A DNA stretch of 64,000 nucleotides. Origin: Halarchaeum nitratireducens. GTDB lineage: Archaea > Halobacteriota > Halobacteria > Halobacteriales > Halobacteriaceae. A program made the position numbers and the translations under genes. Shown here in pieces: positions 1 through 64,000 of the stretch (positions are counted from its first letter, which is position 1; each line of letters opens with the position of its first letter). The notes under the pieces are model-generated. The model saw only the letters and a list, made by a program, of their open reading frames with translations, ran no database searches and was not told where the DNA came from. The DNA lies in assembly GCF_014647155.1 (NCBI RefSeq), contig NZ_BMOQ01000004.1, positions 310,001 through 374,000 on the forward strand, read 5' to 3'.

Positions 1-77
1 GGCCCGAGACCGATGATCGAGACAGTCACGCGACGGACGACACGCACCGAGACGACGACTACGCACGGTCGCGCGCC

Positions 78-1157
78 ATGAGCGACCTCACGACGTTCCT
101 CGACGGGTTCGACGAGCGGGACTGGCAGACGGCCACCGCCGCGGACGGCCCGGTGCGGTTCGCCATGGTCGGCGTCGGCTGGTGGGTGACCGATCAGGCC
201 GCGCCCGCCGTCACCGCGAGCGAGCTCTGCGAGACGACCGCTCTCGTCTCGCGCGGCAAGGAGAAAGCCGCGGCGGCCGCCGCTGATCTCGGCGTCGAGC
301 ACGGCCTCTCCAGCAAGGAGTTCCGCGACGGCGTCGCCGCCGAGGACTACGACGCCGTCTACGTCTGCACGCCGAACGCCACGCACCTCGAAACCGTCGA
401 GGCGGCCGCGGAGCTCGGCAAGCCCGTGCTCTGCGAGAAGCCCATGGAGGCCTCGACGGAGCGCGCCGAGGCGATGGTCGAGGCCTGCGAGGCCGCAGAC
501 GTCCCGCTGATGATCGCCTACCGGATGCAGACCGATCCCGCCGTCCGCCGGGCGCGCGAGCTCGTTTCGGCGGGTGCCGTCGGAGACGTCGCGCACGTCC
601 ACGGCCACATGAGCCAGTCGCTGCTGCGCGACATCTTCTCCGACCCCGACCAGTGGCGCCTGAACCCCGACCTCGCCGGCCCGGGCGCCTCCGTCACGGA
701 CCTCGGCGTCTACCCGCTCAACACGACGCGCTTCGTCCTCGACGCCGACCCGCTCGCCGCCCAGTCCATGCTCTACAGCGAGCACGAGGGCTTCGAGGAC
801 GTACCCGACGAGCGCGCGGCGTTCACCGTCCGCTTCCCCGACGGCGTCTTCGCGTCCTTCTCCGCGAGCCAACGGGCCCACGAGACCGGCTTCCTCCGAA
901 TCGTCGGCACCGAGGGCGAAATCGCCCTCGACCCCGCCTTCTTCAACCGAAACGACGCCGGCCTCACCGTCGCGCGCGGCGATCAGACGGCCGACATCGA
1001 CTTCGACTCCGTCGACCAGATGGAAGAGGAGTTCGACTACTTCGCCGATCGACTCCTCACGGGCCGCAAGATCTACCCGGACGGCACGCACGGCGTCACC
1101 GACATCCGCGCCGTCGAAGCGATTCTCGCCGGTGAGACGGCGACGCGCTCGCTCTGA
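78..1157 (+). CDS. Gfo/Idh/MocA family sugar dehydrogenase, probable NADP-dependent D-xylose 1-dehydrogenase (XacA-like)
   Basis: The 359-residue protein has the two-domain Gfo/Idh/MocA architecture. A nucleotide-binding glycine loop GVGWW lies at about residues 32-36, the family signature EKP at 120-122, and a C-terminal alpha/beta substrate domain follows. The N-terminal part closely resembles what I recall of haloarchaeal XacA, which oxidises D-xylose to xylonolactone in the oxidative pentose pathway. The start ATG forms ATGA with a stop in another frame at 79-81, so it may be translationally coupled to an upstream gene cut by the window edge. The same frame is also open back to base 3, so a longer N-terminus cannot be excluded. 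The family is certain; the xylose specificity is inferred, and glucose-fructose-type relatives are the alternative. Confidence 0.8.
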   Translation: MSDLTTFLDGFDERDWQTATAADGPVRFAMVGVGWWVTDQAAPAVTASELCETTALVSRGKEKAAAAAADLGVEHGLSSKEFRDGVAAEDYDAVYVCTPNATHLETVEAAAELGKPVLCEKPMEASTERAEAMVEACEAADVPLMIAYRMQTDPAVRRARELVSAGAVGDVAHVHGHMSQSLLRDIFSDPDQWRLNPDLAGPGASVTDLGVYPLNTTRFVLDADPLAAQSMLYSEHEGFEDVPDERAAFTVRFPDGVFASFSASQRAHETGFLRIVGTEGEIALDPAFFNRNDAGLTVARGDQTADIDFDSVDQMEEEFDYFADRLLTGRKIYPDGTHGVTDIRAVEAILAGETATRSL

Positions 1158-1170
1158 GACCCGGACCCGC

Positions 1171-2208
1171 TCAGGCGAGCGAGTAGACGTGTTCGAGGTA
1201 GACGTCCCGGACCCGATCGCCCCAGTTGTGCGTGTAGGTGTCGATGACGTCCGCGGCGACGTCGCCGCGGAGGTACTTCACGACGCCCCGATCCCCCGTC
1301 CGGTCACGGAGGTGCGTCGTGAAGAAGTGCCGGAAGTAGTGGGGGGTGACGTTCTCGCTCGCGCCGCCGCCCGTCCGGTACCACCCGACCTCACGGGCGT
1401 AGCCGGTCACCGTCTCGCGCACCATCTCCGGGGTGAGACGGGCGCCCCACGCGTCCCGCGTCGAGCAGAACAGCGGCTCCGCCGCCGATCGCGCGTCCGG
1501 GCGGACGGCCAGCCACGTCGCGAGCGCGTCGCGTAACTCCGGATCGACCGGGAGGAGCGTCACGCGCTTGCGCTTGTTCGACGCCGATCGCACCTCGCCG
1601 TTCGTCGCCTCGCCCGCCGAGACCTCGGGGTCGACGAGGAGCGTGTCGGGTCGGCCGTCGAGTCGCCCGCGCGTCCCGAGTGCGGGGTAGGCGTCCCGAG
1701 CGCCCCCGTGCGCGAGGTTCACGTCCCGCAGGTCGAGGTTACAGAGCTCGCCGACGCGCAGACCGGTCTTGAGGAGCGTGAGGAGCACCGCGCGATCCCC
1801 CGGATGCGTGATCCCGTCGAGAAACGCCCGCATCCGCGGCACCGATATCTCCCGTCTCGTCGGGTCGGCATCGATCGTCTCGTCCATCTCCTCGACGACG
1901 AGCGTCATCGGGTTCGCCTCGAACGCGCCCACCTGCGTCATGTACGCGTAGAAGCGATTGCAGTACGACGCGTAGGTCGCCACCGTCGACTCGGCGTACT
2001 CCTCGCGCAGCGACGCGACCCACGCGAGACAGGCGCGTCGGTCCGCCGCCGCGGGACCCGGGACGCCGCGCTCGGCGAGGAACGCCTCGAACCCACGGAG
2101 GACGCGCTCGTAGGCCGCGCGCGTCCGCTCGTGCTTGCCGTGATACCCCATGTCTTCGAGGAAGTACGCGACGGGGTCGCCGACGTCGTCCGCCTCCGCC
2201 CCGCTCAT
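1171..2208 (-). CDS. Tyrosine recombinase/integrase (XerC/D-like)
   Basis: The 345-residue protein has an N-terminal SAM-like core-binding domain (about 10-110) and a C-terminal catalytic domain. The catalytic residues are visible: Arg151 in the KTGLRVGEL motif, an HxxR box at His290-Arg293, and the nucleophile Tyr325 in DTYTHNW. Its start codon overlaps the stop of the upstream DUF5805 gene by 4 nt, so the two are co-translated. It is full length and intact. No phage genes, tRNA or att-like repeats adjoin it, which favours a resident chromosomal recombinase over a recent integrase. I recall the DUF5805-integrase pairing in other haloarchaeal chromosomes, but its function is unknown to me. 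Confidence 0.85.
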   Translation of the reverse strand: MSGAEADDVGDPVAYFLEDMGYHGKHERTRAAYERVLRGFEAFLAERGVPGPAAADRRACLAWVASLREEYAESTVATYASYCNRFYAYMTQVGAFEANPMTLVVEEMDETIDADPTRREISVPRMRAFLDGITHPGDRAVLLTLLKTGLRVGELCNLDLRDVNLAHGGARDAYPALGTRGRLDGRPDTLLVDPEVSAGEATNGEVRSASNKRKRVTLLPVDPELRDALATWLAVRPDARSAAEPLFCSTRDAWGARLTPEMVRETVTGYAREVGWYRTGGGASENVTPHYFRHFFTTHLRDRTGDRGVVKYLRGDVAADVIDTYTHNWGDRVRDVYLEHVYSLA

Positions 2209-2600
2209 TCGCCGTCACCCCGGAGGACGTAGCCGCCATCGCGCGGGCTGTACTTCACGACGCCGCGCTCCGTGAGGCCGTCCAGCGTCCCCTCCAAGCG
2301 CTCCTCGAAGTCGCCGGCGAGCGCGTCGACGAGCGTCTCCCATCCCGCGACGTCGCGCTCACGGAGTTCGTCGAGCACCCGCCGTTCCAGCGACGGTCCC
2401 GCGTCGTCGGCGTGGCCGCCCCCGTCGTCGGTGTCGTCGTCATCGAGGCCGAGCTCGCGGACCCCGGCTTGCACCATCAGGCGAACGAACTCGCTCTGCG
2501 AGACGTCCATCTCTTCGGCGCGCTCGACCCACTCCTCCTTCTGGTAGCGCGGCACGTACGTCTTCACCGAGACGCGCTCGTCGCCGCTCACGCGCACCAC
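2205..2600 (-). CDS. DUF5805 family protein, ribbon-helix-helix plus winged-helix-like
   Basis: The 131-residue acidic protein has an N-terminal part (about 8-50) that reads like a ribbon-helix-helix DNA-binding segment, with a strand followed by two helices containing SQSEFVRLMV. An Asp/Gly-rich linker (about 53-68) leads to a C-terminal winged-helix-like module (about 70-130) ending in GVVKYSPRDGGYVLRG. It is encoded directly upstream of the tyrosine recombinase with an ATGA overlap. It is therefore probably an accessory DNA-binding or directionality factor for that recombinase. The family name is from memory; the role is inferred. Confidence 0.75.
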   Translation of the reverse strand: MVRVSGDERVSVKTYVPRYQKEEWVERAEEMDVSQSEFVRLMVQAGVRELGLDDDDTDDGGGHADDAGPSLERRVLDELRERDVAGWETLVDALAGDFEERLEGTLDGLTERGVVKYSPRDGGYVLRGDGE

Positions 2601-3018
2601 CGCCGCGACGGTGGTAGATTCTCCGACACTTCGTGAAGATTGACGCCGACGCGGCTTCCAGACGTCGAATACTCGGGATCCAACGATCCGACTTTCGATT
2701 CAGTTCCGTCGAGTGCCGTTCTCGGTCCGTGACCCCTACCCGATACGGTTCGAGGACGGGGATGCGTCGCTTGAGCAGTCATCGGTCGTCGTTGTCGGTG
2801 CGTCACGAGCCACGACCAAGAAGGTATCTCCGAAAGTGCGGATAAATACACTTATCCTCGAAGCTAGCACTCTGTTGCCGCCGTGTTGTGGGCCTACAGA
2901 AGTGCATATTCTCTATGTGGTTCCACAGAGACGGATTACGAGACAGCGTTCGTAGTTCTACTCTCCCGCATCTGTTGGATCTCCGTGGACCGGTTCGCAC
3001 GGCGGCCGGAGCGATCGC
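2601..3018. other. Gene-free interval between DUF5805 and ubiB-like gene
   Basis: About 420 bases without a convincing gene. Short open frames here have no recognisable domain and no consistent codon pattern. The stretch is richer in A+T than its neighbours, especially at 2820-2960. It contains the inverted repeat described separately at 2840-2857, and may carry the promoter of the minus-strand recombinase operon or be a relic. Confidence 0.5.
2840..2857. repeat. Perfect 6-bp inverted repeat, operator-like
   Basis: GGATAA and TTATCC are separated by ATACAC in an AT-rich patch within an otherwise GC-rich gap. The arrangement fits a dimer-binding operator or a small hairpin. No gene start lies within 200 bases on either strand, so its target is unclear. 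Confidence 0.35.
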
Positions 3019-4716
3019 TCACCGTCGCCCGCGGTTCTCCAGCGATCGCTGAGCCACCTGCCCGGCCTCGCGGACGGCACGCTGGCGACCGGAGGAACCG
3101 AACGACCGATAGAGGAGACCGAGGACCCCGAGCGTCGCGGTCCCGACCGCGATGGTCGCGTCCGTCAGCGCGGCGGTGTAACAGAGCGTCGTCACGACGA
3201 CGCCGGCGCTCGCGGCGACGCCAAGGACGACGCGGCGTGCGAGACGGCGGAGGACGTCGTTCTCGTCCGCGACGTCGGTGCGGACGGTGAGGTCGTCCCG
3301 ATCGGCGCGATCGAGCGTCCGTTCGAGTTTCTGCGGGATGTCGAGGGCCGCGCGCGCGGACGCGGCGACGTCGTCACCGGCGTCCCCCAACAGCGCCTCG
3401 ATGCGTTCGCGGGGGTCCTCGGGTTCGGTCTCGACGGCGTCCTCGACGACCGCGACGAAGTCGAAGTCGGGGTCGAGGGTGAGACAGACGCCTTCGAGGA
3501 CGGTCGCGACGCGGACGACGAGGGCGAGGTCGCGCGGCATCCGGAAGGGAAGGTCGTGGAGCGTCCCCTCGAAGCCCGCGACGAGGTCGCGGACCTGCGC
3601 GCGCTCCACGCGCTCACCGTGGAGGTGCTCGACGGCGAGCGAGAGGACGTCGGTGACGAACTGCCGGTCAGCCGCGGGATCGAGCGCGCCCATGGCGACG
3701 AAGGCGTCGACGACGCCCTCGATGTCGTCGTTCGCCACCGCGAGGTAGCACTCCCGTAGGTGTCCGCGACGCTCGGCGTCGAGCGTCCCGCTCATTCCGA
3801 AGTCGTAGAAGACGAGGGTCCCGTCGTCCTGCACGGCGAGATTGCCCGGATGCGGATCGGCGTGGAAGACGCCGTCCTCGACGAGCATTCCGATGTAGCA
3901 GCGTTCGAGTCGCTCGGCGAGTGCCGCCCGGTCGATCCCCATCGCGTCGAGCGCGTCGACGTCGTCGATCTTCGTCCCCTCCACGTAGTGCATCGTCAGC
4001 ACGCGGTCGGTCGATCGTTCGGGGACGGACGCCGGGACGACGACGTCCGGGTCGTCCGCGAGGTTCCCGCGCACGGTTTCGAGGACCTCGCGCTCGTGTT
4101 CGTAGTCCATCTCGTCGCGGATCGTTTCAGCGAACTCCGTGGTGACGTTCGAGAGCGTGAACCGCTGGGCCGGCGGCGCGCTTCGGACGAGCAGGGGGAA
4201 GAGCGTCCGAACGACGCGGAGGTCGGCGTCGACGAGCGCCTCGACGCCGGGACGCCGGACCTTGACGGCGACGCGCTCGCCCTCGTAGGTGGCGGTGTAC
4301 ACCTGCCCGAGGCTCGCGCCGCTGATCGCAGCGGTATCGAAGTCGTCGAACGCTTCCTCGATGGGGCCGACCTCGGCCGCCACCACCTCGCGCGCGTCGT
4401 TCCAGTCGGCCGGCGGGACGTCGTCTTGGAGCCGCGCCAGCTCCTCGACGTACGCCGGTGGGAGGACGTCCGGGCGCGTCGAGAGGAGCTGACCGAGCTT
4501 GATGAACGTCGGCCCGAGCGAGACGAGGGTCTCGCGGAGCGCGGCGGCGCGTCGTTCACGCGTCGCCTCCGAGACGTCGCGTGAGCCGCCGAAGAGGAGG
4601 AACCGCCGCCGATCGCGGTAGTACGCGAGGGCGAACGGCGTGAACGCGACGACGACGGCGACGAAACGCCGACCGGCGAGCAGCGCGCGCCGGAGGGGCC
4701 CGAGTTCACGAGGCAT
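3019..4716 (-). CDS. ABC1/UbiB (AarF) family atypical kinase
   Basis: The 565-residue protein belongs to the ABC1/ADCK/UbiB family of atypical protein kinase-like ATPases that support isoprenoid quinone metabolism. Visible family features are the glycine/alanine-rich loop GASLGQVYTA replacing the kinase P-loop, the Lys in VAVKVRRPG, the catalytic segment FHADPHPGN and the metal-binding FYDFG. A hydrophobic C-terminal hairpin (about the last 70 residues) is probably a membrane anchor. I chose the ATG at 4714-4716, which gives MPRELGPLRR; upstream residues in the same frame have non-protein-like composition. A menaquinone operon lies elsewhere in this window, consistent with but not proof of a quinone role. 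Confidence 0.85.
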   Translation of the reverse strand: MPRELGPLRRALLAGRRFVAVVVAFTPFALAYYRDRRRFLLFGGSRDVSEATRERRAAALRETLVSLGPTFIKLGQLLSTRPDVLPPAYVEELARLQDDVPPADWNDAREVVAAEVGPIEEAFDDFDTAAISGASLGQVYTATYEGERVAVKVRRPGVEALVDADLRVVRTLFPLLVRSAPPAQRFTLSNVTTEFAETIRDEMDYEHEREVLETVRGNLADDPDVVVPASVPERSTDRVLTMHYVEGTKIDDVDALDAMGIDRAALAERLERCYIGMLVEDGVFHADPHPGNLAVQDDGTLVFYDFGMSGTLDAERRGHLRECYLAVANDDIEGVVDAFVAMGALDPAADRQFVTDVLSLAVEHLHGERVERAQVRDLVAGFEGTLHDLPFRMPRDLALVVRVATVLEGVCLTLDPDFDFVAVVEDAVETEPEDPRERIEALLGDAGDDVAASARAALDIPQKLERTLDRADRDDLTVRTDVADENDVLRRLARRVVLGVAASAGVVVTTLCYTAALTDATIAVGTATLGVLGLLYRSFGSSGRQRAVREAGQVAQRSLENRGRR

Positions 4717-5633
4717 CGTCTCACGTTCGCTCGCGCCGAATAAAGTAGTGGCGGAGGTTCCGCGCGGGCGTTCGACGGCTGATCGGTGTTCGCGGCGTCC
4801 GGCGTCGCTCTCGACGTCTCGGCGGTGTCGCACACCCCACTCGTAAATCTCATTACGCTATATCGAATGAGTCCGGTCGGTATCGGGCGGACGACCGGGA
4901 CCGCACTCCGACTATCGCGACACGGTAGCGACGGCGCGGTCGTCGAAGCGCGCGGTGCGACCAGCTACGACGCGTCCGTCGCGTTCGCGCTGTGGGACGT
5001 GCTCGTCGGACCGGATGGCGAGGTGCCGCCGCCGTTAATCGAGACGGTGGTTCGGCGTGCCGAAACGAGATCGTGGTCGTCGCGGACCGTTCTCCGGTGA
5101 GCAGTGCGTCGCGTCGGAGTCGACGATCCGGTGCAGTCGCGGGAGGTCGGTGGTCTCTCGGTCCGTCGCGGCGGCGATCCCTCGACGAGGCCGTCGACAC
5201 CATTCAGACGGAGCACGACGATCGCACGCGGTCGCTTCGAACGCACCGTGCGGACTCGATCCGACAGCCGACGACACGGAGATCAGCCGACTACTGTTGG
5301 TGGATCGTGAGGCGGTCCCGGTCGGTTCGGTCACCGAGACCAGCGGGGACGGTCGGGAACACGAACGGGGCGTCTTCGGCCGCGGGTTCCACGACGGACT
5401 GGTCACGATCGTCCGGCGGCTGATGGCTACAGGATTATTGCGTGACGACGATCCGAGGAACGACAGTGGGGACTGACCACCGGCGTGCTTGGTGTCGCCT
5501 CGGTGTTAGGAAGACGCCCGCGCTTGCCCCGTCGGTATCGTCCTCCTGACGTTCGTGACCGTATCCGTCGGTCGAAACCCACTTCTCTCCGGCACGTTTT
5601 GGAGGCCGATATGTGTACACGGAGGGGTCGGCG
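4717..5633. other. Gene-poor interval upstream of trkA, possible relics
   Basis: About 0.9 kb with no recognised gene. Two plus-strand open frames have a haloarchaeal-looking codon pattern for part of their length. One is 4867-5100 (77 residues from ATG at 4867, just after the AT-rich stretch TACGCTATATCGA). The other is a frame open to the stop at 5474-5476 whose last 60 codons look more protein-like than the rest. They lie in different frames and match no family I know. They could be a short orphan gene followed by a frameshifted remnant. The last 50 bases hold the likely trkA leader and ribosome-binding site. Confidence 0.4.
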
Positions 5634-6971
5634 ATGCGCGTGCTGATCGTCGGGGCCGGCGAGGTCGGTTCGAGCATCGCCGCGAGCCTCGCGGAGAGCC
5701 ACGAGGTCGTCGTCGTCGACGTGGACTCCGAGCGCGTTGAGCAGTTGACTTACGAACACGACGTGCTGACGGTCGAGGGAGACGGGGCGTCGCTCGACAC
5801 GCTTCGAACGGCGGACGTCGGCAAAGCCGACATCGCCATCGCGTCGACGGACGACGACGAAACGAACCTGGCGATCTGTGGGACGGTGAAAACCGCGAGC
5901 GACGCGTTCACGATTGCGCGCGTGCAGAACCGCGCCTACCTAGAGACGTGGCGGCACTCACAGGGCGTCTTTGGCGTCGATTTCATGGTCTGTACGGATC
6001 TGCTGACCGCCCAGTCTATCGTCCGCATCGTCGGCCTCCCGACGGCACGCGACGTCGACCCGTTCGCGGGCGGGCGCGTACAGATGGCCGAGTTCGAGGT
6101 CACCGAGGGGAGCCCCCTCGCCGGACAGACCGTCCAAGAAGCCGATCGTTTCGACGCGCTGACGTTCGCCGCCGTCATCCAGGGAGACGACGTCGAGATC
6201 GCTCGCGGCGACACCGCCATCGCTGCGGGCGACAAAGTCGTCGTCATCGGCCGACCCGGGAGCGTCGAGGCGTTCGCGGCCGCCGTCGTCCCCGAAGGGG
6301 GCGCGGAGGAGGTCGGAAACGTCGTCATCGTCGGTGGCAGTTCGGTGGGCGAACTCACGGGGCGGCTGCTCTCCGAGCGCGGGTTCGTCCCCCGGCTCAT
6401 CGAGCAGGATCCCGAGCGCGCTCGAGAACTCGCGGAGGCCCTTTCGAAGACCACCGTCCTTGAGCACGACGCGACGGACGCGGAGTTCCTCGAACGCGAG
6501 CACGTCGGCGAGGCCGGTCTCCTCGTCGCCGCGCTCGACAGCGACGAACGGAACCTCCTCGTCTCCCTACTCGCCAAACGCCTCGGCGTGAGTCGAACCG
6601 TTGCTATCGTGGACAACCCTGCGTACGTCGACCTCTTCGAAGCCGTCGGCGTCGACATCGCGATCAACCCGCGGGAGGTGACCGCCGAGGAGATCACGCG
6701 CTTCACCCGCGAGCGTCGCATGGAGAACGTCGCCATCGTCGAGCCGGGCGCGGCGGAAGTCCTCGAAGTGGAGATCGGTGAGGAAAGCGTGCTCGCCGGA
6801 CGTTCGATCCGCGAGGCGGTTGCCGACCTCCCGGACGGCGTCGTCGTCGGCGCCATCACACGCGGCGGGGAGTTCGTAATGCCCCGCGGCGACACCGTCA
6901 TCCAAGTCGGCGACCACGTCGTCGCGTTCGTCCGCGAAGACGCACTCGACGCGGTGACCGCGACGATATGA
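5634..6971 (+). CDS. trkA: TrkA, potassium-uptake regulatory subunit with two RCK units
   Basis: The 445-residue cytoplasmic protein is a full-length TrkA made of two tandem RCK units. Rossmann-type RCK_N domains begin at about residue 3 (VGAGEVG) and about residue 224 (VIVGGSSVGEL). RCK_C domains follow at about 140-215 and 360-445. TrkA binds NAD(H)/ATP and gates the TrkH channel. I start at ATG 5634 because the glycine loop lies right after it and GGAGG lies about 10 nt upstream; seven upstream in-frame codons look like leader. The stop overlaps the trkH start (ATGA), so the two are a single translational unit. Confidence 0.93.
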   Translation: MRVLIVGAGEVGSSIAASLAESHEVVVVDVDSERVEQLTYEHDVLTVEGDGASLDTLRTADVGKADIAIASTDDDETNLAICGTVKTASDAFTIARVQNRAYLETWRHSQGVFGVDFMVCTDLLTAQSIVRIVGLPTARDVDPFAGGRVQMAEFEVTEGSPLAGQTVQEADRFDALTFAAVIQGDDVEIARGDTAIAAGDKVVVIGRPGSVEAFAAAVVPEGGAEEVGNVVIVGGSSVGELTGRLLSERGFVPRLIEQDPERARELAEALSKTTVLEHDATDAEFLEREHVGEAGLLVAALDSDERNLLVSLLAKRLGVSRTVAIVDNPAYVDLFEAVGVDIAINPREVTAEEITRFTRERRMENVAIVEPGAAEVLEVEIGEESVLAGRSIREAVADLPDGVVVGAITRGGEFVMPRGDTVIQVGDHVVAFVREDALDAVTATI

Positions 6972-8509
6972 GCTCGACACTCCGAGTCGACTGGCGCGCA
7001 AGCGTCAGCCTCACCGGTCGCGTCGTCAGGTGGCTCACCGTCCCAATGCTGTTCCCGCTCGCGCTCGCGCTCTTCTACGGGCGCGGGCTGAAGGCGATCC
7101 TCCCCGCGATCGCCATCGCGTTCGTCGTCGGCTGGGGGCTCGAACGCCTCCACTCCGATCCGGCGGCCGCGCTCGGCGCGCGCGAGGGTTTCCTCATGGT
7201 CGCGCTCACGTGGCTCCTCATCAGCGTCGTCGGCGCCCTCCCGTACATCTTCGAGGGGAGTTTCACCGCCTACGGTGCGACGTCAACGCTCCGGCTCCCC
7301 GTGAACGCGCTCTTCGAGACGATGAGCGGCTTCACCACCACCGGGTCGACGGTCATGGGCGACATCAGCTTCGAGACGCATTCGCGCGCGCTCATGATGT
7401 GGCGTCAGGAGACGCAGTGGCTCGGCGGAATGGGTATCGTCGTCCTCGCGGTCGCCATCCTCCCCGAACTCTCCGTCGGCGGCGCCCAGCTGATGGACGC
7501 GGAAGCGCCCGGACCGGGCATCCAGAAGCTCACGCCGCGCATCGCGGAGACGGCGCGCGCGCTCTGGGGGATGTATATCGGCCTCACCGTCCTCGAAATC
7601 GTCGGCCTCTACGGCTTCCATCAGCTCGGGATGGCGCCCGAGATGACGCTGTACAACGCCGTCGCGCACGGGTTCACGACGATGCCGACCGGCGGGTTCT
7701 CCCCGGAAGCGCGCTCCATCGAGGCGTTCACCGCCGTCGTCCAGTGGTTCATCATTCCGTTCATGGTCGCGGCCGGGACGAACTTCGCGCTCTTCTGGCA
7801 CGTCTGGAACCGCGACTTCAACGTCGTCTGGGACGACATCGAGTTCAAGACGTACCTCGGCGCGATAGGCGTCCTCACGGCGATCACCGCCGGTCTCCTC
7901 TTCACGACGCCGGGCTTCGACATGCTGACCAACGCGCTCGAACCGTCGCTTCGCCACGCCACCTTCCAAATCGCCTCCATCGTGACGACCACCGGATACG
8001 CGAGCATGGACTTCAACAACTGGGGGCAACACGCCAAGTACGTCCTGCTGTTCGCGATGTTCATCGGCGGGTCGGCGGGGAGCACCGGTGGCGGCATCAA
8101 GATCATCCGCTGGGTGGTGATTCTGAAGACGCTGCGTCGCGAACTGTTCACCGCCGTCCACCCCGAGGCGGTTCGTCCCGTCCGCCTCGGCTCGACGGTC
8201 ATCGACGAGGACGCGATTCGCGGCATCTACGCCTTCACGCTCCTCTACCTCGTCATCTTCGCGTTCGGAACCCTCGTCGTCCTCCTCGTCGGCGTTCCCG
8301 GCCAAGAGCTCTCCGCGTTCGAGGCGACGAGCGCCGTCGCGGCGACCCTCGGCAACGTCGGGCCGGGTGTCGGCATCGTCGGCCCGATGAACAGCTTTCT
8401 GCCGTTCCCACGGGCCTCGAAGCTCCTCATGGTGTTCTTCATGTGGGTCGGCCGCCTCGAGATCTTCCCGGTGCTCGTGCTCCTCACGCACGCCTACTGG
8501 CGGAGCTGA
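6968..8509 (+). CDS. trkH: TrkH family potassium-uptake channel, first copy
   Basis: The 513-residue polytopic membrane protein has the four-fold TrkH/KtrB repeat. The pore-loop filter segments are visible in order: GFTTTGST, GFTTMPTGGFS, IVTTTGYAS and TLGNVGPGVG, each carrying the expected filter glycine. About 10-12 hydrophobic segments span the protein. It forms the ion path for K+ accumulation, which is central to the salt-in strategy of haloarchaea. It is coupled to trkA by a 4-nt overlap and followed after 40 nt by a second trkH, so the locus may build two channels of different affinity. Confidence 0.93.
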   Translation: MSSTLRVDWRASVSLTGRVVRWLTVPMLFPLALALFYGRGLKAILPAIAIAFVVGWGLERLHSDPAAALGAREGFLMVALTWLLISVVGALPYIFEGSFTAYGATSTLRLPVNALFETMSGFTTTGSTVMGDISFETHSRALMMWRQETQWLGGMGIVVLAVAILPELSVGGAQLMDAEAPGPGIQKLTPRIAETARALWGMYIGLTVLEIVGLYGFHQLGMAPEMTLYNAVAHGFTTMPTGGFSPEARSIEAFTAVVQWFIIPFMVAAGTNFALFWHVWNRDFNVVWDDIEFKTYLGAIGVLTAITAGLLFTTPGFDMLTNALEPSLRHATFQIASIVTTTGYASMDFNNWGQHAKYVLLFAMFIGGSAGSTGGGIKIIRWVVILKTLRRELFTAVHPEAVRPVRLGSTVIDEDAIRGIYAFTLLYLVIFAFGTLVVLLVGVPGQELSAFEATSAVAATLGNVGPGVGIVGPMNSFLPFPRASKLLMVFFMWVGRLEIFPVLVLLTHAYWRS

Positions 8510-8516
8510 GACGTAT

Positions 8517-8525
8517 CCTTTTAGC
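8517..8525 (+). promoter_or_regulatory. TATA-like box for second trkH
   Basis: CCTTTTAGC is centred about 29 bp before the ATG at 8550, the spacing expected for a leaderless haloarchaeal transcript. It lies in the 40-bp gap between the two trkH genes, so the second half of the locus can probably be transcribed independently. Confidence 0.5.
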
Positions 8526-8549
8526 TCCGGCGACGAATAGGGCCAACGA

Positions 8550-10130
8550 ATGTCTACGCGCGGACTCGCAGTGGTCGGCCGCGATCTGGGGCGGATCCTC
8601 CAGGTGTACGCGGTCATGCCGGCGGCCACCATCGCCGTCGCGTTCGTCTGGGGGGAGTTCTACGCGGCGCCCGCGCTCCTCGCCTCGGCGGCGCTCCCGC
8701 TCGCCGTCGGCTACGGCCTCTCCGAGCGCTACGCGGACGTCACCGAACCCGGGAAGCTCCACGGCATGGTCATCGCCGCCTCCGGGTGGTTCCTCGTCGC
8801 CGTCTTCGGTGCGCTCCCCTTCCTCCTCCTCGCCGCGACGATGCACGCCGGCCTCTTCGGCGCGCCCGCGCTCAACGACACCGTCGCCGCGTTCCGCCAC
8901 CCGCTGAACGCGCTCTTCGAGTCCATGAGCGGCTTCACCGGCACCGGGCTGACCATGACCGTCCATGAGGACCGACTGCCCCGCGTCCTGCAGTGGTGGC
9001 GCTCGTTCATGGAGTGGGTGGGCGGCGTGGGCGTCATCGTCCTGACGACGGCGATTCTGGCGCGCCCCGGCTCGGGGAGCCTGACGCTCTACGAGAGCGA
9101 AGCGCGCTCGGAGAAGATCCACCCGAGCATCGTCTCGACGGTCCGCACCATCTGGTGGATCTTCCTCCTCTTCACCTTCCTCTCCGTCTGCGTCCTCTGG
9201 CTCGCCGGCATGCCGCTCTGGGAGGCGCTCAATCACGCGATGACCGGACTCGCCACCGGCGGGTTCTCCGTCACCGACAACTCCATCGCGACCTACGACA
9301 GCGTCGCTATCGACTTCGCGCTCGTCCCCATCATGCTCCTCGGGAGCATCGCGTTCCCCGTCCACTACCTCGCCCTCCAAGGCCACCTCGGCGACGCGCT
9401 CGACGACCTCCAGACGCGGTGGATCGTCGGCTTCTTCGGCCTCGGAACACTCGCGCTCACCGCACTCCTCTACGCGAACGGCGTCTACGCCGCGACCGGC
9501 CCCGTCTCCGCGCTCGGCGTCAGCCTCACCGGCACGGGCGCCACCGTCTTCCAGTCGTTTCGCTACGCCATCTTCCAGTTCGTCTCGGCGGCCTCCTGTG
9601 CGGGCTTCCAGACGGCGGCCATCGGGACGCAGTGGAGCGCGGGCGCACACCTCCTCGTCTCGCTCGGCATGGTCGTCGGCGCCGCGGCCGGGTCGACGGC
9701 GGGCGGGATCAAACTCGTTCGCGTCGCCACCCTCCTGAAGGGCGCCGCGTTCCGCATCGCCGGCGTCTTCTACCCCCGCTCGGCCGTCCGGTCGTTCCGC
9801 CTCGACGACCGCACGCTCACGAGCGACGAACTCGCCCGGGAGTTCGAGGAGGCCGCTATCATCACCCTCCTCTGGTTCGTCTTCCTCGGCTTCGGGGCCG
9901 CCGTGCTCCTGCTCACCGTCGACTCGTCGTTCACGCTCGAAAACGTCCTCTTCGAGGTGGCGAGTACGCAGGGGAACGTCGGGCTCTCGGCGGGTATCAC
10001 CGGTCCCGAAATGCCGACGCCCGCGAAGGTGGTCTTCCTCTTCAACATGTGGATCGGCCGCCTCGAGATCGTCCCCGTGCTCGTCACGCTCCGCGGGCTC
10101 TTCTACGGCTTCGGGGTGCGTCGACGATGA
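8550..10130 (+). CDS. trkH: TrkH family potassium-uptake channel, second copy
   Basis: The 526-residue polytopic protein is a paralogue of the preceding TrkH. Its four filter segments differ from the first copy: GFTGTGLT, GLATGGFS, SCAGFQTA and TQGNVGLSAG. Loops 1 and 3 deviate most from the first copy, while each loop keeps a central glycine. This suggests altered ion selectivity or affinity rather than a pseudogene. It has its own TATA-like box and overlaps the following small membrane gene by 4 nt. It probably pairs with the single-RCK TrkA encoded at 10374-11054. Confidence 0.92.
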   Translation: MSTRGLAVVGRDLGRILQVYAVMPAATIAVAFVWGEFYAAPALLASAALPLAVGYGLSERYADVTEPGKLHGMVIAASGWFLVAVFGALPFLLLAATMHAGLFGAPALNDTVAAFRHPLNALFESMSGFTGTGLTMTVHEDRLPRVLQWWRSFMEWVGGVGVIVLTTAILARPGSGSLTLYESEARSEKIHPSIVSTVRTIWWIFLLFTFLSVCVLWLAGMPLWEALNHAMTGLATGGFSVTDNSIATYDSVAIDFALVPIMLLGSIAFPVHYLALQGHLGDALDDLQTRWIVGFFGLGTLALTALLYANGVYAATGPVSALGVSLTGTGATVFQSFRYAIFQFVSAASCAGFQTAAIGTQWSAGAHLLVSLGMVVGAAAGSTAGGIKLVRVATLLKGAAFRIAGVFYPRSAVRSFRLDDRTLTSDELAREFEEAAIITLLWFVFLGFGAAVLLLTVDSSFTLENVLFEVASTQGNVGLSAGITGPEMPTPAKVVFLFNMWIGRLEIVPVLVTLRGLFYGFGVRRR

Positions 10131-10348
10131 GTAGCGGTCTCCCCGCGCTCTACACCGCGCTCCGCGAGGCCGGGCCGGACGACCGCGTCCTTGACGCTTT
10201 CGTCCTCCTCGGTCCCTCCGTCCTCGCGCTCCTCGCGCTCCTCGGACGGGGCCCCGTCACCGAGGTGCTCGCCGCCGGATACGTCCTCGCGCTCCCCACG
10301 TACGTCGCGGCCGCCGCCGTCCGTACCGCCCGCACCACAAGCGATTAA
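10127..10348 (+). CDS. Small two-helix membrane protein after trkH
   Basis: The 73-residue protein starts at an ATG that overlaps the trkH stop (ATGA). It has two hydrophobic segments, about residues 24-41 and 47-65, with a short loop and a polar tail. The tight overlap and position between trkH and the second trkA suggest an accessory subunit or stabiliser of the channel. I do not recognise a named family. Codon use is like the flanking genes, which supports a real gene. Confidence 0.65.
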   Translation: MSSGLPALYTALREAGPDDRVLDAFVLLGPSVLALLALLGRGPVTEVLAAGYVLALPTYVAAAAVRTARTTSD

Positions 10349-10350
10349 CT
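10343..10350 (+). promoter_or_regulatory. TATA-like box for single-RCK trkA
   Basis: GATTAACT lies about 27 bp upstream of the GTG start at 10374, within the end of the preceding small gene. The spacing fits a leaderless transcript that lets this TrkA be expressed apart from the channel. Confidence 0.45.
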
Positions 10351-10373
10351 GGTTGGCCGGCCCCACCACGAGT

Positions 10374-11054
10374 GTGTACATCATCGTCGTCGGCGCCGGG
10401 CAGATCGGTTCGCAGGTGCTCGAACTCGCGACCGCCTCCGCGAACGAGGTTGTGGTCGTCGAGCGCGACCCCGAGGTCGCCGAGGCCGCGAGTCAGACAT
10501 ACGACTGCCTCGTGTTGAACGCGGACGCGACGGAGAAGGAGACGCTCGAAGACGCGGGCGCCGCTGATGCCGACGCCATCATCTGTACGACCGACGAGGA
10601 CGCCACCAACATCATGGTCCTCCTGCTCGCGAAGGAGTTCGAGATTCCCTCCCTCGTCACCGTTGTCCAGAACCCCGAGCACATGAACATCTTCCGTCGC
10701 GTCGGCGCGACCGTCCTCGAGAATCCGCAGCGTCTCATCGCCCAGTATCTCTTTCGCGCCGTCGAGCGACCGTCCGTCGAGGACTTCATGGAGGTCGGCG
10801 GCGACGCGGAGATCTTCGAGGTGACCGTCTCGCGCGGTTCGCCCATCGCCGGCAGGACGCTCAGCGATGTCGGCGACGACGGTCTGCTCGGAACCGACCT
10901 CCTGCTCGTCGCGATCGAACGGGACGAGGACACCCTCATCACGCCGCGCGGCGACACCGACGTGCAGGCGGGCGACGTCGTCACCGTCTTCTCGCGGGTC
11001 GGCATGACCGACGACGTCATCTCGATATTCACCGGTGCCGACGACGGTCGCTGA
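10374..11054 (+). CDS. trkA: TrkA family protein with a single RCK unit
   Basis: The 226-residue protein is one RCK unit: an RCK_N Rossmann domain from IIVVGAGQIGS at the N-terminus through about residue 125, then an RCK_C domain (about 140-220). It is half the length of the TrkA at 5634, like KtrA, and would act as a homo-oligomeric ring. The start is GTG at 10374, placed because the first beta strand begins two residues later and a TATA-like box lies 27 bp upstream. It sits just after the second trkH. Its stop is followed in the same frame by the Usp remnant. Confidence 0.88.
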   Translation: MYIIVVGAGQIGSQVLELATASANEVVVVERDPEVAEAASQTYDCLVLNADATEKETLEDAGAADADAIICTTDEDATNIMVLLLAKEFEIPSLVTVVQNPEHMNIFRRVGATVLENPQRLIAQYLFRAVERPSVEDFMEVGGDAEIFEVTVSRGSPIAGRTLSDVGDDGLLGTDLLLVAIERDEDTLITPRGDTDVQAGDVVTVFSRVGMTDDVISIFTGADDGR

Positions 11055-11345
11055 TCACGCGAGGGCCCCCACGGCACCGATTCGTGTCGCGTCGTTTTCG
11101 ACGACGACATCGCTGTCGAGACGACGCTGCTTGAGGGCGCGGACGTCGCGGACGCCATCGTCGATGCGACGGCGGACGCCGACCTCACGGTCCTCGGCGC
11201 GACGCGCGAGAGTGCCGTCGAGCAGTTCCTCTTCGGCTCGATCCCCGAATCCGTCGCGCAGCGCTCGGAGAGCCCCGTCATCGTGACGAAACGCCCCGAG
11301 GGCATCCGCGGTTGGCTCAGACGCCTCCGCGACGTCCTCCGGTGA
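11055..11345 (+). pseudogene. C-terminal remnant of a universal stress protein (UspA) domain
   Basis: A 96-codon frame runs without stop from just after the trkA stop (same frame) to TGA at 11343-11345, but has no usable start codon. Its translation reads as the C-terminal half of a UspA domain. It has GADVADAIVDATADAD, then the nucleotide-binding loop region GATRESAVEQFLFGSIPE and VAQRSESPVIVTKRP, and ends in WLRRLRDVL. That ending is like the Usp domains appended to haloarchaeal amino-acid permeases. The N-terminal half is absent, so this is probably a deletion relic. Readthrough of the trkA stop to make a TrkA-Usp fusion is a less likely alternative. Confidence 0.75.
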
Positions 11346-11396
11346 GCCGCGTCCCCTGAGCGCGGGCACAGCGCGCGGATCCGCACGTTACCGTCG

Positions 11397-12509
11397 CTAC
11401 TCGCCGAGCGTGACGCTCGCCGTGTCGAAGAACGCGGTCTCGTAGCCGCCGTGGCGCGAGACCTGTGGCGGAACGTCGAGGCCGATCGTGACGCGCGAGA
11501 CGTCGCCGTCGAGGACGACGCCGTAGTGGTGGCCGAGAGCGGCGTCGATCGTCTCGACGAGGTCGTGGTCGGTCCCGTCGACGCGGGCGCCGAAGCCCGC
11601 CATCGGGAGGGGATAGTCGTTGTACGGCGTGCGCGGCGAGACGGCGAGGTAGACGTCGGATTCGTCCCCGCCGAAGCCCGTCGCGTCGTCGAGGAGGGTC
11701 GCGGCGACGGCGGCGTCGCCGATCGTCCCGGTCCCGAGGCGGCGGCCGGGGAGCGCATCGACCGCGGGGAGCGCGCCCCCGGGGATCATTCGCATCGACA
11801 TGGGATCGAGGGCGCCGCGCTCGCCCGCGCGGTCGATGGTGCGGTAGGAGATCGCGTCGATCTCGGCGGCGGAGTACGCGAGCGAGAACTCGAACGTCGC
11901 GGACTCGGGGGCGGCGAGCGCGCCGGTGCGTCGCGCGGCGGGCGCACCGACGTGGACCGTGACGTCGTACGTCCCGCCGCTGGGGAGCGCGACGTTGTCA
12001 CCGTAGTGGAACCCCATCCGCTGGGCGAGCATCGGCCACGGCGCGTTCGACGCGACGACGCTCCCGTCGTCGACGAACCGGAGCATCGGGCTCACGTCGG
12101 TGAGCCGCTGGCCCGTTTCGACGTCCCAGACGACCGGCATGACGTGGAGTTCGTCGCCGGCCGCCGGCGTCGCTTTCGCGGCGTCCGTGCCGCCGACGAG
12201 CCAGAACGTCTCCGGGATCGTGTAGGTGAGCGCGCAGGCGTACCCGCGGGTCTTCTGCACGCCGCTCATCTGCATGCCGGTGGCGTGCGTCGGGTAGTAG
12301 ACGGCCGCGGGCCGGTCGATCGTCGTCGTGCGCCGACCGTTGCTCCCCGTCTCCTCGCTGGTGAGGTTCAGCGACGAACAGCCGGCGAGACCGGCGAGCG
12401 TGCCCGCCCCCGCCGCCGCGAGGAACGCCCGACGGGACGTCCGGCGAGAGCTGTTCGCCGGCGGGGTCGCGCGACGGGGCCCCGGCCGCCGCGCCTCGTC
12501 CTCACGCAC
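11397..12509 (-). CDS. Tat lipoprotein, iron-transporter-like (Tpd/P19 type, DUF7350)
   Basis: The 370-residue exported lipoprotein carries a twin-arginine motif (RRTSRRAFLAAAG) and a lipobox ending in LAGCSS near residue 45. The mature part resembles the Fe2+-transport P19/Tpd family combined with a haloarchaeal DUF7350 region: an early HATGMQMSG segment with Met/His, and beta-rich repeats. The GTG start at 12507-12509 overlaps the upstream gene's stop by 8 nt (GTGCGTGA), so the pair is co-translated. Its partner is a Dyp-type peroxidase, recalling the EfeO-EfeB pairing for iron uptake. The family call is from memory and moderately sure. Confidence 0.65.
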   Translation of the reverse strand: MREDEARRPGPRRATPPANSSRRTSRRAFLAAAGAGTLAGLAGCSSLNLTSEETGSNGRRTTTIDRPAAVYYPTHATGMQMSGVQKTRGYACALTYTIPETFWLVGGTDAAKATPAAGDELHVMPVVWDVETGQRLTDVSPMLRFVDDGSVVASNAPWPMLAQRMGFHYGDNVALPSGGTYDVTVHVGAPAARRTGALAAPESATFEFSLAYSAAEIDAISYRTIDRAGERGALDPMSMRMIPGGALPAVDALPGRRLGTGTIGDAAVAATLLDDATGFGGDESDVYLAVSPRTPYNDYPLPMAGFGARVDGTDHDLVETIDAALGHHYGVVLDGDVSRVTIGLDVPPQVSRHGGYETAFFDTASVTLGE

Positions 12510-13785
12510 CGCCGTCACCCGTCGGCGTCGGGAGGGAGCGCTCGGAGCGTGGCGGGACGAGGTAGTTGCCGCGGTTTGCGACGTCCATGTACTGGAGGAT
12601 GCCGTTGTTGGTGCGTTGCCCGACGGGGGAATCGGTGGCGAGGTCGGCACCGGTCATCGCCTCGCGGGTGGCGACGAAGTCGTCGATGGCGCGCTGGAAG
12701 CTGACGAAGTGGAGGCCGGCGTGGCCGCCGTCGGTCGAGTCGAAGTCGCGCCGGAGGATGATCGGGCGGCCGTCCTCGCGGACGTCGACCATCTTCTGGT
12801 TGTGGCCGACGAGGCCGTCCTCCTCGGCGGCCTGCCCGGCGGGCTTGGCTTTGTCCATGCCGGCGTCGGTGCCGAGGTTGTCACCCGTCCCCTCGACGAC
12901 GTCGTTCTCGGCGTGATAGGGGCAGAACATCTTCCCGACGCGCTGTCGGCGATCGTCCTGTTCGTACCACTGTTGGAGGTTCAGGCGCATGTACGAGGCG
13001 TGCTGGGTGGTGCCGCCGGCGAACGGGCCGTCCTGGATGGTGACGCGCTCCTCGGGCGGTTGGGTCTTCTCGTAGCCGGACTTGAACCCCATGTAGAGGG
13101 GGGCGTCCTCGGAGACGGGGTGGGAGGTGGGAACGCCGTCGGCGTCCTGGTTGTCGGCGGGCGTCCCGTCGCCCTTGAAGCCGGTGCGGCGCTCCGTGAC
13201 GGAGAAGACCCCGCGGAGCGACGCCGCGACGTCGACGCCGTTGAGAGCGTCCTCCTCGCCGGTGAGGGCCTGCTCGGCGGCGAGGAGGACGTGTGCGTGA
13301 TCGCTGGCGAGGTAGAGGAGGGCGTCGGGCGCGTCGAGCGTCGGGTCCTCGAAGGAGGCCAGTGCCTCGGGTGCGGGGAGGTCGACGCTCGCCGGAAGCG
13401 AGGCGTCGAAGCGCTCGAAGTACGCCGGCGAGTACGCCATCGTCGAGAGGAGGCCGTCGTGGCTCCACGCGTACGCCCGATCGAGCGTCGAGAGAGCGCG
13501 TTCGACCTGCTGGCGGTCGCTGTCCGTCGGTGCGCCCTCGCCCTCGTAGTCGAGGAGGAGCATGAGGCGATGCGTCGGTTCGACGACGTTCCCGTGGTCG
13601 TCGCGAGCGAGCGCGTCGGTCCACGCGTGCTGGCGCTCCGGGCGGGCGTCCGGCGAGCCGGTCGGCACGTCGGCGTCGCCCCCGCCGCGGTCCAGACACG
13701 CCGCGAGCGCGCTCGCCCCGCCGATCGCCAGCGCCGACTTCACGAACGCTCGTCGCTCGATCCCGCGGTTCGGTCCGTCACTCAT
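12502..13785 (-). CDS. Tat-exported Dyp-type peroxidase-like protein
   Basis: The 427-residue protein begins at ATG 13783-13785 with a Tat signal (IERRAFVKSALAIGG) and a lipobox-like LAACLD, so it acts outside the membrane. Dyp-like elements are visible. A basic-aromatic strand GGTTQHASYMRLNLQQWY corresponds to the strand that normally follows the GxxDG box. Later come His and Arg residues in VGHNQKM and IILRRDFDSTD, and then LHFVSFQRAIDDF. A canonical GxxDGT box is not obvious, so haem-peroxidase activity is likely but not assured. It is the first gene of a two-gene operon with the iron-transporter-like lipoprotein. Confidence 0.7.
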   Translation of the reverse strand: MSDGPNRGIERRAFVKSALAIGGASALAACLDRGGGDADVPTGSPDARPERQHAWTDALARDDHGNVVEPTHRLMLLLDYEGEGAPTDSDRQQVERALSTLDRAYAWSHDGLLSTMAYSPAYFERFDASLPASVDLPAPEALASFEDPTLDAPDALLYLASDHAHVLLAAEQALTGEEDALNGVDVAASLRGVFSVTERRTGFKGDGTPADNQDADGVPTSHPVSEDAPLYMGFKSGYEKTQPPEERVTIQDGPFAGGTTQHASYMRLNLQQWYEQDDRRQRVGKMFCPYHAENDVVEGTGDNLGTDAGMDKAKPAGQAAEEDGLVGHNQKMVDVREDGRPIILRRDFDSTDGGHAGLHFVSFQRAIDDFVATREAMTGADLATDSPVGQRTNNGILQYMDVANRGNYLVPPRSERSLPTPTGDGGA

Positions 13786-13870
13786 GCGCGTCGGTTGGGG
13801 ACGCGGAGGCATATGCGCTACTGGTCCGCGGTGAGCCGCGTTTCGTCCCTTTTCCCTCGACCTCGCGGCG

Positions 13871-14116
13871 CTACCCGTCGTCCGTCGCGTGCACGTACCA
13901 CCGTGTGCCGCTCGAATACGCCCAGCGCTCCGCGACGATCCCCGTCTCCTCGCCGTCGAGTCCCCCGAGGAACTGCCCGATCTGGCTCGCCGAGAGCGGC
14001 AGGTCCGCGGCGAGGTCCTTGCTCTTACAGTAGAACGCCCCGCCGTCGAGACGCTCGCGGAGGTGGCGTTCGAGGCGCGCGGCCTTCGGGTTCCGGCGCG
14101 TGTCGCCAGTCGACAT
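13871..14116 (-). CDS. Small winged-helix-like protein (DUF7123 family)
   Basis: The 81-residue basic-acidic protein has a helix-turn-helix-like core (KDLAADLPLSASQIGQFL) followed by a wing-like hairpin ending WAYSSGTRWYVHAT. This is the pattern of the small haloarchaeal DUF7123 proteins as I remember them. I chose the ATG at 14114-14116; earlier in-frame Met is preceded by unlikely sequence. It is probably a DNA-binding protein, with unknown target. It stands alone between the iron operon and the ABC exporter region. Confidence 0.7.
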   Translation of the reverse strand: MSTGDTRRNPKAARLERHLRERLDGGAFYCKSKDLAADLPLSASQIGQFLGGLDGEETGIVAERWAYSSGTRWYVHATDDG

Positions 14117-14193
14117 GACGGTCGGTCGTTCGCGGCCGCCCGGTAAGTACGATTGCCGAGATTCGTCCCGAGTGGGACCCAAATTCGACCCGA

Positions 14194-14604
14194 CTACGTG
14201 TTGCTCTGGTAGTAGAGGACGAGCGCGGCGACGCAGGCGAAGACCTCCGGGAGGAAGGTGAACGGGCCGATCGGGTGGAAGAGACCGAACCCGAGCAGGA
14301 GTGGGACGAGGGGGTTCGTCGTCGCGGCGTAGAGGAGGAGGGCCGCCGTGAACAGCACGAGGCCGCGGCTGAACCCCGTGGGGACCTCCCGATAGAGTCG
14401 TACGTACGTGACGAACAGCGCCGCGAGGAGGGCGACGGCCAGCGTCGCGAAGAACACCTTCAGGCGCACGAGGACGCCGAAGACGCCCGGCGGGTAGAAC
14501 GGTACGACGAGCCGTGGAACCGCGAGCACGACGACCGCGGCGACCGCGAGTGCGACGGCGAGGAGGGCCGCGGTCCGGCGCAGGGCGTCCCCGTGCACGC
14601 TCAC
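14194..14604 (-). CDS. Four-helix membrane protein related to the one at 17818-18234
   Basis: The 136-residue protein has four predicted membrane helices and a short C-terminal tail ending YYQSNT. It is clearly related to the 138-residue protein at 17818-18234: both share YVRLYR, NPLVP and GPFTFLP before the last helix, and LFYQS or LYYQS at the end. The GTG start overlaps the stop of the upstream ABC permease by 4 nt (GTGA), so it is the last gene of the exporter operon. Possible roles are membrane sensing or modulation of the exporter; no function is known to me. Confidence 0.7.
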   Translation of the reverse strand: MSVHGDALRRTAALLAVALAVAAVVVLAVPRLVVPFYPPGVFGVLVRLKVFFATLAVALLAALFVTYVRLYREVPTGFSRGLVLFTAALLLYAATTNPLVPLLLGFGLFHPIGPFTFLPEVFACVAALVLYYQSNT

Positions 14605-15758
14605 CCGCGCAGGGCCTCCACGGGCGAGTCGTTCGCGGCCTTCCACGCCGGGTAGATCCCGCTCAGCACGCTGGCGAAGACGGCGAACGCGAACCCGTAG
14701 AGGAGGTAGCGCGCGCTCGCCCACTGGAGGACGCCGGTCGGATCGCCCACGACTAACTGGAACATCACCGCGCCGACGACGAGCGAGCAACCCGCGCCGA
14801 CGAGGCCGCCGAGCGTCCCGAGGAACGTCGCCTCGGTGAGGATCATCCGCAGGACCTCGCCGCGTCTGATCCCGACGGCGCGCAGGACGCCGATCTCGCC
14901 GCGGCGTTCGACGGTGCTCATCAGCATGACGTTCAGGATGGCGACGCTGGCGACGACGAGCGAGATACCGCCGATCCCGAGCAGCGCGAGCTGGAGCGTG
15001 TTCAGGAACGAATTGATGTTCTCCTGTGCGCTGGCGTAGCTGGAGACGCGGAGGATCTCCTCCTCGTCGCGGCCGTCGGTGTTGAAGTGCTCGTCGAGCG
15101 TCTCCGAGATCTCGGTCGCGGCGTCGCCGTCCGCCGCGATGATCGTCACGCTGTCGTAGTGCTCCTGGTCGGCGAGCCCGGAGATCGGGATGACGAGCTC
15201 GCCGCGGCCGCCGCCCGGCCCGAAGCCGCTACCGGAGTCGATCAGTCCCGTGATGCGGTAGAGCTGACCGTCGTACTCGACGGGGTCGCCGAGTTCGAGC
15301 CCGAGCTCTCGGGCGGTGCTGTTCGAGATGAGCGCGCCCGTCTGGAGGCGCTCGGGGGCCTCGCCGGACGTGACGTCGTAGAGCGCCGCGGCGTTCGTCA
15401 CCCCCGTCACGCTCACGTAGGCCTCCTGACCGCGCGAGGAGACCGTCGTCGAGTTCGACTTCTGCGGGATCACCTCCGCGTCGGTGATGATGCTCCTGAT
15501 CTCCTCGACTTGATCCTCGGTCACGCCGTCGTAGTCGCTGTCCTGCCCGGCGGAGACCGACACCTGATTCGTGAGGCTCCCGAGGTTCGACGTCGCCTGC
15601 TGTTGGAGTGCGACGCCCGCCATCCCGAGCGAGGAAATGGCGACGACGCCGATGACGATGCCGAGCGCGGCGAGCGCGGTGCGCATCCGGTTACGACCGA
15701 GATTCCGCCACGCCATCATCGCGCTCGGGAAGCGCCAGAGGGCGTCGGCGACGCTCAC
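14601..15758 (-). CDS. MacB/FtsX-type ABC transporter permease
   Basis: The 385-residue protein has the MacB topology. An N-terminal helix (about 22-45) is followed by a large extracytoplasmic MacB_PCD domain (about 46-250) and an FtsX domain with three helices (about 260-385) containing VASVAILNVMLMSTVERRGE. Such permeases work mechanically across the membrane in lipoprotein or peptide export rather than by substrate channelling. It overlaps the ATPase gene upstream by 4 nt (ATGA) and the small membrane gene downstream by 4 nt. Length and motifs are complete. Confidence 0.9.
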   Translation of the reverse strand: MSVADALWRFPSAMMAWRNLGRNRMRTALAALGIVIGVVAISSLGMAGVALQQQATSNLGSLTNQVSVSAGQDSDYDGVTEDQVEEIRSIITDAEVIPQKSNSTTVSSRGQEAYVSVTGVTNAAALYDVTSGEAPERLQTGALISNSTARELGLELGDPVEYDGQLYRITGLIDSGSGFGPGGGRGELVIPISGLADQEHYDSVTIIAADGDAATEISETLDEHFNTDGRDEEEILRVSSYASAQENINSFLNTLQLALLGIGGISLVVASVAILNVMLMSTVERRGEIGVLRAVGIRRGEVLRMILTEATFLGTLGGLVGAGCSLVVGAVMFQLVVGDPTGVLQWASARYLLYGFAFAVFASVLSGIYPAWKAANDSPVEALRG

Positions 15759-16420
15759 GACTGGATCACCCCGTCGACGATGCGGACGGTGCGGTCCGTG
15801 TAGTCGAGCATCTGCTCGTCGTGCGTCACGGCCACGACGGCGATGTTCTCTTCCTCTTTGAGCCGCGTCACCTCTTCGAGGATCGTCCGTCCGGTGTCCT
15901 GATCGAGGTTCCCGGTCGGCTCGTCCATGAGGAGAATGTCCGGCCCGTTGATGAGCGATCGCGCGATGGCGACGCGTTGTTGTTGCCCCCCGGAGAGCTC
16001 GTCGGGGGTGTGATCGAGGCGGTCGCCGAGGCCGACGCGCTTCAGCAGGTCGATCGCCCGGTCGCGCCGGTCGACGGACGTGTCCCAGACGGACGGCAAC
16101 TCGACGTTCTCGACCGCGCTCAGCATCGGGAGGAGGTGGAAGTCCTGGAAGACGAACCCGAGGGTCGTCCGGCGCTCCTCGGTCAGTTCGTCCTCCGTGA
16201 ACCCCGTGACGTTCCGACCGTCGAGGTGGACCGTCCCCTCGGTCGGCGTGTCGAGGAGGCCGATCATGTTGAGCATCGTGCTCTTCCCGGAACCGGAAGG
16301 ACCGATGATCGTCACCATCTCGCCGCGGTCGGCGTGGAAGTCGACGCCCTTGAGCGCCGTGACGGTCTGCGCGCCGCTCTCGTAGCGCTTCACGACGTCG
16401 TCGAGCTCGATGACGCTCAT
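15755..16420 (-). CDS. MacB/LolD-type ABC transporter ATP-binding protein
   Basis: The 221-residue ATPase has Walker [10 protein letters not shown] (about 40-48), a Q-loop in VFQDFH, the signature LSGGQQQR, Walker [13 protein letters not shown] and the switch His in VTHDEQ. The GNLD sequence after Walker B is typical of the LolD/MacB subgroup. It powers the FtsX-type permease encoded just downstream, and overlaps both neighbours by 4 nt. Order in the operon is exported protein, ATPase, permease, small membrane protein. Confidence 0.93.
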
Positions 16421-17640
16421 GGGTTGCGCCAGCGGTAGACGAGTACGCCGACGACGAGGAGGGCGATGACGCCGCCGCCGATGAGGAGGACGGGCGGGCC
16501 GCCGCTCGACCGACTCGGCGAACCGCTCTGTCCGGCGGCGTTCCCGGCGTTCGATCCCGACCCCGCGTTCGCGCTCGCGGCGTTCGTCCCGTCCACGTCC
16601 ACGTCGACGACCGTCGAGTACTCTTCGCCGTCCGCGGCGTAGTCGAGACGGACCGGGACGCTGTCGACGTCGCCGGAGACGTCGGCGGACACCTCGAAGG
16701 TGGCGAACTCGCTCGTCTCGATCTCCCCGACGTAGTAGGAGTTCGTCTCGGAGACCGCCTCGGTGTCGACGACGCTGACGACGACGGACTTCGCGTCCGC
16801 GCTCCCGAGGTTCGAGGCGTCGCCGCTGATCGTGTAGCTCCCGCCGCCGCCGGTGACTTCGAGGCCCGTGATGGCCATGTTCCCGGCGTCCTGCGGCGCG
16901 TATCGGAGCGTCGTCTCAGTCGACGCGCGCTCGTCGGTGGTGGCGACGGTGTAGTGCGCGACGAGCGACACGTTGCCGGTCGGGACGTCCGCCCCGTCGA
17001 ACGTCACCGACTGTTCGCCCTGTGCCGCGACGTCCGCGATGGACGCCCGCGAGACGGTTTCGCCGTCGACGACCGCGTCGATGCGCGCGTCTTCGAGGTC
17101 GACCGTCCCGCGCTCGGCGAGCGTGGCCTCCAGGACGGACGAGCCGTTCTCGACGGTCGCGCTCGCGCTGAGGTCCGGATCGACCGTCGCCTCGTCGACG
17201 TCGACGTAGATCGGTTTTCGAACGACGAAGACGCTCCCGTTCGACGCGATCCCGCGGAGCGTGACGGTGAGGCGCTTCTCACCCGCCGACTCGAAGGACG
17301 TCGAGAACGGGACGGTGAGGTCCGTTCCGGGGCCGAGCGTCCCGACGTCGTTCGCGGTGACGAACGTCGAGGGGCCCCGAACGCTCACCTCGGTGACTTC
17401 CGCGCTCTCCGTGCTCGCCTCGGCGCTCTCGAAGGTCGCAGTGATCGACGTCCGTTCGCCGACGACCGGGTCGTCCGGTTCGACGGTGACGTTCCCGATG
17501 GTCACGTACGCGCCCATCGACGTGGCCGCCGCGGCGTCGCCGCTCCCGGTCGCCGCGGACGCCGTCGGCGCGAACGCGCCCAGCGCGCTGACGACGACGA
17601 GCGCGGCGAGCGCCAGCGAGCCGAGTCGCCGCCCCCTCAT
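16417..17640 (-). CDS. Secreted/anchored protein with repeated CARDB-like beta domains, ABC-linked
   Basis: The 407-residue protein has a Sec-type signal peptide (about 1-30). A long beta-rich, acidic extracellular region contains at least three Ig/CARDB-like units with repeated VTVEPDDPVVGE-type and GNVSLVAHYTV-type strands. A Ser/Gly/Asn linker and a single C-terminal helix followed by YRWRNP anchor it. It is the first gene of the MacB-like operon and overlaps the ATPase by 4 nt. This places it where bacterial systems encode the adaptor (MacA). The adaptor role is inference. An upstream GTG at 17652 is an alternative start. Confidence 0.75.
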   Translation of the reverse strand: MRGRRLGSLALAALVVVSALGAFAPTASAATGSGDAAAATSMGAYVTIGNVTVEPDDPVVGERTSITATFESAEASTESAEVTEVSVRGPSTFVTANDVGTLGPGTDLTVPFSTSFESAGEKRLTVTLRGIASNGSVFVVRKPIYVDVDEATVDPDLSASATVENGSSVLEATLAERGTVDLEDARIDAVVDGETVSRASIADVAAQGEQSVTFDGADVPTGNVSLVAHYTVATTDERASTETTLRYAPQDAGNMAITGLEVTGGGGSYTISGDASNLGSADAKSVVVSVVDTEAVSETNSYYVGEIETSEFATFEVSADVSGDVDSVPVRLDYAADGEEYSTVVDVDVDGTNAASANAGSGSNAGNAAGQSGSPSRSSGGPPVLLIGGGVIALLVVGVLVYRWRNP

Positions 17641-17817
17641 ACGCGCCACCACCGGCGGGCCTCGCGGCGTGCTCGTCGCGTCGTTCGAGTCGGCGGTTCC
17701 GCTGCGTCGGTATCGGACTGCGTGCTCACGTGCGGGTGGAGTGACGCGAGGGGTTTAGCACTTTACCGAGATGGCGCCGGAGTCGCTCACAGAAGAGGCC
17801 CAAATTCGGCCCGCTTC

Positions 17818-18234
17818 TCACGTCTGGCTCTGATAGAAGAGCACGACCACCGCGACCCCGACGAAGAAGTTCGGGAGGAAGGTGAAGGGGCCGAGACCGG
17901 TGATCGGCGGGAAGCCGAACGCCATCGGGACGAGCGGGTTCGAGGAGAGCGCGTACAGGAAGAGCGCGACGCTCGTCAACAGGAGGCTGAGCGTGTACTT
18001 GTTCGGGAGGCCGCGATAGAGCCGGACGTAGGCGACGACGAGCGCCGCGAGGAGCACGAGGTTGAACGTCGAGACCGCGAACTGGACGCGGGCGAACGTC
18101 TCCAGGATCGCGTGGTGGTCGATCGGCGGCGGCATCGGGACGACGGGGAGCGCGATCCCGGCGACGGCCCCGCAGAGCGCGGCGACGGCCGCGACGACCG
18201 CGGTCTTCGTCAGCGGCGTGAGATCACGCGTCAT
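17818..18234 (-). CDS. Four-helix membrane protein paired with a winged-helix regulator
   Basis: The 138-residue protein has four predicted membrane helices and ends in FYQSQT. It is a paralogue of the protein at 14194-14604, sharing the YVRLYRG loop, the SSNPLVP segment and GPFTFLP. Its start lies inside the 3' end of the upstream winged-helix gene (11-nt overlap). It is therefore translated with that regulator and may be a membrane partner that controls it. No biochemical function is known to me. Confidence 0.7.
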   Translation of the reverse strand: MTRDLTPLTKTAVVAAVAALCGAVAGIALPVVPMPPPIDHHAILETFARVQFAVSTFNLVLLAALVVAYVRLYRGLPNKYTLSLLLTSVALFLYALSSNPLVPMAFGFPPITGLGPFTFLPNFFVGVAVVVLFYQSQT

Positions 18235-18523
18235 CGGACTCTACCTCGATGTCTGCTTGGTCGGCGATCTCCTCGAGGATGTCGAGGTTCTCGCGCATGC
18301 GATCGGTCAGGAAGTACATCTTGCCGTAGTTGTCTCCGCGCGTCGTGACGACGTCGTTCTCCTCGAGCACTTCGAGGTGGTGTTGGACGGTCTTGTAGTT
18401 CAACGCGAGCTCGTTCGACAGCTGATTGGTGTTCATCGGACGCGCCTGGAGCGTCCGGACGATCCGCAGGCGGTTCTTCCCGCCACGAGAACCGCCGATG
18501 AGCCACCAGAGCAGCTGTCGCAT
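18224..18523 (-). CDS. Winged-helix transcriptional regulator (ArsR/MarR-like)
   Basis: The 99-residue protein starts at ATG 18521-18523. It contains one winged helix: NRLRIVRTLQARPMNTNQLS, then a recognition helix in NYKTVQHHLEVLEENDVV, and a wing with TTRGDNYGKMYFLT. The C-terminal acidic helix may dimerise. It overlaps the membrane protein downstream by 11 nt and lies 52 nt after a PadR regulator, suggesting a three-gene regulatory operon next to the exporter genes. Confidence 0.85.
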   Translation of the reverse strand: MRQLLWWLIGGSRGGKNRLRIVRTLQARPMNTNQLSNELALNYKTVQHHLEVLEENDVVTTRGDNYGKMYFLTDRMRENLDILEEIADQADIEVESDDA

Positions 18524-18575
18524 CGCGTGAACGTCAACATCGAGGGGATGAAACAGTTCCGTCTCGGCGACGGCG

Positions 18576-19094
18576 TCAGCCGTCGTCCGCCGCGAGCACC
18601 GCACCGTCGGCGAGAGCGTGCTGGAGCACGCGTCCGATGGCGAGGTGTTGGGCCATCGCCTCGCGGACCCGCTCGCGCGCGGCCGCCTCGTCGGCGACCG
18701 TGTACTCCTTCGTGCGCACCATCTCGTGGACATCGATCGCGCCCGACTCCTCCAGCCCGTGGAGGCGGGGGTAGACCGTCCCCGGACTCAACTCGGCGTC
18801 GAACGTCCCTTCGAGGTCGTCCATCAACTGCTTGCCGTGCGTGCCGTCGCCCCGGAGCGCGATGAGCGCGAGGAGTAACTCGTCGAGGCTGTGCTTGATC
18901 GTGGCCTCATCGAACGCGAAGTCCCCCCCGCCGCCCTCTGTCGGGCGGATGGCGTCGAGGAGACGGGCGGGCGAGACGTCCGTCGACGGACCGGGGGTCC
19001 GCTCGTCCCCGAGTTCGCGGAGCAGCGTCTCGACGCTGGCACTCGCCGATCCCGTGGCGCTCGACTCGCCGTATCGCTCCGTCGTCCGTTTCAT
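18576..19094 (-). CDS. PadR family transcriptional regulator
   Basis: The 172-residue protein has a low-complexity N-terminal half (about 1-65). It then has a PadR winged helix: LDELLLALIALRGDGTHGKQLMDDL and the family hallmark LSPGTVYPRLHGLEESGAI, with the KEYTVADEA wing. I prefer the start at 19094 over the Met at 19115 because a TATA-like GGATTAAGG (19117-19125) sits 27 bp upstream of it, as expected for a leaderless message. PadR proteins commonly repress efflux or stress genes, and the MacB-like exporter is downstream on the same strand. Confidence 0.85.
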   Translation of the reverse strand: MKRTTERYGESSATGSASASVETLLRELGDERTPGPSTDVSPARLLDAIRPTEGGGGDFAFDEATIKHSLDELLLALIALRGDGTHGKQLMDDLEGTFDAELSPGTVYPRLHGLEESGAIDVHEMVRTKEYTVADEAAARERVREAMAQHLAIGRVLQHALADGAVLAADDG

Positions 19095-19154
19095 ACTTTC
19101 GCGTTCGGACCTCATCGGATTAAGGAGGGGCGTGCGGTTTCAGCGTTTGAGAAA

Positions 19155-19163
19155 GCTTAATCC
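19155..19163 (+). promoter_or_regulatory. TATA-like box for the winged-helix gene at 19187
   Basis: GCTTAATCC is centred about 28 bp before the GTG start at 19187. A mirrored TATA-like element for the divergent PadR gene lies at 19117-19125. The two promoters are within 50 bp of each other, so one regulator could control both. Confidence 0.5.
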
Positions 19164-19186
19164 AACCCGACGGTGACAGACGAACA

Positions 19187-19540
19187 GTGCACTCCGAGCG
19201 GGTCGACGACCTCCTCGACGCCCTCGGCGACGAGCGGTCGCGCGCGGTCCTCGCCGCGCTCAACGAGGAGCCGCGCTCGGCGAAAGAGCTGGCGAACGCC
19301 CTCGACGTCTCACTGCCGACGGTGTACCGGCGCCTCGACACGCTCGAGGAGTCGGATCTCGTCACCGCCCAGACCACCGTCGCGGACGACGGGAACCACT
19401 ACAAGCAGTACGCCTGCGCGTTCGCGGCGCTCTCGATCCGCCTCGACGGCGACGAGTACGTCGTCGACGTCCAGCGCACGGACGGACTCGCAGATCGCTT
19501 CGACGACCTCTGGACGGAGCTGAGCGGGGGAGAGGAGTAA
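19187..19540 (+). CDS. ArsR-like winged-helix regulator
   Basis: The 117-residue protein starts with GTG at 19187. An ArsR-like winged helix occupies about residues 5-75, with SRAVLAALNEEPRSAKELAN and a recognition helix in SLPTVYRRLDTLEESDLV. A C-terminal beta-rich segment about 85-117 follows. It is transcribed divergently from the PadR gene and is followed after 4 nt by a small membrane protein gene. I recall this pairing (HTH plus DUF7521-type membrane protein) as common in haloarchaea. Confidence 0.85.
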   Translation: MHSERVDDLLDALGDERSRAVLAALNEEPRSAKELANALDVSLPTVYRRLDTLEESDLVTAQTTVADDGNHYKQYACAFAALSIRLDGDEYVVDVQRTDGLADRFDDLWTELSGGEE

Positions 19541-19544
19541 GTTT

Positions 19545-19841
19545 ATGCGCGCGCTAACACACCCTCACGTCGTGACCTCGATCGCGTCGGTCGTCCTCGT
19601 CGCCGTCCGGATGGCGACGTTCGCGCTCACGCTCGGGCTGACGCTCATCAGTTTCCGGGCGTATCGGCGCGCGCGGACGCGCCGACTGGAGTACGCCTTC
19701 GTCGGGTTCGCGTTCGTGAGCATCGGCGTCGGTCTCTCGGCGCTCGCCGACCAACTCCCGGTCGGTCCCGTCTTCCACATCGGCGCGACGCTCCCGTTCC
19801 TCGTCGGGTTCGCCACGCTCTACGTCTCGCTCTACCGCTAG
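19545..19841 (+). CDS. Three-helix membrane protein (DUF7521-like)
   Basis: The 98-residue protein has three hydrophobic helices, with a basic YRRARTRRLEY loop after the first, and ends in LYVSLYR. It resembles the C-terminal region of the related membrane proteins at 14194 and 17818, sharing the LYxSLYR or YVRLYR ending. The gene begins 4 nt after its winged-helix partner, with GGAG about 12 nt upstream of ATG. It ends in a 4-nt tail-to-tail overlap with the MFS gene. Confidence 0.7.
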   Translation: MRALTHPHVVTSIASVVLVAVRMATFALTLGLTLISFRAYRRARTRRLEYAFVGFAFVSIGVGLSALADQLPVGPVFHIGATLPFLVGFATLYVSLYR

Positions 19842-21166
19842 TCGCTCCCGGCGGCCCCCGACGGCGCCGACGCCTCCTCGCCCGGTTTCACCGTATCGGA
19901 GACCTGCGTGTAGACGAGCACGGCGCCGAGGAGCGCGAGCAGGCCGCCGAGGACGAACGGCGCGGCGTACGCGATCGTGGCGAGCGCGCCGGAGGCCAGC
20001 GGGCCGATGGCGACGCCGAGGCCGAACGCCATCGTCAACACGGAGAGTTGCGTTCCGGACTGCCCGGCGCGCGCGTAGTCACCGGCGAGCGCCAGCGCGG
20101 GCGCGAAGACGGCCGCGCCGGCGATCCCCTGTACGAAGCGCGCGACGATCATCATCCACGGTTCGGTGACGAACCCCTGAACGGCCGTCGAGGGCGCGAG
20201 CAACAGGAGCCCGTAGAAGACGAACGGCTTGCGCCCGTAGTCGTCGCTCGCGGAGCCGATCGGCGCCTGGAGGAGGACCTGCGCGAGGACGAACGCGGCG
20301 AACTCGATGCCGAAGAGGAACGCGGTCTGGTCGAGGCGCGCGTTCACGTCCGCCTCGATCGCGGAGATGAGGGCGATCCCGATCGCCATGAACAGCGAGG
20401 CGAGACCGAGCGTGAACACCGGATCGAGGAGTTTCTCGTCGCGCTCGTGATCGAGGACGGCGATCGAGAGGTCGTCGCCCGCGTCCGCCTCGACGCGTTC
20501 CGGGTCCGTGACGAGGAGGGCGACGAGGACGAGACTGAGGAGCGCCCCTCCGGCGGCGATGGCGAACGCGGCGTTGTAGCCGCTGATCGAGATCGACCCG
20601 AGTGCGTACGGACCGCCGTGGACGAGACCGCCCGCGACGATGGGCCCGAGGCCGAAGCCGAGCAGGCGGAAGGTGTTGAAGACGCCCATGTTGTTCCCCC
20701 GGGTGTCGTCGGTGGCGAGTTCGTTCACGAGCGCGATGGTCGCGGGGACGGTGAACGCGACGCCGAAACCCTGGACCGCCCGGATGACGAACAGGCTGAC
20801 GTAGTTCCCGGCGAAGGCGTACGCGACGTTCGTGACGGCGAGGACGGCGAGTCCGAAGAGCACGAAGGCGCGGCGCTTACCCACCCGGTCTGACCACCGG
20901 CCGGTGAACGGTTGGCCGAAGCTGTTGAGGAAGCCGAACATCGAGAGCACGATCCCGACGGCGAGGCTCTGGGCGAGCGTGACGTCGATCCCGGCGACGC
21001 CCACGGTGATGCCGGCGCCCGCGGCGCCGATGACGTCGGCGATATAGAGCGGGAGGACGATGATCAAAAACGAGTTGCCCAGTGAGTCGACGGCGCGCGC
21101 GAGCGCGAGGACGAGGACCCGACGGTCGACCGCGAACAGCCGTCGGACGTACGCGATCGGGTTCAC
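19838..21166 (-). CDS. MFS transporter
   Basis: The 442-residue protein has twelve predicted helices. The MFS loop 2-3 signature is recognisable in GRWSDRVGKRRAFV, and the matching second-half loop in GSASDDYGRKPFVFYG. The central loop is acidic (about 205-230). The start codon is GTG at 21164-21166. The substrate is not evident; the general shape is that of drug/proton antiporters (DHA1 type). Its end overlaps the convergent small membrane gene by 4 nt. Confidence 0.85.
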   Translation of the reverse strand: MNPIAYVRRLFAVDRRVLVLALARAVDSLGNSFLIIVLPLYIADVIGAAGAGITVGVAGIDVTLAQSLAVGIVLSMFGFLNSFGQPFTGRWSDRVGKRRAFVLFGLAVLAVTNVAYAFAGNYVSLFVIRAVQGFGVAFTVPATIALVNELATDDTRGNNMGVFNTFRLLGFGLGPIVAGGLVHGGPYALGSISISGYNAAFAIAAGGALLSLVLVALLVTDPERVEADAGDDLSIAVLDHERDEKLLDPVFTLGLASLFMAIGIALISAIEADVNARLDQTAFLFGIEFAAFVLAQVLLQAPIGSASDDYGRKPFVFYGLLLLAPSTAVQGFVTEPWMMIVARFVQGIAGAAVFAPALALAGDYARAGQSGTQLSVLTMAFGLGVAIGPLASGALATIAYAAPFVLGGLLALLGAVLVYTQVSDTVKPGEEASAPSGAAGSD

Positions 21167-21278
21167 GCGGTGCCCCCGTCCCCGGACGGGCCGGTCGTCA
21201 CTGAGCGGTGGCGCCGAGACATGCGTATCTGCCCCCCACTCGGACCGGCGCGAGTAAAAACCGTGCGGACCCGGAAAG

Positions 21279-22556
21279 TCAGCCGTCAGCGGCCGTGCGG
21301 GGCGTCGTCACGGGACCGTCGTCCGTGACGGCGCGGGCGACGAGCGCGATCGCGGCCACGCAGAGCAGCGCGCACCCGGCGTACTCGGCCGCGTACCCGT
21401 ACGTCGTGGCGATCGGTAGCGCGACGAGCGGACCGACGGTCGAGCCGAAGTCGCCGAAGACGTTGTAGACGCCGCCGAGCTTCCCGACGTCGTCCGTGGG
21501 GCTGATGTCGCCGAGATAGGCGAGCAGCGGGAGGTTCGCGCCCTCGACGCCGAGACCGATGAGCGCGACCCCGGTGATCGTCCCGACGAGCGTCGGTGCG
21601 AGCGCGAGGCAGGCGAACCCGACGCCGAGCACGCCGAGCGACGGTACGGCGACGGACGACCGGGACGGGGCGCGATCCGCCAGCGGGCCGGCGACGACCG
21701 TCGCCGCGGCGGCGAAGAGCGCACAGACGGCCATCACGACGCCGCTGACACCGGTCGCGGAGAGCGAGCCGACGCGGATGTCGTTCGCGGCCGCGTACTC
21801 GACGACCGTGGAGAGGAGGACGCCGGCGTAGAGGAGGCGAACGACGAAGTTCGTCGCGCCGACCGCGAAGACGCGCGCGTCGCCGAACGCGAGGCGGGGG
21901 ACGTCGCGGAGGCGACTCTCGTGGCCGTCGGCGCCGGACTGGAGGTCGGGGAGGACGAGCGCGCAGACGACGAGCGCGACGGCGAACGCCGCGCGGAAGC
22001 CGACGAGGTCGGCGACGAGGCCGCCGGCGACGAGTCCCGCCGGGAATCCGAGGCTCTGTCCGCCCCGCATGTATCCGGTCCACGTGCCGCGGTTCTCGGG
22101 CGTCGTCACCTTCGTCACGGTGCTGAACGCCCCGACGAGGACGAACGCCGAGCCGACGCCCCAGACGACGCGTGCGAGGACGAACGTCGCGGCGCTCGCC
22201 GCCGTCGCGCTCGCCGGGAGCAGGTGGGCGAGCCCGTTCGTCCACCAGTCCGTGAGACCGAGGACGTAGCCGACGGGCGCGACGCCCTCCAGGAGGAAGC
22301 CGGCGAGCATCGGCCGTCGCGTCCCGACGCGGTCGAGGACGGCGCCGGCGGGCGCGTTCACGACCATCCGCGTCGCGCGGTTGATCGCCAGGATGACCCC
22401 CACGACAAGCGCCGAAAAACCGAGGACCGACCCCAGTCGGGGGAGCGTGGGGAACGCGACGCCGCCCACCATCCCGCCGAAGAAGACGCCGATGACGAGG
22501 CTGGCGACGACCGTCCGCGCGTCGTACTCGACCGTCGTGCCGTCGCCGTCGTACAT
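21279..22556 (-). CDS. MFS transporter
   Basis: The 425-residue protein has twelve predicted helices with the MFS signature in the loop after helix 2 (APAGAVLDRVGTRRPML) and a related loop in the second half (GPLADRAPSRSSVAV). It is only distantly similar to the neighbouring MFS protein. It starts at ATG 22554-22556. There is a 112-bp gap to the other MFS gene and no regulator is adjacent. Substrate unknown; an efflux role is plausible. Confidence 0.85.
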   Translation of the reverse strand: MYDGDGTTVEYDARTVVASLVIGVFFGGMVGGVAFPTLPRLGSVLGFSALVVGVILAINRATRMVVNAPAGAVLDRVGTRRPMLAGFLLEGVAPVGYVLGLTDWWTNGLAHLLPASATAASAATFVLARVVWGVGSAFVLVGAFSTVTKVTTPENRGTWTGYMRGGQSLGFPAGLVAGGLVADLVGFRAAFAVALVVCALVLPDLQSGADGHESRLRDVPRLAFGDARVFAVGATNFVVRLLYAGVLLSTVVEYAAANDIRVGSLSATGVSGVVMAVCALFAAAATVVAGPLADRAPSRSSVAVPSLGVLGVGFACLALAPTLVGTITGVALIGLGVEGANLPLLAYLGDISPTDDVGKLGGVYNVFGDFGSTVGPLVALPIATTYGYAAEYAGCALLCVAAIALVARAVTDDGPVTTPRTAADG

Positions 22557-22607
22557 ACTTACCGGGTAGTCAGCGCGGTGTTGTAAGCGGACGGATCCGG
22601 GCCCGCG

Positions 22608-23150
22608 TCACCGCACCTCCTCGACGGCCAGCGGCGCCGCACAACACGCCGTCCGGTACGTCTCGGGCGTCTCGACCGTCGGACACCGCCGGTAGCGTCG
22701 GCCGACGACGGTCTCGCAGTCCGTACAGCGCAGCCGATACGCCGGGTCGGCGAACGGCGGGCAGTCGAGCGGGACGTCGAGGGCGGCGGTGCGCTCGCGG
22801 AACGCCGGTCCGTGGTCGGTGACGCCGTAGGCCTGTACCTGCTCGACGTGGAGGAGCTCGTGACGGAGGACGCCGCGGAGCGTCGCCTCGTCGAACGCCG
22901 CGGCGGCGCGCGCGGCGAGCGTCACCGTCGCCTCCCGGTGGAGTCGCGTGCGCTCGCCCCACGCGGGTTCGACGCCGACCGTCCCCGTCGGGAGCGGCGT
23001 GTAGCGACACGCGCCCGCGCGGCGCTTCGCGCGCGACGACACCGCGTAGGTGACGAGCGCGGGGTCGACGTCGAGCGCCGTCTCCGTGACGGCCCGGCGG
23101 GTCTCGTGGGCCATCCACCCGCGCAGGGCCGCGGCGTCCGTGAAACGCAT
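22608..23150 (-). CDS. SprT-like zinc metalloprotein
   Basis: The 180-residue protein has the metallopeptidase motif RHELLHVEQ (HExxH) followed by DHGPAF, which supplies the third zinc ligand in SprT/Spartan-like proteins. A C-terminal Cys-rich part (CTDC, then CP and CC) looks like a zinc ribbon, as in the SprT family. The bacterial/eukaryotic family includes DNA-protein crosslink proteases; whether that applies here is unknown. I chose ATG 23148-23150 because sequence upstream is basic and non-coding in character. Confidence 0.8.
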   Translation of the reverse strand: MRFTDAAALRGWMAHETRRAVTETALDVDPALVTYAVSSRAKRRAGACRYTPLPTGTVGVEPAWGERTRLHREATVTLAARAAAAFDEATLRGVLRHELLHVEQVQAYGVTDHGPAFRERTAALDVPLDCPPFADPAYRLRCTDCETVVGRRYRRCPTVETPETYRTACCAAPLAVEEVR

Positions 23151-23231
23151 ACGGGACGGTGAGGCGTCCCGGTACTTGAACTTTCGACGGCGAGTCCGTG
23201 GCCTTTTCGCCGCCCGGCCGCAAGCGTGCCC

Positions 23232-23516
23232 ATGAGCGACAGTCCGACGACGGAGTTCGAAGAGGTCCGCGAACAGGCGATCGAGGCGTTGGAGCGCGAG
23301 GACCTGCGGTCGGTCTACGTCGGCATCCTCGACGCGAGCGAGGAGAACGAGTTCTTCTTCGGGAACGAGACGGAGGACCCCCACGCGCTCCAGCGGACGG
23401 CCGCGACGCAGCTCGGGATGCTCTGTCGCGTGCTCGCCGACCAGTCCGACCTCACGGTCGAGCAGGTGGCGAACCTCGCCGCGGAGCGCGCGAACGAACT
23501 CGGCGTCCAGCGCTGA
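23232..23516 (+). CDS. Small acidic protein (DUF8113-like)
   Basis: The 94-residue helical, acidic protein (about residues 5-94) contains GILDASEENEFFFGNETEDP and ends with a long helix. I recall it as a small conserved haloarchaeal family of unknown function. An in-frame GTG lies 6 nt upstream of the chosen ATG. It stands alone between the divergent SprT-like gene and the convergent PHP gene. Confidence 0.6.
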   Translation: MSDSPTTEFEEVREQAIEALEREDLRSVYVGILDASEENEFFFGNETEDPHALQRTAATQLGMLCRVLADQSDLTVEQVANLAAERANELGVQR

Positions 23517-23520
23517 GGCG

Positions 23521-24270
23521 TCAGTCCCGCATCGAGACGGGGTACGCGGACACGAAGGGCGCGTACGACGTCGCCGCGAAGACGCTCTTGCGGACCGCTC
23601 CCTTCGCGTATTGGCTCGCGCTCCGCCGGACCGGCGTCCGTCCGCCCTCGACGCCCGTCGCGCCGTCGCGGATCGCGGCGACGACGTCGCCGTAGTCGAC
23701 GTTCGCGGGCGCGTCCGGGCCGGGTATCTCGACGGTCGTGTACGCCCGCCCGAGGTTCATGAGGTAGTGTGCGTCACTCGACCCGACGCCGGGGAGGCCC
23801 TGCGAGCGTGCGAAGCGCCGCGCGCGGCGGTTCCGGTATCCCGTGAATAGCATCGAGTTGTAGACCTCGATCGCGTCGACGGGGTGCTCGCCGTCCCGCG
23901 GCGTGAGGTGCCGGCGTCGGACTCCGTGGCGCGAGCGCTGGAAGGGGTGGGGTGCGATGACGACGCCCCCGGCGTCTCTGACCGTCGCGGCGGTCTCGCG
24001 GTATCCCATGCCGGGGTCGGGCGGTTCCTCCACGCCGATCGCGAGCAGGTGCCCGTGCTTCGTCGACACCTCGACGCCGGGGACGCCGACGAGGCCGTAG
24101 TCGGACGCGAGGCGCGCCGCGCGCAGCGACGCGTCGATCTCGTCGTGATCGGTGACGACGATCCCGTCGAGCCCGATATCGGCGGCGTGTTCTAAGAGCA
24201 GCTCGACGGGCTCGTGGCCGTCGTAGGAACCGTCCGAGTGGACGTGGAGGTCCAATCGGAGTGTAGACAT
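23521..24270 (-). CDS. PHP domain metallo-phosphoesterase
   Basis: The 249-residue protein has the PHP fold. Metal ligands are visible in LHVHSDGSYDG (motif I), VVTDHDE (motif II), GVEVSTKHGHLLA (motif III), APHPF (H-x-H-type site) and GSSDAH (motif IV). It is a paralogue of the PHP protein at 39320-40003, with about the same length and motif order. PHP proteins of this size hydrolyse phosphomonoesters or diesters such as 3',5'-nucleotides. The true substrate here is not known. Confidence 0.85.
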   Translation of the reverse strand: MSTLRLDLHVHSDGSYDGHEPVELLLEHAADIGLDGIVVTDHDEIDASLRAARLASDYGLVGVPGVEVSTKHGHLLAIGVEEPPDPGMGYRETAATVRDAGGVVIAPHPFQRSRHGVRRRHLTPRDGEHPVDAIEVYNSMLFTGYRNRRARRFARSQGLPGVGSSDAHYLMNLGRAYTTVEIPGPDAPANVDYGDVVAAIRDGATGVEGGRTPVRRSASQYAKGAVRKSVFAATSYAPFVSAYPVSMRD

Positions 24271-24315
24271 AGGCCTTCGAAGGGGTTCGTGACGTATAGC
24301 GTTTCGTCCCGCGGA

Positions 24316-25224
24316 TCAGGCGACGGGCAGCTCGGTGTCGACGCCCTCCGCGACGGCGTTGCGGACGCGTTCGATCGCGTCGCCGTTCTCAGTCAGCTCG
24401 CGCACCTCGCTCGCGTTCTCCATCAGGACGGTTTCGCTCGGGAAGAGCCGCTCGCCGAGCGTGAGGCCGTGCTCGCGCGCGGTCGACCCGGTGACCGTGA
24501 GGTAGACGCCGAGACCGACGTCCGCGATGGCGGCCTCCTCTTCTTCCCCGTCGGCTGGATAGACGAAGTCGACGCCTGCGAGGGCTTCGAGGCCGACGAC
24601 GGCCTCGACGAGGCGTTCGTAGCGCGGCGAGATGCAGAGCGGGCCCTCGTAGGCTTCGAGGAACGACCGGTCGAAGGCGTCGACGTCGAGTGCCTCCGTA
24701 TCGCCCATCAGCGTGTGGTATACGGTGTCACCGATCCCGGTGACGACGCGGACGTCGGTGTCCTGCGGGTCGATGCGTTCGTTGACGTCCGCGATGGTGG
24801 CGAGGGGCTCGCCCCGGAGGCCGACGACTTCCTCCAAGACGAGATCGGCGCTGTCGAAGCCGAGTGCGAACTCGTGTTTGCGCAGGGCGCGGAAGGGCTC
24901 CTCCCGGCCGACGAGCTGGACCGGAACGCCCGCGACGTCGAGCGTGAGGGTGTCGAAGACGACGCGTCGGGGTTTGCCCTCGCGGTCGTCGCGCAGGAGG
25001 GTGTAGTCGGGTCGGTAGGGGTCGTCGGGATCGCTGTACGCCGCGAGGCGCTCGTAGACCCCCGCGGCGGCCGTCGCGTTCCCCTTCGTGACGGCCTTCT
25101 CGTGGCGGAGCGTCTCGGTCACGTCGTCGACGACCCGTCGGGCGTCAGGATGGCCCGCGAGCCGGTCGAGGACGGCTTCGAGCGGGCGACCCTTGCGCGG
25201 GACGGCGACGGTGACTGGCTCCAT
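24316..25224 (-). CDS. HisG-like (type-2 periplasmic-binding fold) protein of unknown function
   Basis: The 302-residue protein resembles ATP phosphoribosyltransferase HisG in three places. The N-terminus VTVAVPRKGRPLEAVLDRLA parallels the HisG start. EFALGFDSADLVLEE parallels the region recognised as DLGITGxD. ADVGLGVYLTVTGSTAREHG parallels the phosphate-binding VxTGxTLRxNGL loop. It is longer and does not sit with his genes. I do not know a named family for it; it may bind a phosphoribosyl or nucleotide ligand. Start at ATG 25222-25224. Confidence 0.6.
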   Translation of the reverse strand: MEPVTVAVPRKGRPLEAVLDRLAGHPDARRVVDDVTETLRHEKAVTKGNATAAAGVYERLAAYSDPDDPYRPDYTLLRDDREGKPRRVVFDTLTLDVAGVPVQLVGREEPFRALRKHEFALGFDSADLVLEEVVGLRGEPLATIADVNERIDPQDTDVRVVTGIGDTVYHTLMGDTEALDVDAFDRSFLEAYEGPLCISPRYERLVEAVVGLEALAGVDFVYPADGEEEEAAIADVGLGVYLTVTGSTAREHGLTLGERLFPSETVLMENASEVRELTENGDAIERVRNAVAEGVDTELPVA

Positions 25225-25289
25225 CGGTGTCGGACGAACGGGACGCGGGGGCTTTTGTGTTTCGTGAGGATGCGTCGCAGGGAGCCCCG

Positions 25290-26117
25290 TCAGAGCGAGA
25301 AGCGATCGCCGATCTCGACGAGTTCGAGCTCGGCGGGGTACGCGAAGCTCTTCGCGTGGTGGTGGAGGACCGTCGGATCCGCGGTGAGGCCCCGCCACAT
25401 GTCGTAGTGCGTGGGGACGAGCCGGTCGAGTTCGAGGTCGCTGGCGCACTCGACGATCTGGTTCTCGTCGTTGTACCAGCGGGTGCGCTTCGGTTCGCCG
25501 GTCTCCTTATCGGGGACGTTCCCGACGGTGCCGAAGGCGAGCGCGCCCGCGTCGATGTCGAAGCGCCCGGCGAGGTCGGCGAAGGAATCGCTGGGTTTGC
25601 TGTCGCCGGCGTGGAAGAACGTCCCGGCGTCGTGCTCGAAGACGTAGCCGACCGGATGCGTTGCGTCCGGGTCGTGCGTCTCGACGACGTGGACGGTGAA
25701 CGAACCGACCTCGACGGTGTCGCCCTCCGCCACCTCGGCGAACTGGTCGTCGGCGACGCCGTACTCGACCGCCCACTCCTCGTCCTCGGCGACGGCGAGC
25801 GAGTCGTCGGGGCCGTAGAAGGTCGCCCCCGTCGTTTCGAGGATCGGGGCCTGACTCGGCCCGTGGACGTGATCGGTGTGTTCGTGCGTCGCCAACACGG
25901 CGTCGGCGGCGACGACGTCCTCCGGATCGAAGGGGACGGGGATCATCCGCACGGTGCGCGGCGGATCGCCCGTGCCCAAGTAGGGGTCGACGAAGACCGT
26001 CGTTCCGTCGCTCGCCTTCAGCACGAAGCCGTTACAGCCGAGATACCAGACGTCGACGCCATCGGGGTCGGCGTCGGCGACGGCCTGCGGCAGCCAGTCG
26101 CCCCAATCGCTCTCCAT
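25290..26117 (-). CDS. MBL-fold metallo-hydrolase, UlaG-like
   Basis: The 275-residue metallo-beta-lactamase fold protein has the metal motif THEHTDHVHGP (HxHxDH) at about residue 77. Later ligands lie in HAGDSKPS and a C-terminal His in THYDMWRG. The sequence style, with WYLGCNGFVLKA near the start, resembles L-ascorbate-6-phosphate lactonase UlaG and related lactonases. The natural substrate is unknown. It stands as a single gene between the HisG-like gene and the ABC operon. Confidence 0.85.
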   Translation of the reverse strand: MESDWGDWLPQAVADADPDGVDVWYLGCNGFVLKASDGTTVFVDPYLGTGDPPRTVRMIPVPFDPEDVVAADAVLATHEHTDHVHGPSQAPILETTGATFYGPDDSLAVAEDEEWAVEYGVADDQFAEVAEGDTVEVGSFTVHVVETHDPDATHPVGYVFEHDAGTFFHAGDSKPSDSFADLAGRFDIDAGALAFGTVGNVPDKETGEPKRTRWYNDENQIVECASDLELDRLVPTHYDMWRGLTADPTVLHHHAKSFAYPAELELVEIGDRFSL

Positions 26118-26320
26118 AGACGACTCTGTGTATGCCCCGATCCTAAGGGTTGCGACCGGCGGCGCCAGTCGGTCGCCGCGTCGTACGCGTCCCGGGAGCC
26201 GTCGTCACGGAACGCCGGAAGCGAGAGGCGCGTCGGCGCCTTCGGTCGTTCGGACGGGCTGCCGAGTACTTCGCCTTCGAGCGCGCTCACGCGCTCCTCG
26301 AAGAGCGCCGGCCCGCCGGA

Positions 26321-27145
26321 CTAGAGCTGTTCGGCGAGCCACTCGATGTTCATCAGCGCCGCGGAGACGAGGACGCCGAGGATGGAGACCCCGACCAGGA
26401 ACGCCGAGACGACGCTGACGAGCGGGGTCAGCGACGACTGGAGCGACGTCCACGCGAGGACGGGAACGGTCTGTACCTCGTAGCTCTTGAGGAACAGCGC
26501 CATGATGAACTCCTGGAGGCTGACGATGAACGCCACGACGGCGGAGATGACGACCCCGCTCCGGACGTTCGGCAGGACGACGTGGTAGAAGACGCGACTC
26601 GGTCGCGCCCCGAGGTCCATGCCGGCGTCGCGCAGGTCCCAGTCGAAGCGGGCGAAGACCGACTGCATCACGAAGAAGACGAGCGGCGTCGCCCACAGCG
26701 CGTGCGCGATGACGATCGTGAGGTAGGTGCTCCCGAAGCCGACGCGGTTGAAGTAGATGAGGAGCGTCAGCCCGATGACGACGGGTGGGAGGAGGAGCGG
26801 GAGGAGGATGACGGGCGGGAGGACGCGCGCCAGCGTCGAGTCCGAGCGCTGGACGGCGAGCGACCCCGTCACGCCGAGGGCGGTGGAGAGCACGGCCGCG
26901 CCGACGCCGATGACGACGCTGTCGCGGACGGCGCTCAGCCACTCCGCGCTGGCGAAGAACTGCGCGTACCACCGGAGGCTGACCCCCTCCGGGGGGAAGG
27001 TGAGATACTCCCCCTGCTGGAAGGACGTGGCGAAGACGACGACGATGGGGAGCATGACGATCCCGAACAGGAGCCAGTAGCCCGCGCGGAAGAGCGCGTC
27101 CTCGACGCGCTCGCGCGTCAGCTCGACCTCAGACACCCTCGACAC
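26321..27145 (-). CDS. PotC-type ABC transporter permease
   Basis: The 274-residue permease has six predicted helices and the BPD_transp_1 EAA-type loop (DAGMDLGARPSRVFYHVVLP). It is the last gene of a four-gene importer operon. The start is uncertain. GTG at 27145 gives the length above. GTG at 27136 would overlap the upstream stop by 8 nt in the same way as elsewhere in this window. The PotC/PotI class suggests polyamines, but related thiamine or iron importers cannot be excluded. Confidence 0.85.
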   Translation of the reverse strand: MSRVSEVELTRERVEDALFRAGYWLLFGIVMLPIVVVFATSFQQGEYLTFPPEGVSLRWYAQFFASAEWLSAVRDSVVIGVGAAVLSTALGVTGSLAVQRSDSTLARVLPPVILLPLLLPPVVIGLTLLIYFNRVGFGSTYLTIVIAHALWATPLVFFVMQSVFARFDWDLRDAGMDLGARPSRVFYHVVLPNVRSGVVISAVVAFIVSLQEFIMALFLKSYEVQTVPVLAWTSLQSSLTPLVSVVSAFLVGVSILGVLVSAALMNIEWLAEQL

Positions 27146-28025
27146 CCCCGATGGATCCGGTGAGGAGGCGCATCACGCCGAGCGAGACGACGAGCATCGC
27201 CGCGAGCATCAGGAGGCTGAACGCCGCGCCCGTCGGGTAGTCGAACTGCGTGAGCATCAGGCTCTCTATCTCCATGGCGAACGTCGTCTGCGCGCCCGAC
27301 CCCAGCTGGCTGGGCGCCGCGTACGCGCCGACGCTCCACGCGAACGAGACGACGGTGGCGACCGCGATGCCGGGGAGCGCCTCGGGGACGACGACTTCGA
27401 GGAACGACCGCGGGCGCGACGCGCCGAGGTCGCGGGCGGCCTCGACGGTGTCCCAGTCCAGCGTCGAGAGGACGCTGTAGATCGAGAGGACGGCGTACGG
27501 GAAGACGATGTACACCTGCCCGATCACCGTGCCGACGATCCCGGGCGCGAACTGGATCGGGCTTCCGATCAAGCCGGCGCCCACGAGCACGTCGTTGAGG
27601 ACGCCGTTGGGCGCGAGGAGCGGCCGCCACGCGTACGTCTTCACGACGAGCGTCGTGAGCAGGGGAAGGATGATCGAGAAGAGGAGGAGCGACTTGCGGA
27701 GGCCCGTCGCCCGGTAGGCGGCGTACGCGTAGAACAGCGCGAGCGAGACGGCGATCACGGTGGCGATCACGCCGAGCTCGAAGGAGAACACGACGAGGTC
27801 CCGGTAGAGCCCGGAGGCGAGGACGGCCCGATAGGCCTCCAGCGTCCACGCCGGCTGGTAGAACCCCGGATCGGCGTTCGCGTTCAGGCTCATCCGCACG
27901 AGGATGAGGAACGGCACGACGAAGAAGACGAGCTCGAACGCGGCCAGCGGCGCGATGAGGAAGACGCTCCCCGCGTCCCGACGCTTGATCCGCTCGCCGA
28001 GCCACGCGAAGGTCGACTCCGACAC
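27129..28025 (-). CDS. PotB-type ABC transporter permease
   Basis: The 298-residue permease has six predicted helices and the EAA-type loop (EAARDLGASRPRSFLEVVVP). The start GTG at 28023-28025 shares its first G with the TAG stop of the ATPase gene (TAGTG), so translation is coupled. It pairs with the PotC-type permease downstream to form the membrane channel. The gene order ligand-binding protein, ATPase, PotB, PotC is that of the spermidine/putrescine family. Confidence 0.87.
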   Translation of the reverse strand: MSESTFAWLGERIKRRDAGSVFLIAPLAAFELVFFVVPFLILVRMSLNANADPGFYQPAWTLEAYRAVLASGLYRDLVVFSFELGVIATVIAVSLALFYAYAAYRATGLRKSLLLFSIILPLLTTLVVKTYAWRPLLAPNGVLNDVLVGAGLIGSPIQFAPGIVGTVIGQVYIVFPYAVLSIYSVLSTLDWDTVEAARDLGASRPRSFLEVVVPEALPGIAVATVVSFAWSVGAYAAPSQLGSGAQTTFAMEIESLMLTQFDYPTGAAFSLLMLAAMLVVSLGVMRLLTGSIGGVEGV

Positions 28026-29131
28026 TACGCACCACCCCCGCCGACCCGGTCGCCGTCGGCGGCGAACGCGAGGAGATCCGCGGGGTCCCACGACACCGTG
28101 ACCGCGTCGCCGACCGCGAAGTCGGAGTCCGCGCCGACGCTCTGCTCGAAGAAGAGGTACTCGCCGGCGCTCTCGACGTAGAAGCGGACCGTGGATCCGC
28201 GATAGAGGACGTCCGTGATCTCGCCGGTGATCGACGGGGACCCGTCGGCGGCCGCGTCGGCGCGCTCGACGTCGAGTTCCTCCGGGCGGAAGGAGACGGT
28301 GAGGTCGTCGCCCACGGCGACCGACGCGTCGCCCGTCGGGAGTTCGACCGCGGTCCCGAGCGCGACGTCCGCGACGACGCCCGTCTCGGTGGTCTCGGTG
28401 ACGGTCGCCTCGATGAGGTTCGTGTCGCCGAGGAACTCCTCGATGAACAGGCTCACGGGGTCGTCGTAGACCTCGCGGGGCGCGCCGACCTGCTCGATCT
28501 GTCCGTCGTTCATGATGGCGATGCTGTCCGCGAGCGTGAACGCCTCGTTCTGGTCGTGCGTGACGTGGACGAACGTCGTCTCCACCGCGTCGTGGATGTT
28601 CCGCAGTTCGAGTTGCATCTGCTCGCGCAGGCGCTTATCGAGGTTCGAGAGGGGCTCGTCGAGCAGGAGGACGTCGGGTTCGATGGCGAGCGATCGCGCG
28701 AGCGCGACGCGCTGTTTCTGCCCGCCGGAGAGGTCGGTCGGGTCGTGGTCCTCGAACCCGCCCATCTCGACGACGTCGAGCATCTCGCGGGCGCGCTCGC
28801 GGCGCTCGTCCTCGCTCACGCCGTCCATCTTCAGGCCGAAGGCGACGTTCTCCAGGACCGTCTTGTGCGGGAAGAGCGCCCACGACTGGAACACCATCGA
28901 CGTGTTCCGCTCGTACGGCGGTTGGTCGGTCACCGGCTCGCCACCGATGTGGACGTCGCCGTCCGTCGGCGTTTCGAGGCCGCCGAGCATGCGCAGCGTC
29001 GTGGACTTCCCGCAGCCCGACGGGCCGAGCAGACAGAGGAGCTCGCCGTCGTCGACGTCGAGCGAGAGGCCGTCCACGGCCGTGAGGTCGCCGTACTCCT
29101 TGCGGAGGCCGCTGAGGGTGACGGAGGCCAT
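28025..29131 (-). CDS. PotA-type ABC transporter ATP-binding protein
   Basis: The 368-residue ATPase has Walker A GPSGCGKST, Q-loop VFQSWALFP, signature LSGGQKQR, Walker B VLLLDEPLSNLD and switch HVTHDQNEA. A C-terminal TOBE-type beta domain (about 245-365) is typical of PotA/MalK-like importers. ATG at 29129-29131 overlaps the ligand-binding protein stop by 4 nt (ATGA). Together with the two permeases and the lipoprotein it makes a complete importer. Confidence 0.9.
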   Translation of the reverse strand: MASVTLSGLRKEYGDLTAVDGLSLDVDDGELLCLLGPSGCGKSTTLRMLGGLETPTDGDVHIGGEPVTDQPPYERNTSMVFQSWALFPHKTVLENVAFGLKMDGVSEDERRERAREMLDVVEMGGFEDHDPTDLSGGQKQRVALARSLAIEPDVLLLDEPLSNLDKRLREQMQLELRNIHDAVETTFVHVTHDQNEAFTLADSIAIMNDGQIEQVGAPREVYDDPVSLFIEEFLGDTNLIEATVTETTETGVVADVALGTAVELPTGDASVAVGDDLTVSFRPEELDVERADAAADGSPSITGEITDVLYRGSTVRFYVESAGEYLFFEQSVGADSDFAVGDAVTVSWDPADLLAFAADGDRVGGGGA

Positions 29132-30285
29132 CAGCCCTGGGTCTTCATCTGCTTGAACTTGTTCGAGAACGTCTCGGAGTAGGGCGCGACGTCGTCCCAG
29201 CGCGGGAGGGCCATCTGCTCGGCCTCCTCGGCGGTCGTCGGGAGGTAGTCGCCGAGGTCGCCCGCGTACGACATCCCCTCCGTCGTGAAGAAGAGCGGGT
29301 GGTCCTCGGACCACTTGCTCTGCACCTCGGGATCGAGGAGCATGTTGATGAACTCCTCGCCGAGCGTGCGCTTGTCCGTCCCGCGGACGACCGCCCAGTT
29401 GTCCATGTAGCCGGCGTTCGCCTCCGGCATGGAGAACGAGATGCCCTCGTGGTTCTCCATGTCGTAGTAGACCTGTCCGAAGTACCACTGCGCGGCGTCG
29501 ATGATGCCGTTCTGGAACTGCTGCCAGACGTCGGTGCCGGAGGAGGCCCACCCGGTGATCGGCCACGTCTCCAGCGTGTCCATGAGGGTGTCGTGGTACT
29601 GCTCCTCGTAGAGCTCGCCCGCGCCCGGCGCGGCGTCCGTGCCGACCGCGGCGCCGAGCAGCGGGTAGATCCAGAAGCCGGAGTCGACGCCGACGCCAGC
29701 GGAGTTCGTCACCGTCTCGCTCGTGAAGTCGCCCCACGTCTCCACGGGCTGATCGAGGCCGTCCCGGTAGAGGATCGTGAGGGGCGCGCCGTCGACGGGG
29801 GCGCCGTGCGAGATCGGCCGGACATCCTTGTAGTAGTCGTAGACGCCGTCGATGTTCGGGATGTTCTCGTCGTAGCGCAACGGCTCGAAGAGGTCCGCGT
29901 TCCGCCCGTTGTAGTAGATGGGCTCGCACGTCACCGTGACGTCGAACGGCGGGTCGTCCGGCGGTGCGGATTGGATCTTCGCCAGGAGGCTGTTCCACCC
30001 GGTGTTCACCTCCAGCGTTGCGTCGAAGCGCGACTCGAAGATGGGCTTGATCGCCTGCGTGAACCGCTCGCCGTAGTTCCCGCTCCACGCGGTCACGCGG
30101 AGGGTCGGCGTGCCGTCGCCGCTGTTCCCTCCCATCCCGCTGCAGCCGGCCATCGCGGTCGTCGCCGCGGCACCGGCCACGCCGAGGAAGGTCCGGCGGT
30201 TCACTGCGGAGTGACCCGTCTCACCGACGCGATCCGCCCCGCTCTGCGAGTGCTGACGTTCGGACACGAGGGGTACATACAGCAT
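29131..30285 (-). CDS. PotD-type ABC transporter substrate-binding lipoprotein
   Basis: The 384-residue protein has a Tat signal with lipobox (NRRTFLGVAGAAATT, then MAGCSG), so the mature lipoprotein is exported folded and anchored outside the membrane. The mature part has the type-2 periplasmic-binding fold seen in PotD: LRVTAWSGNYGERF early, then DVTVTCEPIYYNG, and a C-terminal LDPEVQSKW helix typical of COG0687. I start at ATG 30283-30285; an in-frame GTG at 30267 is also possible. First gene of the importer operon. Ligand uncertain. Confidence 0.85.
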   Translation of the reverse strand: MLYVPLVSERQHSQSGADRVGETGHSAVNRRTFLGVAGAAATTAMAGCSGMGGNSGDGTPTLRVTAWSGNYGERFTQAIKPIFESRFDATLEVNTGWNSLLAKIQSAPPDDPPFDVTVTCEPIYYNGRNADLFEPLRYDENIPNIDGVYDYYKDVRPISHGAPVDGAPLTILYRDGLDQPVETWGDFTSETVTNSAGVGVDSGFWIYPLLGAAVGTDAAPGAGELYEEQYHDTLMDTLETWPITGWASSGTDVWQQFQNGIIDAAQWYFGQVYYDMENHEGISFSMPEANAGYMDNWAVVRGTDKRTLGEEFINMLLDPEVQSKWSEDHPLFFTTEGMSYAGDLGDYLPTTAEEAEQMALPRWDDVAPYSETFSNKFKQMKTQG

Positions 30286-30408
30286 GTCACTGAAAAGGGT
30301 GCTGTCTGCAGCAGGCGTGTGCGACTCGTGGGCATGCGACGGCGGCGGCACCGCTCGCACGCGGTGCGCGGAGGCGTGGCACGCGGCGCGCACCCCGTGA
30401 AACGCCGA

Positions 30409-30416
30409 GGTTATAC
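30409..30416 (+). promoter_or_regulatory. TATA-like box for dph2
   Basis: GGTTATAC is centred about 28 bp before the dph2 ATG at 30441, fitting a leaderless transcript. The divergent importer operon starts about 130 bp away on the other strand. Confidence 0.5.
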
Positions 30417-30440
30417 GGCCAGATACAGTACGAGTGGCCA

Positions 30441-31475
30441 ATGAGTCAGGACGAGCGGTCGGCGGGCGACCTCCGGAACACGGGGCTGTCGCTGCGACAC
30501 GACCGGACGTGGGATTACGAACTCGAACGGATCGTCGAGGCCGTCGAGGAGCGCGACGCCGAGAAGGTCGGGATGCAGTTCCCCGAGGGACTCAAGCGCC
30601 GCGCGCCCCACGTCGCGGACGACCTGCGCGAACTCCTCCCCGACGGCGTCCGCGTGATGATCTCCGGGAAGCCCTGTTACGGCGCGTGCGACCTCGACAC
30701 GTACATGATGCGCCGGACGGACGTCTTCGTCCACTTCGGGCACTCCCCGATGAAGGACTCGGAGAAGATCATCTACGTCCCGCTGTTCTCGAACGTCGAG
30801 GTGACGCCGATCATGGAGGACGCCACCGAGGAGCTCGAAACTGGGGACGTCGGCCTCGTCACGACCGCCCAGCACATGAACAAGTTCGAGGAGATGCGCG
30901 AGTGGCTCGAAGAGCGCGGCTTCACCGTTCACACGCGCCGCGGCGACGAGCGCCTCACCAACGAGGGCCAAGTCCTCGGGTGTAACTACGCCTCCGCCGA
31001 CATCGACGCCGATCAGGTGCTCTACGTCGGCGGCGGGAAGTTCCACCCGGTCGGGCTCGCCATGGAGCATCCCGAGAAGAACGTCGTCATCGCCGATCCC
31101 GTGAACAACGTGGTGACGATCGCCGACCACGAGCAGTTCATGAAACAGCGCTACGCGTCGGTCCACAAGGCGATGGACGCCGAGAAGTGGGGCGTCATCT
31201 TCTGCACGAAGATCGGACAGGGGCGCTGGGAGCAGGCGAACGAGATCGTCGAGAACAACGACGACGCCTACCTCATCACGATGGACGAGGTCACTCCGGA
31301 TCGCCTGCGGAACTTCGACATGGACGCCTTCGTCAACACGGGTTGCCCGCGCATCACGACCGACGACGGCCCGCAATTCCACAAGCCGATGTTGACGCCC
31401 GGCGAGTACGAGTGCGCCGTCGGCAACAAGCCCCTCGACGAGATGGAGTTCGACACCTTCCACGGGACGTGGTGA
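30441..31475 (+). CDS. dph2: Diphthamide biosynthesis enzyme Dph2 (radical SAM-like 3-amino-3-carboxypropyl transferase)
   Basis: The 344-residue protein is archaeal Dph2. It transfers a 3-amino-3-carboxypropyl group from S-adenosylmethionine to a histidine of elongation factor 2, the first step of diphthamide synthesis. The three domains each supply a cysteine for the [4Fe-4S] cluster: CYGACDLD (Cys83 or Cys79), GCNYASAD (Cys181) and NTGCPRITTD (Cys302). Length is normal. It is monocistronic, with a TATA-like box 28 bp upstream and a strong hairpin 2 nt after the stop. Confidence 0.92.
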   Translation: MSQDERSAGDLRNTGLSLRHDRTWDYELERIVEAVEERDAEKVGMQFPEGLKRRAPHVADDLRELLPDGVRVMISGKPCYGACDLDTYMMRRTDVFVHFGHSPMKDSEKIIYVPLFSNVEVTPIMEDATEELETGDVGLVTTAQHMNKFEEMREWLEERGFTVHTRRGDERLTNEGQVLGCNYASADIDADQVLYVGGGKFHPVGLAMEHPEKNVVIADPVNNVVTIADHEQFMKQRYASVHKAMDAEKWGVIFCTKIGQGRWEQANEIVENNDDAYLITMDEVTPDRLRNFDMDAFVNTGCPRITTDDGPQFHKPMLTPGEYECAVGNKPLDEMEFDTFHGTW

Positions 31476-31476
31476 G

Positions 31477-31497
31477 CGCGGTTCCGTAGGAACCGCG
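31477..31497 (+). terminator. Perfect 9-bp hairpin after dph2
   Basis: CGCGGTTCC, loop GTA, GGAACCGCG form a perfect 9-bp stem starting 2 nt after the dph2 stop. No T-run follows, so classical archaeal termination is not clearly shown. It may instead stabilise the 3' end. It belongs to a set of similar triloop hairpins in this window. Confidence 0.45.
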
Positions 31498-31797
31498 GTA
31501 CTGCGAGCGGGAGCGGACGGCGCGGTTTCATAGCGAGAGAGATCGCTTGAGAGCGTGGGATATACGCGGCGTGTCCGCCGCGCTCGCGGCGCGCGACATC
31601 GGCGCGGACGCCGAGCGATAGCGAGGCGCGACGCGCGGCCTCGGTGCACGCGTCGTGTTCCGTGCACGCGCCACGTTCTTGGTACTCAGGGGCGGTGCGA
31701 CTCGCGCCGTCGCGTCGCACGTTCTCCTCTCCGCCCCTCTCCGGGGCTGGAGCGGCGGCCACACAACGGCTTTGTCCTCGGGCGTCCTTCGACGGGC
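31498..31797. other. Gene-free interval downstream of dph2
   Basis: Three hundred bases with no supported gene. The sequence is very CG-rich with many short GCGCG runs and self-complementary pieces around 31570-31640. The last 40 bases probably hold the promoter of the membrane protein at 31798. Confidence 0.4.
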
Positions 31798-32316
31798 ATG
31801 GACCCCCTCTTCGTTCCCCTCCAGCAGGTCGACCCGTACGGCGTCCAACAGGCGCTTGGCGTCGGCGGTCGCGCCGCGGGTGCCTTCCTCGGGACGATGC
31901 TCATCGGCGCGCTCATGCTCGCGTTCGCCGGCGAGCGCGTCGAGCGGCTCGTGGACGTCGTGGCGGACGAGCCCGTCCCGTCGTTCCTCTGGGGGATCGG
32001 GACGCTCGTCGTGTTCGTCTGCGTGGCGGTCCTGCTCGTGCTCACGATCGTCGGCATCATCGTCGTCGTCCCGCTGCTCGTCGTCGGCGCCGCCGTCTAC
32101 TACGTCGGGAACGTGCTCGTCTACGTCTACGTCGGCGGGCGGGCCGCCGACGGCTTCGGCTGGGAGACGACGCGATGGGGACACCTCCTCGTCGGCGCCG
32201 CGTTCGCGGCGGTCGTCGCGGCCCTCCCGGCCGTCGGCGGCCTCGTCAGCTTCGTCGTCAGCAGTATCGGCGTCGGCGCGATCGTCCACACGTGGTACCG
32301 CTCGCACGAGGCGTGA
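31798..32316 (+). CDS. Four-helix membrane protein (DUF8173-like)
   Basis: The 172-residue protein has a short N-terminal lead, then membrane helices at about 25-45, 60-85, 85-115 and 120-160. A polar loop contains ERVERLVDVVADEPVPSF. I recall this arrangement as the membrane domain that follows bactofilin-like or polymer-forming parts in haloarchaeal proteins, but here it stands alone. I chose ATG 31798; earlier in-frame codons encode Arg-rich, non-protein-like sequence. Function unknown. Confidence 0.65.
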   Translation: MDPLFVPLQQVDPYGVQQALGVGGRAAGAFLGTMLIGALMLAFAGERVERLVDVVADEPVPSFLWGIGTLVVFVCVAVLLVLTIVGIIVVVPLLVVGAAVYYVGNVLVYVYVGGRAADGFGWETTRWGHLLVGAAFAAVVAALPAVGGLVSFVVSSIGVGAIVHTWYRSHEA

Positions 32317-32360
32317 CGGCGATCGACGCGGCTTTTCCGCTCGCGGTCCTGTCTCCGGCC

Positions 32361-32981
32361 ATGAAGCGCGCCCTCGAACGGCGACTCGCGGCCGTCGCGG
32401 GGTTCGACGACCCGGACGTCGCCCGCGAGCAGTATCCGACGCCGGCGGAGCTCGCGGCGCACGTCCTCCACGCCGCGGACCTCCGCGGCGACCTCGACCG
32501 CGACGTCCTCGACCTCGGCACCGGGACGGGGATGTTGGCGCTCGGTGCGGCGTGTCGCTCACCGCGGCGCGTCGTCGGCCTCGACGTCGACGGCGACGCG
32601 CTGGCGACCGCGCGCGAGAACGAGCGGCGCGTCGCGCCCGCCGTCCCGGTATCGTGGGTGCGCGGGGACGCGACCGATCCGCCGCTGACCTTCGCCGACG
32701 CCCCGACGGTCGTGATGAACCCGCCCTTCGGCGCGCAGCGCGGGAACCGGCACGCGGATCGGCGGTTCCTCGCCGCGGCCGCCGACCTCGCCGCCGTCTC
32801 GTGGTCGATTCACAACGCCGGGAGCCGCGACTTCGTGGAGTCGTTCGCCGCCGACCGGGAGGGCGCGGTGACCGACGCCTTCGCGGCGGCGTTCGACGTC
32901 GCGCGGCAGTTCGACTTTCACACGCGCGAGCGCGAGACGCTCGACGTCGAGGTGTATCGAATCGAGTGGCCCTACGAGTAG
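32361..32981 (+). CDS. METTL5-like N6-adenine rRNA methyltransferase
   Basis: The 206-residue class I methyltransferase has motif I DLGTGTG (51-57), acidic motif II VGLDVDGDA (about 72-80) and catalytic NPPF (120-123), typical for N6-adenine methylation. The length and the N-terminal EQYPTPAE segment match the archaeal METTL5 group, whose eukaryotic member methylates one adenine of small-subunit rRNA. The target here is inferred. Its last codons overlap the convergent rhomboid gene by 10 nt. Confidence 0.85.
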   Translation: MKRALERRLAAVAGFDDPDVAREQYPTPAELAAHVLHAADLRGDLDRDVLDLGTGTGMLALGAACRSPRRVVGLDVDGDALATARENERRVAPAVPVSWVRGDATDPPLTFADAPTVVMNPPFGAQRGNRHADRRFLAAAADLAAVSWSIHNAGSRDFVESFAADREGAVTDAFAAAFDVARQFDFHTRERETLDVEVYRIEWPYE

Positions 32982-34774
32982 GTCTCGCGGGTCGCCACGG
33001 TGACGCGCGTCCCGTTGCGCGCGGCGACGAGCGTGTTCCCCACGCGCCCGAAGCCGAGGCCGCCGGCGGTCGCCGTCCCGTTGTCCGTGGGGAGCGGCGC
33101 GCGGCCGAGCGTCTCGTTCGCGTGCGTGACGACGACGCTGAATCCGTCGGCGGTGTTGGCGACGGTGACGTTCCGCCCGTCGATCACGGGCGATGCGGTC
33201 GCGTTCGGCGAGGTGTAGGCGAGCGACCGCTCGCCGTCGGGGCCGACGAGCGAGACACGGTAGACGGGCGACGCGCCCGTCGGGACCCACCCGGATCGCG
33301 TCGCCGCGACGGTGTCGCTCCAGCCGACGCCCCCGACGCGGACCGACTCGCGGCCCGAGTACGCGAGCGTGCCGGCCGAGATCGCCTGCGTCCAGATGGC
33401 GCGCTCGGGGTTCGAGACGATGACGCCGCTCGCGTTCACGCTCGTCGACTCGTTCAACAGCTCGACGTCGAACGCGCCGACGCGTTCGTTCCGGACGTCC
33501 TCCGCGTAGGTGACGGTGTACCCCTCGACGTGGACGGCGTTCGCGGCCGCGCTCTCGCCCCCGCCGGACGAGACGGCGGCGAGGTTGGTCGGGACGGCGA
33601 CCGCGAGGGTGACGAGGAGGGGAAACAGGAGACAGAGGGTGGCGACCTGCCGCCGCGTCAGGCCGGTGTCGACGCGGTCGAGGAGCGGCCGGGAGCGGGC
33701 GCGGACGCCGGCGGCGACGAAGAGGCCGAGCGCGACGACGAGGAGGACGCCAAGGCCGCGATAGAGCACGTACGTCGAGGGACCTCGATACCACCAGACG
33801 GCGTAGAGCGGGACGCTCGCGGCGTAGACGATCGCCGCGCCCCAGAGTCGGAGGGCGCTCGGGCGTTCGTCGCGCGCGGCGACGAGGAGCGCGCCGAGGA
33901 GCACGCCCACGAGGACGCCGACGGCGTGGCCCTGCACGGCGACTCCCGCCCACCACGGGCCACCGTAGGAGGGGCCCGCGGACGCGACGACGACGGGATC
34001 GCGAAGCGCGTAGTAGAACGTGGACGCGAAGCCGCTCGCGGCGCTGGCGACGACGGTCCCCACGGGGTAGCGCGTGAGCGCGAACGCGCCGAAGGCGAAG
34101 ACGACGCCCGAGAATCCGACGATCGGGCCCCACGCGAGCGCGCTCGTCAAGACGGCGACGACCGCGACGGCGAGGACGAACGCGCCGATCCGCGCGAGCG
34201 GGTTCGTCCGAAGCGAGCCGAACGTCGATTCGCCGCGCCGCGTCGGATAGTGACTCCACGCGTACTCCGCGAGCGGCGCGTAGACGAGCGTCCCGAGGAG
34301 GTTGCCCGTGACGTGCGAGAGGCCCGCGTGTGCGAACGGCGCGGTGAGGACGCCCAGCGGGTAGAGATACGACCACGACGTGAAGGGCAGCGAGAGCGGG
34401 TCGTTCGGGTGCATCCATCCCTGCTGGACGAACAGGTAGAAGCCCGCGATCCCCGCGACGACGACGAGCGTCCCCCACGGGACGCCGAAGAGAAAGCGCG
34501 CGCGGAGGCGACGACCCCACTCGTCGCCGACGCCGTCGAGGGCGCGGACGCAGGCGAGCGAGACGAGCGTTCCCGAGAGCACGGCGGGGGCGAGCGCGTC
34601 CGCGGGCGGGAGACCGAGCGCGGTCGCACAGCCGAGCCCGACGAGCGGGCCGAGCGGGAGACCGACCCGGAGCGCCGTCCCCGCGCGAACGCCGCCGAAC
34701 GCGACGACCGCGACGACGAGGAGCCAGCAGCAGAGCGCGCCGGCGCCGCCGGCGAGGAGGACGGACGAGAGCAT
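32972..34774 (-). CDS. Rhomboid family intramembrane serine protease with large C-terminal extracellular domain
   Basis: The 600-residue protein has a rhomboid core. The early loop and helix motif HAGLSHVTGNLLG supplies the His/Asn of helix 2, the nucleophile Ser sits in GFSGVVFAFG, and the partner His sits in VQGHAVGVLVG. Extra helices precede and follow the core. The last 190 residues form a beta-rich acidic extracytoplasmic domain. Start at ATG 34772-34774 with a TATA-like box 26 bp upstream. It overlaps the METTL5-like gene tail to tail. Substrate unknown. Confidence 0.85.
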   Translation of the reverse strand: MLSSVLLAGGAGALCCWLLVVAVVAFGGVRAGTALRVGLPLGPLVGLGCATALGLPPADALAPAVLSGTLVSLACVRALDGVGDEWGRRLRARFLFGVPWGTLVVVAGIAGFYLFVQQGWMHPNDPLSLPFTSWSYLYPLGVLTAPFAHAGLSHVTGNLLGTLVYAPLAEYAWSHYPTRRGESTFGSLRTNPLARIGAFVLAVAVVAVLTSALAWGPIVGFSGVVFAFGAFALTRYPVGTVVASAASGFASTFYYALRDPVVVASAGPSYGGPWWAGVAVQGHAVGVLVGVLLGALLVAARDERPSALRLWGAAIVYAASVPLYAVWWYRGPSTYVLYRGLGVLLVVALGLFVAAGVRARSRPLLDRVDTGLTRRQVATLCLLFPLLVTLAVAVPTNLAAVSSGGGESAAANAVHVEGYTVTYAEDVRNERVGAFDVELLNESTSVNASGVIVSNPERAIWTQAISAGTLAYSGRESVRVGGVGWSDTVAATRSGWVPTGASPVYRVSLVGPDGERSLAYTSPNATASPVIDGRNVTVANTADGFSVVVTHANETLGRAPLPTDNGTATAGGLGFGRVGNTLVAARNGTRVTVATRETYS

Positions 34775-34796
34775 GTGGGATCGCTCGCCCCGCGTG

Positions 34797-34805
34797 CCCT
34801 TAAAC
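34797..34805 (-). promoter_or_regulatory. TATA-like box for the rhomboid gene
   Basis: On the minus strand GTTTAAGGG is centred 27 bp upstream of the ATG at 34774, fitting leaderless transcription. The divergent rpo11 gene has TTCAAA at about the same spacing on the plus strand. Confidence 0.5.
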
Positions 34806-34867
34806 GTCGGCGGGATCGAGACGGGCGCGACCGCAACGTTCAAACGCCGTAGAACCAAGGTGTACGC

Positions 34868-35149
34868 ATGGATCTCCGGGTCATCGAGCAGCAGGACACA
34901 GAGCTCACAATCGAGATCGCGAACGAGGACCACACCTTCATGAACGTGCTGAAGGGAGCGCTCCTCGAACTCGACGACGTCGCGGCCGCGACGTACGACC
35001 AGAACCCCGAGCAGTCCGGCGGTCAGACCGAGCCCGTCCTCACGCTGAAGACCGAGGGCGCGAAGCCGCTCGACTGCCTCGAAGAGGGCGCCGCGCTCGT
35101 CGGCGAGCAGATGAACGAGTTCCGAACCGCCTTCGAGAACGCCCGCTAG
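34868..35149 (+). CDS. rpo11: RNA polymerase subunit Rpo11 (RpoL)
   Basis: The 93-residue protein is archaeal Rpo11/RpoL, which dimerises with Rpo3 to form the alpha-like assembly platform of RNA polymerase. The family signature [18 protein letters not shown] is at about 17-34, followed by the beta strand segment [11 protein letters not shown] and the long C-terminal helix. Length is normal. It is transcribed alone, divergent from the rhomboid gene and convergent with hisF. Confidence 0.95.
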
Positions 35150-35161
35150 ACGAAACGCCGA

Positions 35162-35974
35162 CTACAGCCGCACCGGCACGCCGCGCTCGTCGAGATACGC
35201 CTTGACTTCTCCGATGGTGTACTCCTCGAAGTGGAAGATGGAGGCGGCGAGCGCGGCGTCCGCGCCCGACTCGAAGGCCTCTAACATGTGCTTCGGTTCC
35301 CCGCAGCCGGAGGAGGCGATGACGGGCGTCGAGACGGCGTCGCAGACGGCGCCCGTGAGCGGGAGATCGTAGCCGTCCTTCGTGCCGTCGGCGTCGATGG
35401 AGTTGACGAAGAGTTCGCCCGCGCCCCGCTCCTCGGCTTCGGCGGCCCACTCGACGACGTCGATGCCGGTGCCTTCGCGCCCGCCCTTGACGGTACACTC
35501 GAACCAGCAGGACTCGCCGTCGACGTCGACGTAGTGTTCGCCGCCCTCGTCGAAGCGCCGACGCGCGTCGACGCTGATGACGATGCACTGGCTCCCGAAG
35601 GCCTTCGCGCCTTCCGTGATGAGCGCGGGTCGTTCGAGCGCGCCCGTGTTGATCGAGACCTTGTCGGCGCCGGCGCGCAGCGTCTCCTTGATGTCGTCGG
35701 TGTCCCGGATGCCCCCGCCCACGGTGAGGGGGATGAACACCTCGTCCGCGACGTCCTCGACGACGGAGAGCATCGTCTCGCGTCCGTCGGCGCTCGCCGT
35801 GATGTCGAGGAAGACGAACTCGTCCGCGCCGGCCTCGTTGTACTTCTTGGCGAGTTCGACCGGGTCGCCGGTGTACTCGAGGTCCTCGAAGTTCACGCCC
35901 GTGTAGACGGCCGCGTCCCCGTTCTCGTCGAGGTCGACGTCGATACAGGGGATGACGCGCTTCGTGAGGGTCAT
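35162..35974 (-). CDS. hisF: Imidazole glycerol phosphate synthase subunit HisF
   Basis: The 270-residue TIM-barrel cyclase acts with HisH in histidine synthesis. Catalytic Asp in the first strand (IPCIDVD) and in the second half ([13 protein letters not shown]) are present, as are the phosphate-binding GGGIRD and SSGCGEP loops. The N-terminus [13 protein letters not shown] is standard. A TATA-like element, CCTTTTCAGG on the minus strand (about 35996-36005), lies 27 bp upstream. No other his gene is adjacent. Confidence 0.96.
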
Positions 35975-36022
35975 ACCCGTGATAGGCAGCCACCCCCTGA
36001 AAAGGTGTCCGACTCCTCGACT

Positions 36023-36760
36023 CTACTCGTCCGTGAGCGCGACCTCGCGGACGCCGCTCCCCGTGACGCCCGTCACGGAGCCGTCGCGGCACGCGAACGT
36101 CACGCCGTACGTCCACTTCGTCTCGGGCCCGTCCGCGCTCGTCCCCGGGAACGCCGACGCGCCGCTCGTCGCGCGGTAGTCGCCGTCCGGGAGACACGGG
36201 CCGTCGCCGTACGTGTAGACGTCGTAGGCGACGCGCAGCGACTCGCCCGCGGCGAGCGTCCGTGCGTACGCGACGTCGTCCGTCGCGTAGCTTCCGGTGA
36301 CGCGCCAACACTCGTCGGCGCGGCTCTCGGGCGGGAGATCGGGGGCGTCCGTCGCGTTCTCCCCGAACCGCGCGACGGCGCGCACGTGCTGGCGGGCCTC
36401 CGGAGCCACGGGATAGCAGAAGAGCGACGCGTCCCCGTCGACGGCGTCGAGCGTCGTCACCGAGAACGGCGGCGCGAACCCGCACATGACGGTGAAGGCC
36501 TTGTTCCCCTCGTTCGTCAGCGTCGCCGCGAACCGCGGCGGGTGGTCGACCGTGACGCCGCGGACGAGATCCGCCTCGAACGACGTCGCGTCCGGGGGGA
36601 ACGGTTCGTGATCGGCCGGCGCGGTCGTGGTGCTCGTCTCGTTCGCGGCGGTCGTCGGGTTCGTCGCCGTCTCCTCGCTCGCATCGCGTCCGCCACAGCC
36701 GGCGAGAGTGCCGAACGCGCTCGCGCCGGCCGCCGCGAGGATCGCGCGTCTGGAGGGCAT
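36023..36760 (-). CDS. Predicted lipoprotein of unknown function
   Basis: The 245-residue protein begins with a twin-arginine-like PSRRAILAAAG and lipobox TLAGCGG (Cys near residue 22). An Asp/Thr-rich linker (about 24-60) follows, then a beta-rich domain with four or more cysteines (CGF, CYP, ECW, CLPD, CRDG) that could form disulfides outside the cell. I do not recognise a family. It starts at ATG 36758-36760 and is unlinked to the flanking hisF gene. Confidence 0.7.
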   Translation of the reverse strand: MPSRRAILAAAGASAFGTLAGCGGRDASEETATNPTTAANETSTTTAPADHEPFPPDATSFEADLVRGVTVDHPPRFAATLTNEGNKAFTVMCGFAPPFSVTTLDAVDGDASLFCYPVAPEARQHVRAVARFGENATDAPDLPPESRADECWRVTGSYATDDVAYARTLAAGESLRVAYDVYTYGDGPCLPDGDYRATSGASAFPGTSADGPETKWTYGVTFACRDGSVTGVTGSGVREVALTDE

Positions 36761-36843
36761 ACGTGACGACACTCGACGGGGCGTGACATACGTCCTGTGG
36801 AGCGACCGAAATCCGAAAGTACCGCGCCACAGAATACGCGGGC

Positions 36844-36972
36844 ATGGACACGACACACGAGGGACGAACCACGTCACCGATGCAGTCGTTCACGACGAGA
36901 CAGGTCGCCTACGGCGCGGCGGCCTTCGTCGTCGGCGCGGTCGTCACGTTCGTCCTCCCGCTCCTCGGATAG
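36844..36972 (+). CDS. Very small membrane protein (DUF7550-like)
   Basis: A 42-residue open frame encodes a polar N-terminus (MDTTHEGRTTSPMQSFTTRQ) and one hydrophobic helix ending VTFVLPLLG. The pattern MQxF, QVxxGA, VGxxVTF, PLL matches small haloarchaeal DUF7550 proteins as I recall them, so I believe it is a real gene. It is the shortest gene in the window. Its stop lies 1 nt from the convergent purL stop. Function unknown; single-helix proteins of this kind may be subunits of a larger membrane complex. Confidence 0.65.
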   Translation: MDTTHEGRTTSPMQSFTTRQVAYGAAAFVVGAVVTFVLPLLG

Positions 36973-36973
36973 C

Positions 36974-39166
36974 TCAGTCCATCGCGGCCGCGATCGTCTC
37001 GCGGAACGCGACGATCTCCGCGTGGTCGTAGGCGGCGGTCTCGTCGCCGGTGGTGAGCGTCAGCGTCCCGCTCGCGTCGCTCGCACCGAGTTCGACGACC
37101 GTCGCGACGCCGTCGAAGGCGGCCTTCACGCCCTCGGGATCGGTCGTCTCGATCACGGCCCGTCCGGGCGCCTCGGAGAAGAGCGCCTCCGTCGACGGCG
37201 CGGAGACGTCCGCACCCGCGTCGGCAGTGATCGTCTCCGCGAGCGTGACGGCGAGGCCGCCGTCGCTGACGTCGTGGACGGCCGTCGTCGTGTCGTCGCC
37301 CGCGACGGCGCCGAGCGTCGCCACGACGTCGCCCGCGTTCTCCGAGACGTCCGGGAAGGCGTCGCTCCCGCCGAACTCGGCGAGGAGCTCGGAGCCCCCG
37401 AGCGTCTCGTCGTGGTCGCCGACGAGGAGGAGCGTGCCGTCGCCCGCGAGTGCGCTCCCGGGGGCGTCGACGCCGTCGGTCGTGCCCAGCATGGCGAGCG
37501 TCGGCGTCGGGGGGATCGGGCCCGCCTCGCTGTCGTTGTAGAGCGAGACGTTCCCGCCGACGACGGGGACGGAGAGGTCGCGGCAGCCGTCTGCGAGCCC
37601 GTCGACGATCGCGCCGAAGCCGCCGTACACGTCGGGCTTCTCCGGATTACCACCGTTGAGGCAGTCGACCGCGGCGACGGGGTCGGCGCCGACCGCCGCG
37701 AGGTTCGTCGCGTTCTCGACCGCGGTGGCGTACGCGCCCGCGTAGGGTTCGCAGGCGGTCCAGTTCGGGTTCGCGCCGGCGGCGAGCGCCAGCCCGGGGG
37801 CGTCGGCGACGTCACCGCCGGTATCCCCGTCTTCGCGGCCGTCGCCGTTCGACGTCGCCATGGCACCCCCCGCCGCGTCGGCGAGCTCGTGGAGCGCGAG
37901 CACCGCGCCGTCCTCGCCCGGCCGAACGGCGGTACGCGCGCCGACCTCGTGGTCGTACTGCCGGTATACCCACCGCTTCGAGGCGGTGTTCGGGTTGGCG
38001 ACGACGGTCTCGAACGCCTCGTCGAGGGCAGGGAGGTCGTAGTCGGTCGCGGGCGTCTCGGGCTCCGTCATCGGCAGGTCGTTGAGCGGCGCGCCGTCCG
38101 CGAGGAACTCCGCGGGGGCGTCGACGACGACGTCGCCGTCGAACCCGCAGACGTACTGCCCGTCGCCGGTCACCTCGCCGATGTCCGAGCAGCCGAGGTC
38201 GAACTTCGCGGCGACCTCGCGGACGGCGTCGACGTTCTCCGGGGCGACCTCGTACACCATCCGCTCTTGGGACTCGGCGAGCAGGATCTCGGTGGCGTTC
38301 ATCCCGGGTTCGCGCTGGTGGACGGCGTTCAGGTCGATCTCGCACCCGAGGTGGCCCTTGGCGACGAGCTCGGAGGACGCGCCCCCGAGGCCGGCCGCAC
38401 CGAGATCGCGCGCGGACTGGACGAGACCGGCGTCGATCAGCTCCTCGTTCGCCTCGATGAGGCGTTTTTCCGCGTACGGGTCGCCGACCTGCACTGCGGG
38501 TCGGTCCTCGGTTTCGGCGTCCTCCGCGAGGTCCTCGGAGGCGAAGGAGGCACCGCCGAGCCCGTCGCGGCCCGTGCTGTTGCCGACGAGCACGAGGCGG
38601 TTCCCGGGGCGTTGGGCCTCCGCGGTGACGAGCCGGTCGGGCGTGAGGAGGCCGACGCAGGCGACGTTCACGAGCGGGTTGCCCTCGTAGCCCTCGTGGA
38701 AGGCCGTGCTCCCGCCGACGGTGGGGACGCCGATCGCGTTGCCGTAGTGGCTGATCCCCTCGACGACGCCCTCCAAGAGGTAGCGCGAGTGCTCGCGCTC
38801 GAAGCCGCCGAAGTAGAGGCAGTCGGCGAGCGCGACCGGATACGCGCCCATCGAGAGGGTGTCGCGGACGATGCCGCCGACGCCGGTCGCCGCGCCGTCG
38901 AACGGGTCGACGTACGAGGGGTGGTTGTGGGACTCGACGCCGAACGTGGCGTAGAGCCCGTCGCCCACCTCGACGACCGCGGCGTCGTCGCCGGGACCGA
39001 CGACGACGTCCTCGCTCTCCGAGTCGAACGCGGAGAGCAGCGGCAGCGAGGAGCGATAGGCGCAGTGTTCACTCCAGAGGTTCTCGAACAGCGCGGCCTC
39101 GGCGCGCGTCGGGTCGCGGCCCAGCTCCCCGACGACGCGCTCGCGGTCCGACTCGGCGAGAGTCAT
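36974..39166 (-). CDS. purL: Phosphoribosylformylglycinamidine synthase subunit PurL
   Basis: The 730-residue ATP-dependent enzyme carries out the fourth step of purine synthesis with PurQ and PurS. The small-PurL architecture has two AIRS-like halves. The active-site His lies in [21 protein letters not shown], with EHCAYRSS near the start and the second-half [11 protein letters not shown]. On the minus strand GGAGGTGA immediately precedes the ATG, leaving no usual spacer, so initiation may rely on a leaderless mode. A TATA-like GCATAAATC lies about 28 bp upstream. Confidence 0.96.
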
Positions 39167-39319
39167 TCACCTCCATGGTTCGTCGGGCCGGATTTATGCG
39201 TTTCTATATCCACGGTCGTGTATATTCGACGGTGGCGACGGCGCGCGGCGGGGGCGGCGAGTCCGCCTCCGGTCCCTCGGACCGGCGCGCTTTTGCCCGC
39301 CGGCCGCGAAGCGCCGCGT

Positions 39320-40003
39320 GTGCTGTCGGTCGAGCTCCACACCCACTCGTCGCACTCTTACGACGGCCGCGATCCCGTCGAGATGCTCCTAGAGCAGGCG
39401 GCGGCGGTCGGTCTCGACGCGATCGCCGTCACCGACCACGACGAGTACGAGGCGAGCGCCCGCGCGGCCGAGCTCGCCCCCGACTACGGGCTGGTCGGGA
39501 TCCCCGGCATGGAGGTGACGAGCGCGGCCGGTCACGTCCTCGCGCTCGGCGTCCGCGAGCCCGTCCCGGTCGGCCGCCCCTTCGCGGAGACGCTCGAACA
39601 CATCCGCGACGCCGGCGGGATCGCCGTCGTCCCTCACCCGTTCCAGGGGTCGCGCAGCGGCGTCGCCGCACGCGTCACCGACGCCGAACTCGCCTCGGCC
39701 GACGCCATCGAGGTGTACAACTCCCGACTCCTCACCGGCCGTGCGAACCGGAAGGCCGAGTCGTTCGCCCGCGAGCACGGCCTCCCGATGACCGCCGGAT
39801 CGGACGCCCACATCGCCGAGATGGTCGGTCAAGCGGTGACGCGCGTCGACGCCGAACGCGCCGATCTCGACGCGATACTCGACGCGATCCGCGACGGTCG
39901 CACGAGCGTCGAGGGCCGTCGGACGCCGTGGCACGTCAGCTTCCGGCAGGCCGCCGGCGGTGCGAAACGCCGCGTGAAAAACCGTCTGCGCGAACTCCTC
40001 TGA
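39320..40003 (+). CDS. PHP domain metallo-phosphoesterase, second copy
   Basis: The 227-residue protein has the PHP motifs LHTHSSHSYDGRD, VTDHDEYE, GMEVTSAAGHVLA, VVPHPFQGSRSG and GSDAHIAEM. It is a close paralogue of the 249-residue protein at 23521-24270, with the same motif order and shared segments HPFQxSR and DAIEVYNS. I start at GTG 39320, two residues before the first beta strand. Purine-operon neighbours (purL) are divergent, so no link is implied. Confidence 0.85.
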   Translation: MLSVELHTHSSHSYDGRDPVEMLLEQAAAVGLDAIAVTDHDEYEASARAAELAPDYGLVGIPGMEVTSAAGHVLALGVREPVPVGRPFAETLEHIRDAGGIAVVPHPFQGSRSGVAARVTDAELASADAIEVYNSRLLTGRANRKAESFAREHGLPMTAGSDAHIAEMVGQAVTRVDAERADLDAILDAIRDGRTSVEGRRTPWHVSFRQAAGGAKRRVKNRLRELL

Positions 40004-40009
40004 GCGGGG

Positions 40010-40018
40010 GTTTTTATC
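40010..40018 (+). promoter_or_regulatory. TATA-like box for the membrane protein at 40042
   Basis: GTTTTTATC is centred 28 bp before the GTG start at 40042, in the 38-bp gap after the PHP gene. It supports the GTG start choice and independent transcription. Confidence 0.5.
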
Positions 40019-40041
40019 GTGCCGGGTCTGACACGTCTGGC

Positions 40042-40440
40042 GTGAACGTCTTCCGCACCGACGCCCCGTCAGTTGGCCTCGGCCTCTTCGCCGGCGTCGC
40101 CGTCGGCGCCGGCCTCTACACGCTCGTCCTCCCGTCGCTCTACGTCGCCGTCGCGCTTGGCGCGCTCTACGGCGTCGGTGCCTACCTCCTGCGCTGCGTC
40201 CACGCCGCCGTCGGCGCGCGCGTCGACTCGTTTGGCACGAGCGTCTGGGACCGGCTGTTCGGGGTTGTCGGCGTCGTCGCGGGCTTCCTCTCGGTGACCC
40301 TCGTCCCGGTCGACGCGCCCTACCGGGTCGTCGTCGCGGTCCTCACCATCGGCGTCCTGGTGCTCTCCTTCGACGTAGCCGTCGCTGCGACGCTCGGCTG
40401 GCTCACGGACGCGAAGGGGCAGCTCCGAACGGGGCGTTAG
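40042..40440 (+). CDS. Predicted four-helix membrane protein
   Basis: The 132-residue protein starts with GTG at 40042. Hydrophobic helices lie at about 10-30, 30-50, 70-88 and 95-118, separated by a short cytoplasmic-looking segment DSFGTSVWDRL and ending in a basic tail (DAKGQLRTGR). I do not recognise the family. It follows the PHP gene by 38 nt and overlaps the convergent NUDIX gene by 4 nt. Confidence 0.65.
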   Translation: MNVFRTDAPSVGLGLFAGVAVGAGLYTLVLPSLYVAVALGALYGVGAYLLRCVHAAVGARVDSFGTSVWDRLFGVVGVVAGFLSVTLVPVDAPYRVVVAVLTIGVLVLSFDVAVAATLGWLTDAKGQLRTGR

Positions 40441-40907
40441 CGCTCGCCGACGGCTTCGATCGCCTCGATCCCGATCGTCTCGACTTCGTCGCCGACGTCC
40501 GCCTCGCGCAGCCGTTCGGGCGTGAACCACTCCCAGTGTTCGGGGTCGCGCTCGTCGCCGTCCGGGTCGATCGCCCGCGAGTCGACCGCGGCGAAGTAGA
40601 CGAAGTCGACGTGCTGGTGGCCGACCTCGCCGCCCTCGTAGGCGTGGATGTCCTCCAAGAGCAGGTGTTCGGGCTGGGGGAGCGATCGCACGACCCCGGT
40701 CTCGATCTCGGGGTCTGCGAGCAGGAGCGTCGGGTCGAGGCCGGTCTCCTCGCGTACCTCGCGCTCGCCGGCGTGATGGGGGAGTTCGTCGCGCTCGACG
40801 TGGCCGCCCGGCGGCAGCCAGAGGCCGAGGCGGTCGTGTTCGTGGAGCGCCGTCGCGCCGTCATGGACGACGTAGACGGTGGCGGTGTTGTGGCGAGTGG
40901 TCTCCAT
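40437..40907 (-). CDS. NUDIX hydrolase
   Basis: The 156-residue protein has a perfect Nudix box beginning GGHVERDELPHH and ending REVREETGL (about residues 33-56 from the chosen Met), with its metal-binding glutamates. The family hydrolyses nucleoside diphosphates linked to another moiety, e.g. oxidised nucleotides or sugars. The exact substrate is not predictable here. An upstream in-frame start at 40916 would add three residues. Ends in a 4-nt overlap with the convergent gene. Confidence 0.88.
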   Translation of the reverse strand: METTRHNTATVYVVHDGATALHEHDRLGLWLPPGGHVERDELPHHAGEREVREETGLDPTLLLADPEIETGVVRSLPQPEHLLLEDIHAYEGGEVGHQHVDFVYFAAVDSRAIDPDGDERDPEHWEWFTPERLREADVGDEVETIGIEAIEAVGER

Positions 40908-40992
40908 ACGAACCACGCATCGGCGCGTCGGCCTAACGTCTGTCGACGCGAAAACGAGGGGAGAGAGGGACCGCGCCGTCGGCGCGTCGGGC

Positions 40993-41982
40993 CTACGCCT
41001 CGACCGGGATGTCGTCCTGCGCTTCGAGGAGCTCGTGGTAGCGGTTGCGGATCGTGACCTCGGAGATGTTCGCCACCTCGCTCACCTGGTTCTGCGTGAC
41101 GCGGTCGTTCGTGAGGAGGCCGGCGGCGTAGACGGCGGCGGCGGCGAGGCCGACGGGCGATTTCCCGGAGTAGATGCCCTCGCGCTTCGCGGATTCGAGG
41201 AGGTCGCGGGCCTGGCGTTCGACCTCGTCGCTGAGGCCGAGGTCGCTGACGAAGCGCGGGACGTAGCTCGTCGGGTCCGCGGGGGCGATCTCGAGGCTGA
41301 GCTCGCGGACGACGTACCGGTACGTGCGCGCGATCTCGTCCTTCTCGACGCGCGAGACGTTCGTCACCTCGTCGAGCGAGCGCGGCGTGCTCGCCTGTCG
41401 GGCGGCGGCGTAGAGGGCGGCGGTGGCGACGCCCTCGATGGAGCGACCGGGGAGGAGGTCCTCGTCGAGCGCGCGGCGATAGATGACCGACGCGGTCTCC
41501 CGGACGTTCTTCGGGAGGCCGAGGGCGCTGGCCATGCGCTCGATCTCGCCGAGCGCCTGCTTCAGGTTCCGCTCCTTCGAGTCCCGCGTGCGGAAGCGCT
41601 CGTTCCAGGTGCGCAGGCGCTGCATCTTCTGGCGCTGGCGGCTCGACAGCGAGTTGCCGTAGGCGTCCTTGTTCTGCCAGCCGATGTTGGTCGAGAGCCC
41701 CTTGTCGTGCATCATGTTCGTCGTCGGGGCTCCGACGCGCGATTTCTGGTCCTTCTCCTGGCTGTTGAACGCCCGCCACTCCGGCCCCCGGTCGATCTCG
41801 TCCTCGTCGACGACGAGGCCGCATTCCTCACAGACGGTCTCGCCGTGGGACTCGTCGACGACGAGGTTCCCGCCGCACTCCGGGCAGACGAGTTCCTCGT
41901 CGGCTGCGGATTCCTGTTCTCGCTCCTGTTCGTCCGATTGCGTCGGCCGTCGCTCCCGTCGTCGTGTACGTGAGTTACTCAT
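40993..41982 (-). CDS. tfb: Transcription initiation factor TFB
   Basis: The 329-residue protein is archaeal TFB (TFIIB-like). A basic/polar N-terminal stretch is followed by a zinc ribbon with Cys33, Cys36, Cys51 and Cys54, the B-finger region, and two cyclin-like repeats (about 130-215 and 225-315), ending in a recognition helix of the second repeat. TFB recruits polymerase to TBP-bound promoters. Haloarchaea often have several paralogues. A TATA-like GCTTATG lies about 80 bp upstream, implying a leader of roughly 50 nt, unlike the leaderless neighbours. Confidence 0.95.
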   Translation of the reverse strand: MSNSRTRRRERRPTQSDEQEREQESAADEELVCPECGGNLVVDESHGETVCEECGLVVDEDEIDRGPEWRAFNSQEKDQKSRVGAPTTNMMHDKGLSTNIGWQNKDAYGNSLSSRQRQKMQRLRTWNERFRTRDSKERNLKQALGEIERMASALGLPKNVRETASVIYRRALDEDLLPGRSIEGVATAALYAAARQASTPRSLDEVTNVSRVEKDEIARTYRYVVRELSLEIAPADPTSYVPRFVSDLGLSDEVERQARDLLESAKREGIYSGKSPVGLAAAAVYAAGLLTNDRVTQNQVSEVANISEVTIRNRYHELLEAQDDIPVEA

Positions 41983-42122
41983 GGTGGTATCGAACTGGTC
42001 GCACTCGGCTCCCGCCGCCGAACGGGCCGTGATTCACTAGTGTATCGTGCGGCGGCGGCATAAGCTTGATGACTGTTCGCGGTCCGTATCGCCCCTACTG
42101 CCCCCGTCGCGTCTTCCGAAAC

Positions 42123-42130
42123 GCTTAGAC
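42123..42130 (+). promoter_or_regulatory. TATA-like box for gatC-gatA
   Basis: GCTTAGAC is centred 26 bp upstream of the gatC ATG at 42153, fitting a leaderless operon transcript. Confidence 0.45.
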
Positions 42131-42152
42131 GAACGCGGGACGCAGGGCGACC

Positions 42153-42431
42153 ATGAGCGATTCGACCGTCGACGCCGACGAGGTTCGGCACGTCGCAGAC
42201 CTCGCCCGCGTGGCCCTCGACGAGGACGACGTCGGACGGTACGCGGACCAGTTCGCGGAGATCCTCGGTCACTTCGAGACCTTAGAGGAGGTCCCGGACG
42301 TCGAGGCCGAACCCGACCTCGTGAACGTGATGCGTCCCGACGAGGTCACGGAGAGCCTCGATCAGGAGGCGGCGCTGGAGAACGCCCCCGAGACCGAGGA
42401 CGGCTTCTTCAAGGGGCCGAAGGTGTCGTAG
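42153..42431 (+). CDS. gatC: Glutamyl-tRNA(Gln)/aspartyl-tRNA(Asn) amidotransferase subunit C
   Basis: The 92-residue protein is GatC, the small stabilising subunit of the GatCAB amidotransferase that converts Asp-tRNA(Asn) (and where GatB is used, Glu-tRNA(Gln)). The family pattern EVRHVADLARVALDEDDV and the later LVNVMRPDE are present. Its stop TAG is directly followed by the gatA ATG (TAGATG). gatB is not in this window. Confidence 0.93.
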   Translation: MSDSTVDADEVRHVADLARVALDEDDVGRYADQFAEILGHFETLEEVPDVEAEPDLVNVMRPDEVTESLDQEAALENAPETEDGFFKGPKVS

Positions 42432-43709
42432 ATGGCGGACGCACACAACGCCTTCGTCACCCGAGTCGAGATCGAGGGCGCCGCTGAGGGGCCGCTCTCG
42501 GGCGCGACGGTCGCCGTCAAGGACAACATCTCGACCGAGGGCGTCCGCACCACCTGCGGCTCCGAGATGCTCGCGGACTACGTGCCCCCCTACGACGCGA
42601 CGGTCGTCTCGCGGCTGACGGACGCGGGCGCGACCATCGTCGGCAAGACCAACATGGACGAGTTCGGAATGGGGACGACGACGGAGACGTCCGCGTTCGG
42701 CGCGACGGCGAACCCCGTCGACGAGGAGCGCGTCCCCGGCGGCTCCTCCGGGGGGAGCGCGGCGGCCGTCGCCGCCGGCGAGGCCGATTACGCCCTCGGG
42801 AGCGACACCGGCGGCTCCGTCCGCTGTCCCGCCGCCTTCTGCGGCGTCGTCGGCATCAAGCCGACGTACGGGCTCGTCTCCCGGTACGGTCTCGTCGCGT
42901 ACGCGAACAGCCTCGAACAGATCGGGCCGCTCGCCCCGACCGTCGAGGGCGCGGCCGAGCTCCTCGACGTCATCGCCGGCCCCGACGAGCACGACGCGAC
43001 GACGCACAACGCGGGCGCGTCGAGCGACTACGCGGCCGCCGCGACCGGCGACGTCGACGGCCTGACGATCGGCGTCCCGACGGAGCTCGTTGAGGGCGCG
43101 GACGACGAGGTACGCCGCGTCTTCGAGGGCGCTCTGGACGCCTACCGCGACGCCGGGGCCGAGGTCGAGGACGTGAGCCTCCCCTCCGTCGAGTACGGCG
43201 TCGCCGCCTACTACGTCATCGCGATGAGCGAGGCCTCCTCGAACCTCGCGCGCTTCGACGGCGTCCGATACGGCGAGTCCGGCGGCTTCGAGGGCAACTG
43301 GAACGAGTCGTTCGCGGAGACGCGCGCCGAGAACCTCGGCGACGAGGTGAAGCGCCGCATCCTCCTCGGAACGTACGCCCTCTCCGCGGGCTACCACGAC
43401 AAGTACTACGAGCAGGCCCAGGAGGCCCGCGCGTGGGTCCGCCAGGACTTCGGGGAGGCCTTCGCGGACGTCGACGTCCTCGCCACGCCGACGATGCCCG
43501 TCCTCCCGCCGAAACTCGGCGAGAGCGTCGACGACCCGCTCCAGATGTACCTCATGGACGCGAACACCGTCCCGGTGAACCTCGCCAACCTCCCGGCGAT
43601 CAGCGTTCCCGCCGGCGAATCGGACGAGGGGCTCCCGGTCGGGCTCCAGCTCGTCGGGCCGAAGTTCGGCGAGGAGACGATCATCGACGCGGCGGCGCTG
43701 TTGGGCTAA
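42432..43709 (+). CDS. gatA: Asp-tRNA(Asn)/Glu-tRNA(Gln) amidotransferase subunit A
   Basis: The 425-residue protein is GatA, the amidase subunit that releases ammonia from glutamine or asparagine. The catalytic Ser-cisSer-Lys triad is visible: Lys30 in VAVKDN, Ser105 in PGGSSGGS and Ser129 in SDTGGSVR. It begins immediately after gatC with no gap. It is slightly shorter at the C-terminus than many bacterial GatA but includes the whole amidase fold. Confidence 0.95.
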   Translation: MADAHNAFVTRVEIEGAAEGPLSGATVAVKDNISTEGVRTTCGSEMLADYVPPYDATVVSRLTDAGATIVGKTNMDEFGMGTTTETSAFGATANPVDEERVPGGSSGGSAAAVAAGEADYALGSDTGGSVRCPAAFCGVVGIKPTYGLVSRYGLVAYANSLEQIGPLAPTVEGAAELLDVIAGPDEHDATTHNAGASSDYAAAATGDVDGLTIGVPTELVEGADDEVRRVFEGALDAYRDAGAEVEDVSLPSVEYGVAAYYVIAMSEASSNLARFDGVRYGESGGFEGNWNESFAETRAENLGDEVKRRILLGTYALSAGYHDKYYEQAQEARAWVRQDFGEAFADVDVLATPTMPVLPPKLGESVDDPLQMYLMDANTVPVNLANLPAISVPAGESDEGLPVGLQLVGPKFGEETIIDAAALLG

Positions 43710-43911
43710 TACCGCCCGAATTCGTCGAGCGGGGGTTTCTGCGGCGTGTGTTCGGATCCGATCGATCGCCGGCGACAGATTCGAGATCGACGCGTGTGTT
43801 CCGGTGCGCGTCGACGGCGCCGACCACGATCGGGGGCGACGCGTCCGGACTGGATCCCGTCCGTCGGCGCTACCCGGAACCGCTTTGAGTGAGGCGGCCG
43901 ACCACGTCCGT

Positions 43912-45801
43912 ATGCCGATCACGACCCTCGTAGCGCAAGCCGGGTCCGTGCCGCCAGTCACGACGGAGATGCTCGTCGTGTTCGGCGTCGTCCTGCTCGC
44001 GCTCTTCCTCTTTATCACCGAGCTCCTGCCGATCGACGTCACGGCGATCCTCGTGATGGTGTTGCTCACCGTTCTGCCGTGGACGGAGGTGTCCGTCGCC
44101 GAGGGCATCTCCGGGTTCTCCAGTACGGCGACCGTCGCCGTGCTGGCGATGCTCATCCTCTCGACGGGCGTCAACCGCACCGGCGTCGTCCAGATCATCG
44201 GGCGGAAGATGGCGGCGTTCGCGGGCGACAGCCAGCCGAAGCAGCTCGCCGCGACGATCGGCGTCGCGGGGCCGGTCTCCGGGTTCATCAACAACACGCC
44301 CGTCGTCGCCATCCTCGTGCCCGTCATCTCCGACCTCGCACACAAGGGCAAGACCTCGCCCTCGAAGCTCCTCCTCCCGCTCTCCTACGCCTCCATGTTC
44401 GGCGGGATGCTCACGCTCATCGGGACGTCGACGAACCTGTTGGCTTCGAGCGTCGCCGAGCGGCTCATCGGCCGCGGTTTCTCGATGTTCACCTTCACCG
44501 GGCTCGGGATCGTCGTGCTCGTCGCCGGGACGGCCTACCTGATGACGATCGGCCACCGCCTGATCCCCGAGCGCGTCCCGGCGCGCGAGGACTACCTCAG
44601 CGAGTACGAGCTACAGGATTACGTCACGGAGGTCGTCGTCCGCGACGACGCCCCGATCGCCGGGCAGACCGTGCAGGACGCCATCGACGAGGCACGCTTC
44701 GACGCCGACATCCTCCAGATCGTCCGCGACGGCGAGACGTACTTCGAGGGGATCGCCAGCAAGCACATCCGCTCCGGCGACGTCCTCACCATCCGCACGG
44801 ACCGCGAGACGCTCGCGTCGCTTCGCGAACTCGACGGGCTCGACCTCGTCGGGACGCCGCCGACCGACGAGGAGCTGGAGGCGGACCCGGACGCACAGAC
44901 GCTCGTCGAGATCGTCATCCAGTCCGGATCGAGCCTCCTCGGAGAGACGCTCACCACCTCCGCGTTCCGCCAGCGCTACGACGCCAGCGTCCTCGCCTTT
45001 CGGTCCGGCGGCGAGACGATCCGATCGCGCCTCGACGACGTCGAGCTCCGCGTGGGCGACACCCTCCTCGTGCAGGCTCCCACGGACAGCATCGATCGGC
45101 TCTCGACGAACTCGGACTTCATCGTCGCACACGAGTCCGAGACGCCGAACTACCGGACGGAGAAGATCCCGTGGGCCGTCGCCATCGTCCTCGGCGTCGT
45201 CGGCCTCGTCGGTGTCCCGTGGGGGACGGTCGCGACTCTCACGGGCGTCGACGCGTTCGGTTCGCTCGACTTCAGCATCGTCCAGACCGCGCTCGCGGGC
45301 GTCGTCGCCATGGCCGTCACCGGCGTCATCAAGCCCGGCGAGATGTACGAGGGCGTCGACTGGAGCGTCATCTTCCTGCTCGCCGGCGTGATCCCGCTCG
45401 GCATCGCCCTCGAACAGACGGGCGCGGCGACGTTCCTCGGCGCGCTCGTCGCCCTCTCGGGGAACTACCTCCCGGTCATCGGCGTCCTCTGGGTGTTCTA
45501 CATCGTGACGGGCCTCGTGACGAACGTCGTCTCGAACAACGCCAGCGTCGTGTTGATGATCCCCGTCGCCGTCGAGACGGCCCACGAAGTCGGCGGAAAC
45601 CCGTTCGCGTTCGTCCTCGCCGTCACGTTCGCGGCCTCGACGGCCTTCATGACGCCCGTCGGCTACCAGACGAACCTCTTCGTCTACGGGCCCGGCGGCT
45701 ACAAGTTCTCCGATTACGCCCGCGTGGGGGGCCCGCTCCAGTTACTCCTCTCCGTGGTCACGACGGTCGGGATCGCGTTCTTCTGGGGGCTCTCCCCCTG
45801 A
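43912..45801 (+). CDS. SLC13-family permease with two internal RCK_C (TrkA_C) domains
   Basis: The 629-residue membrane protein has an SLC13/ArsB-type carrier split by a soluble insertion. The first half of the carrier (about 15-205) contains GFSSTATVAVLAML and the FINNTPVV loop. Two RCK_C domains follow (about 213-297 and 308-400), and then the second carrier half contains NVVSNNASVVLM and SSTAFMTPVGYQTN. The NNTP and SNNASV loops are the paired signatures for anion binding. RCK_C insertion implies ligand-gated regulation. Substrate may be sulfate or a dicarboxylate. Start at ATG 43912. Confidence 0.88.
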   Translation: MPITTLVAQAGSVPPVTTEMLVVFGVVLLALFLFITELLPIDVTAILVMVLLTVLPWTEVSVAEGISGFSSTATVAVLAMLILSTGVNRTGVVQIIGRKMAAFAGDSQPKQLAATIGVAGPVSGFINNTPVVAILVPVISDLAHKGKTSPSKLLLPLSYASMFGGMLTLIGTSTNLLASSVAERLIGRGFSMFTFTGLGIVVLVAGTAYLMTIGHRLIPERVPAREDYLSEYELQDYVTEVVVRDDAPIAGQTVQDAIDEARFDADILQIVRDGETYFEGIASKHIRSGDVLTIRTDRETLASLRELDGLDLVGTPPTDEELEADPDAQTLVEIVIQSGSSLLGETLTTSAFRQRYDASVLAFRSGGETIRSRLDDVELRVGDTLLVQAPTDSIDRLSTNSDFIVAHESETPNYRTEKIPWAVAIVLGVVGLVGVPWGTVATLTGVDAFGSLDFSIVQTALAGVVAMAVTGVIKPGEMYEGVDWSVIFLLAGVIPLGIALEQTGAATFLGALVALSGNYLPVIGVLWVFYIVTGLVTNVVSNNASVVLMIPVAVETAHEVGGNPFAFVLAVTFAASTAFMTPVGYQTNLFVYGPGGYKFSDYARVGGPLQLLLSVVTTVGIAFFWGLSP

Positions 45802-45840
45802 CTCGACGGCGACGACAGGACCGGACCGGATCCCGTCGCG

Positions 45841-46239
45841 CTATCCCTGCTCTTCGGGCGGCGCGCCCGCCTCCTCCTCGGGGATCACGGGGTCCTCGTA
45901 GACGAGGTTCATGATCCACTGCGAGAAGGCGTCGCTGCGCGGATCGACCTCCTCTTCGCCGACGAACGGCGAGAGCATGTCGCCGGCCATCAGCAGCGAG
46001 AAGTCGAGGTTCTCGGGCTTGATGATCGGCTTGATGAGGTAGGTCGTGTTCCCGGCGTGGACGGCGTCCTCGCGCTCGACGTACCCCTTCTCCTCGAGTT
46101 TCTTCGCGATCCGACTCCCCTTGCGCGAGGAGACGTCGAGTGACTTCCAGAACTCGCTCTGGTAGATCTGCCCCTGCTCGCGGACCAGTTCGAGGGCGCG
46201 CGCCTCGTCCTCGGAGAGGTCCTCTGCCTCGGCGCTCAT
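45841..46239 (-). CDS. Winged-helix transcriptional regulator (MarR/DUF7343-like)
   Basis: The 132-residue protein has one winged helix, about residues 10-75 (EARALELVREQGQIYQSE, then SSRKGSRIAKKLEEKGYVER, and a TTYLIKP wing). A C-terminal helical tail includes DPRSDAFSQWIMNLVYED. It is a single gene with a TATA-like box upstream. I recall a conserved haloarchaeal regulator of this type but not its target genes. Confidence 0.82.
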   Translation of the reverse strand: MSAEAEDLSEDEARALELVREQGQIYQSEFWKSLDVSSRKGSRIAKKLEEKGYVEREDAVHAGNTTYLIKPIIKPENLDFSLLMAGDMLSPFVGEEEVDPRSDAFSQWIMNLVYEDPVIPEEEAGAPPEEQG

Positions 46240-46262
46240 ACTCGCATACGCCGGCCGCGAGC

Positions 46263-46271
46263 GGTTTAAAT
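46263..46271 (-). promoter_or_regulatory. TATA-like box for the HTH gene at 46239
   Basis: On the minus strand ATTTAAACC is centred 28 bp before the ATG at 46239, the best TATA match in this part of the window. It indicates a leaderless transcript. Confidence 0.55.
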
Positions 46272-46311
46272 GTGACCGTCCGACCGCCCGACTGCCGGCA
46301 TCGGTTCGCCC

Positions 46312-47013
46312 TCACGATCGCGCGAACCCGCCGGCGTCTCGATACGGCGTGCGACACGGCGGGCCGTCGGCGAACTCGTAGCGGATCGCGTCGCCGACGG
46401 TGATCACGGAGGACGAGCGGGTGCCGTAGCCGTGGCCGTGGAGACACGCGCCGACGCCGCCGGCCGTGAGGACGCGCTTCGCCCGTCCGCGGAACCCCGC
46501 GGCACTGCCGGGACGCCGGCGGGTGAGCGCCTCGCGGACCCGTGTGCGCCGACCGGTCGCGTCGGGCGCGCCGGTCGTCGTGACGACCGTGACGCCCGGT
46601 TCGAGCGCGTCCGCGCGGAGGTCGCCGTCCCATCGAAGCAGGTACGCGCGCTCGGCGGACGCGAGCACGATGTTGAACCCGGCGTAGTCGCGCGTCGCCA
46701 CCTCGCGTTCGACGAGGGCGCGCGCGCGTCCCGGGTCGCCGGCGCGCAGGACATCGACGACGAGGCGCCCCCGCGAGCGCCCGGGATCGAGGTCGCTCCA
46801 GCGGTTCGTGAGCCCGACGTAGAAGCCCGCGTCGGTGACGCCGGTCCAAGTGCCGCCGGCCTCCTCGTCGCGCGGGGCGAGGATGCGTGCGTCGGACGCC
46901 TCCGACCACACGTGCGGCGGCGTCGCGGGGCGATCGGTCGCTTCGTCGCGGTTCGCGGCGACGACCACGGGGGCGTCGTCGTAGACGCGCCACGCGACGG
47001 CGAGCGTACACAC
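46312..47013 (-). CDS. NRDE (TANGO2-like) family protein
   Basis: The 233-residue protein begins at GTG 47011-47013 with MCTLAVAWR, placing Cys at position 2 as expected for the Ntn-type fold of the family. The name-giving NRDE motif follows in VVAANRDEATDRP, then GGTWTGVTDAGFYVGLTNR. Eukaryotic TANGO2 has roles in haem or lipid handling, but archaeal function is unknown. A TATA-like CTTTAAG (about 47036-47042) lies inside the 3' end of the upstream menE gene. Confidence 0.88.
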   Translation of the reverse strand: MCTLAVAWRVYDDAPVVVAANRDEATDRPATPPHVWSEASDARILAPRDEEAGGTWTGVTDAGFYVGLTNRWSDLDPGRSRGRLVVDVLRAGDPGRARALVEREVATRDYAGFNIVLASAERAYLLRWDGDLRADALEPGVTVVTTTGAPDATGRRTRVREALTRRRPGSAAGFRGRAKRVLTAGGVGACLHGHGYGTRSSSVITVGDAIRYEFADGPPCRTPYRDAGGFARS

Positions 47014-47039
47014 GGGAGACGGATAGGCCGCCGATCGGC

Positions 47040-48536
47040 TTAAAGGTCGTCGGCCGCGGCGACGACGCGCTCGCGCGCCGCCGCGCGATCGACCGTCCCG
47101 GAGGCGGTCCGCGGGAGGGCGTCGACGAAGACGACCGTTCGCGGGTGCGCGAAGCCCGCGAGCCGGTCCGCCCAGTGCGCTTCGAGGGCGTCGCGTTCGA
47201 GGGTCGCCCGGTCCTCCGGGACGACGAGCGCGGCGACGCGCTCGCCCCACTCGGGATCGTCGACGCCGACGACGGCGACGTCGCGGACCCCCGGGTGCGA
47301 TCGGACCACCTCCGCGACCCGGCCGGGATCGACGTTCTCACCGCCGGTGATGATCCGATCCGAGCGGCGATTGAGCACGTAGATCCGCCCCGCGTCGTCG
47401 CGGTAGCCGACGTCGCCCGTGCGGAGACCGTGCGGTCCGAACGCCGCCTCGTTCGCCGCCGGCGCGTCGTAGTAGCCCGGCGTGACGGTCGGGCCGGCCA
47501 CGCAGAGCTCCCCCGTCTCGCCCGCCGGGATCGGGTCTCCCGCGTCGTCGACGACCGTCACCGTCGTCCCGAAGAGCGGTCGGCCGACCGTCTCGGGGTT
47601 CGCGTACGACTCCGCGGGGCGCGCGGTGGCGATCTGCGAGGTCGTCTCCGTCATGCCGTACGAGGGGTGGATCGGCACGCCCGCGTCCTCGCTGGCCGCG
47701 ACGAGGTCCGTCGGCGTCGGCGCGCCCCCGCAGAGGACGAACCGAAGGGAGTCGGGGAGCGTGCGGTCCGCCCGGAGCAGTCGATCGAGCATCGTCGGCA
47801 CGACGGAGACGCCCGTGCAGTCGTGCTCGTCGAGTGCGCGCGCCGTCTCCTCGGCGTCGAAGCCGCGCTGGAGGACGCACGTCGTCCCGTAGAGCGCGCA
47901 CCGCAGGGGGATCGAGAGCCCGCCCATGTGGTACATCGAGAGACAGCAGAGCCAGCGGTCGTCGGGGAGGACGCCGAGCACGAACGCGCTCGCGCCCGCC
48001 GCGGCGACGACGTTCCCGAACGTCAGCGTCACAGGCTTGGGGTCGCCGGTCGTCCCCGACGTGTAGAGGAGCGCGAGGGTATCCTCTAGCCCCCACTCCG
48101 CGGGAGCGACGGTGTCGGGGACGCACTCGTCGAGGGCGCGGATGTCCGGGGCGTCGGGGTCGTCGACGGCGGCGACCGGGACCGGGCCGGACGCGGCGCG
48201 GGCGTCCGACGCCGTGTCGTCCTCGCAGACGAGCAACACGAGGTCCGCCCGCTCGCGCTGGGTCTCCAGTTCGCTCGGCGAGAGGCGCGCGTTCAGCGGG
48301 ACGAGCGTCGCGCCGAGGCGCTGTACGGCGAAGACGAGACGGACGAACGCCGGCCGCGTCTCCATCAGCACGCCGACGTGGTCGCCGCGCGTCACGCCGA
48401 GCGCGGCGAGTCGGCCCGCCGTTCGATCGACCGCCGCGTCGAGCGCGGCGTACGTCCACTCGCGCCCGCTGGCGTCGTCGACGAGCGCGGCGTCGCCGGG
48501 GGACGCCCGCGCCCGCGTGGCGAGGAGGTCGCGCAT
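47040..48536 (-). CDS. menE: o-Succinylbenzoate-CoA ligase MenE
   Basis: The 498-residue acyl-CoA synthetase has the ANL-family motifs LLYTSGTTGDPKPV (A3), YGMTETTSQ (A5), TGDVGYRDDAGRIYVLNRRSD (A7-A8) and a C-terminal domain ending with PRTASGTVDRAAAR (A10 region). It is immediately downstream of menC and menA, which is what identifies the substrate as o-succinylbenzoate. Its start follows the menC stop directly. Length is normal for MenE. Confidence 0.9.
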   Translation of the reverse strand: MRDLLATRARASPGDAALVDDASGREWTYAALDAAVDRTAGRLAALGVTRGDHVGVLMETRPAFVRLVFAVQRLGATLVPLNARLSPSELETQRERADLVLLVCEDDTASDARAASGPVPVAAVDDPDAPDIRALDECVPDTVAPAEWGLEDTLALLYTSGTTGDPKPVTLTFGNVVAAAGASAFVLGVLPDDRWLCCLSMYHMGGLSIPLRCALYGTTCVLQRGFDAEETARALDEHDCTGVSVVPTMLDRLLRADRTLPDSLRFVLCGGAPTPTDLVAASEDAGVPIHPSYGMTETTSQIATARPAESYANPETVGRPLFGTTVTVVDDAGDPIPAGETGELCVAGPTVTPGYYDAPAANEAAFGPHGLRTGDVGYRDDAGRIYVLNRRSDRIITGGENVDPGRVAEVVRSHPGVRDVAVVGVDDPEWGERVAALVVPEDRATLERDALEAHWADRLAGFAHPRTVVFVDALPRTASGTVDRAAARERVVAAADDL

Positions 48537-49547
48537 CTACTCGACGTGAGGCCCGGCGACGCCATTGCCCTTTCCCTGTGGGACGGCGATCGCACCGTCG
48601 GCGACGGGCGCGGGATCGGCGGCGAGGTCCCGAGCGAGCGCGTCGCCCGTCGCCAGCCCGCACGCCGGAAGCGGGGCGAGGACCGCCGCGGCGTGGACCG
48701 CCGCCGTCCGCGCGTACACGGCGTCGAAGGCCGTCGTCACCACGGGCTCGACGCCCGCCGCGCGCGCTCTCCGACCCGCGTCGACCGTTCGATCCACGCC
48801 GCCGAGCGCCATCGGCTTCAGGACGACGACGTCCGCCGCGTCGGTGGCCACCACTTCGTCGACGCCGGCCGCCGCGACCGACTCGTCGAGCGCGATCCGT
48901 CCGCGGTCGCGGAGGGCGGCGTGTTCGCCGAGCGACGGGGCCGCGAGCGGCTGTTCGACGTATTCGACGTCGCCGACGGCGTCGAGCGCGCGCCGCGCCG
49001 TCCCGCGGTCCCACGCGCCGTTCGCGTCGACGCGCAACGCGGCGTCGGGGGCGGCCGCGCGCACCGCGTCGAGGCGGGCGATGTCGTCGGCGAGCGACCG
49101 CGCGCCGACCTTCAGCTTCGCCGTCCGGAAGCCGTCGCCGAGGACGCCGCGGACGCGCGCGGCGGTCGTCGCCGGGTCGGCGTCGCCGACCGTCGCGTTG
49201 ACCGGAACGCGCTCGACGCGTCCGTCCGCCCCGAGCTGTCGGTAGAGCGGACGCTCGCGGGCGCGCGCCGCGGCGTCGGCGAACGCGAGCGAGACGCCGT
49301 GGCGGGCCGCGGGCGCCCCCTCACAGGCCGCGAGCGCTTCGTCTCTCGCGTCCGTCGCGGCGGCGCGTTCGAGCGCCGACCGACAGGCCTCGCGCGACTC
49401 CGTCCACCCGGGGAGCGGTGTCGCCTCGCCGACGCCGGTCTCGCCGTCGCGCTCGACCGTCACGAGGAAGCCGCGGCGCTCGCTCACCGTCCCGCGCGCG
49501 GTGTCGACGGGGTCCGCGAGCGGCAGGGAGAAGGGCTCGACGTTCAC
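48537..49547 (-). CDS. menC: o-Succinylbenzoate synthase MenC
   Basis: The 336-residue enolase-superfamily protein has the catalytic Lys pair in the TAKLKVG segment. Metal ligands follow in LRVDANGAWD, EQPLA and LDES, and the second Lys in VVLKPMALGG. These are the dehydratase motifs used by MenC to convert SHCHC to o-succinylbenzoate in menaquinone synthesis. Start GTG 49545-49547 overlaps the menA stop by 4 nt (GTGA). Related dipeptide epimerases are excluded mainly by context. Confidence 0.9.
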   Translation of the reverse strand: MNVEPFSLPLADPVDTARGTVSERRGFLVTVERDGETGVGEATPLPGWTESREACRSALERAAATDARDEALAACEGAPAARHGVSLAFADAAARARERPLYRQLGADGRVERVPVNATVGDADPATTAARVRGVLGDGFRTAKLKVGARSLADDIARLDAVRAAAPDAALRVDANGAWDRGTARRALDAVGDVEYVEQPLAAPSLGEHAALRDRGRIALDESVAAAGVDEVVATDAADVVVLKPMALGGVDRTVDAGRRARAAGVEPVVTTAFDAVYARTAAVHAAAVLAPLPACGLATGDALARDLAADPAPVADGAIAVPQGKGNGVAGPHVE

Positions 49548-50473
49548 AGCGCGATCCCGACGGCGAACAGCACCGAGTAGAGCGCGAGCGCCTGACCTGT
49601 CCGGGTGAGCGCCGGATCGAGGTGGTCGGCGTCGGTGCGTCGACAGACCGTTCGGGCGACCGAGGCGGCGAGCGGGATCGAGAGCCACGGGAGGAGGGCG
49701 CCGAGGCCGAACCCGTTCGCCACGAACCAACACGGGACGAGGTAGGCGACGCCGAGGAGTGCGACGTACTCGACGCGACTCCACGTGTAGCCGATGTAGA
49801 CGGCGAGAGTGTACTTGCCCGTCTCGCGGTCGGTCTCCATGTCGCGGAGGTTGTTCACGACGAGGATGGCGGTGGAGATGCAGGCGACGCCGACGCTGGC
49901 GACGACCGCCGCGATCGGGAGCGTGCCGGGCGGGGGCGTCAGCGGGAACGCGGGCGCGTACGCCGCGGCCTGCACGTAGACGGTGCCGACGACGGCGATC
50001 ACGCCGAAGAACAGGAAGACGAAGACGTCGCCGAGGCCGTGGTAACCGAAGGGGAACGGACCGCCCGTGTAGGCGACGCCCGCGACGATGCTGGCGAGGC
50101 CGACGACGACGATCGGGAGACCGCCGACGGAGACGAGGTAGCACCCGACGACCGTCGCGGCGAGGAAGGCGAGGTACATCGCGCGCTTGACCGACCCCGG
50201 TTCGATGAGCCCGGACTGGGTGACGCGAGTGAACCCCTCGCGCTCCTCGGTGTCCGCGCCGTTGATCGCGTCGTAGTAGTCGTTGGCGAAGTTCGCGCCG
50301 ATCTGGATGAGCAGCGCGCCGACCAGCGCCGCGAGCGCCGGCAGCGCCGCGAAGACGCCGAGCGCGTACGCGACGCCGACGCCGACTACGACCGGCGAGA
50401 TCCCGGCCGGGAAGGTGTGCGGGCGCGCCGCCATCAGCCACGCGCGCCGCCGCGAGACCGCTTCGTCACTCAT
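49544..50473 (-). CDS. menA: 1,4-Dihydroxy-2-naphthoate polyprenyltransferase MenA
   Basis: The 309-residue UbiA-superfamily membrane enzyme has about nine helices. It carries both prenyl-diphosphate-binding motifs: NFANDYYDAINGAD (about 54-67) and NNLRDMETDRETGK (about 213-226). It attaches the isoprenoid chain to dihydroxynaphthoate. It is first in the menA-menC-menE operon, with 4-nt overlap to menC. ATG at 50471-50473 was chosen because the sequence upstream is Arg-rich and non-coding. Confidence 0.93.
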   Translation of the reverse strand: MSDEAVSRRRAWLMAARPHTFPAGISPVVVGVGVAYALGVFAALPALAALVGALLIQIGANFANDYYDAINGADTEEREGFTRVTQSGLIEPGSVKRAMYLAFLAATVVGCYLVSVGGLPIVVVGLASIVAGVAYTGGPFPFGYHGLGDVFVFLFFGVIAVVGTVYVQAAAYAPAFPLTPPPGTLPIAAVVASVGVACISTAILVVNNLRDMETDRETGKYTLAVYIGYTWSRVEYVALLGVAYLVPCWFVANGFGLGALLPWLSIPLAASVARTVCRRTDADHLDPALTRTGQALALYSVLFAVGIAL

Positions 50474-50517
50474 ACGCCCGCGTTCGGGCGGGAGCGTGAA
50501 AGCGACTGCGGAACGAC

Positions 50518-50817
50518 CTACAGCCGCGTGGTGTCGAGCGAGACGCCCGGCGGCGTGGCGACGAGGAAGCCCCGAAAGTGCATCAGGGTCGCGCCCGCGT
50601 CCTTCGCCGGGCCCGCGAACCCCGCCGCGAGGTCGTTGAGGTCGCCGTCGACGGCGAGGACGAGCACGCGGCCGGCTTCGAGCGCCGCCAACCACTCCGC
50701 GTCGGGCGTCTCGCCGTTCAGCACCCCGAGGACGACGTCGTCCGCCCCGCCCTCGACGTCCCACTCGTCGATCTGGTCCTCCGCGTTCCGCAAGTCGAGA
50801 CCGAAGCCGTCGCTCAT
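50518..50817 (-). CDS. Small acidic protein (DUF5779-like)
   Basis: The 99-residue protein has an acidic N-terminus and a compact domain with IVLGVL-like VVLGVLNGETPDAEW, VLVLAVDGDLNDLAAGF and a conserved end MHFRGFLVATPPGVSLDTTRL. I recall this as the haloarchaeal DUF5779 family. Function unknown. Start ATG at 50815-50817; it lies 44 bp upstream of menA on the same strand and may share its transcript. Confidence 0.65.
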   Translation of the reverse strand: MSDGFGLDLRNAEDQIDEWDVEGGADDVVLGVLNGETPDAEWLAALEAGRVLVLAVDGDLNDLAAGFAGPAKDAGATLMHFRGFLVATPPGVSLDTTRL

Positions 50818-50866
50818 ACGGCTACTGTCGCGGCCAGTCACCTCAAAGCTTCGCGGCGGAGCCCGT

Positions 50867-50875
50867 CTATTTATC
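50867..50875 (+). promoter_or_regulatory. TATA-like box for the 49-residue gene at 50900
   Basis: CTATTTATC is centred 29 bp upstream of the ATG at 50900. It supports this very short gene as real and leaderless. Confidence 0.5.
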
Positions 50876-50899
50876 CCCCTCGCCCACGTCGGTTGGTGT

Positions 50900-51049
50900 A
50901 TGCCGAAAGTGCATTTCGACGAGGAGACCATCGAGCGCCTCGATGGCCTCCGCACCGAGGACGAGTCGTACGACGAGATCGTGAACGAACTGATCGACAT
51001 CTACGAGGCCGAGGAGCTGACGATCTTCCACGGCGGCGACGTCGAATAA
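50900..51049 (+). CDS. 49-residue RHH-like protein (DUF7557 type)
   Basis: The protein MPKVHFDEETIERLDGLR... resembles antitoxin-type ribbon-helix-helix proteins such as VapB. It has a strand (KVHFDEE), a helix (TIERLDGLRT) and a second helix (SYDEIVNELIDIY), then an acidic tail ending FHGGDVE. No toxin gene adjoins it. I recall DUF7557 as the family name. A TATA-like box lies at the right distance upstream. A DNA-binding role is likely but untested. Confidence 0.7.
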   Translation: MPKVHFDEETIERLDGLRTEDESYDEIVNELIDIYEAEELTIFHGGDVE

Positions 51050-51061
51050 GCCGAGCGCGCG

Positions 51062-51505
51062 TTACTCGTCGCTGGCGGCGACGCGGCAGGCTTCCGCCCA
51101 CCGACCGTTCTCTTCGAGGCGCTCTTGGAGGAGCGACGCGTACTCGCGGACGAGGGTCTCTGCCTCCTCGTAGCGCTCGTCCTCGTCGCCCCCGCCGAAG
51201 CCGAGTGCGCGCTTGACGCCGCCGAGGAATCCCTCGCCGGAGGACGTGCTCCCGCTTCCGCCGGCGCCCATCGACGCCATCTGCTTCTCGACGTTGTCGA
51301 TCTCGGGCATCACCTGCGGGAGTTTCCCGGTGTCGACCGTGAGACGCGCCGCCTCCGGATCGTCCGGGTTCTCGATGCGGAAATTGACTGCCGTCATGAT
51401 GAGGCCCCACTGCTGGCGTGAGAACGAGGACGCCTCGACTTGCTCGCCGAACTCGTCGTCGACGCTCATGCGCTCGCCGACGACGCGGTCCTTCCAATCT
51501 GCCAT
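51062..51505 (-). CDS. DUF5799 family protein
   Basis: The 147-residue acidic protein has an N-terminal helix-rich half (MADWKDRVVGERMSVDDEF, SFSRQQWGLIMTAV, NFRIENPDDPEAARL). A Gly/Ser linker follows (about 82-92), then a C-terminal helical segment ending RVAASDE. I recall this as the DUF5799 family confined to haloarchaea. No function is known. Single gene converging on the short gene at 50900. Confidence 0.7.
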   Translation of the reverse strand: MADWKDRVVGERMSVDDEFGEQVEASSFSRQQWGLIMTAVNFRIENPDDPEAARLTVDTGKLPQVMPEIDNVEKQMASMGAGGSGSTSSGEGFLGGVKRALGFGGGDEDERYEEAETLVREYASLLQERLEENGRWAEACRVAASDE

Positions 51506-51580
51506 ACTTCACGATACGACCGTGGGTGGTTTGTCTCTTGCCCTGCGGGAGAACCGCCGGCCGCGGCTACGATCCCGCGC

Positions 51581-51976
51581 TCAGACGGCGTCCGTTTCGA
51601 CGGAGACGTCGGCGCGGAGGCCCTCACGAAGCGCCGCGCCGACGTGACTCGCGTCGAGGGCGTCCGCTGCGAGCGCGTTCGCGTCCGTCTCGTCGATGGC
51701 GGCCTCGACGGCGACGTCGAAGCGGATCGCGTCGAGCACCCCGTCCGCTCGGTCCGCTTCGGCTTCGATGCGGATCTCCCCGAGGTCGTCGTGGCCCGCG
51801 TCCGCGGCCGCGACGCGCAGCGCGGAGACGTAGCAGGCGGCGTAGTCCGCGAGGAGGACGGCACTCGGGTTCGGGCCGGCGTCGTCGTCCGCGTCGGTGG
51901 TGAGGCGGAAGTCGCCGAGCCGGGACGACGCGACGTGCCCCTCGGTCGAGACGGTCGTGGTTTCGAGGTCGGCCAT
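51581..51976 (-). CDS. OsmC-like protein lacking the second cysteine
   Basis: The 131-residue protein has the OsmC fold pattern. An early strand is followed by the long helix LLADYAACYVSALRVAAAD with a single Cys (Cys48), then a second half containing ALDASHVGAALREGLRADV. True OsmC/Ohr peroxidases use two cysteines; here the second site (normally CPxxxAL) reads SHVGAAL, so thiol-peroxidase activity is doubtful. Start ATG at 51974-51976 with TATA-like GCTTAGGC about 28 bp upstream. Confidence 0.78.
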   Translation of the reverse strand: MADLETTTVSTEGHVASSRLGDFRLTTDADDDAGPNPSAVLLADYAACYVSALRVAAADAGHDDLGEIRIEAEADRADGVLDAIRFDVAVEAAIDETDANALAADALDASHVGAALREGLRADVSVETDAV

Positions 51977-52289
51977 GGTGTCGGATCGGACGCGTGCCCC
52001 CCGCCTAAGCGTTGTCCCCATCCCGCTCGTGTCGACGCACCCGGTACGGGGCACGCCGTCCGCGTGGTGTTCGCGTGGTGTCCGCGAGCCGTGTGCGCCG
52101 TGCGCGCCGCTCGGTGACAGAAACGAACGCCGCGAGAACGCGAACCGCGGGGGGTGGCGGGCCGGAGGTCGCGAGTCGCTATCTTTCTGCGAGGAGAGAA
52201 TCCCGGCGTTCACGCCGTTGACGAGACGCGAAGCGCCTCGTTCGCACACCAGAACGCTTTGCGTTCTGAGGACGGGCGTGAATCCGACA
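51977..52289. other. Gene-free interval left of the TnpB element
   Basis: About 310 bases without a gene. The last third is strongly structured (see 52209-52282) and looks like an old right end of an IS200/IS605-type element: GAGAATCCCGGCGTTCACGCCG near 52195-52217 is the kind of terminal hairpin I recall from haloarchaeal IS1341 ends. The first part has no recognised signal apart from the OsmC-gene promoter. Confidence 0.4.
52209..52282. repeat. Three-way-junction hairpin, left flank of TnpB
   Basis: An outer stem TTCACGCC (52209-52216) with GGCGTGAA (52275-52282) encloses two inner hairpins. The first is ACGAG A CGC, loop GAA, GCG C CTCGT at 52221-52241. The second is CAGAACGC, loop TTT, GCGTTCTG at 52250-52268. 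The same fold, with different sequence, occurs on the right flank at 53657-53723. Confidence 0.6.
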
Positions 52290-52373
52290 CCTCCTACACA
52301 GGGTATCGTCGATTGAAGGCCGGATATTCCACGAATCCATATCATTAAGTAGATTTACAAACATAGCCTATGT

Positions 52374-53624
52374 ATGGCGATCAAGGTCACTCGCACCTAC
52401 GTTGGTTCCATCCAGAACCATCGTCAGGTCAGCGATGACCTCAATTCGCTCGGAGACGCCGCCTCGAAAATCTGGAACGTCGCACGATGGACAGCAGATC
52501 GCGTCTGGGACGCTACTGGCGAAATCCCAGACGAAGGCCCGCTGAAATCGTACATGAAGAACCAACCGTGCTGGAAAGACTTGAACGCGCAATCCAGTCA
52601 GAACGTCATTGAAGAACTTTCTGACGCTTTCCACTCATGGTTCGACCTGCGGCACAAGGACGAGACGGCGAATCCGCCCGGCTACCGGAAACACGGCGAC
52701 ACCCGCCCCAAGAGCACGGTTACGTTCAAAGAGGACGGGTTCAAACACGACCCCGAGAACAACCGCGTCAGACTCAGTAAAGGTTCGAACCTCAAAGAAT
52801 ACTGGTCAGACTTCATCCTTTGCGAGTACAGAACGCGCCCCGACGTTGACCTCTCGGACGTCAACAGCGTGCAGAACGTTCGCGCGGTCTGGAACGGCGG
52901 GGAATGGGAACTGCATTTCGTCTGCAAAGTCAGCCTCGAAACCACCGACTCCACAGGCGACGAAGCGGCAGGAATTGACTTAGGCATCAAGAATATTGCC
53001 ACGGTCGCGTTCCCCGACGAGTACGTTCTCTACCCCGGGAACTCGCTCAAGCAAGACAAGCACTACTTCACGCGTGCCGAGTACGACACCGAAGGGGAGA
53101 ACGGCCCGTCTGCGAAGTCAATGAGGGCGCGCCGGAAACTCGCAGACCGGGAAACACACTTCTACCACACGCTCACGGACACCATCATCACGGAGTGTGT
53201 TGAACGCGGTGTTGGAACGCTTGCGGTGGGTTGGCCCGAAGACGTGCGCAACTCTGACTGGGGGAAGACGGGGAACAAGAAGTTGCACACGTGGGCGTTC
53301 GATCGCATCTACCAGTACCTCGCGTACAAAGGTGAGATTCGGGGTGTTGAGGTACTCAAAGAGAACGAATGGGATACCTCGAAGACGTGTTCGGCGTGCG
53401 GTGACAACACGAAGTCGAACCGTGTTGAGCGTGGGTTGTACGTCTGCTCGTCGTGTGGATTAGTCGGGAACGCGGATTGTAACGGCGCAGAGAATATGCG
53501 GCAGAAGATGACTCCGAGTCCTCACGGTGAGGATAGGAGTAACGGCTGTGTGGCACAGCCATCGGTACACCTGTTCGACCGCGAGAGTGGTGCGTTCGCA
53601 CCGCGAGAACAGGTCGTATCGTAG
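52374..53624 (+). CDS. tnpB: TnpB, RNA-guided nuclease-type protein of IS1341 family
   Basis: The 416-residue protein has an N-terminal helix-turn-helix/WED-like part and a C-terminal RuvC domain. RuvC-I Asp202 lies in GIDLGIKN and RuvC-III Asp368 in NADCNGAEN. The zinc ribbon is Cys339, Cys342, Cys358 and Cys361. At RuvC-II the usual Glu (VEDL-type) is replaced: the strand reads TLAVGWPEDV, so Gly286 occupies the canonical place and Glu289 lies three residues later. The ATG at 52374 is preceded by an AT-rich promoter and an ACATAG/CTATGT palindrome (52361-52373). No TnpA partner is present. Confidence 0.88.
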   Translation: MAIKVTRTYVGSIQNHRQVSDDLNSLGDAASKIWNVARWTADRVWDATGEIPDEGPLKSYMKNQPCWKDLNAQSSQNVIEELSDAFHSWFDLRHKDETANPPGYRKHGDTRPKSTVTFKEDGFKHDPENNRVRLSKGSNLKEYWSDFILCEYRTRPDVDLSDVNSVQNVRAVWNGGEWELHFVCKVSLETTDSTGDEAAGIDLGIKNIATVAFPDEYVLYPGNSLKQDKHYFTRAEYDTEGENGPSAKSMRARRKLADRETHFYHTLTDTIITECVERGVGTLAVGWPEDVRNSDWGKTGNKKLHTWAFDRIYQYLAYKGEIRGVEVLKENEWDTSKTCSACGDNTKSNRVERGLYVCSSCGLVGNADCNGAENMRQKMTPSPHGEDRSNGCVAQPSVHLFDRESGAFAPREQVVS

Positions 53625-53723
53625 ACCGGCAAATATCCCACCTGCGGTACGGGAAGCCTCGCCGTCGTCGGGCGAAGCCCGACTGCATGAGGGATCTTCG
53701 ATCCCTCTCCGTTTACGGCGAGG
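53520..53723 (+). ncRNA. Putative omega-RNA (tnpB 3'-overlapping guide RNA) region
   Basis: The last 105 nt of tnpB and the following 100 nt form a series of stable hairpins. These are CCTCA/TGAGG at 53520-53532, GGCTGTG/CACAGCC (53544-53560), and ACCTGTTC/GAACAGGT (53569-53614) enclosing GGTGCG/CGCACC. A three-way junction follows at 53657-53723: outer CCTCGCCGT/ACGGCGAGG, inner GTCGGGC/GCCCGAC with loop GAA, inner GAGGGATC/GATCCCTC with loop TTC. Overlapping 3' transcripts of haloarchaeal tnpB genes (sotRNAs) and omega-RNAs have this position. Exact ends and guide cannot be read from sequence alone. Confidence 0.55.
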
Positions 53724-53729
53724 AGGATG

Positions 53730-54128
53730 TCACTCGTACTCTTCGAGCGTCGTGACGTAGGAGGTGAGATCCGTGGTCGTCGCGATACCGATGATGTGGT
53801 CGTCGTCGGTCACGACCGGGATGTGGTGAATCCGGTGTTCGAGCAGCTTTTCCGCGACGTCGGTCACGACGTCCTGTGCGCTCGCCGTCACGACGTCCGT
53901 GGTCATGAACTCGGCGACGGTCGACTCGTCTTTCGGCTGGCGCTCCGCGACGATGCGGACGAAGTCGGTCGTCGTCAGGATCCCCGCGAGCCGTCCCTCC
54001 TCGTCGACGACGACGACGGAGCCGATCCCCTGATCGAGCATCACTTGCGCGGCCTCCTCGACGGAGGTCTCCGGGGTGACGGTCGTCGCTCCGGCCGTCA
54101 TCAGGCGTGCGATGAAGACGTCTTCCAT
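53730..54128 (-). CDS. Tandem CBS-domain protein
   Basis: The 132-residue protein is almost entirely two CBS motifs (about 6-62 and 70-126), each with the pattern MTxxxxTVxxxxxVxxAAxxMxxxxIxxVVVVDxxGxLxGIxTxTDF. The pair forms a Bateman module that binds adenine nucleotides such as AMP, ATP or SAM. It starts at ATG 54126-54128. Its stop codon is part of the TnpB element end, so insertion did not cut the gene. Partner protein not evident. Confidence 0.85.
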   Translation of the reverse strand: MEDVFIARLMTAGATTVTPETSVEEAAQVMLDQGIGSVVVVDEEGRLAGILTTTDFVRIVAERQPKDESTVAEFMTTDVVTASAQDVVTDVAEKLLEHRIHHIPVVTDDDHIIGIATTTDLTSYVTTLEEYE

Positions 54129-54230
54129 GCACTCGTCATCGGACGCCCGCGAGTTAAGTGCTATCGAAGCGGATCCGATCGCGCGGTGAGTCGGCCACAA
54201 ACGTTTTTCAAGTAGATTGCCGAACGTTGC

Positions 54231-56993
54231 ATGATGTCCACGGACGACGCCGACGACGCGGCGGTCGGGAGCGCGGGGGGCCCGACCGACGACGTCGACG
54301 GTGCGACCACCACACCGGCGGCGGACGACGGCCCACGCGTCGCCAAGGACGAGTACACGTGGGCGGATTTCGAAGCCGAACACCGCGACGAGGACGAGGC
54401 CGAGGGGGCGCTCGACCCCGCGGACTACCTCGGGTTCGAGCGCGACGACCTCGAAGACGTCCTCGCGCGCGGGGCCGACGCCGCGACCGCGATCGAGTCG
54501 GTCGTCGACGAGCGGACGATCGACGTCGAGGCCGAAGTCGACGAGGACGCGTTCTTCTCCGACGTCCACGGCAACACGACGATGGCCAACCGCTACGACC
54601 TGGAGAAGGCCGTCGCGACGCCGAAGAAGACCCACTTCTCGGAGGTCGAGCGCTACTGGGTCAACAAGCCGTACGCGTTCGTCGTCCTCTTCCACTCTGA
54701 TAAGGAGAACGAGATGAAGTACTACCTCGTCGAGCCGTACCGGAACGCGATCGAGGACGACCTCCAGGAGTTCCTGACGGGGAAGCTCCGCACCGCGATC
54801 AAGTATTCGAGCGGCGACGTCGCGGCGGAGGGGACGATGGACGAGCGCCGCGCGGTCATCGAGCGCGAGACCCGCGACCTGCTCGAACGATACGACATCT
54901 ACGCCGAGACGCGCGGGGGCCCGTCGGCGGCCGAGCGGCTTCGCTCGCTCGTCGAGACGCTCACGGGGCAGGGCGACGCGACCGACGATGTGCCGGTCAC
55001 CGAGCAGCTGCGCTCGCTCGTCGATCGCGGAGAGAACGCGGACGACACCGCGCCGAGCGTAACGGACGGCGGCGATTCGACGGGCTCCGAGGTCGACGAA
55101 ACGACGGCGAATGCGGACGACGAGGCGGACGGTGACGGCACGAGCGACGGATCGGCGTCGAACGCGGACGGCGACGGGAGCGACGACGACTCCCGCTCGG
55201 CGGCCGATCGGCTCCGGGACGCCCTCGACGGCGACGAGGACGCCTCACCGCTGGAGCGCGTGAAGGGACTGTTGAGCGGCGGTGAGGGCGACGCGGAAAC
55301 GGGCGACGAGGAAGACGGCTCGGAGGTCCCGGCGGCGCTCGACGGCATCGCGGCGCGTCCCGAGCCCGCGGTGCTGGCGGAGGACACGGACTCCCTCACG
55401 CAGTACCAAGTGGAGAAGCTCCTCTACTACCTCAAGCGCGACTTCATCGGCTACGAGCGCATCGACGGCATCAAACACGACGTGAACGTCGAGGACATCT
55501 CCTGTGACGGCTACAACTCCCCGGTGTTCGCGTACCACTCCGACTACGAGCAGCTGATCACGAACGTCTACCACGGCAAGGAGAGCCTCGACGACTTCGT
55601 CGTGAAGCTCGCCCAGCGCTCCGGGAAGGGGATCAGTAAGCGCCAACCGCAGGTGGACGCGACGCTCCCCGACGGCTCGCGCGCCCAGCTCACGCTCGGG
55701 CAGGAGGTCAGCGACCACGGGACGAACTACACCATCCGGCAGTTCAAGGACGTCCCGTTCACGCCGGTGGACCTCATCAACTGGAAGACCTTCTCCCTGG
55801 AGGAGATGGCGTTCCTCTGGCTCTGCATCGAGAACAACAAGAGCCTCATCTTCGCGGGCGGGACGGCGTCGGGGAAGACGACGAGCCTGAACGCCGTGTC
55901 GCTGTTCATCCCGTCCAACGCGAAGATCGTCTCCATCGAGGACACCCGGGAGGTCGAGCTCCCGCAGCGCAACTGGGTCGCGTCGGTGACCCGTCCGAGC
56001 TTCGGCGAGGACGAGAAGGGCGACATCGACGAGTTCGATCTGCTGGAGGCCGCGCTCCGCCAGCGGCCCGACTACATCGTCATGGGCGAGGTGCGCGGGG
56101 AGGAGGGCCGGACGCTCTTCCAAGTGATGAGTACCGGTCACACGACGTACACGACCTTCCACGCGGACAACGTCGGGGAGGTGCTCAAGCGCTTCACGAC
56201 GGAGCCGATCAACGTCTCGAAGACGCTGTTCACCGCCCTCGATCTCGTCTCCATTCAGGCGCAGACCCGCGTGAACGGCCGGAAAGTCCGCCGGAACCGG
56301 AACATCACGGAGATCAACCGCTACGACGCCGAGAACGACGAGATCAACGTCAGCGACGTCTTCCAGTGGGAACCGGAGGGCGACGAGTTCCGCCAGCTCA
56401 CGGACTCGAACACCCTCGACGAGATCCAGTTCGACCGCGGCTGGTCGCGCGATCGCCTCGAACGCGAGATCTTCGAGCGACAGGTCGTCCTCGCGTACCT
56501 CGTCCGCAACGGACTCAGCGACTACACGCAGGTCGCGGCGACGCTCCAGGCGTACATCGCGGATCCCGACACTATTCTGACGCTGCTGGCGAACGACGCG
56601 CTCACGGCGAGCCTCGATGACCTGCGCGGGATGGAGTCCGTCCTCATCGACGTCGACCCGGCGAAAGAGGAGATGGTGCCTCGTCCCGACCCGGCCGAGG
56701 ACGTCTACGAGGAGGCCGGGGAGATCCTTGCGCGTGCGGAGGACGGCCTCTTCGAGGAGTACCGCGGCGAGGAGGCCCCGGACATCAGCTTCGCGCTCTC
56801 GGAGGCGGCGGCGAGCGCCGCCGACGAGGACCTCGTCGTCGACGACAGCGGCGACACGCCGACGATCGAAGCCGCCGGCGAGGAGGCGGCGGGGTCACGC
56901 GACGCCGAAGCGGACGGTGGCGAGCCTTCGGCCGCTGACGGCGTGACGGGCGACGAGACGGACGACACGGATACCGGGGCGTCGGACGCATGA
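54231..56993 (+). CDS. pilB: Type IV pilus assembly ATPase, PilB/GspE-like
   Basis: The 920-residue protein is a secretion ATPase of the archaeal PilB/TadA type that powers pilus assembly. The catalytic core (about 390-790) contains Walker A GGTASGKTT (543-551), an Asp-box near IEDTREVELP, Walker B DYIVMGEVRGEE and the His box STGHTTYTTFHA. Preceding it are an acidic head (1-70), a conserved N-terminal domain (about 105-225), and a long acidic linker (231-367) with four short helix repeats. A second acidic tail closes the protein. It starts a six-gene pilus operon and overlaps pilC by 4 nt. Confidence 0.9.
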   Translation: MMSTDDADDAAVGSAGGPTDDVDGATTTPAADDGPRVAKDEYTWADFEAEHRDEDEAEGALDPADYLGFERDDLEDVLARGADAATAIESVVDERTIDVEAEVDEDAFFSDVHGNTTMANRYDLEKAVATPKKTHFSEVERYWVNKPYAFVVLFHSDKENEMKYYLVEPYRNAIEDDLQEFLTGKLRTAIKYSSGDVAAEGTMDERRAVIERETRDLLERYDIYAETRGGPSAAERLRSLVETLTGQGDATDDVPVTEQLRSLVDRGENADDTAPSVTDGGDSTGSEVDETTANADDEADGDGTSDGSASNADGDGSDDDSRSAADRLRDALDGDEDASPLERVKGLLSGGEGDAETGDEEDGSEVPAALDGIAARPEPAVLAEDTDSLTQYQVEKLLYYLKRDFIGYERIDGIKHDVNVEDISCDGYNSPVFAYHSDYEQLITNVYHGKESLDDFVVKLAQRSGKGISKRQPQVDATLPDGSRAQLTLGQEVSDHGTNYTIRQFKDVPFTPVDLINWKTFSLEEMAFLWLCIENNKSLIFAGGTASGKTTSLNAVSLFIPSNAKIVSIEDTREVELPQRNWVASVTRPSFGEDEKGDIDEFDLLEAALRQRPDYIVMGEVRGEEGRTLFQVMSTGHTTYTTFHADNVGEVLKRFTTEPINVSKTLFTALDLVSIQAQTRVNGRKVRRNRNITEINRYDAENDEINVSDVFQWEPEGDEFRQLTDSNTLDEIQFDRGWSRDRLEREIFERQVVLAYLVRNGLSDYTQVAATLQAYIADPDTILTLLANDALTASLDDLRGMESVLIDVDPAKEEMVPRPDPAEDVYEEAGEILARAEDGLFEEYRGEEAPDISFALSEAAASAADEDLVVDDSGDTPTIEAAGEEAAGSRDAEADGGEPSAADGVTGDETDDTDTGASDA

Positions 56994-59020
56994 GCCTCGG
57001 CGACGCGAGCTACAGTTCGTCGGACGCGCTCGGCGACGCCTTCTTCCCGCTCTACCAGTGGCTGTTCGACGATTCGAGCGACTTCGTCGCCAGCGTCGAG
57101 ACGACGCTCGCCGAGGCGCGCCGCGACGAGACCGTCGAGTTGTTCCTCTCGCGCGCGCTCGGCGTCGGCGCGATCGTCGGGGGTCTCTTCTGGATCGTGG
57201 GGACGCTGCTCGGCTGGGTGCTGTTCGTGACGGTGATCAACACGGAGACGATCATCGGCCTCTACGTCGCCAACGACGCGCTGCTCGCGGTCATCAACGC
57301 GATCAAGGTCCCGGCGCTGGTGCTCTTGACCGGGCTCTTCTTCGGCTCGATCGGGTTCGCCGCGGGGTTCGGCGGCCTCGTCGGCGTCCCGTACATGCAG
57401 GCCGGCGAGCGCAAACGCGAGATCAACATGCTGCTCCCGGACGCCATCGCGTTCATGTACGCCCTCTCGATGGGAGGGATGAACCAACTGGAGATCCTCT
57501 CCGCGATGGCGAAGGCCGACGACACGTACGGCGAAGTCGCCCTCGAGTTCCGCAGCATCGTCCAAGAGACCGAATACTTCGACACGGACTACCGGAGCGC
57601 GGTGCGCAACCGCTCGATGGAGACGCCGTCGGACGAACTCGGACAGTTCCTCACGGACATGCTCTCCATCGTCAACAGCGGGGGCGACATGACGGACTTC
57701 CTCTCCGATAAGAAGGACAAGCACATGCGGACGGCGAAACAGGAACAGGAGCTCACCCTGGACACCCTGGAGCTCTTCGGCGAGATGTACATGACGCTCT
57801 CGCTGTTCCCGCTCCTCCTCATCATCATCCTCGTGATCATGAGCATGATGGGGGACTCGAAGACGACGCTCCTCTACGGGACGGTGTACGCGCTCATCCC
57901 GCTGGTCGGCGTCGGCTTCCTCGTCCTCGTCTCGACGGTGAAGGAGGACGAACCCGGCGACGGCTACCTCCGTCTCAACGAGGGAGAGGAGGGCGACGCC
58001 GCCTCGACGAGCCGCGAACCCGGGCTCTTCAACCTCGGCCTCATCGAACGCTTCCGCGGGAACGGCAGGCTCTTCGAGCGCATCTACAGCCGCGAGGGGA
58101 CCCACGAGGCGAAGTGGCTCCTCACGCATCCCCACCTGTTCTTCAAGCGCCACCCGCTCTACACGCTCGGTCTCACGGTCCCGGTCGCGCTCGTCATCCT
58201 CGGGCTCGCCGTCGCGCAGGGAACCGCGCCGACGAGTCTCGCCCGGATGGAGGCCAACCCGATCGCGGGGACGTTCGTGTGGGTCTACGTGCCGCTGTAC
58301 ATCGTCTTTCTCCCGCTCGCGGTCTTCCGGATGTGGAACCTCCGCTCGCGTCGACGCGTCGTCAACAACCTCTCGGACGACCTCCGAAAGCTCTCCTCTG
58401 CGAACGACACCGGCCTCACCCTCCTCGAATCTATCCAGACGGTCTCCGAGACGTCCTCGGGGAAGCTCGCCGAGGAGTTCCGGGTCATCCACGCGAAGGT
58501 GAACTACGGGACGAGCCTGCGCGACGCGCTCGTCGAATTCAACAACAAGTACCACATCCCCCGCCTCGCGCGCACCCTCAAGCTCGTCAGCAAGGCCCAG
58601 GAGGCGTCCAGTCAGATCTCCGCAGTGCTCACGACGGCCGCGCAGGCTTCCGAGACGCAGGACGACCTCGAACGCGAGCGCAAGTCCCGCACCCGGATGC
58701 AGATCGTCATCATCATGATGACGTACCTCACCCTGCTGGCCGTCATGGCGATCCTGAAGGTGAAGTTCCTCGACGTGATGGCGGGGCTCGCCACGCAGGC
58801 CAGCGGCGGCGCGTCGAGCAGCGCGGGCGGCGGGAGCATGAGCTTCGGCGCGAACATCGACATCCAGATGATGAACATGATGTTCTTCCACGCGGTGACG
58901 ATTCAGGGCATCCTCTCCGGGTTCATCGCGGGATACATCCGCGACGCCGACCTCCTCTCGGGCGTGAAGTTCGCCATCGTCCTGCCGACCGTGGCGTTGC
59001 TCGTCTTCGCGTTCATCTGA
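56990..59020 (+). CDS. pilC: Type IV pilus membrane platform protein, PilC/TadC-like
   Basis: The 676-residue protein is the membrane platform partner of the PilB ATPase. It has two related halves: T2SSF-type helical domains (about 120-310 and 440-590) and about eight to nine membrane helices. Conserved segments include MYALSMGGMNQLE and EAFREVIxxVxxG-like LAEEFRVIHAKVNYG. ATG overlaps the ATPase stop (ATGA). Length and order match the archaeal PilB-PilC pair rather than FlaI-FlaJ. Confidence 0.9.
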   Translation: MSLGDASYSSSDALGDAFFPLYQWLFDDSSDFVASVETTLAEARRDETVELFLSRALGVGAIVGGLFWIVGTLLGWVLFVTVINTETIIGLYVANDALLAVINAIKVPALVLLTGLFFGSIGFAAGFGGLVGVPYMQAGERKREINMLLPDAIAFMYALSMGGMNQLEILSAMAKADDTYGEVALEFRSIVQETEYFDTDYRSAVRNRSMETPSDELGQFLTDMLSIVNSGGDMTDFLSDKKDKHMRTAKQEQELTLDTLELFGEMYMTLSLFPLLLIIILVIMSMMGDSKTTLLYGTVYALIPLVGVGFLVLVSTVKEDEPGDGYLRLNEGEEGDAASTSREPGLFNLGLIERFRGNGRLFERIYSREGTHEAKWLLTHPHLFFKRHPLYTLGLTVPVALVILGLAVAQGTAPTSLARMEANPIAGTFVWVYVPLYIVFLPLAVFRMWNLRSRRRVVNNLSDDLRKLSSANDTGLTLLESIQTVSETSSGKLAEEFRVIHAKVNYGTSLRDALVEFNNKYHIPRLARTLKLVSKAQEASSQISAVLTTAAQASETQDDLERERKSRTRMQIVIIMMTYLTLLAVMAILKVKFLDVMAGLATQASGGASSSAGGGSMSFGANIDIQMMNMMFFHAVTIQGILSGFIAGYIRDADLLSGVKFAIVLPTVALLVFAFI

Positions 59021-59022
59021 CG

Positions 59023-59439
59023 ATGGCACGGAACACCCGAGACCGCGCGCAGACGACGCTCGATTTCACGATCGGAACGAGCGTCTTCCTCGTGACGCTG
59101 GTCCTCGTCTTCGCCACCGCGCCGGGGCTGTTGAGCCCGTTCGCCGGCGGGAACGTCGCCACCTCGACGGTCGCAGACCGGATCGCCAACGACCTCGTAC
59201 AGGACGAACTCGCCGCTCCGGACGAGCCGTACGCGTTGGGCGGTGACGTCGACGCGAGGCTGACGAACGCGACGCTGAGCGCGCCGGGGACGGTGTCCGT
59301 GAACGTGACCGTCACGAACGCCAACGGCGTCGTCGCGTCGCGCGGCCCGTCTGTCTCACCGAACGCCGACACGTCCGTCGCGTGGCGGGTCGTGACCGTC
59401 GACGGCGAGCACGCCGAACTCGAGGTGCGAGTGTGGTGA
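59023..59439 (+). CDS. Prepilin-like protein 1 (DUF7287 type)
   Basis: The 138-residue protein has a short basic lead, then a hydrophobic N-terminal helix DRAQTTLDFTIGTSVFLVTLVLVFA, as in archaeal class III prepilins. After the helix comes a beta-rich head (about 40-138) with VTVTNANG. ATG is 3 nt after the pilC stop. It is likely processed by a PibD-type peptidase and assembled by the preceding ATPase/platform. It is a minor pilin candidate. Confidence 0.72.
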   Translation: MARNTRDRAQTTLDFTIGTSVFLVTLVLVFATAPGLLSPFAGGNVATSTVADRIANDLVQDELAAPDEPYALGGDVDARLTNATLSAPGTVSVNVTVTNANGVVASRGPSVSPNADTSVAWRVVTVDGEHAELEVRVW

Positions 59440-60044
59440 GCGGAACCGATCGGGGACAGGCGCACACGCTCGAAGGGGTGGCGGCGGCGCTCCTCGTCGT
59501 GATGAGCATGCTCCTCGCGCTCCAGATGACGGCGGTGACGCCGCTGACGGCCTCGACGTCGAATCAGTACATCCAGGCACAGGAGCGCGCCGCGGCGCAG
59601 GGCGTCCTCGCCACGAGCGACGACGGCGAACTCCGGCGCGCGGTCCGGTACTGGAACGCGACGAACGAGACGACGGCCGGCTTCTACGGTGCCGACCCCG
59701 AACCCTACTACACGAGCGAGGGCCCCGTCGACGAGCTCGGATTCCTCTCGCGGTTGAACGAGACGTTCGCCGGGACGGGGATCGCGTACAACGTCCGGTT
59801 CGTCTACGTCAATCCCGACGGGGATCGCGTGCGACAGCAGTTCGTCTACAACGGCCGTCCGACGTCGAACGCCGTGACGGCGACCCGCGTCGTCACCCTC
59901 TACGACCACGACCGCCTCGTCGGTCCGAACGGCTCGTCAGGACGGACCGTCTCCGACCCGGTGTACTTCGCCAACAACGACACGGCGCGCGGGTCGCCGG
60001 TGCACACGACCGTCTCCGTGGAGGTGGTCGCGTGGCGGATGTAG
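59436..60044 (+). CDS. Prepilin-like protein 2 (DUF7288 type)
   Basis: The 202-residue protein begins with GTG at 59436-59438, which overlaps the preceding stop (GTGA); an upstream GTG at 59433 is possible. The N-terminal helix is DRGQAHTLEGVAAALLVVMSM, a prepilin-type hydrophobic segment. A long polar, Asn/Thr-rich head follows, with segments such as VRFVYVNPDGDRVR and PTSNAVTATRVVTLYD. Gene order and coupling support an assembly subunit of the same pilus. Confidence 0.7.
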   Translation: MSGTDRGQAHTLEGVAAALLVVMSMLLALQMTAVTPLTASTSNQYIQAQERAAAQGVLATSDDGELRRAVRYWNATNETTAGFYGADPEPYYTSEGPVDELGFLSRLNETFAGTGIAYNVRFVYVNPDGDRVRQQFVYNGRPTSNAVTATRVVTLYDHDRLVGPNGSSGRTVSDPVYFANNDTARGSPVHTTVSVEVVAWRM

Positions 60045-60487
60045 ACCGCCGCGGCGTCTCGACCGCCGTCGGCTACGTGTTGAACCTCGCCGTCGCGCTC
60101 CTGCTCGTCACCGGCCTCCTCGTCGCCGCCTCGGGGCTGATCACCGATCAGCGAGACCGCGCGGTCCGGACCGAACTCACCGTGATCGAGGAGCGCGTCG
60201 CGGCCGACCTCGCCACCGCCGACCGCCTCGCGCGCGCCGCCGAGGGCGGCGGGAGCCGGGTCGCCGTGACGTCCGACTTCCCGCGGCGCGTCGCCGGGCG
60301 CTCCTACCGGGTCTCCGTCACCGACTACGGATCGACGGTCGAGATCCGTCTGGTCGAACCCCAGTCCGACATCTCCGTGATCAGCCGCGTGCCGATCGAG
60401 ACGGACGTGGAGAACACGACTCGCGCGGGCGGCCCCATCCGGGTCCGCACCGACGGGAACGGGACGCTGGTGGTGGCGGATGACTGA
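60032..60487 (+). CDS. Prepilin-like protein 3 (DUF7266/7263-like)
   Basis: The 151-residue protein starts with GTG at 60032, 13 nt inside the end of the preceding gene. The N-terminal DRRGVSTAVGYVLNLAVALLLV carries the prepilin pattern of a basic residue, a short box and a hydrophobic helix. It has a coiled helix region (EERVAADLATADRLARA) and a beta-rich head. It is part of the minor-pilin series and overlaps the next gene by 8 nt. Confidence 0.7.
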   Translation: MADVDRRGVSTAVGYVLNLAVALLLVTGLLVAASGLITDQRDRAVRTELTVIEERVAADLATADRLARAAEGGGSRVAVTSDFPRRVAGRSYRVSVTDYGSTVEIRLVEPQSDISVISRVPIETDVENTTRAGGPIRVRTDGNGTLVVADD

Positions 60488-61208
60488 GCGCGCCGTCAGC
60501 GACGTCGTCGGATACGTCCTCATCATCTCGCTCATCCTCACCAGCGTCGGCGTCGTCTACACGACGGGGGTCACGACGCTCCAAGACACGCGGGACGCGG
60601 AGCGCGTCTCGAACGCGGAGCAGGCGTTGGCCGTCCTTCAGTCGAACACGAACGACGTCCGGTATCGGGGCGCACCGTCGCGGATGACCGAGATCCGCCT
60701 CTCGAACGCCCGTCTCGGTCCCGGTGACCGCGTCTCGATCAACGTCTCGGGAGCCGGGACGGCGTCGAACACGACCGTCAGACCCGTCGTGTACACGTCG
60801 GAGGGCGGGGCGAAACTCGTCTACGCCCACGGTGCCGTCATTCGCGTCGAACCCGACGGCGGCGCCGCGATGCTCGAAGAGCCCGACTTCCGGTTCGGTG
60901 AACGCTCGCTCGTCCCGGTCGTCGACACGGAGTTCAGCGATCCGACGACGGTCGGCGGTCAGACGCGCGTCTTCGTCCGCGTCGCGGCCAACGACCGTGC
61001 CACCCGGATCCACGACGCCGGGGGCAGCGCGAACGTCACGCTCACGACGCCGCGCCCGGCGCCGTGGCGGCGGTACTTCACGGACGAAGCGCGCGTCGAA
61101 GACTGCACGGAGACGAACGCGGGCGACGGCCGGACCGAGCTCACGTGCACCGTCGACACGGAGTCCGTCGTCGTCTCCGAGACGGACATCGACGTCACGT
61201 TCCGCTAG
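60480..61208 (+). CDS. Prepilin-like protein 4 (DUF7289 type)
   Basis: The 242-residue protein has the prepilin-like N-terminus MTERAVSDVVGYVLIISLILTSVGVVY. A helical segment containing RVSNAEQALAVLQSNTNDV comes next. A beta-rich, acidic head (about 65-242) with VSINVSG and TPRPAPWRRYF follows. It is the last gene of the pilus operon and ends 9 nt before the convergent beta-helix protein gene. DVVGYVL resembles the N-terminus of the large protein on the other strand, indicating shared assembly or processing. Confidence 0.72.
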   Translation: MTERAVSDVVGYVLIISLILTSVGVVYTTGVTTLQDTRDAERVSNAEQALAVLQSNTNDVRYRGAPSRMTEIRLSNARLGPGDRVSINVSGAGTASNTTVRPVVYTSEGGAKLVYAHGAVIRVEPDGGAAMLEEPDFRFGERSLVPVVDTEFSDPTTVGGQTRVFVRVAANDRATRIHDAGGSANVTLTTPRPAPWRRYFTDEARVEDCTETNAGDGRTELTCTVDTESVVVSETDIDVTFR

Positions 61209-61217
61209 CGGCGCGCT

Positions 61218-62909
61218 TCACGTCGAGACGTTCACGGTCTGGTTCGTGACGTGGAGGTAGTTGATCGTCGCCACGTACTCGGTGTCGAAGACGTTCTCGC
61301 CGCGGAGCGCCTCGTCGTAGTGGATGTTCCCCGATCCCTGGGTGTGGTCGACGTAGCCGACGATCCCGCCGTAGACGTCAGCCGTACTCTGGACGCGGAC
61401 CGACACCCCCGGATTCGGTCCCGACGACGGACCGTAGATGACCCCGACGAAGACGCCGTGCCCCTGAATCTTCGCCTGCTCGTGCGACTTCATGTACACC
61501 CAGAGCTGGGGGGCGTTCTGATCCGGAACGACCATCCTCGCGTCGCTCTGTACGCGCAGCGGACCGTTCGTGTATACGTTGACGCGCCCCTCCCCCTCGA
61601 CCGTGACGTCGGAGTCGCCCTTGAGCTTCAACCGGCCGTCGACGACGAGCTCGATGTTCCCGTCGGTCGTGTCGAGCGTGAGCTGCTCGTCCTGCTTCAA
61701 CACGAGGTCGGAGAGGTAGTAGCGACCGGCGTCGAGCTCCCACGAGGTCTGGCCGTCGCGGAGGGAGTCGGTACTGGCGTCGATGTCGTCCGCGGCGTCG
61801 TTATCGTTCACCGAGTCGTTCCGGAGGGTGTCTCGCTTGGCGTTGATCATACCGTCCGCCGAACTGAGCGACGGGATCGAGACGTCACCGGAGACCGTGC
61901 CACCGACCGGGTCGCTCCCTCGAAGCGTCAGGTCGCCGCCGTAGGAGAGGTCCCCCGTGATCTGCGCACCACTCTGCACGGTGACGTCACCGCCCGCGAC
62001 GAGATCGCCCTTGACTCGGGTCCCCGACCCCTGTACCTTCACGGAGCCGGCGGTGATGACGGACGTGTTCTCCGCCGCGGTCTCGCTGTAGTTCCCCACG
62101 GAAGAGTTGTAGCTGTCCACGATCGCACCGCTCTGAATGCGGAGGTGGTCGCCCGCGGTCGAGACGATCGCCCCACCGACGGTCGGGTTGTTCGTCGACT
62201 CCACGAGACGCATCGTCACCTGCTGGCGCGAATCGTCGACGTCGATGTCGGTTCGCGTCCGCGACTCGAAGTACCGCGCCCACGCGCGGTAGTAGTCGCT
62301 CTGGATCGTGACGTAGACCGTCCCCTCGGTCAGCGGGTTCGTCCAGTCCCGACTCGCGTTCGGGTAGACGACCGTCGACGCCCCGGTCTGGGTGAGCGTC
62401 ATCGTCGAACCGCCGCCGTTCGCCGACCCGTTCATCGAGATGATCGGGAGCGTCAGCGTCCCGTCCTCGTAGTGGATCTCGGGGGGCGTGATCATCATCG
62501 TCCCGTTCCCTTGCGAGCGCCAGACGCCACCACCCTGATAGGCGATCTCGGCGTCGTCGTTCGTGTACGTCACCGCGCCGAGCGGCATCGTCTCGTTCAG
62601 GTTCTCGTCGCCCGTTCCGTTCACGTAGCGCACGCGTACCCATCCGGCGTCCGGGTTCACCGCGTACCGATCGGCGTCCGTCCGCGGGAGGTCGATCGAC
62701 TGGCTCTCGGCGGAACCGAGGGCGACGAGCGAGGCCTTCGCGTCGACGTGCGACAGCACGTTCTCGGCGTTCGTGGACTCGACCTGCTGTTGGGTCGAAT
62801 CGATCGCGTCGCTCCCGATCGCCACGGTCGCGCCCGTGACGACGATCGTCAACCCCAGCAGGAGGACGACGCCGACGACCTCGGACTGGGCCCGTCGCGG
62901 GCCGTTCAT
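61218..62909 (-). CDS. Large prepilin-like protein with beta-helix (polymer-forming) repeats
   Basis: The 563-residue protein starts at ATG 62907-62909 with RRAQSEVVGVVLLLGLTIVV, a clear archaeal prepilin signal. An Ig-like region (about 90-255) follows. A right-handed beta-helix-like array lies at about 285-500, made of short turns such as VKVQGSGTRVKGDLVAGGD, VTVQSGAQITGDLSYGGD, LTLRGSDPV and LRVQSDARMVV. It ends with FVGVIYGPSSGPN and a final pilin-like head. It converges on the minor-pilin operon. It probably lies on the cell surface, anchored by its N-terminal helix. Confidence 0.75.
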   Translation of the reverse strand: MNGPRRAQSEVVGVVLLLGLTIVVTGATVAIGSDAIDSTQQQVESTNAENVLSHVDAKASLVALGSAESQSIDLPRTDADRYAVNPDAGWVRVRYVNGTGDENLNETMPLGAVTYTNDDAEIAYQGGGVWRSQGNGTMMITPPEIHYEDGTLTLPIISMNGSANGGGSTMTLTQTGASTVVYPNASRDWTNPLTEGTVYVTIQSDYYRAWARYFESRTRTDIDVDDSRQQVTMRLVESTNNPTVGGAIVSTAGDHLRIQSGAIVDSYNSSVGNYSETAAENTSVITAGSVKVQGSGTRVKGDLVAGGDVTVQSGAQITGDLSYGGDLTLRGSDPVGGTVSGDVSIPSLSSADGMINAKRDTLRNDSVNDNDAADDIDASTDSLRDGQTSWELDAGRYYLSDLVLKQDEQLTLDTTDGNIELVVDGRLKLKGDSDVTVEGEGRVNVYTNGPLRVQSDARMVVPDQNAPQLWVYMKSHEQAKIQGHGVFVGVIYGPSSGPNPGVSVRVQSTADVYGGIVGYVDHTQGSGNIHYDEALRGENVFDTEYVATINYLHVTNQTVNVST

Positions 62910-63288
62910 ACGCCTAGTGAGCGCTTCGTTACGGATGAACCTATTGGCGCCGTCGGACATCGAGCCGTCGGCCACGAGACGTTCCGCGGAGAGCGGATCG
63001 CGTCGATCCACTCGTTGATTTACACCTCAGACGCGTCGGCTATTCGTCCCACGACGTTCGACAGAATAGCGGGCGTGACGGGAGTCTCGCGAGCGAACGT
63101 AGTGAGCGAGGGGGGGAGACTCAGCGAGACCGTAGGTCTCGCGGAGCCACCCCCGTTTTCCGACGCAGTCGTGAAAACGGGCGTGGCGGGATTCGAACCA
63201 CGGTCGGACGTGTTCGCTCCGCTGCGCGCGACCTCACTGATTCAAATTCCACCGTGCCGGTTCGACCGTCGCTTCGCTCCTCACTGCA
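62910..63288. other. Intergenic region between pilin-like gene and tRNA-Arg, hairpin-rich
   Basis: About 380 bases without a gene. Strong hairpins are present. GCGAGACC, loop GTA, GGTCTCGC is at 63124-63142, inside a looser GGGGG...CCCCC arm (63110-63155). CCCGTTTTC (63152-63160) pairs with GAAAACGGG (63173-63181). These precede the att-like repeat (63177-63199). An AT-rich patch at 63014-63026 may be the pilin-like gene's promoter. Confidence 0.5.
63177..63199 (-). repeat. Duplicated tRNA-Arg 3' end (att-like)
   Basis: 23 bases match the 3' end of the tRNA-Arg gene (63288-63310) at 22 of 23 positions, in the same orientation and 111 bp away. The T-arm stem would not pair in this copy, so it is not a tRNA. 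Such a fragment of a tRNA 3' end is the usual footprint of a tRNA-integrating element (attL/attR). Confidence 0.6.
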
Positions 63289-63361
63289 CGGGCGTGGCGG
63301 GATTTGAACCCGCGGTCTAGCGGTTAGGAACCGCTCGCCGTATCCGCTTGGCCACACGCCC
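63289..63361 (-). tRNA. tRNA-Arg (anticodon CCT)
   Basis: On the minus strand the cloverleaf is complete. The acceptor stem is GGGCGTG with CACGCCC, and the D arm is GCC...GGC. The anticodon arm is AGCGG with CCGCT, enclosing loop TTCCTAA, so the anticodon is CCT (reads AGG). The T arm is GCGGG, loop TTCAAAT, CCCGC. There is no intron and CCA is not encoded. Confidence 0.93.
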
Positions 63362-63418
63362 CGCGGCGGTGGCTACGCGACCGGGGATGAAAAACGGTTG
63401 CTCTTCAGGTGGCGGCGT

Positions 63419-63715
63419 TCAGGCGTTCTTCGACGACGCGCTCTCGGCGTCGGCGCCGACGGACTCCGTCTCGACGTCGGTGTCCGTGCTGATGTCGGCC
63501 TCGCTCTCCGTCGTGGAACCGCCCTCGCGGACCTCTTCGAGTTCGTTCTCGATCTCCTCGCGGCCGCGCTGGAACTCCCCCATCGCCTGCCCGGTGGAGC
63601 GTGCGAGCTTGGGGATCTTGTTCGCACCGAAGAGCAGTACCGCGATGAGCAGGACGAGCGCCAACTCCATCCCGCCGGGGAAGCCGCCCAGGAACAGTGG
63701 CGTACTGGTGACCAT
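63419..63715 (-). CDS. tatA: Twin-arginine translocase subunit TatA/TatB
   Basis: The 98-residue protein has the TatA layout: a short lead, one transmembrane helix FPGGMELALVLLIAVLLFGA with the Glu near its start, the FGANKIPKLAR hinge, an amphipathic helix and an acidic tail. TatA forms the pore of Tat export, the main export route in haloarchaea, and many Tat lipoproteins occur in this window. I use ATG 63713-63715; an in-frame GTG three codons upstream is possible. TatC is not in the window. Confidence 0.92.
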   Translation of the reverse strand: MVTSTPLFLGGFPGGMELALVLLIAVLLFGANKIPKLARSTGQAMGEFQRGREEIENELEEVREGGSTTESEADISTDTDVETESVGADAESASSKNA

Positions 63716-63809
63716 CTCTACCACACCGTAGCAAATTGCTGGTTATAGGCCTTTTGCTCGTTGTGCCGAGAGCGCAACCGTCATACCGGATGCGTCCGAA
63801 ACGACGCGT

Positions 63810-64000
63810 ATGGTTGACGTTGGAGACGACGCACCCGACTTCACGGCACCGCTCGCCGACGGCGACGTAGACTCGTTCACCCTCTCCGAGGCGGTCGGCG
63901 ACGAGCCGCTCGTCCTCGCCTTCTACCCCGGCGCGTTCACGGGCGTCTGTACGGACGAGATGTGCACGTTCCGCGACAACCTCGACGCGTTCGAGGACAT
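63810..64000 (+). CDS. Peroxiredoxin (AhpC/TSA, BCP-type), 5' part
   Basis: The first 63 codons of an AhpC/TSA-family peroxiredoxin run off the window edge. MVDVGDDAPDFTAPLADGD is a typical start. The peroxidatic Cys is in YPGAFTGVCTDEMCTF, with a nearby second Cys as in BCP/PrxQ-like enzymes. It reduces hydrogen or organic peroxides. ATG at 63810. Divergent from tatA. The product's 3' half is not visible. Confidence 0.85.
   Translation, partial: MVDVGDDAPDFTAPLADGDVDSFTLSEAVGDEPLVLAFYPGAFTGVCTDEMCTFRDNLDAFED

What the first reader, a model, noticed from the sequence alone, without database searches (positions are those of the whole stretch)
53520..53723. Multi-hairpin 3' region of tnpB: candidate omega-RNA ending in a three-way junction
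Four consecutive strong helices span the tnpB 3' end and downstream. The last is a 9-bp outer stem holding two perfect inner hairpins (loops GAA and TTC). This position and fold fit the omega-RNA or sotRNA of TnpB. The junction is more elaborate than the simple terminal hairpin I recall for related elements and may include inserted triloop hairpins.
Basis: partly seen in the sequence, partly recalled or inferred. Interest (0 to 1): 0.55.

Follow-up and report, generated by a model that had tools for sequence, protein, structure and literature searches.

The report
Double-hairpin repeat inside TnpB guide-RNA end
The odd branched fold at the end of this salt-loving archaeon's TnpB gene is the usual end hairpin of a transposon guide RNA with a 47-letter two-hairpin repeat inserted in its loop, a tiny and apparently mobile sequence that recurs across haloarchaea and sits mostly in such transposon ends.

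Summary
Observation confirmed. The stretch is the TnpB omega-RNA (Rfam sot0042, 107 bits, cut-off 88) of a tnpB-only IS200/IS605-type element at 52183-53733. In 73 of 87 elements compared, the terminal right-end hairpin is a plain 19-nt hairpin. Here and in 7 others it is exactly 47 nt longer. The extra 47 bp (53664-53710) is a two-hairpin unit in the loop: GTCG - 6-bp triloop hairpin - CTGC - 8-bp triloop hairpin.

The unit has strong covariation. Its covariance model hits 332 of 384 haloarchaeal-order genomes, against 3 weak hits in about 163 others of the phylum. Of 112 sites read, 93 lie at IS605-type ends, all on the same element strand. On the TnpB tree the 10 unit-bearing elements need 10 separate gains or losses. 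One element exists with and without the unit, otherwise identical over 143 nt. Three 99%-identical unit-bearing copies sit at different sites, so the unit does not block mobility. A second double hairpin interrupts the left-end hairpin.

Closest precedents: SMR-A repeats of Haloquadratum and bacterial REPs; neither matches. How the unit moves is unknown.

The parts
52179..52182 (+). CTAT, the probable target/TAM motif left of the element
   Evidence: CTATC is present upstream of tnpB in 70 of 85 loci and CTAT in 7 more. The orthologous empty site in same-genus genome G005 reads TTAT directly joined to TCGTACTC, the sequence right of 53733.
52183..53733 (+). IS200/IS605-type (IS1341-like, tnpB-only) element
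   Evidence: Boundaries from alignment of relatives and an empty site. No Y1 TnpA match in the 98%-complete own genome.
52202..52280 (+). Left-end hairpin (CCCGGCG-TTCA-CGCCGGG without the insert), interrupted in its 3' arm by insert B
   Evidence: Simple hairpin in most relatives. Fold as DNA z -2.96, 4 of 200 shuffles as good, MFE not a clean junction.
52217..52273 (+). Insert B, a second 57-bp double-hairpin repeat in the left-end hairpin
   Evidence: Pattern found in 74 of 392 genomes of the order, reversed-pattern control 0. 34 of 70 sites read lie at IS605-type ends, all on the element's own strand.
52374..53624 (+). tnpB, 416 aa, intact
   Evidence: Pfam OrfB_IS605 and Cas12f1-like_TNB; TnpB and Cas12f chains in the PDB.
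53506..53733 (+). omega-RNA / sotRNA scaffold, overlapping the tnpB 3' end
   Evidence: Rfam RF02656 sot0042 53506-53678, 107.2 bits, cut-off 88. The Rfam match stops early because the model's 3' arm is forced onto the inserted hairpin.
53544..53560 (+). omega-RNA hairpin 2; its loop GUGGC (53550-53554) pairs with GUCAC (53729-53733)
   Evidence: In 97 of 106 distinct loop/end combinations with an NTGGC loop, the loop base N matches the last base of the element: G-C, U-A or A-U.
53657..53723 (+). Right-end hairpin carrying insert A: outer stem 53657-53665 with 53715-53723
   Evidence: Simple 19-nt hairpin in 73 of 87 compared elements; fold.
53664..53710 (+). Insert A, the 47-bp double-hairpin repeat (GTCG-HP1-CTGC-NN-HP2-TCC)
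   Evidence: Exact 47-nt difference from uninserted elements; unit edges also fixed by tandem copies in L247; covariation; genome distribution.
53734..53753 (+). Expected guide segment (3' end of a CBS-domain-like gene on the - strand); its length of about 20 nt is assumed, and the gene name is recalled from its sequence, not from a family search
   Evidence: First bases after the element. The same sequence abuts TTAT at the empty site in G005. Guide use is inferred from known TnpB systems.

Best explanation
The stretch is the 3' part of a TnpB omega-RNA. The three-way junction is the element's ordinary right-end hairpin with a 47-bp double-hairpin repeat (insert A) inserted in its loop. Shown by sequence: the exact 47-nt presence/absence, fixed position and strand, conserved two-hairpin fold, dispersal over haloarchaea, and intact unit-bearing elements repeated at new sites. 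Inferred: the repeat is itself a small non-autonomous mobile element that prefers terminal hairpins of IS605-type elements, most likely entering as or into single-stranded DNA on the strand that forms the hairpins; and the omega-RNA tolerates it because stem, pseudoknot and guide junction stay intact, so the element can still be mobilised in trans and carry the repeat along.
For: omega-RNA: Rfam hit above cut-off; loop/end covariation 97 of 106. Insert: right-end hairpin length 19 nt in 73 of 87, 66 nt in 8 including the window; L077 and L068/L075 identical over 143 nt apart from the unit. Fold: 64 copies, 98.8% of cells paired, 52 double-changed cells against 11.6 in shuffles, covariation 0.181 against 0.056 or less when slid. 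Spread: 332 of 384 order genomes at E<=0.01; phylum sample 28 of about 33 order genomes against 3 of about 163 others at E<=0.001. Target: 93 of 112 sites at IS605-type ends, none reversed; a stem of 7 bp or more across the empty point in 63 of 112 against 104 of 1652 random points. Recurrence: 10 carriers, 10 changes on the tree, at least 6 forced by well-supported branches. Mobility kept: L377-L379, 99.1-99.7% identical over about 1504 nt, same unit, different flanks; tnpB intact in 8 of 9 carriers plus the window, 69 of 77 non-carriers.
Against: The tree cannot tell gains from precise losses, and short direct repeats (GT, sometimes CCGT) flank the unit, so slippage loss is possible. Local recombination between similar IS ends could copy unit, position and strand without the unit being mobile. 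19 of 112 sites are not at recognisable IS ends, and only 2 of these 19 have a 7-bp palindrome at the point. 16 of 83 unit-bearing genomes, the window's own included, have no Y1 transposase match at E<=1e-10. No RNA evidence. Copies were first collected by a sequence pattern, which limits the variation seen.
Confidence: 0.78

Rival explanations
1. The unit is not mobile by itself. It was inserted once into an ancestral IS605-type end and has since been passed between IS ends by homologous recombination or gene conversion, and lost by slippage between flanking short repeats.
For: Position and strand are always the same at IS ends. Right-end and left-end hairpins are similar in sequence. GT follows the unit in 91 of 112 sites, so a GT...GT deletion restores the plain hairpin.
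Against: Units sit within differing host stems (CCTCGCC, CCGCGCC, CCCCGGC, CCCCGCC), and in the cleanest pair the stem equals that of the unit-free sister (L077 against L068). Units also occur at 19 of 112 sites away from recognised IS ends, some as tandem copies. Model hits number 20-30 per genome in some g11 genomes.
Confidence: 0.2
2. The unit is a functional omega-RNA domain kept because it helps TnpB or guide-RNA maturation.
For: Strand-fixed, structured, with conserved unpaired motifs GTCG and CTGC. Carriers keep intact tnpB.
Against: Present in only 10 of 87 close elements, scattered on the tree. Also found in left ends, away from IS ends and in tandem, where no omega-RNA is expected.
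Confidence: 0.04
3. A narrower form of the best explanation: a REP-like single-stranded element moved by a Y1 (TnpA or RAYT-like) transposase.
For: C-GTCG tag at the hairpin foot, reminiscent of CGTC-tagged REPs (PMC3733652, abstract and passages). Unit-bearing genomes more often have Y1: 67 of 83 against 184 of 301, p = 0.0007, not corrected for kinship. The strand bias fits a single-strand step.
Against: 16 of 83 carriers lack a Y1 match, including G309 with 8 pattern matches. Linkage of a transposase to the unit was not searched.
Confidence: 0.35
4. Chance or artefact: GC-rich hairpins that only look special, or an assembly error.
For: High GC makes hairpins easy. L053 shows a duplication around an N that looks like an assembly fault.
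Against: z -3.9 to -4.9; exact 47-nt recurrence in 8 of 87 elements; reversed-pattern control 0 in the genomes listed.
Confidence: 0.01

Closest known systems
Haloarchaeal sotRNA / TnpB omega-RNA (Rfam RF02656 sot0042; sot RNAs of Halobacterium salinarum, PMC12558985)
   Same: Position over the tnpB 3' end, helices, pseudoknot loop with the element end, right-end hairpin next to the guide.
   Different: Right-end hairpin enlarged to a three-way junction by a 47-nt insert. Rfam's model has a plain 9-bp terminal hairpin.
SMR-A small mobile repeats of Haloquadratum walsbyi (HqIRS42/43/55, PMC3119063)
   Same: Transposase-free haloarchaeal repeats that insert in near-terminal palindromes of IS605-type elements and PATEs.
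   Different: SMR-A are about 110 bp with prominent terminal inverted repeats and are read there as inactivating; this unit is 47 bp, a double hairpin without terminal inverted repeats, and unit-bearing elements have kept moving. Sequence identity to SMR-A was not tested (their sequences were not held).
REP elements, GTAG and CGTC super-families (PMC3733652, PMC2817692) and REPINs (PMC3116915, listing only)
   Same: Short palindromes with an unpaired tag at the hairpin foot, no own gene. Some bacterial REP dimers are reported inserted inside palindromes (PMC3733652, passage).
   Different: Fixed head-to-tail pair of unlike hairpins with triloops; CGTC REPs have 8-9 bp stems, 4-5 nt loops and mostly head-head dimers. 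PMC3733652 has no occurrence of words beginning 'halo'.
Double-hairpin elements of fungal mitochondria
   Same: Small mobile pairs of hairpins (recalled; only a search listing was seen).
   Different: Unrelated genomes; no sequence link tested.

Membership tests
TnpB omega-RNA / sotRNA (RF02656) | Score above the family's curated cut-off | tested here: met
   107.2 bits, cut-off 88
TnpB omega-RNA / sotRNA (RF02656) | Overlaps the 3' end of tnpB on the same strand and ends at the element's right end | tested here: met
   tnpB 52374-53624; right end 53733 by alignment of relatives
TnpB omega-RNA / sotRNA (RF02656) | Pseudoknot between hairpin-2 loop and the terminal motif | tested here: met
   97 of 106 NTGGC combinations complementary, three pair types; 9 not complementary; 9 further of the 115 rows had no NTGGC loop
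TnpB omega-RNA / sotRNA (RF02656) | Guide equals sequence flanking the element, present at the empty site next to the TAM | tested here: met
   G005 empty site TTAT|TCGTACTC against window CTAT...TCGTACTC; one species only, first TAM base differs
TnpB omega-RNA / sotRNA (RF02656) | Expressed and bound by TnpB | not testable with these tools
   No RNA or protein data for this organism
SMR-A small mobile repeats | Inserts within near-terminal palindromes of IS605-type elements or PATEs | tested here: met
   93 of 112 sites at IS605-type ends
SMR-A small mobile repeats | About 110 bp with prominent terminal inverted repeats | tested here: not met
   Unit length 45-49 bp, 89 of 112 exactly 47; ends GTCG...TCC or TCT are not inverted
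SMR-A small mobile repeats | No target duplication | tested here: inconclusive
   GT follows the unit in 91 of 112, and the unit starts GT; a 2-bp duplication cannot be told from a unit that ends before GT
REP elements (CGTC/GTAG tagged) | Unpaired conserved tag at the foot of the hairpin | tested here: met
   GTCG first in 98 of 112, C before the unit in 94 of 112
REP elements (CGTC/GTAG tagged) | Stem 8-9 bp, loop 4-5 nt, mostly head-to-head dimers (CGTC families) | tested here: not met
   6-bp and 8-bp stems, triloops, same order in all 64 aligned copies; definition from PMC3733652 passages
REP elements (CGTC/GTAG tagged) | Linked RAYT transposase (GTAG REPs) | tested here: inconclusive
   Y1 in 67 of 83 carriers against 184 of 301 others, but none in own genome; linkage not searched

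The most novel reading that the evidence does not exclude
Haloarchaea carry a large family of minimal (45-60 bp) double-hairpin mobile elements whose niche is the single-stranded hairpin loop of IS200/IS605 transposon ends. They enter the excised or displaced strand in one orientation only, can nest in each other, ride along with the host transposon without killing it, and so become part of TnpB guide RNAs.
Probability: 0.35. Interest if true: 0.75.

Novelty: new variant of a known kind. Interest (0 to 1): 0.52.

Why it matters
It shows that the right-end hairpin of a TnpB guide RNA can take a 47-nt structured insert while tnpB stays intact and the element goes on spreading, which is a natural map of where omega-RNAs tolerate cargo. 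It exposes a haloarchaea-wide family of very short double-hairpin repeats with a strong target and strand preference, which bears on how transposase-less palindromic repeats such as REPs and SMRs move. It also questions the reading in PMC3119063 that such insertions serve to inactivate IS605-type elements: at least three 99%-identical unit-bearing copies sit at different places.

Tried and rejected
A functional omega-RNA domain was considered and set low, because the unit is scattered over the TnpB tree and also occurs away from omega-RNAs. A single vertical origin was rejected: 10 carriers need 10 changes. Viral spread: the pattern had 0 matches in viral contigs. A broader scan for GTCR-hairpin-YTGC-hairpin gave 30 hits outside family A against 10 in shuffled sequence. 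Building the model from a mixed 45/47-nt alignment was dropped because MAFFT put the gaps at the end; only 47-nt rows went into A2 (64 rows), leaving out 45-nt and odd-length copies.

Not followed: whether the unit changes Rfam scores or omega-RNA folding in other clades; a search for a linked transposase; full counts of units per genome (model search scores only a capped number of candidates per genome). In one search the listing was cut, and I fetched 30 loci plus 80 listed places, leaving out some listed rows of the same genomes; 112 distinct sites were read. L053 is excluded from the unit counts as a probable assembly fault.

Papers: PMC3119063 passages and sections 25, 31; PMC12558985 outline, section 19 and passages; PMC3733652 outline with abstract, and passages; PMC2817692 passages; all others only as search listings. 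In those searches of the open PMC library I saw no description of this 47-bp repeat; that is no proof that none exists.

Full report
What is there. The window holds a tnpB-only IS200/IS605-type element: tnpB 52374-53624, 416 aa, with OrfB_IS605 and Cas12f1-like_TNB domains. Reading 87 close elements (the window and 86 relatives), the right end is GAGGATGTCAC, ending at 53733 here. CTATC stands upstream of tnpB in 70 of 85 loci. A same-genus genome (G005) has the orthologous site without the element...GGGTTAT|TCGTACTCTTCGAG..., against CTAT|element|TCGTACTC in the window. This supports an element at 52183-53733, with the first bases after 53733 as the guide. That last step follows from known TnpB systems and was not tested here.

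The omega-RNA. Rfam sot0042 matches 53506-53678 at 107.2 bits, cut-off 88. The alignment shows why it stops at 53678: the model ends in a plain 9-bp hairpin whose 3' arm is forced onto the first inserted hairpin. An omega-RNA pseudoknot between the hairpin-2 loop and the element's terminal motif has been proposed for Halobacterium (PMC12558985, section 19). Here the loop GUGGC (53550-53554) can pair with GUCAC (53729-53733). In the loci held, 115 distinct loop/end combinations were read: 106 have an NTGGC loop, and in 97 of these N is complementary to the last base of the element (mainly GTGGC/GTCAC 72, TTGGC/GTCAA 16, ATGGC/GTCAT 4); 9 are not. This is good support for a real RNA; transcription itself was not tested.

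The three-way junction. In 73 of 87 elements the terminal hairpin is a plain 19 nt between the two landmarks; 8, the window included, have 66 nt; one has 64; one (L026) has 125 with a further nested insertion; two have 20 and one 18; L053 (136) looks like an assembly duplication around an N. The extra 47 nt is the two-hairpin unit 53664-53710. Element L077 and elements L068 and L075 are identical over 143 nt across the site except for the unit. Tandem units in L247 fix the same edges.

The unit. In 64 aligned 47-nt copies the two hairpins pair in 98.8% of cells. There are 52 cells with changes on both sides against 11.6 in shuffles, and a covariation score of 0.181 against 0.058 (shuffled) and 0.056 or less (slid). 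The loops are hypervariable triplets; the unpaired GTCG and CTGC are nearly invariant. The sequence pattern occurs in 84 of 392 genomes of the order, with no match of the reversed control in the rows shown. The covariance model hits 332 of 384 at E<=0.01. In a sample across the phylum it hits 28 of about 33 genomes of the order, and 3 of about 163 others, weakly (E 2e-4 to 5e-4; the listing was cut, so 33 and 163 are inferred from its order).

Where it sits. Of 112 sites read, 88 are at IS605-type right ends, 5 at left ends, 19 elsewhere or in tandem; none is reversed relative to the element. With the unit removed, a stem of at least 7 bp spans the point in 63 of 112, against 104 of 1652 random points. 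Among the 19 other sites only 2 have such a stem. GT follows the unit in 91 of 112 and C precedes it in 94 of 112. A second double hairpin, insert B, interrupts the window's left-end hairpin (52217-52273). It occurs in 74 of 392 genomes, and 34 of 70 sites read lie at IS605-type ends, again only on the element's strand.

How it behaves. On a tree of 87 tnpB sequences the 10 carriers need 10 changes (shuffled mean 9.6), at least 6 forced by well-supported branches; so presence changes often. Three copies in one genome (L377-L379) are 99.1-99.7% identical over about 1504 nt, end within about ten bases of the element's right edge, carry the same unit and have different flanks. tnpB is intact in 8 of 9 carriers plus the window and in 69 of 77 non-carriers. 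The unit is therefore compatible with an intact element that still spreads. Genomes with the unit more often have a Y1 transposase (67 of 83 against 184 of 301, p = 0.0007, not corrected for kinship), but 16 carriers, the window's genome included, have none at E<=1e-10.

Interpretation. The novelty is that the elaborate terminal junction is a composite: a standard right-end hairpin plus a tiny, probably mobile double-hairpin repeat. The nearest described system is SMR-A of Haloquadratum (PMC3119063), which likewise lands in these palindromes but is longer and has inverted ends; REPs share a foot tag but not the architecture. Whether the unit moves by itself, by a Y1 enzyme on single strands, or by recombination between IS ends cannot be decided from sequence alone.

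Noticed in passing
window 52202-52280: The left-end hairpin of the same element carries a different 57-bp double-hairpin repeat (insert B), so both ends of this IS are interrupted by such repeats.
   Followed up: partly
L026 and L209: A further double hairpin is nested inside hairpin 1 of insert A in two different genomes, so the right-end hairpin grows recursively (125 nt in L026).
   Followed up: partly
L247, L251: Head-to-tail tandem copies of the 45-47-bp unit.
   Followed up: no
G029, G045, G066, G087, G123 (genus g11): Twenty to thirty model hits per genome, near the number of candidates scored, so the true copy number may be higher; their contexts were not read as a set.
   Followed up: no
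L090, L091, L155, L192, L203, L250, L289, L299, L331: Probable cousin repeats with the same GTCR-hairpin-YTGC-hairpin plan but different stems; 30 such hits against 10 in shuffled sequence.
   Followed up: partly
window 53713-54132 (- strand): The element landed at the stop codon of a CBS-domain-like gene (name recalled, not searched) and supplies a new stop directly after the same last residues (EEYE).
   Followed up: partly
window 52374-53624: The RuvC region reads LAVGWPEDVR where a solved TnpB-like relative reads TIQMEDL: an apparent three-residue insertion before the Glu-Asp. Most relatives read SWPEDVR.
   Followed up: partly
own genome G000: No Y1 TnpA match at E<=1e-10, although 15 TnpB-like matches were found, so any mobility here needs help in trans or has ceased.
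   Followed up: no
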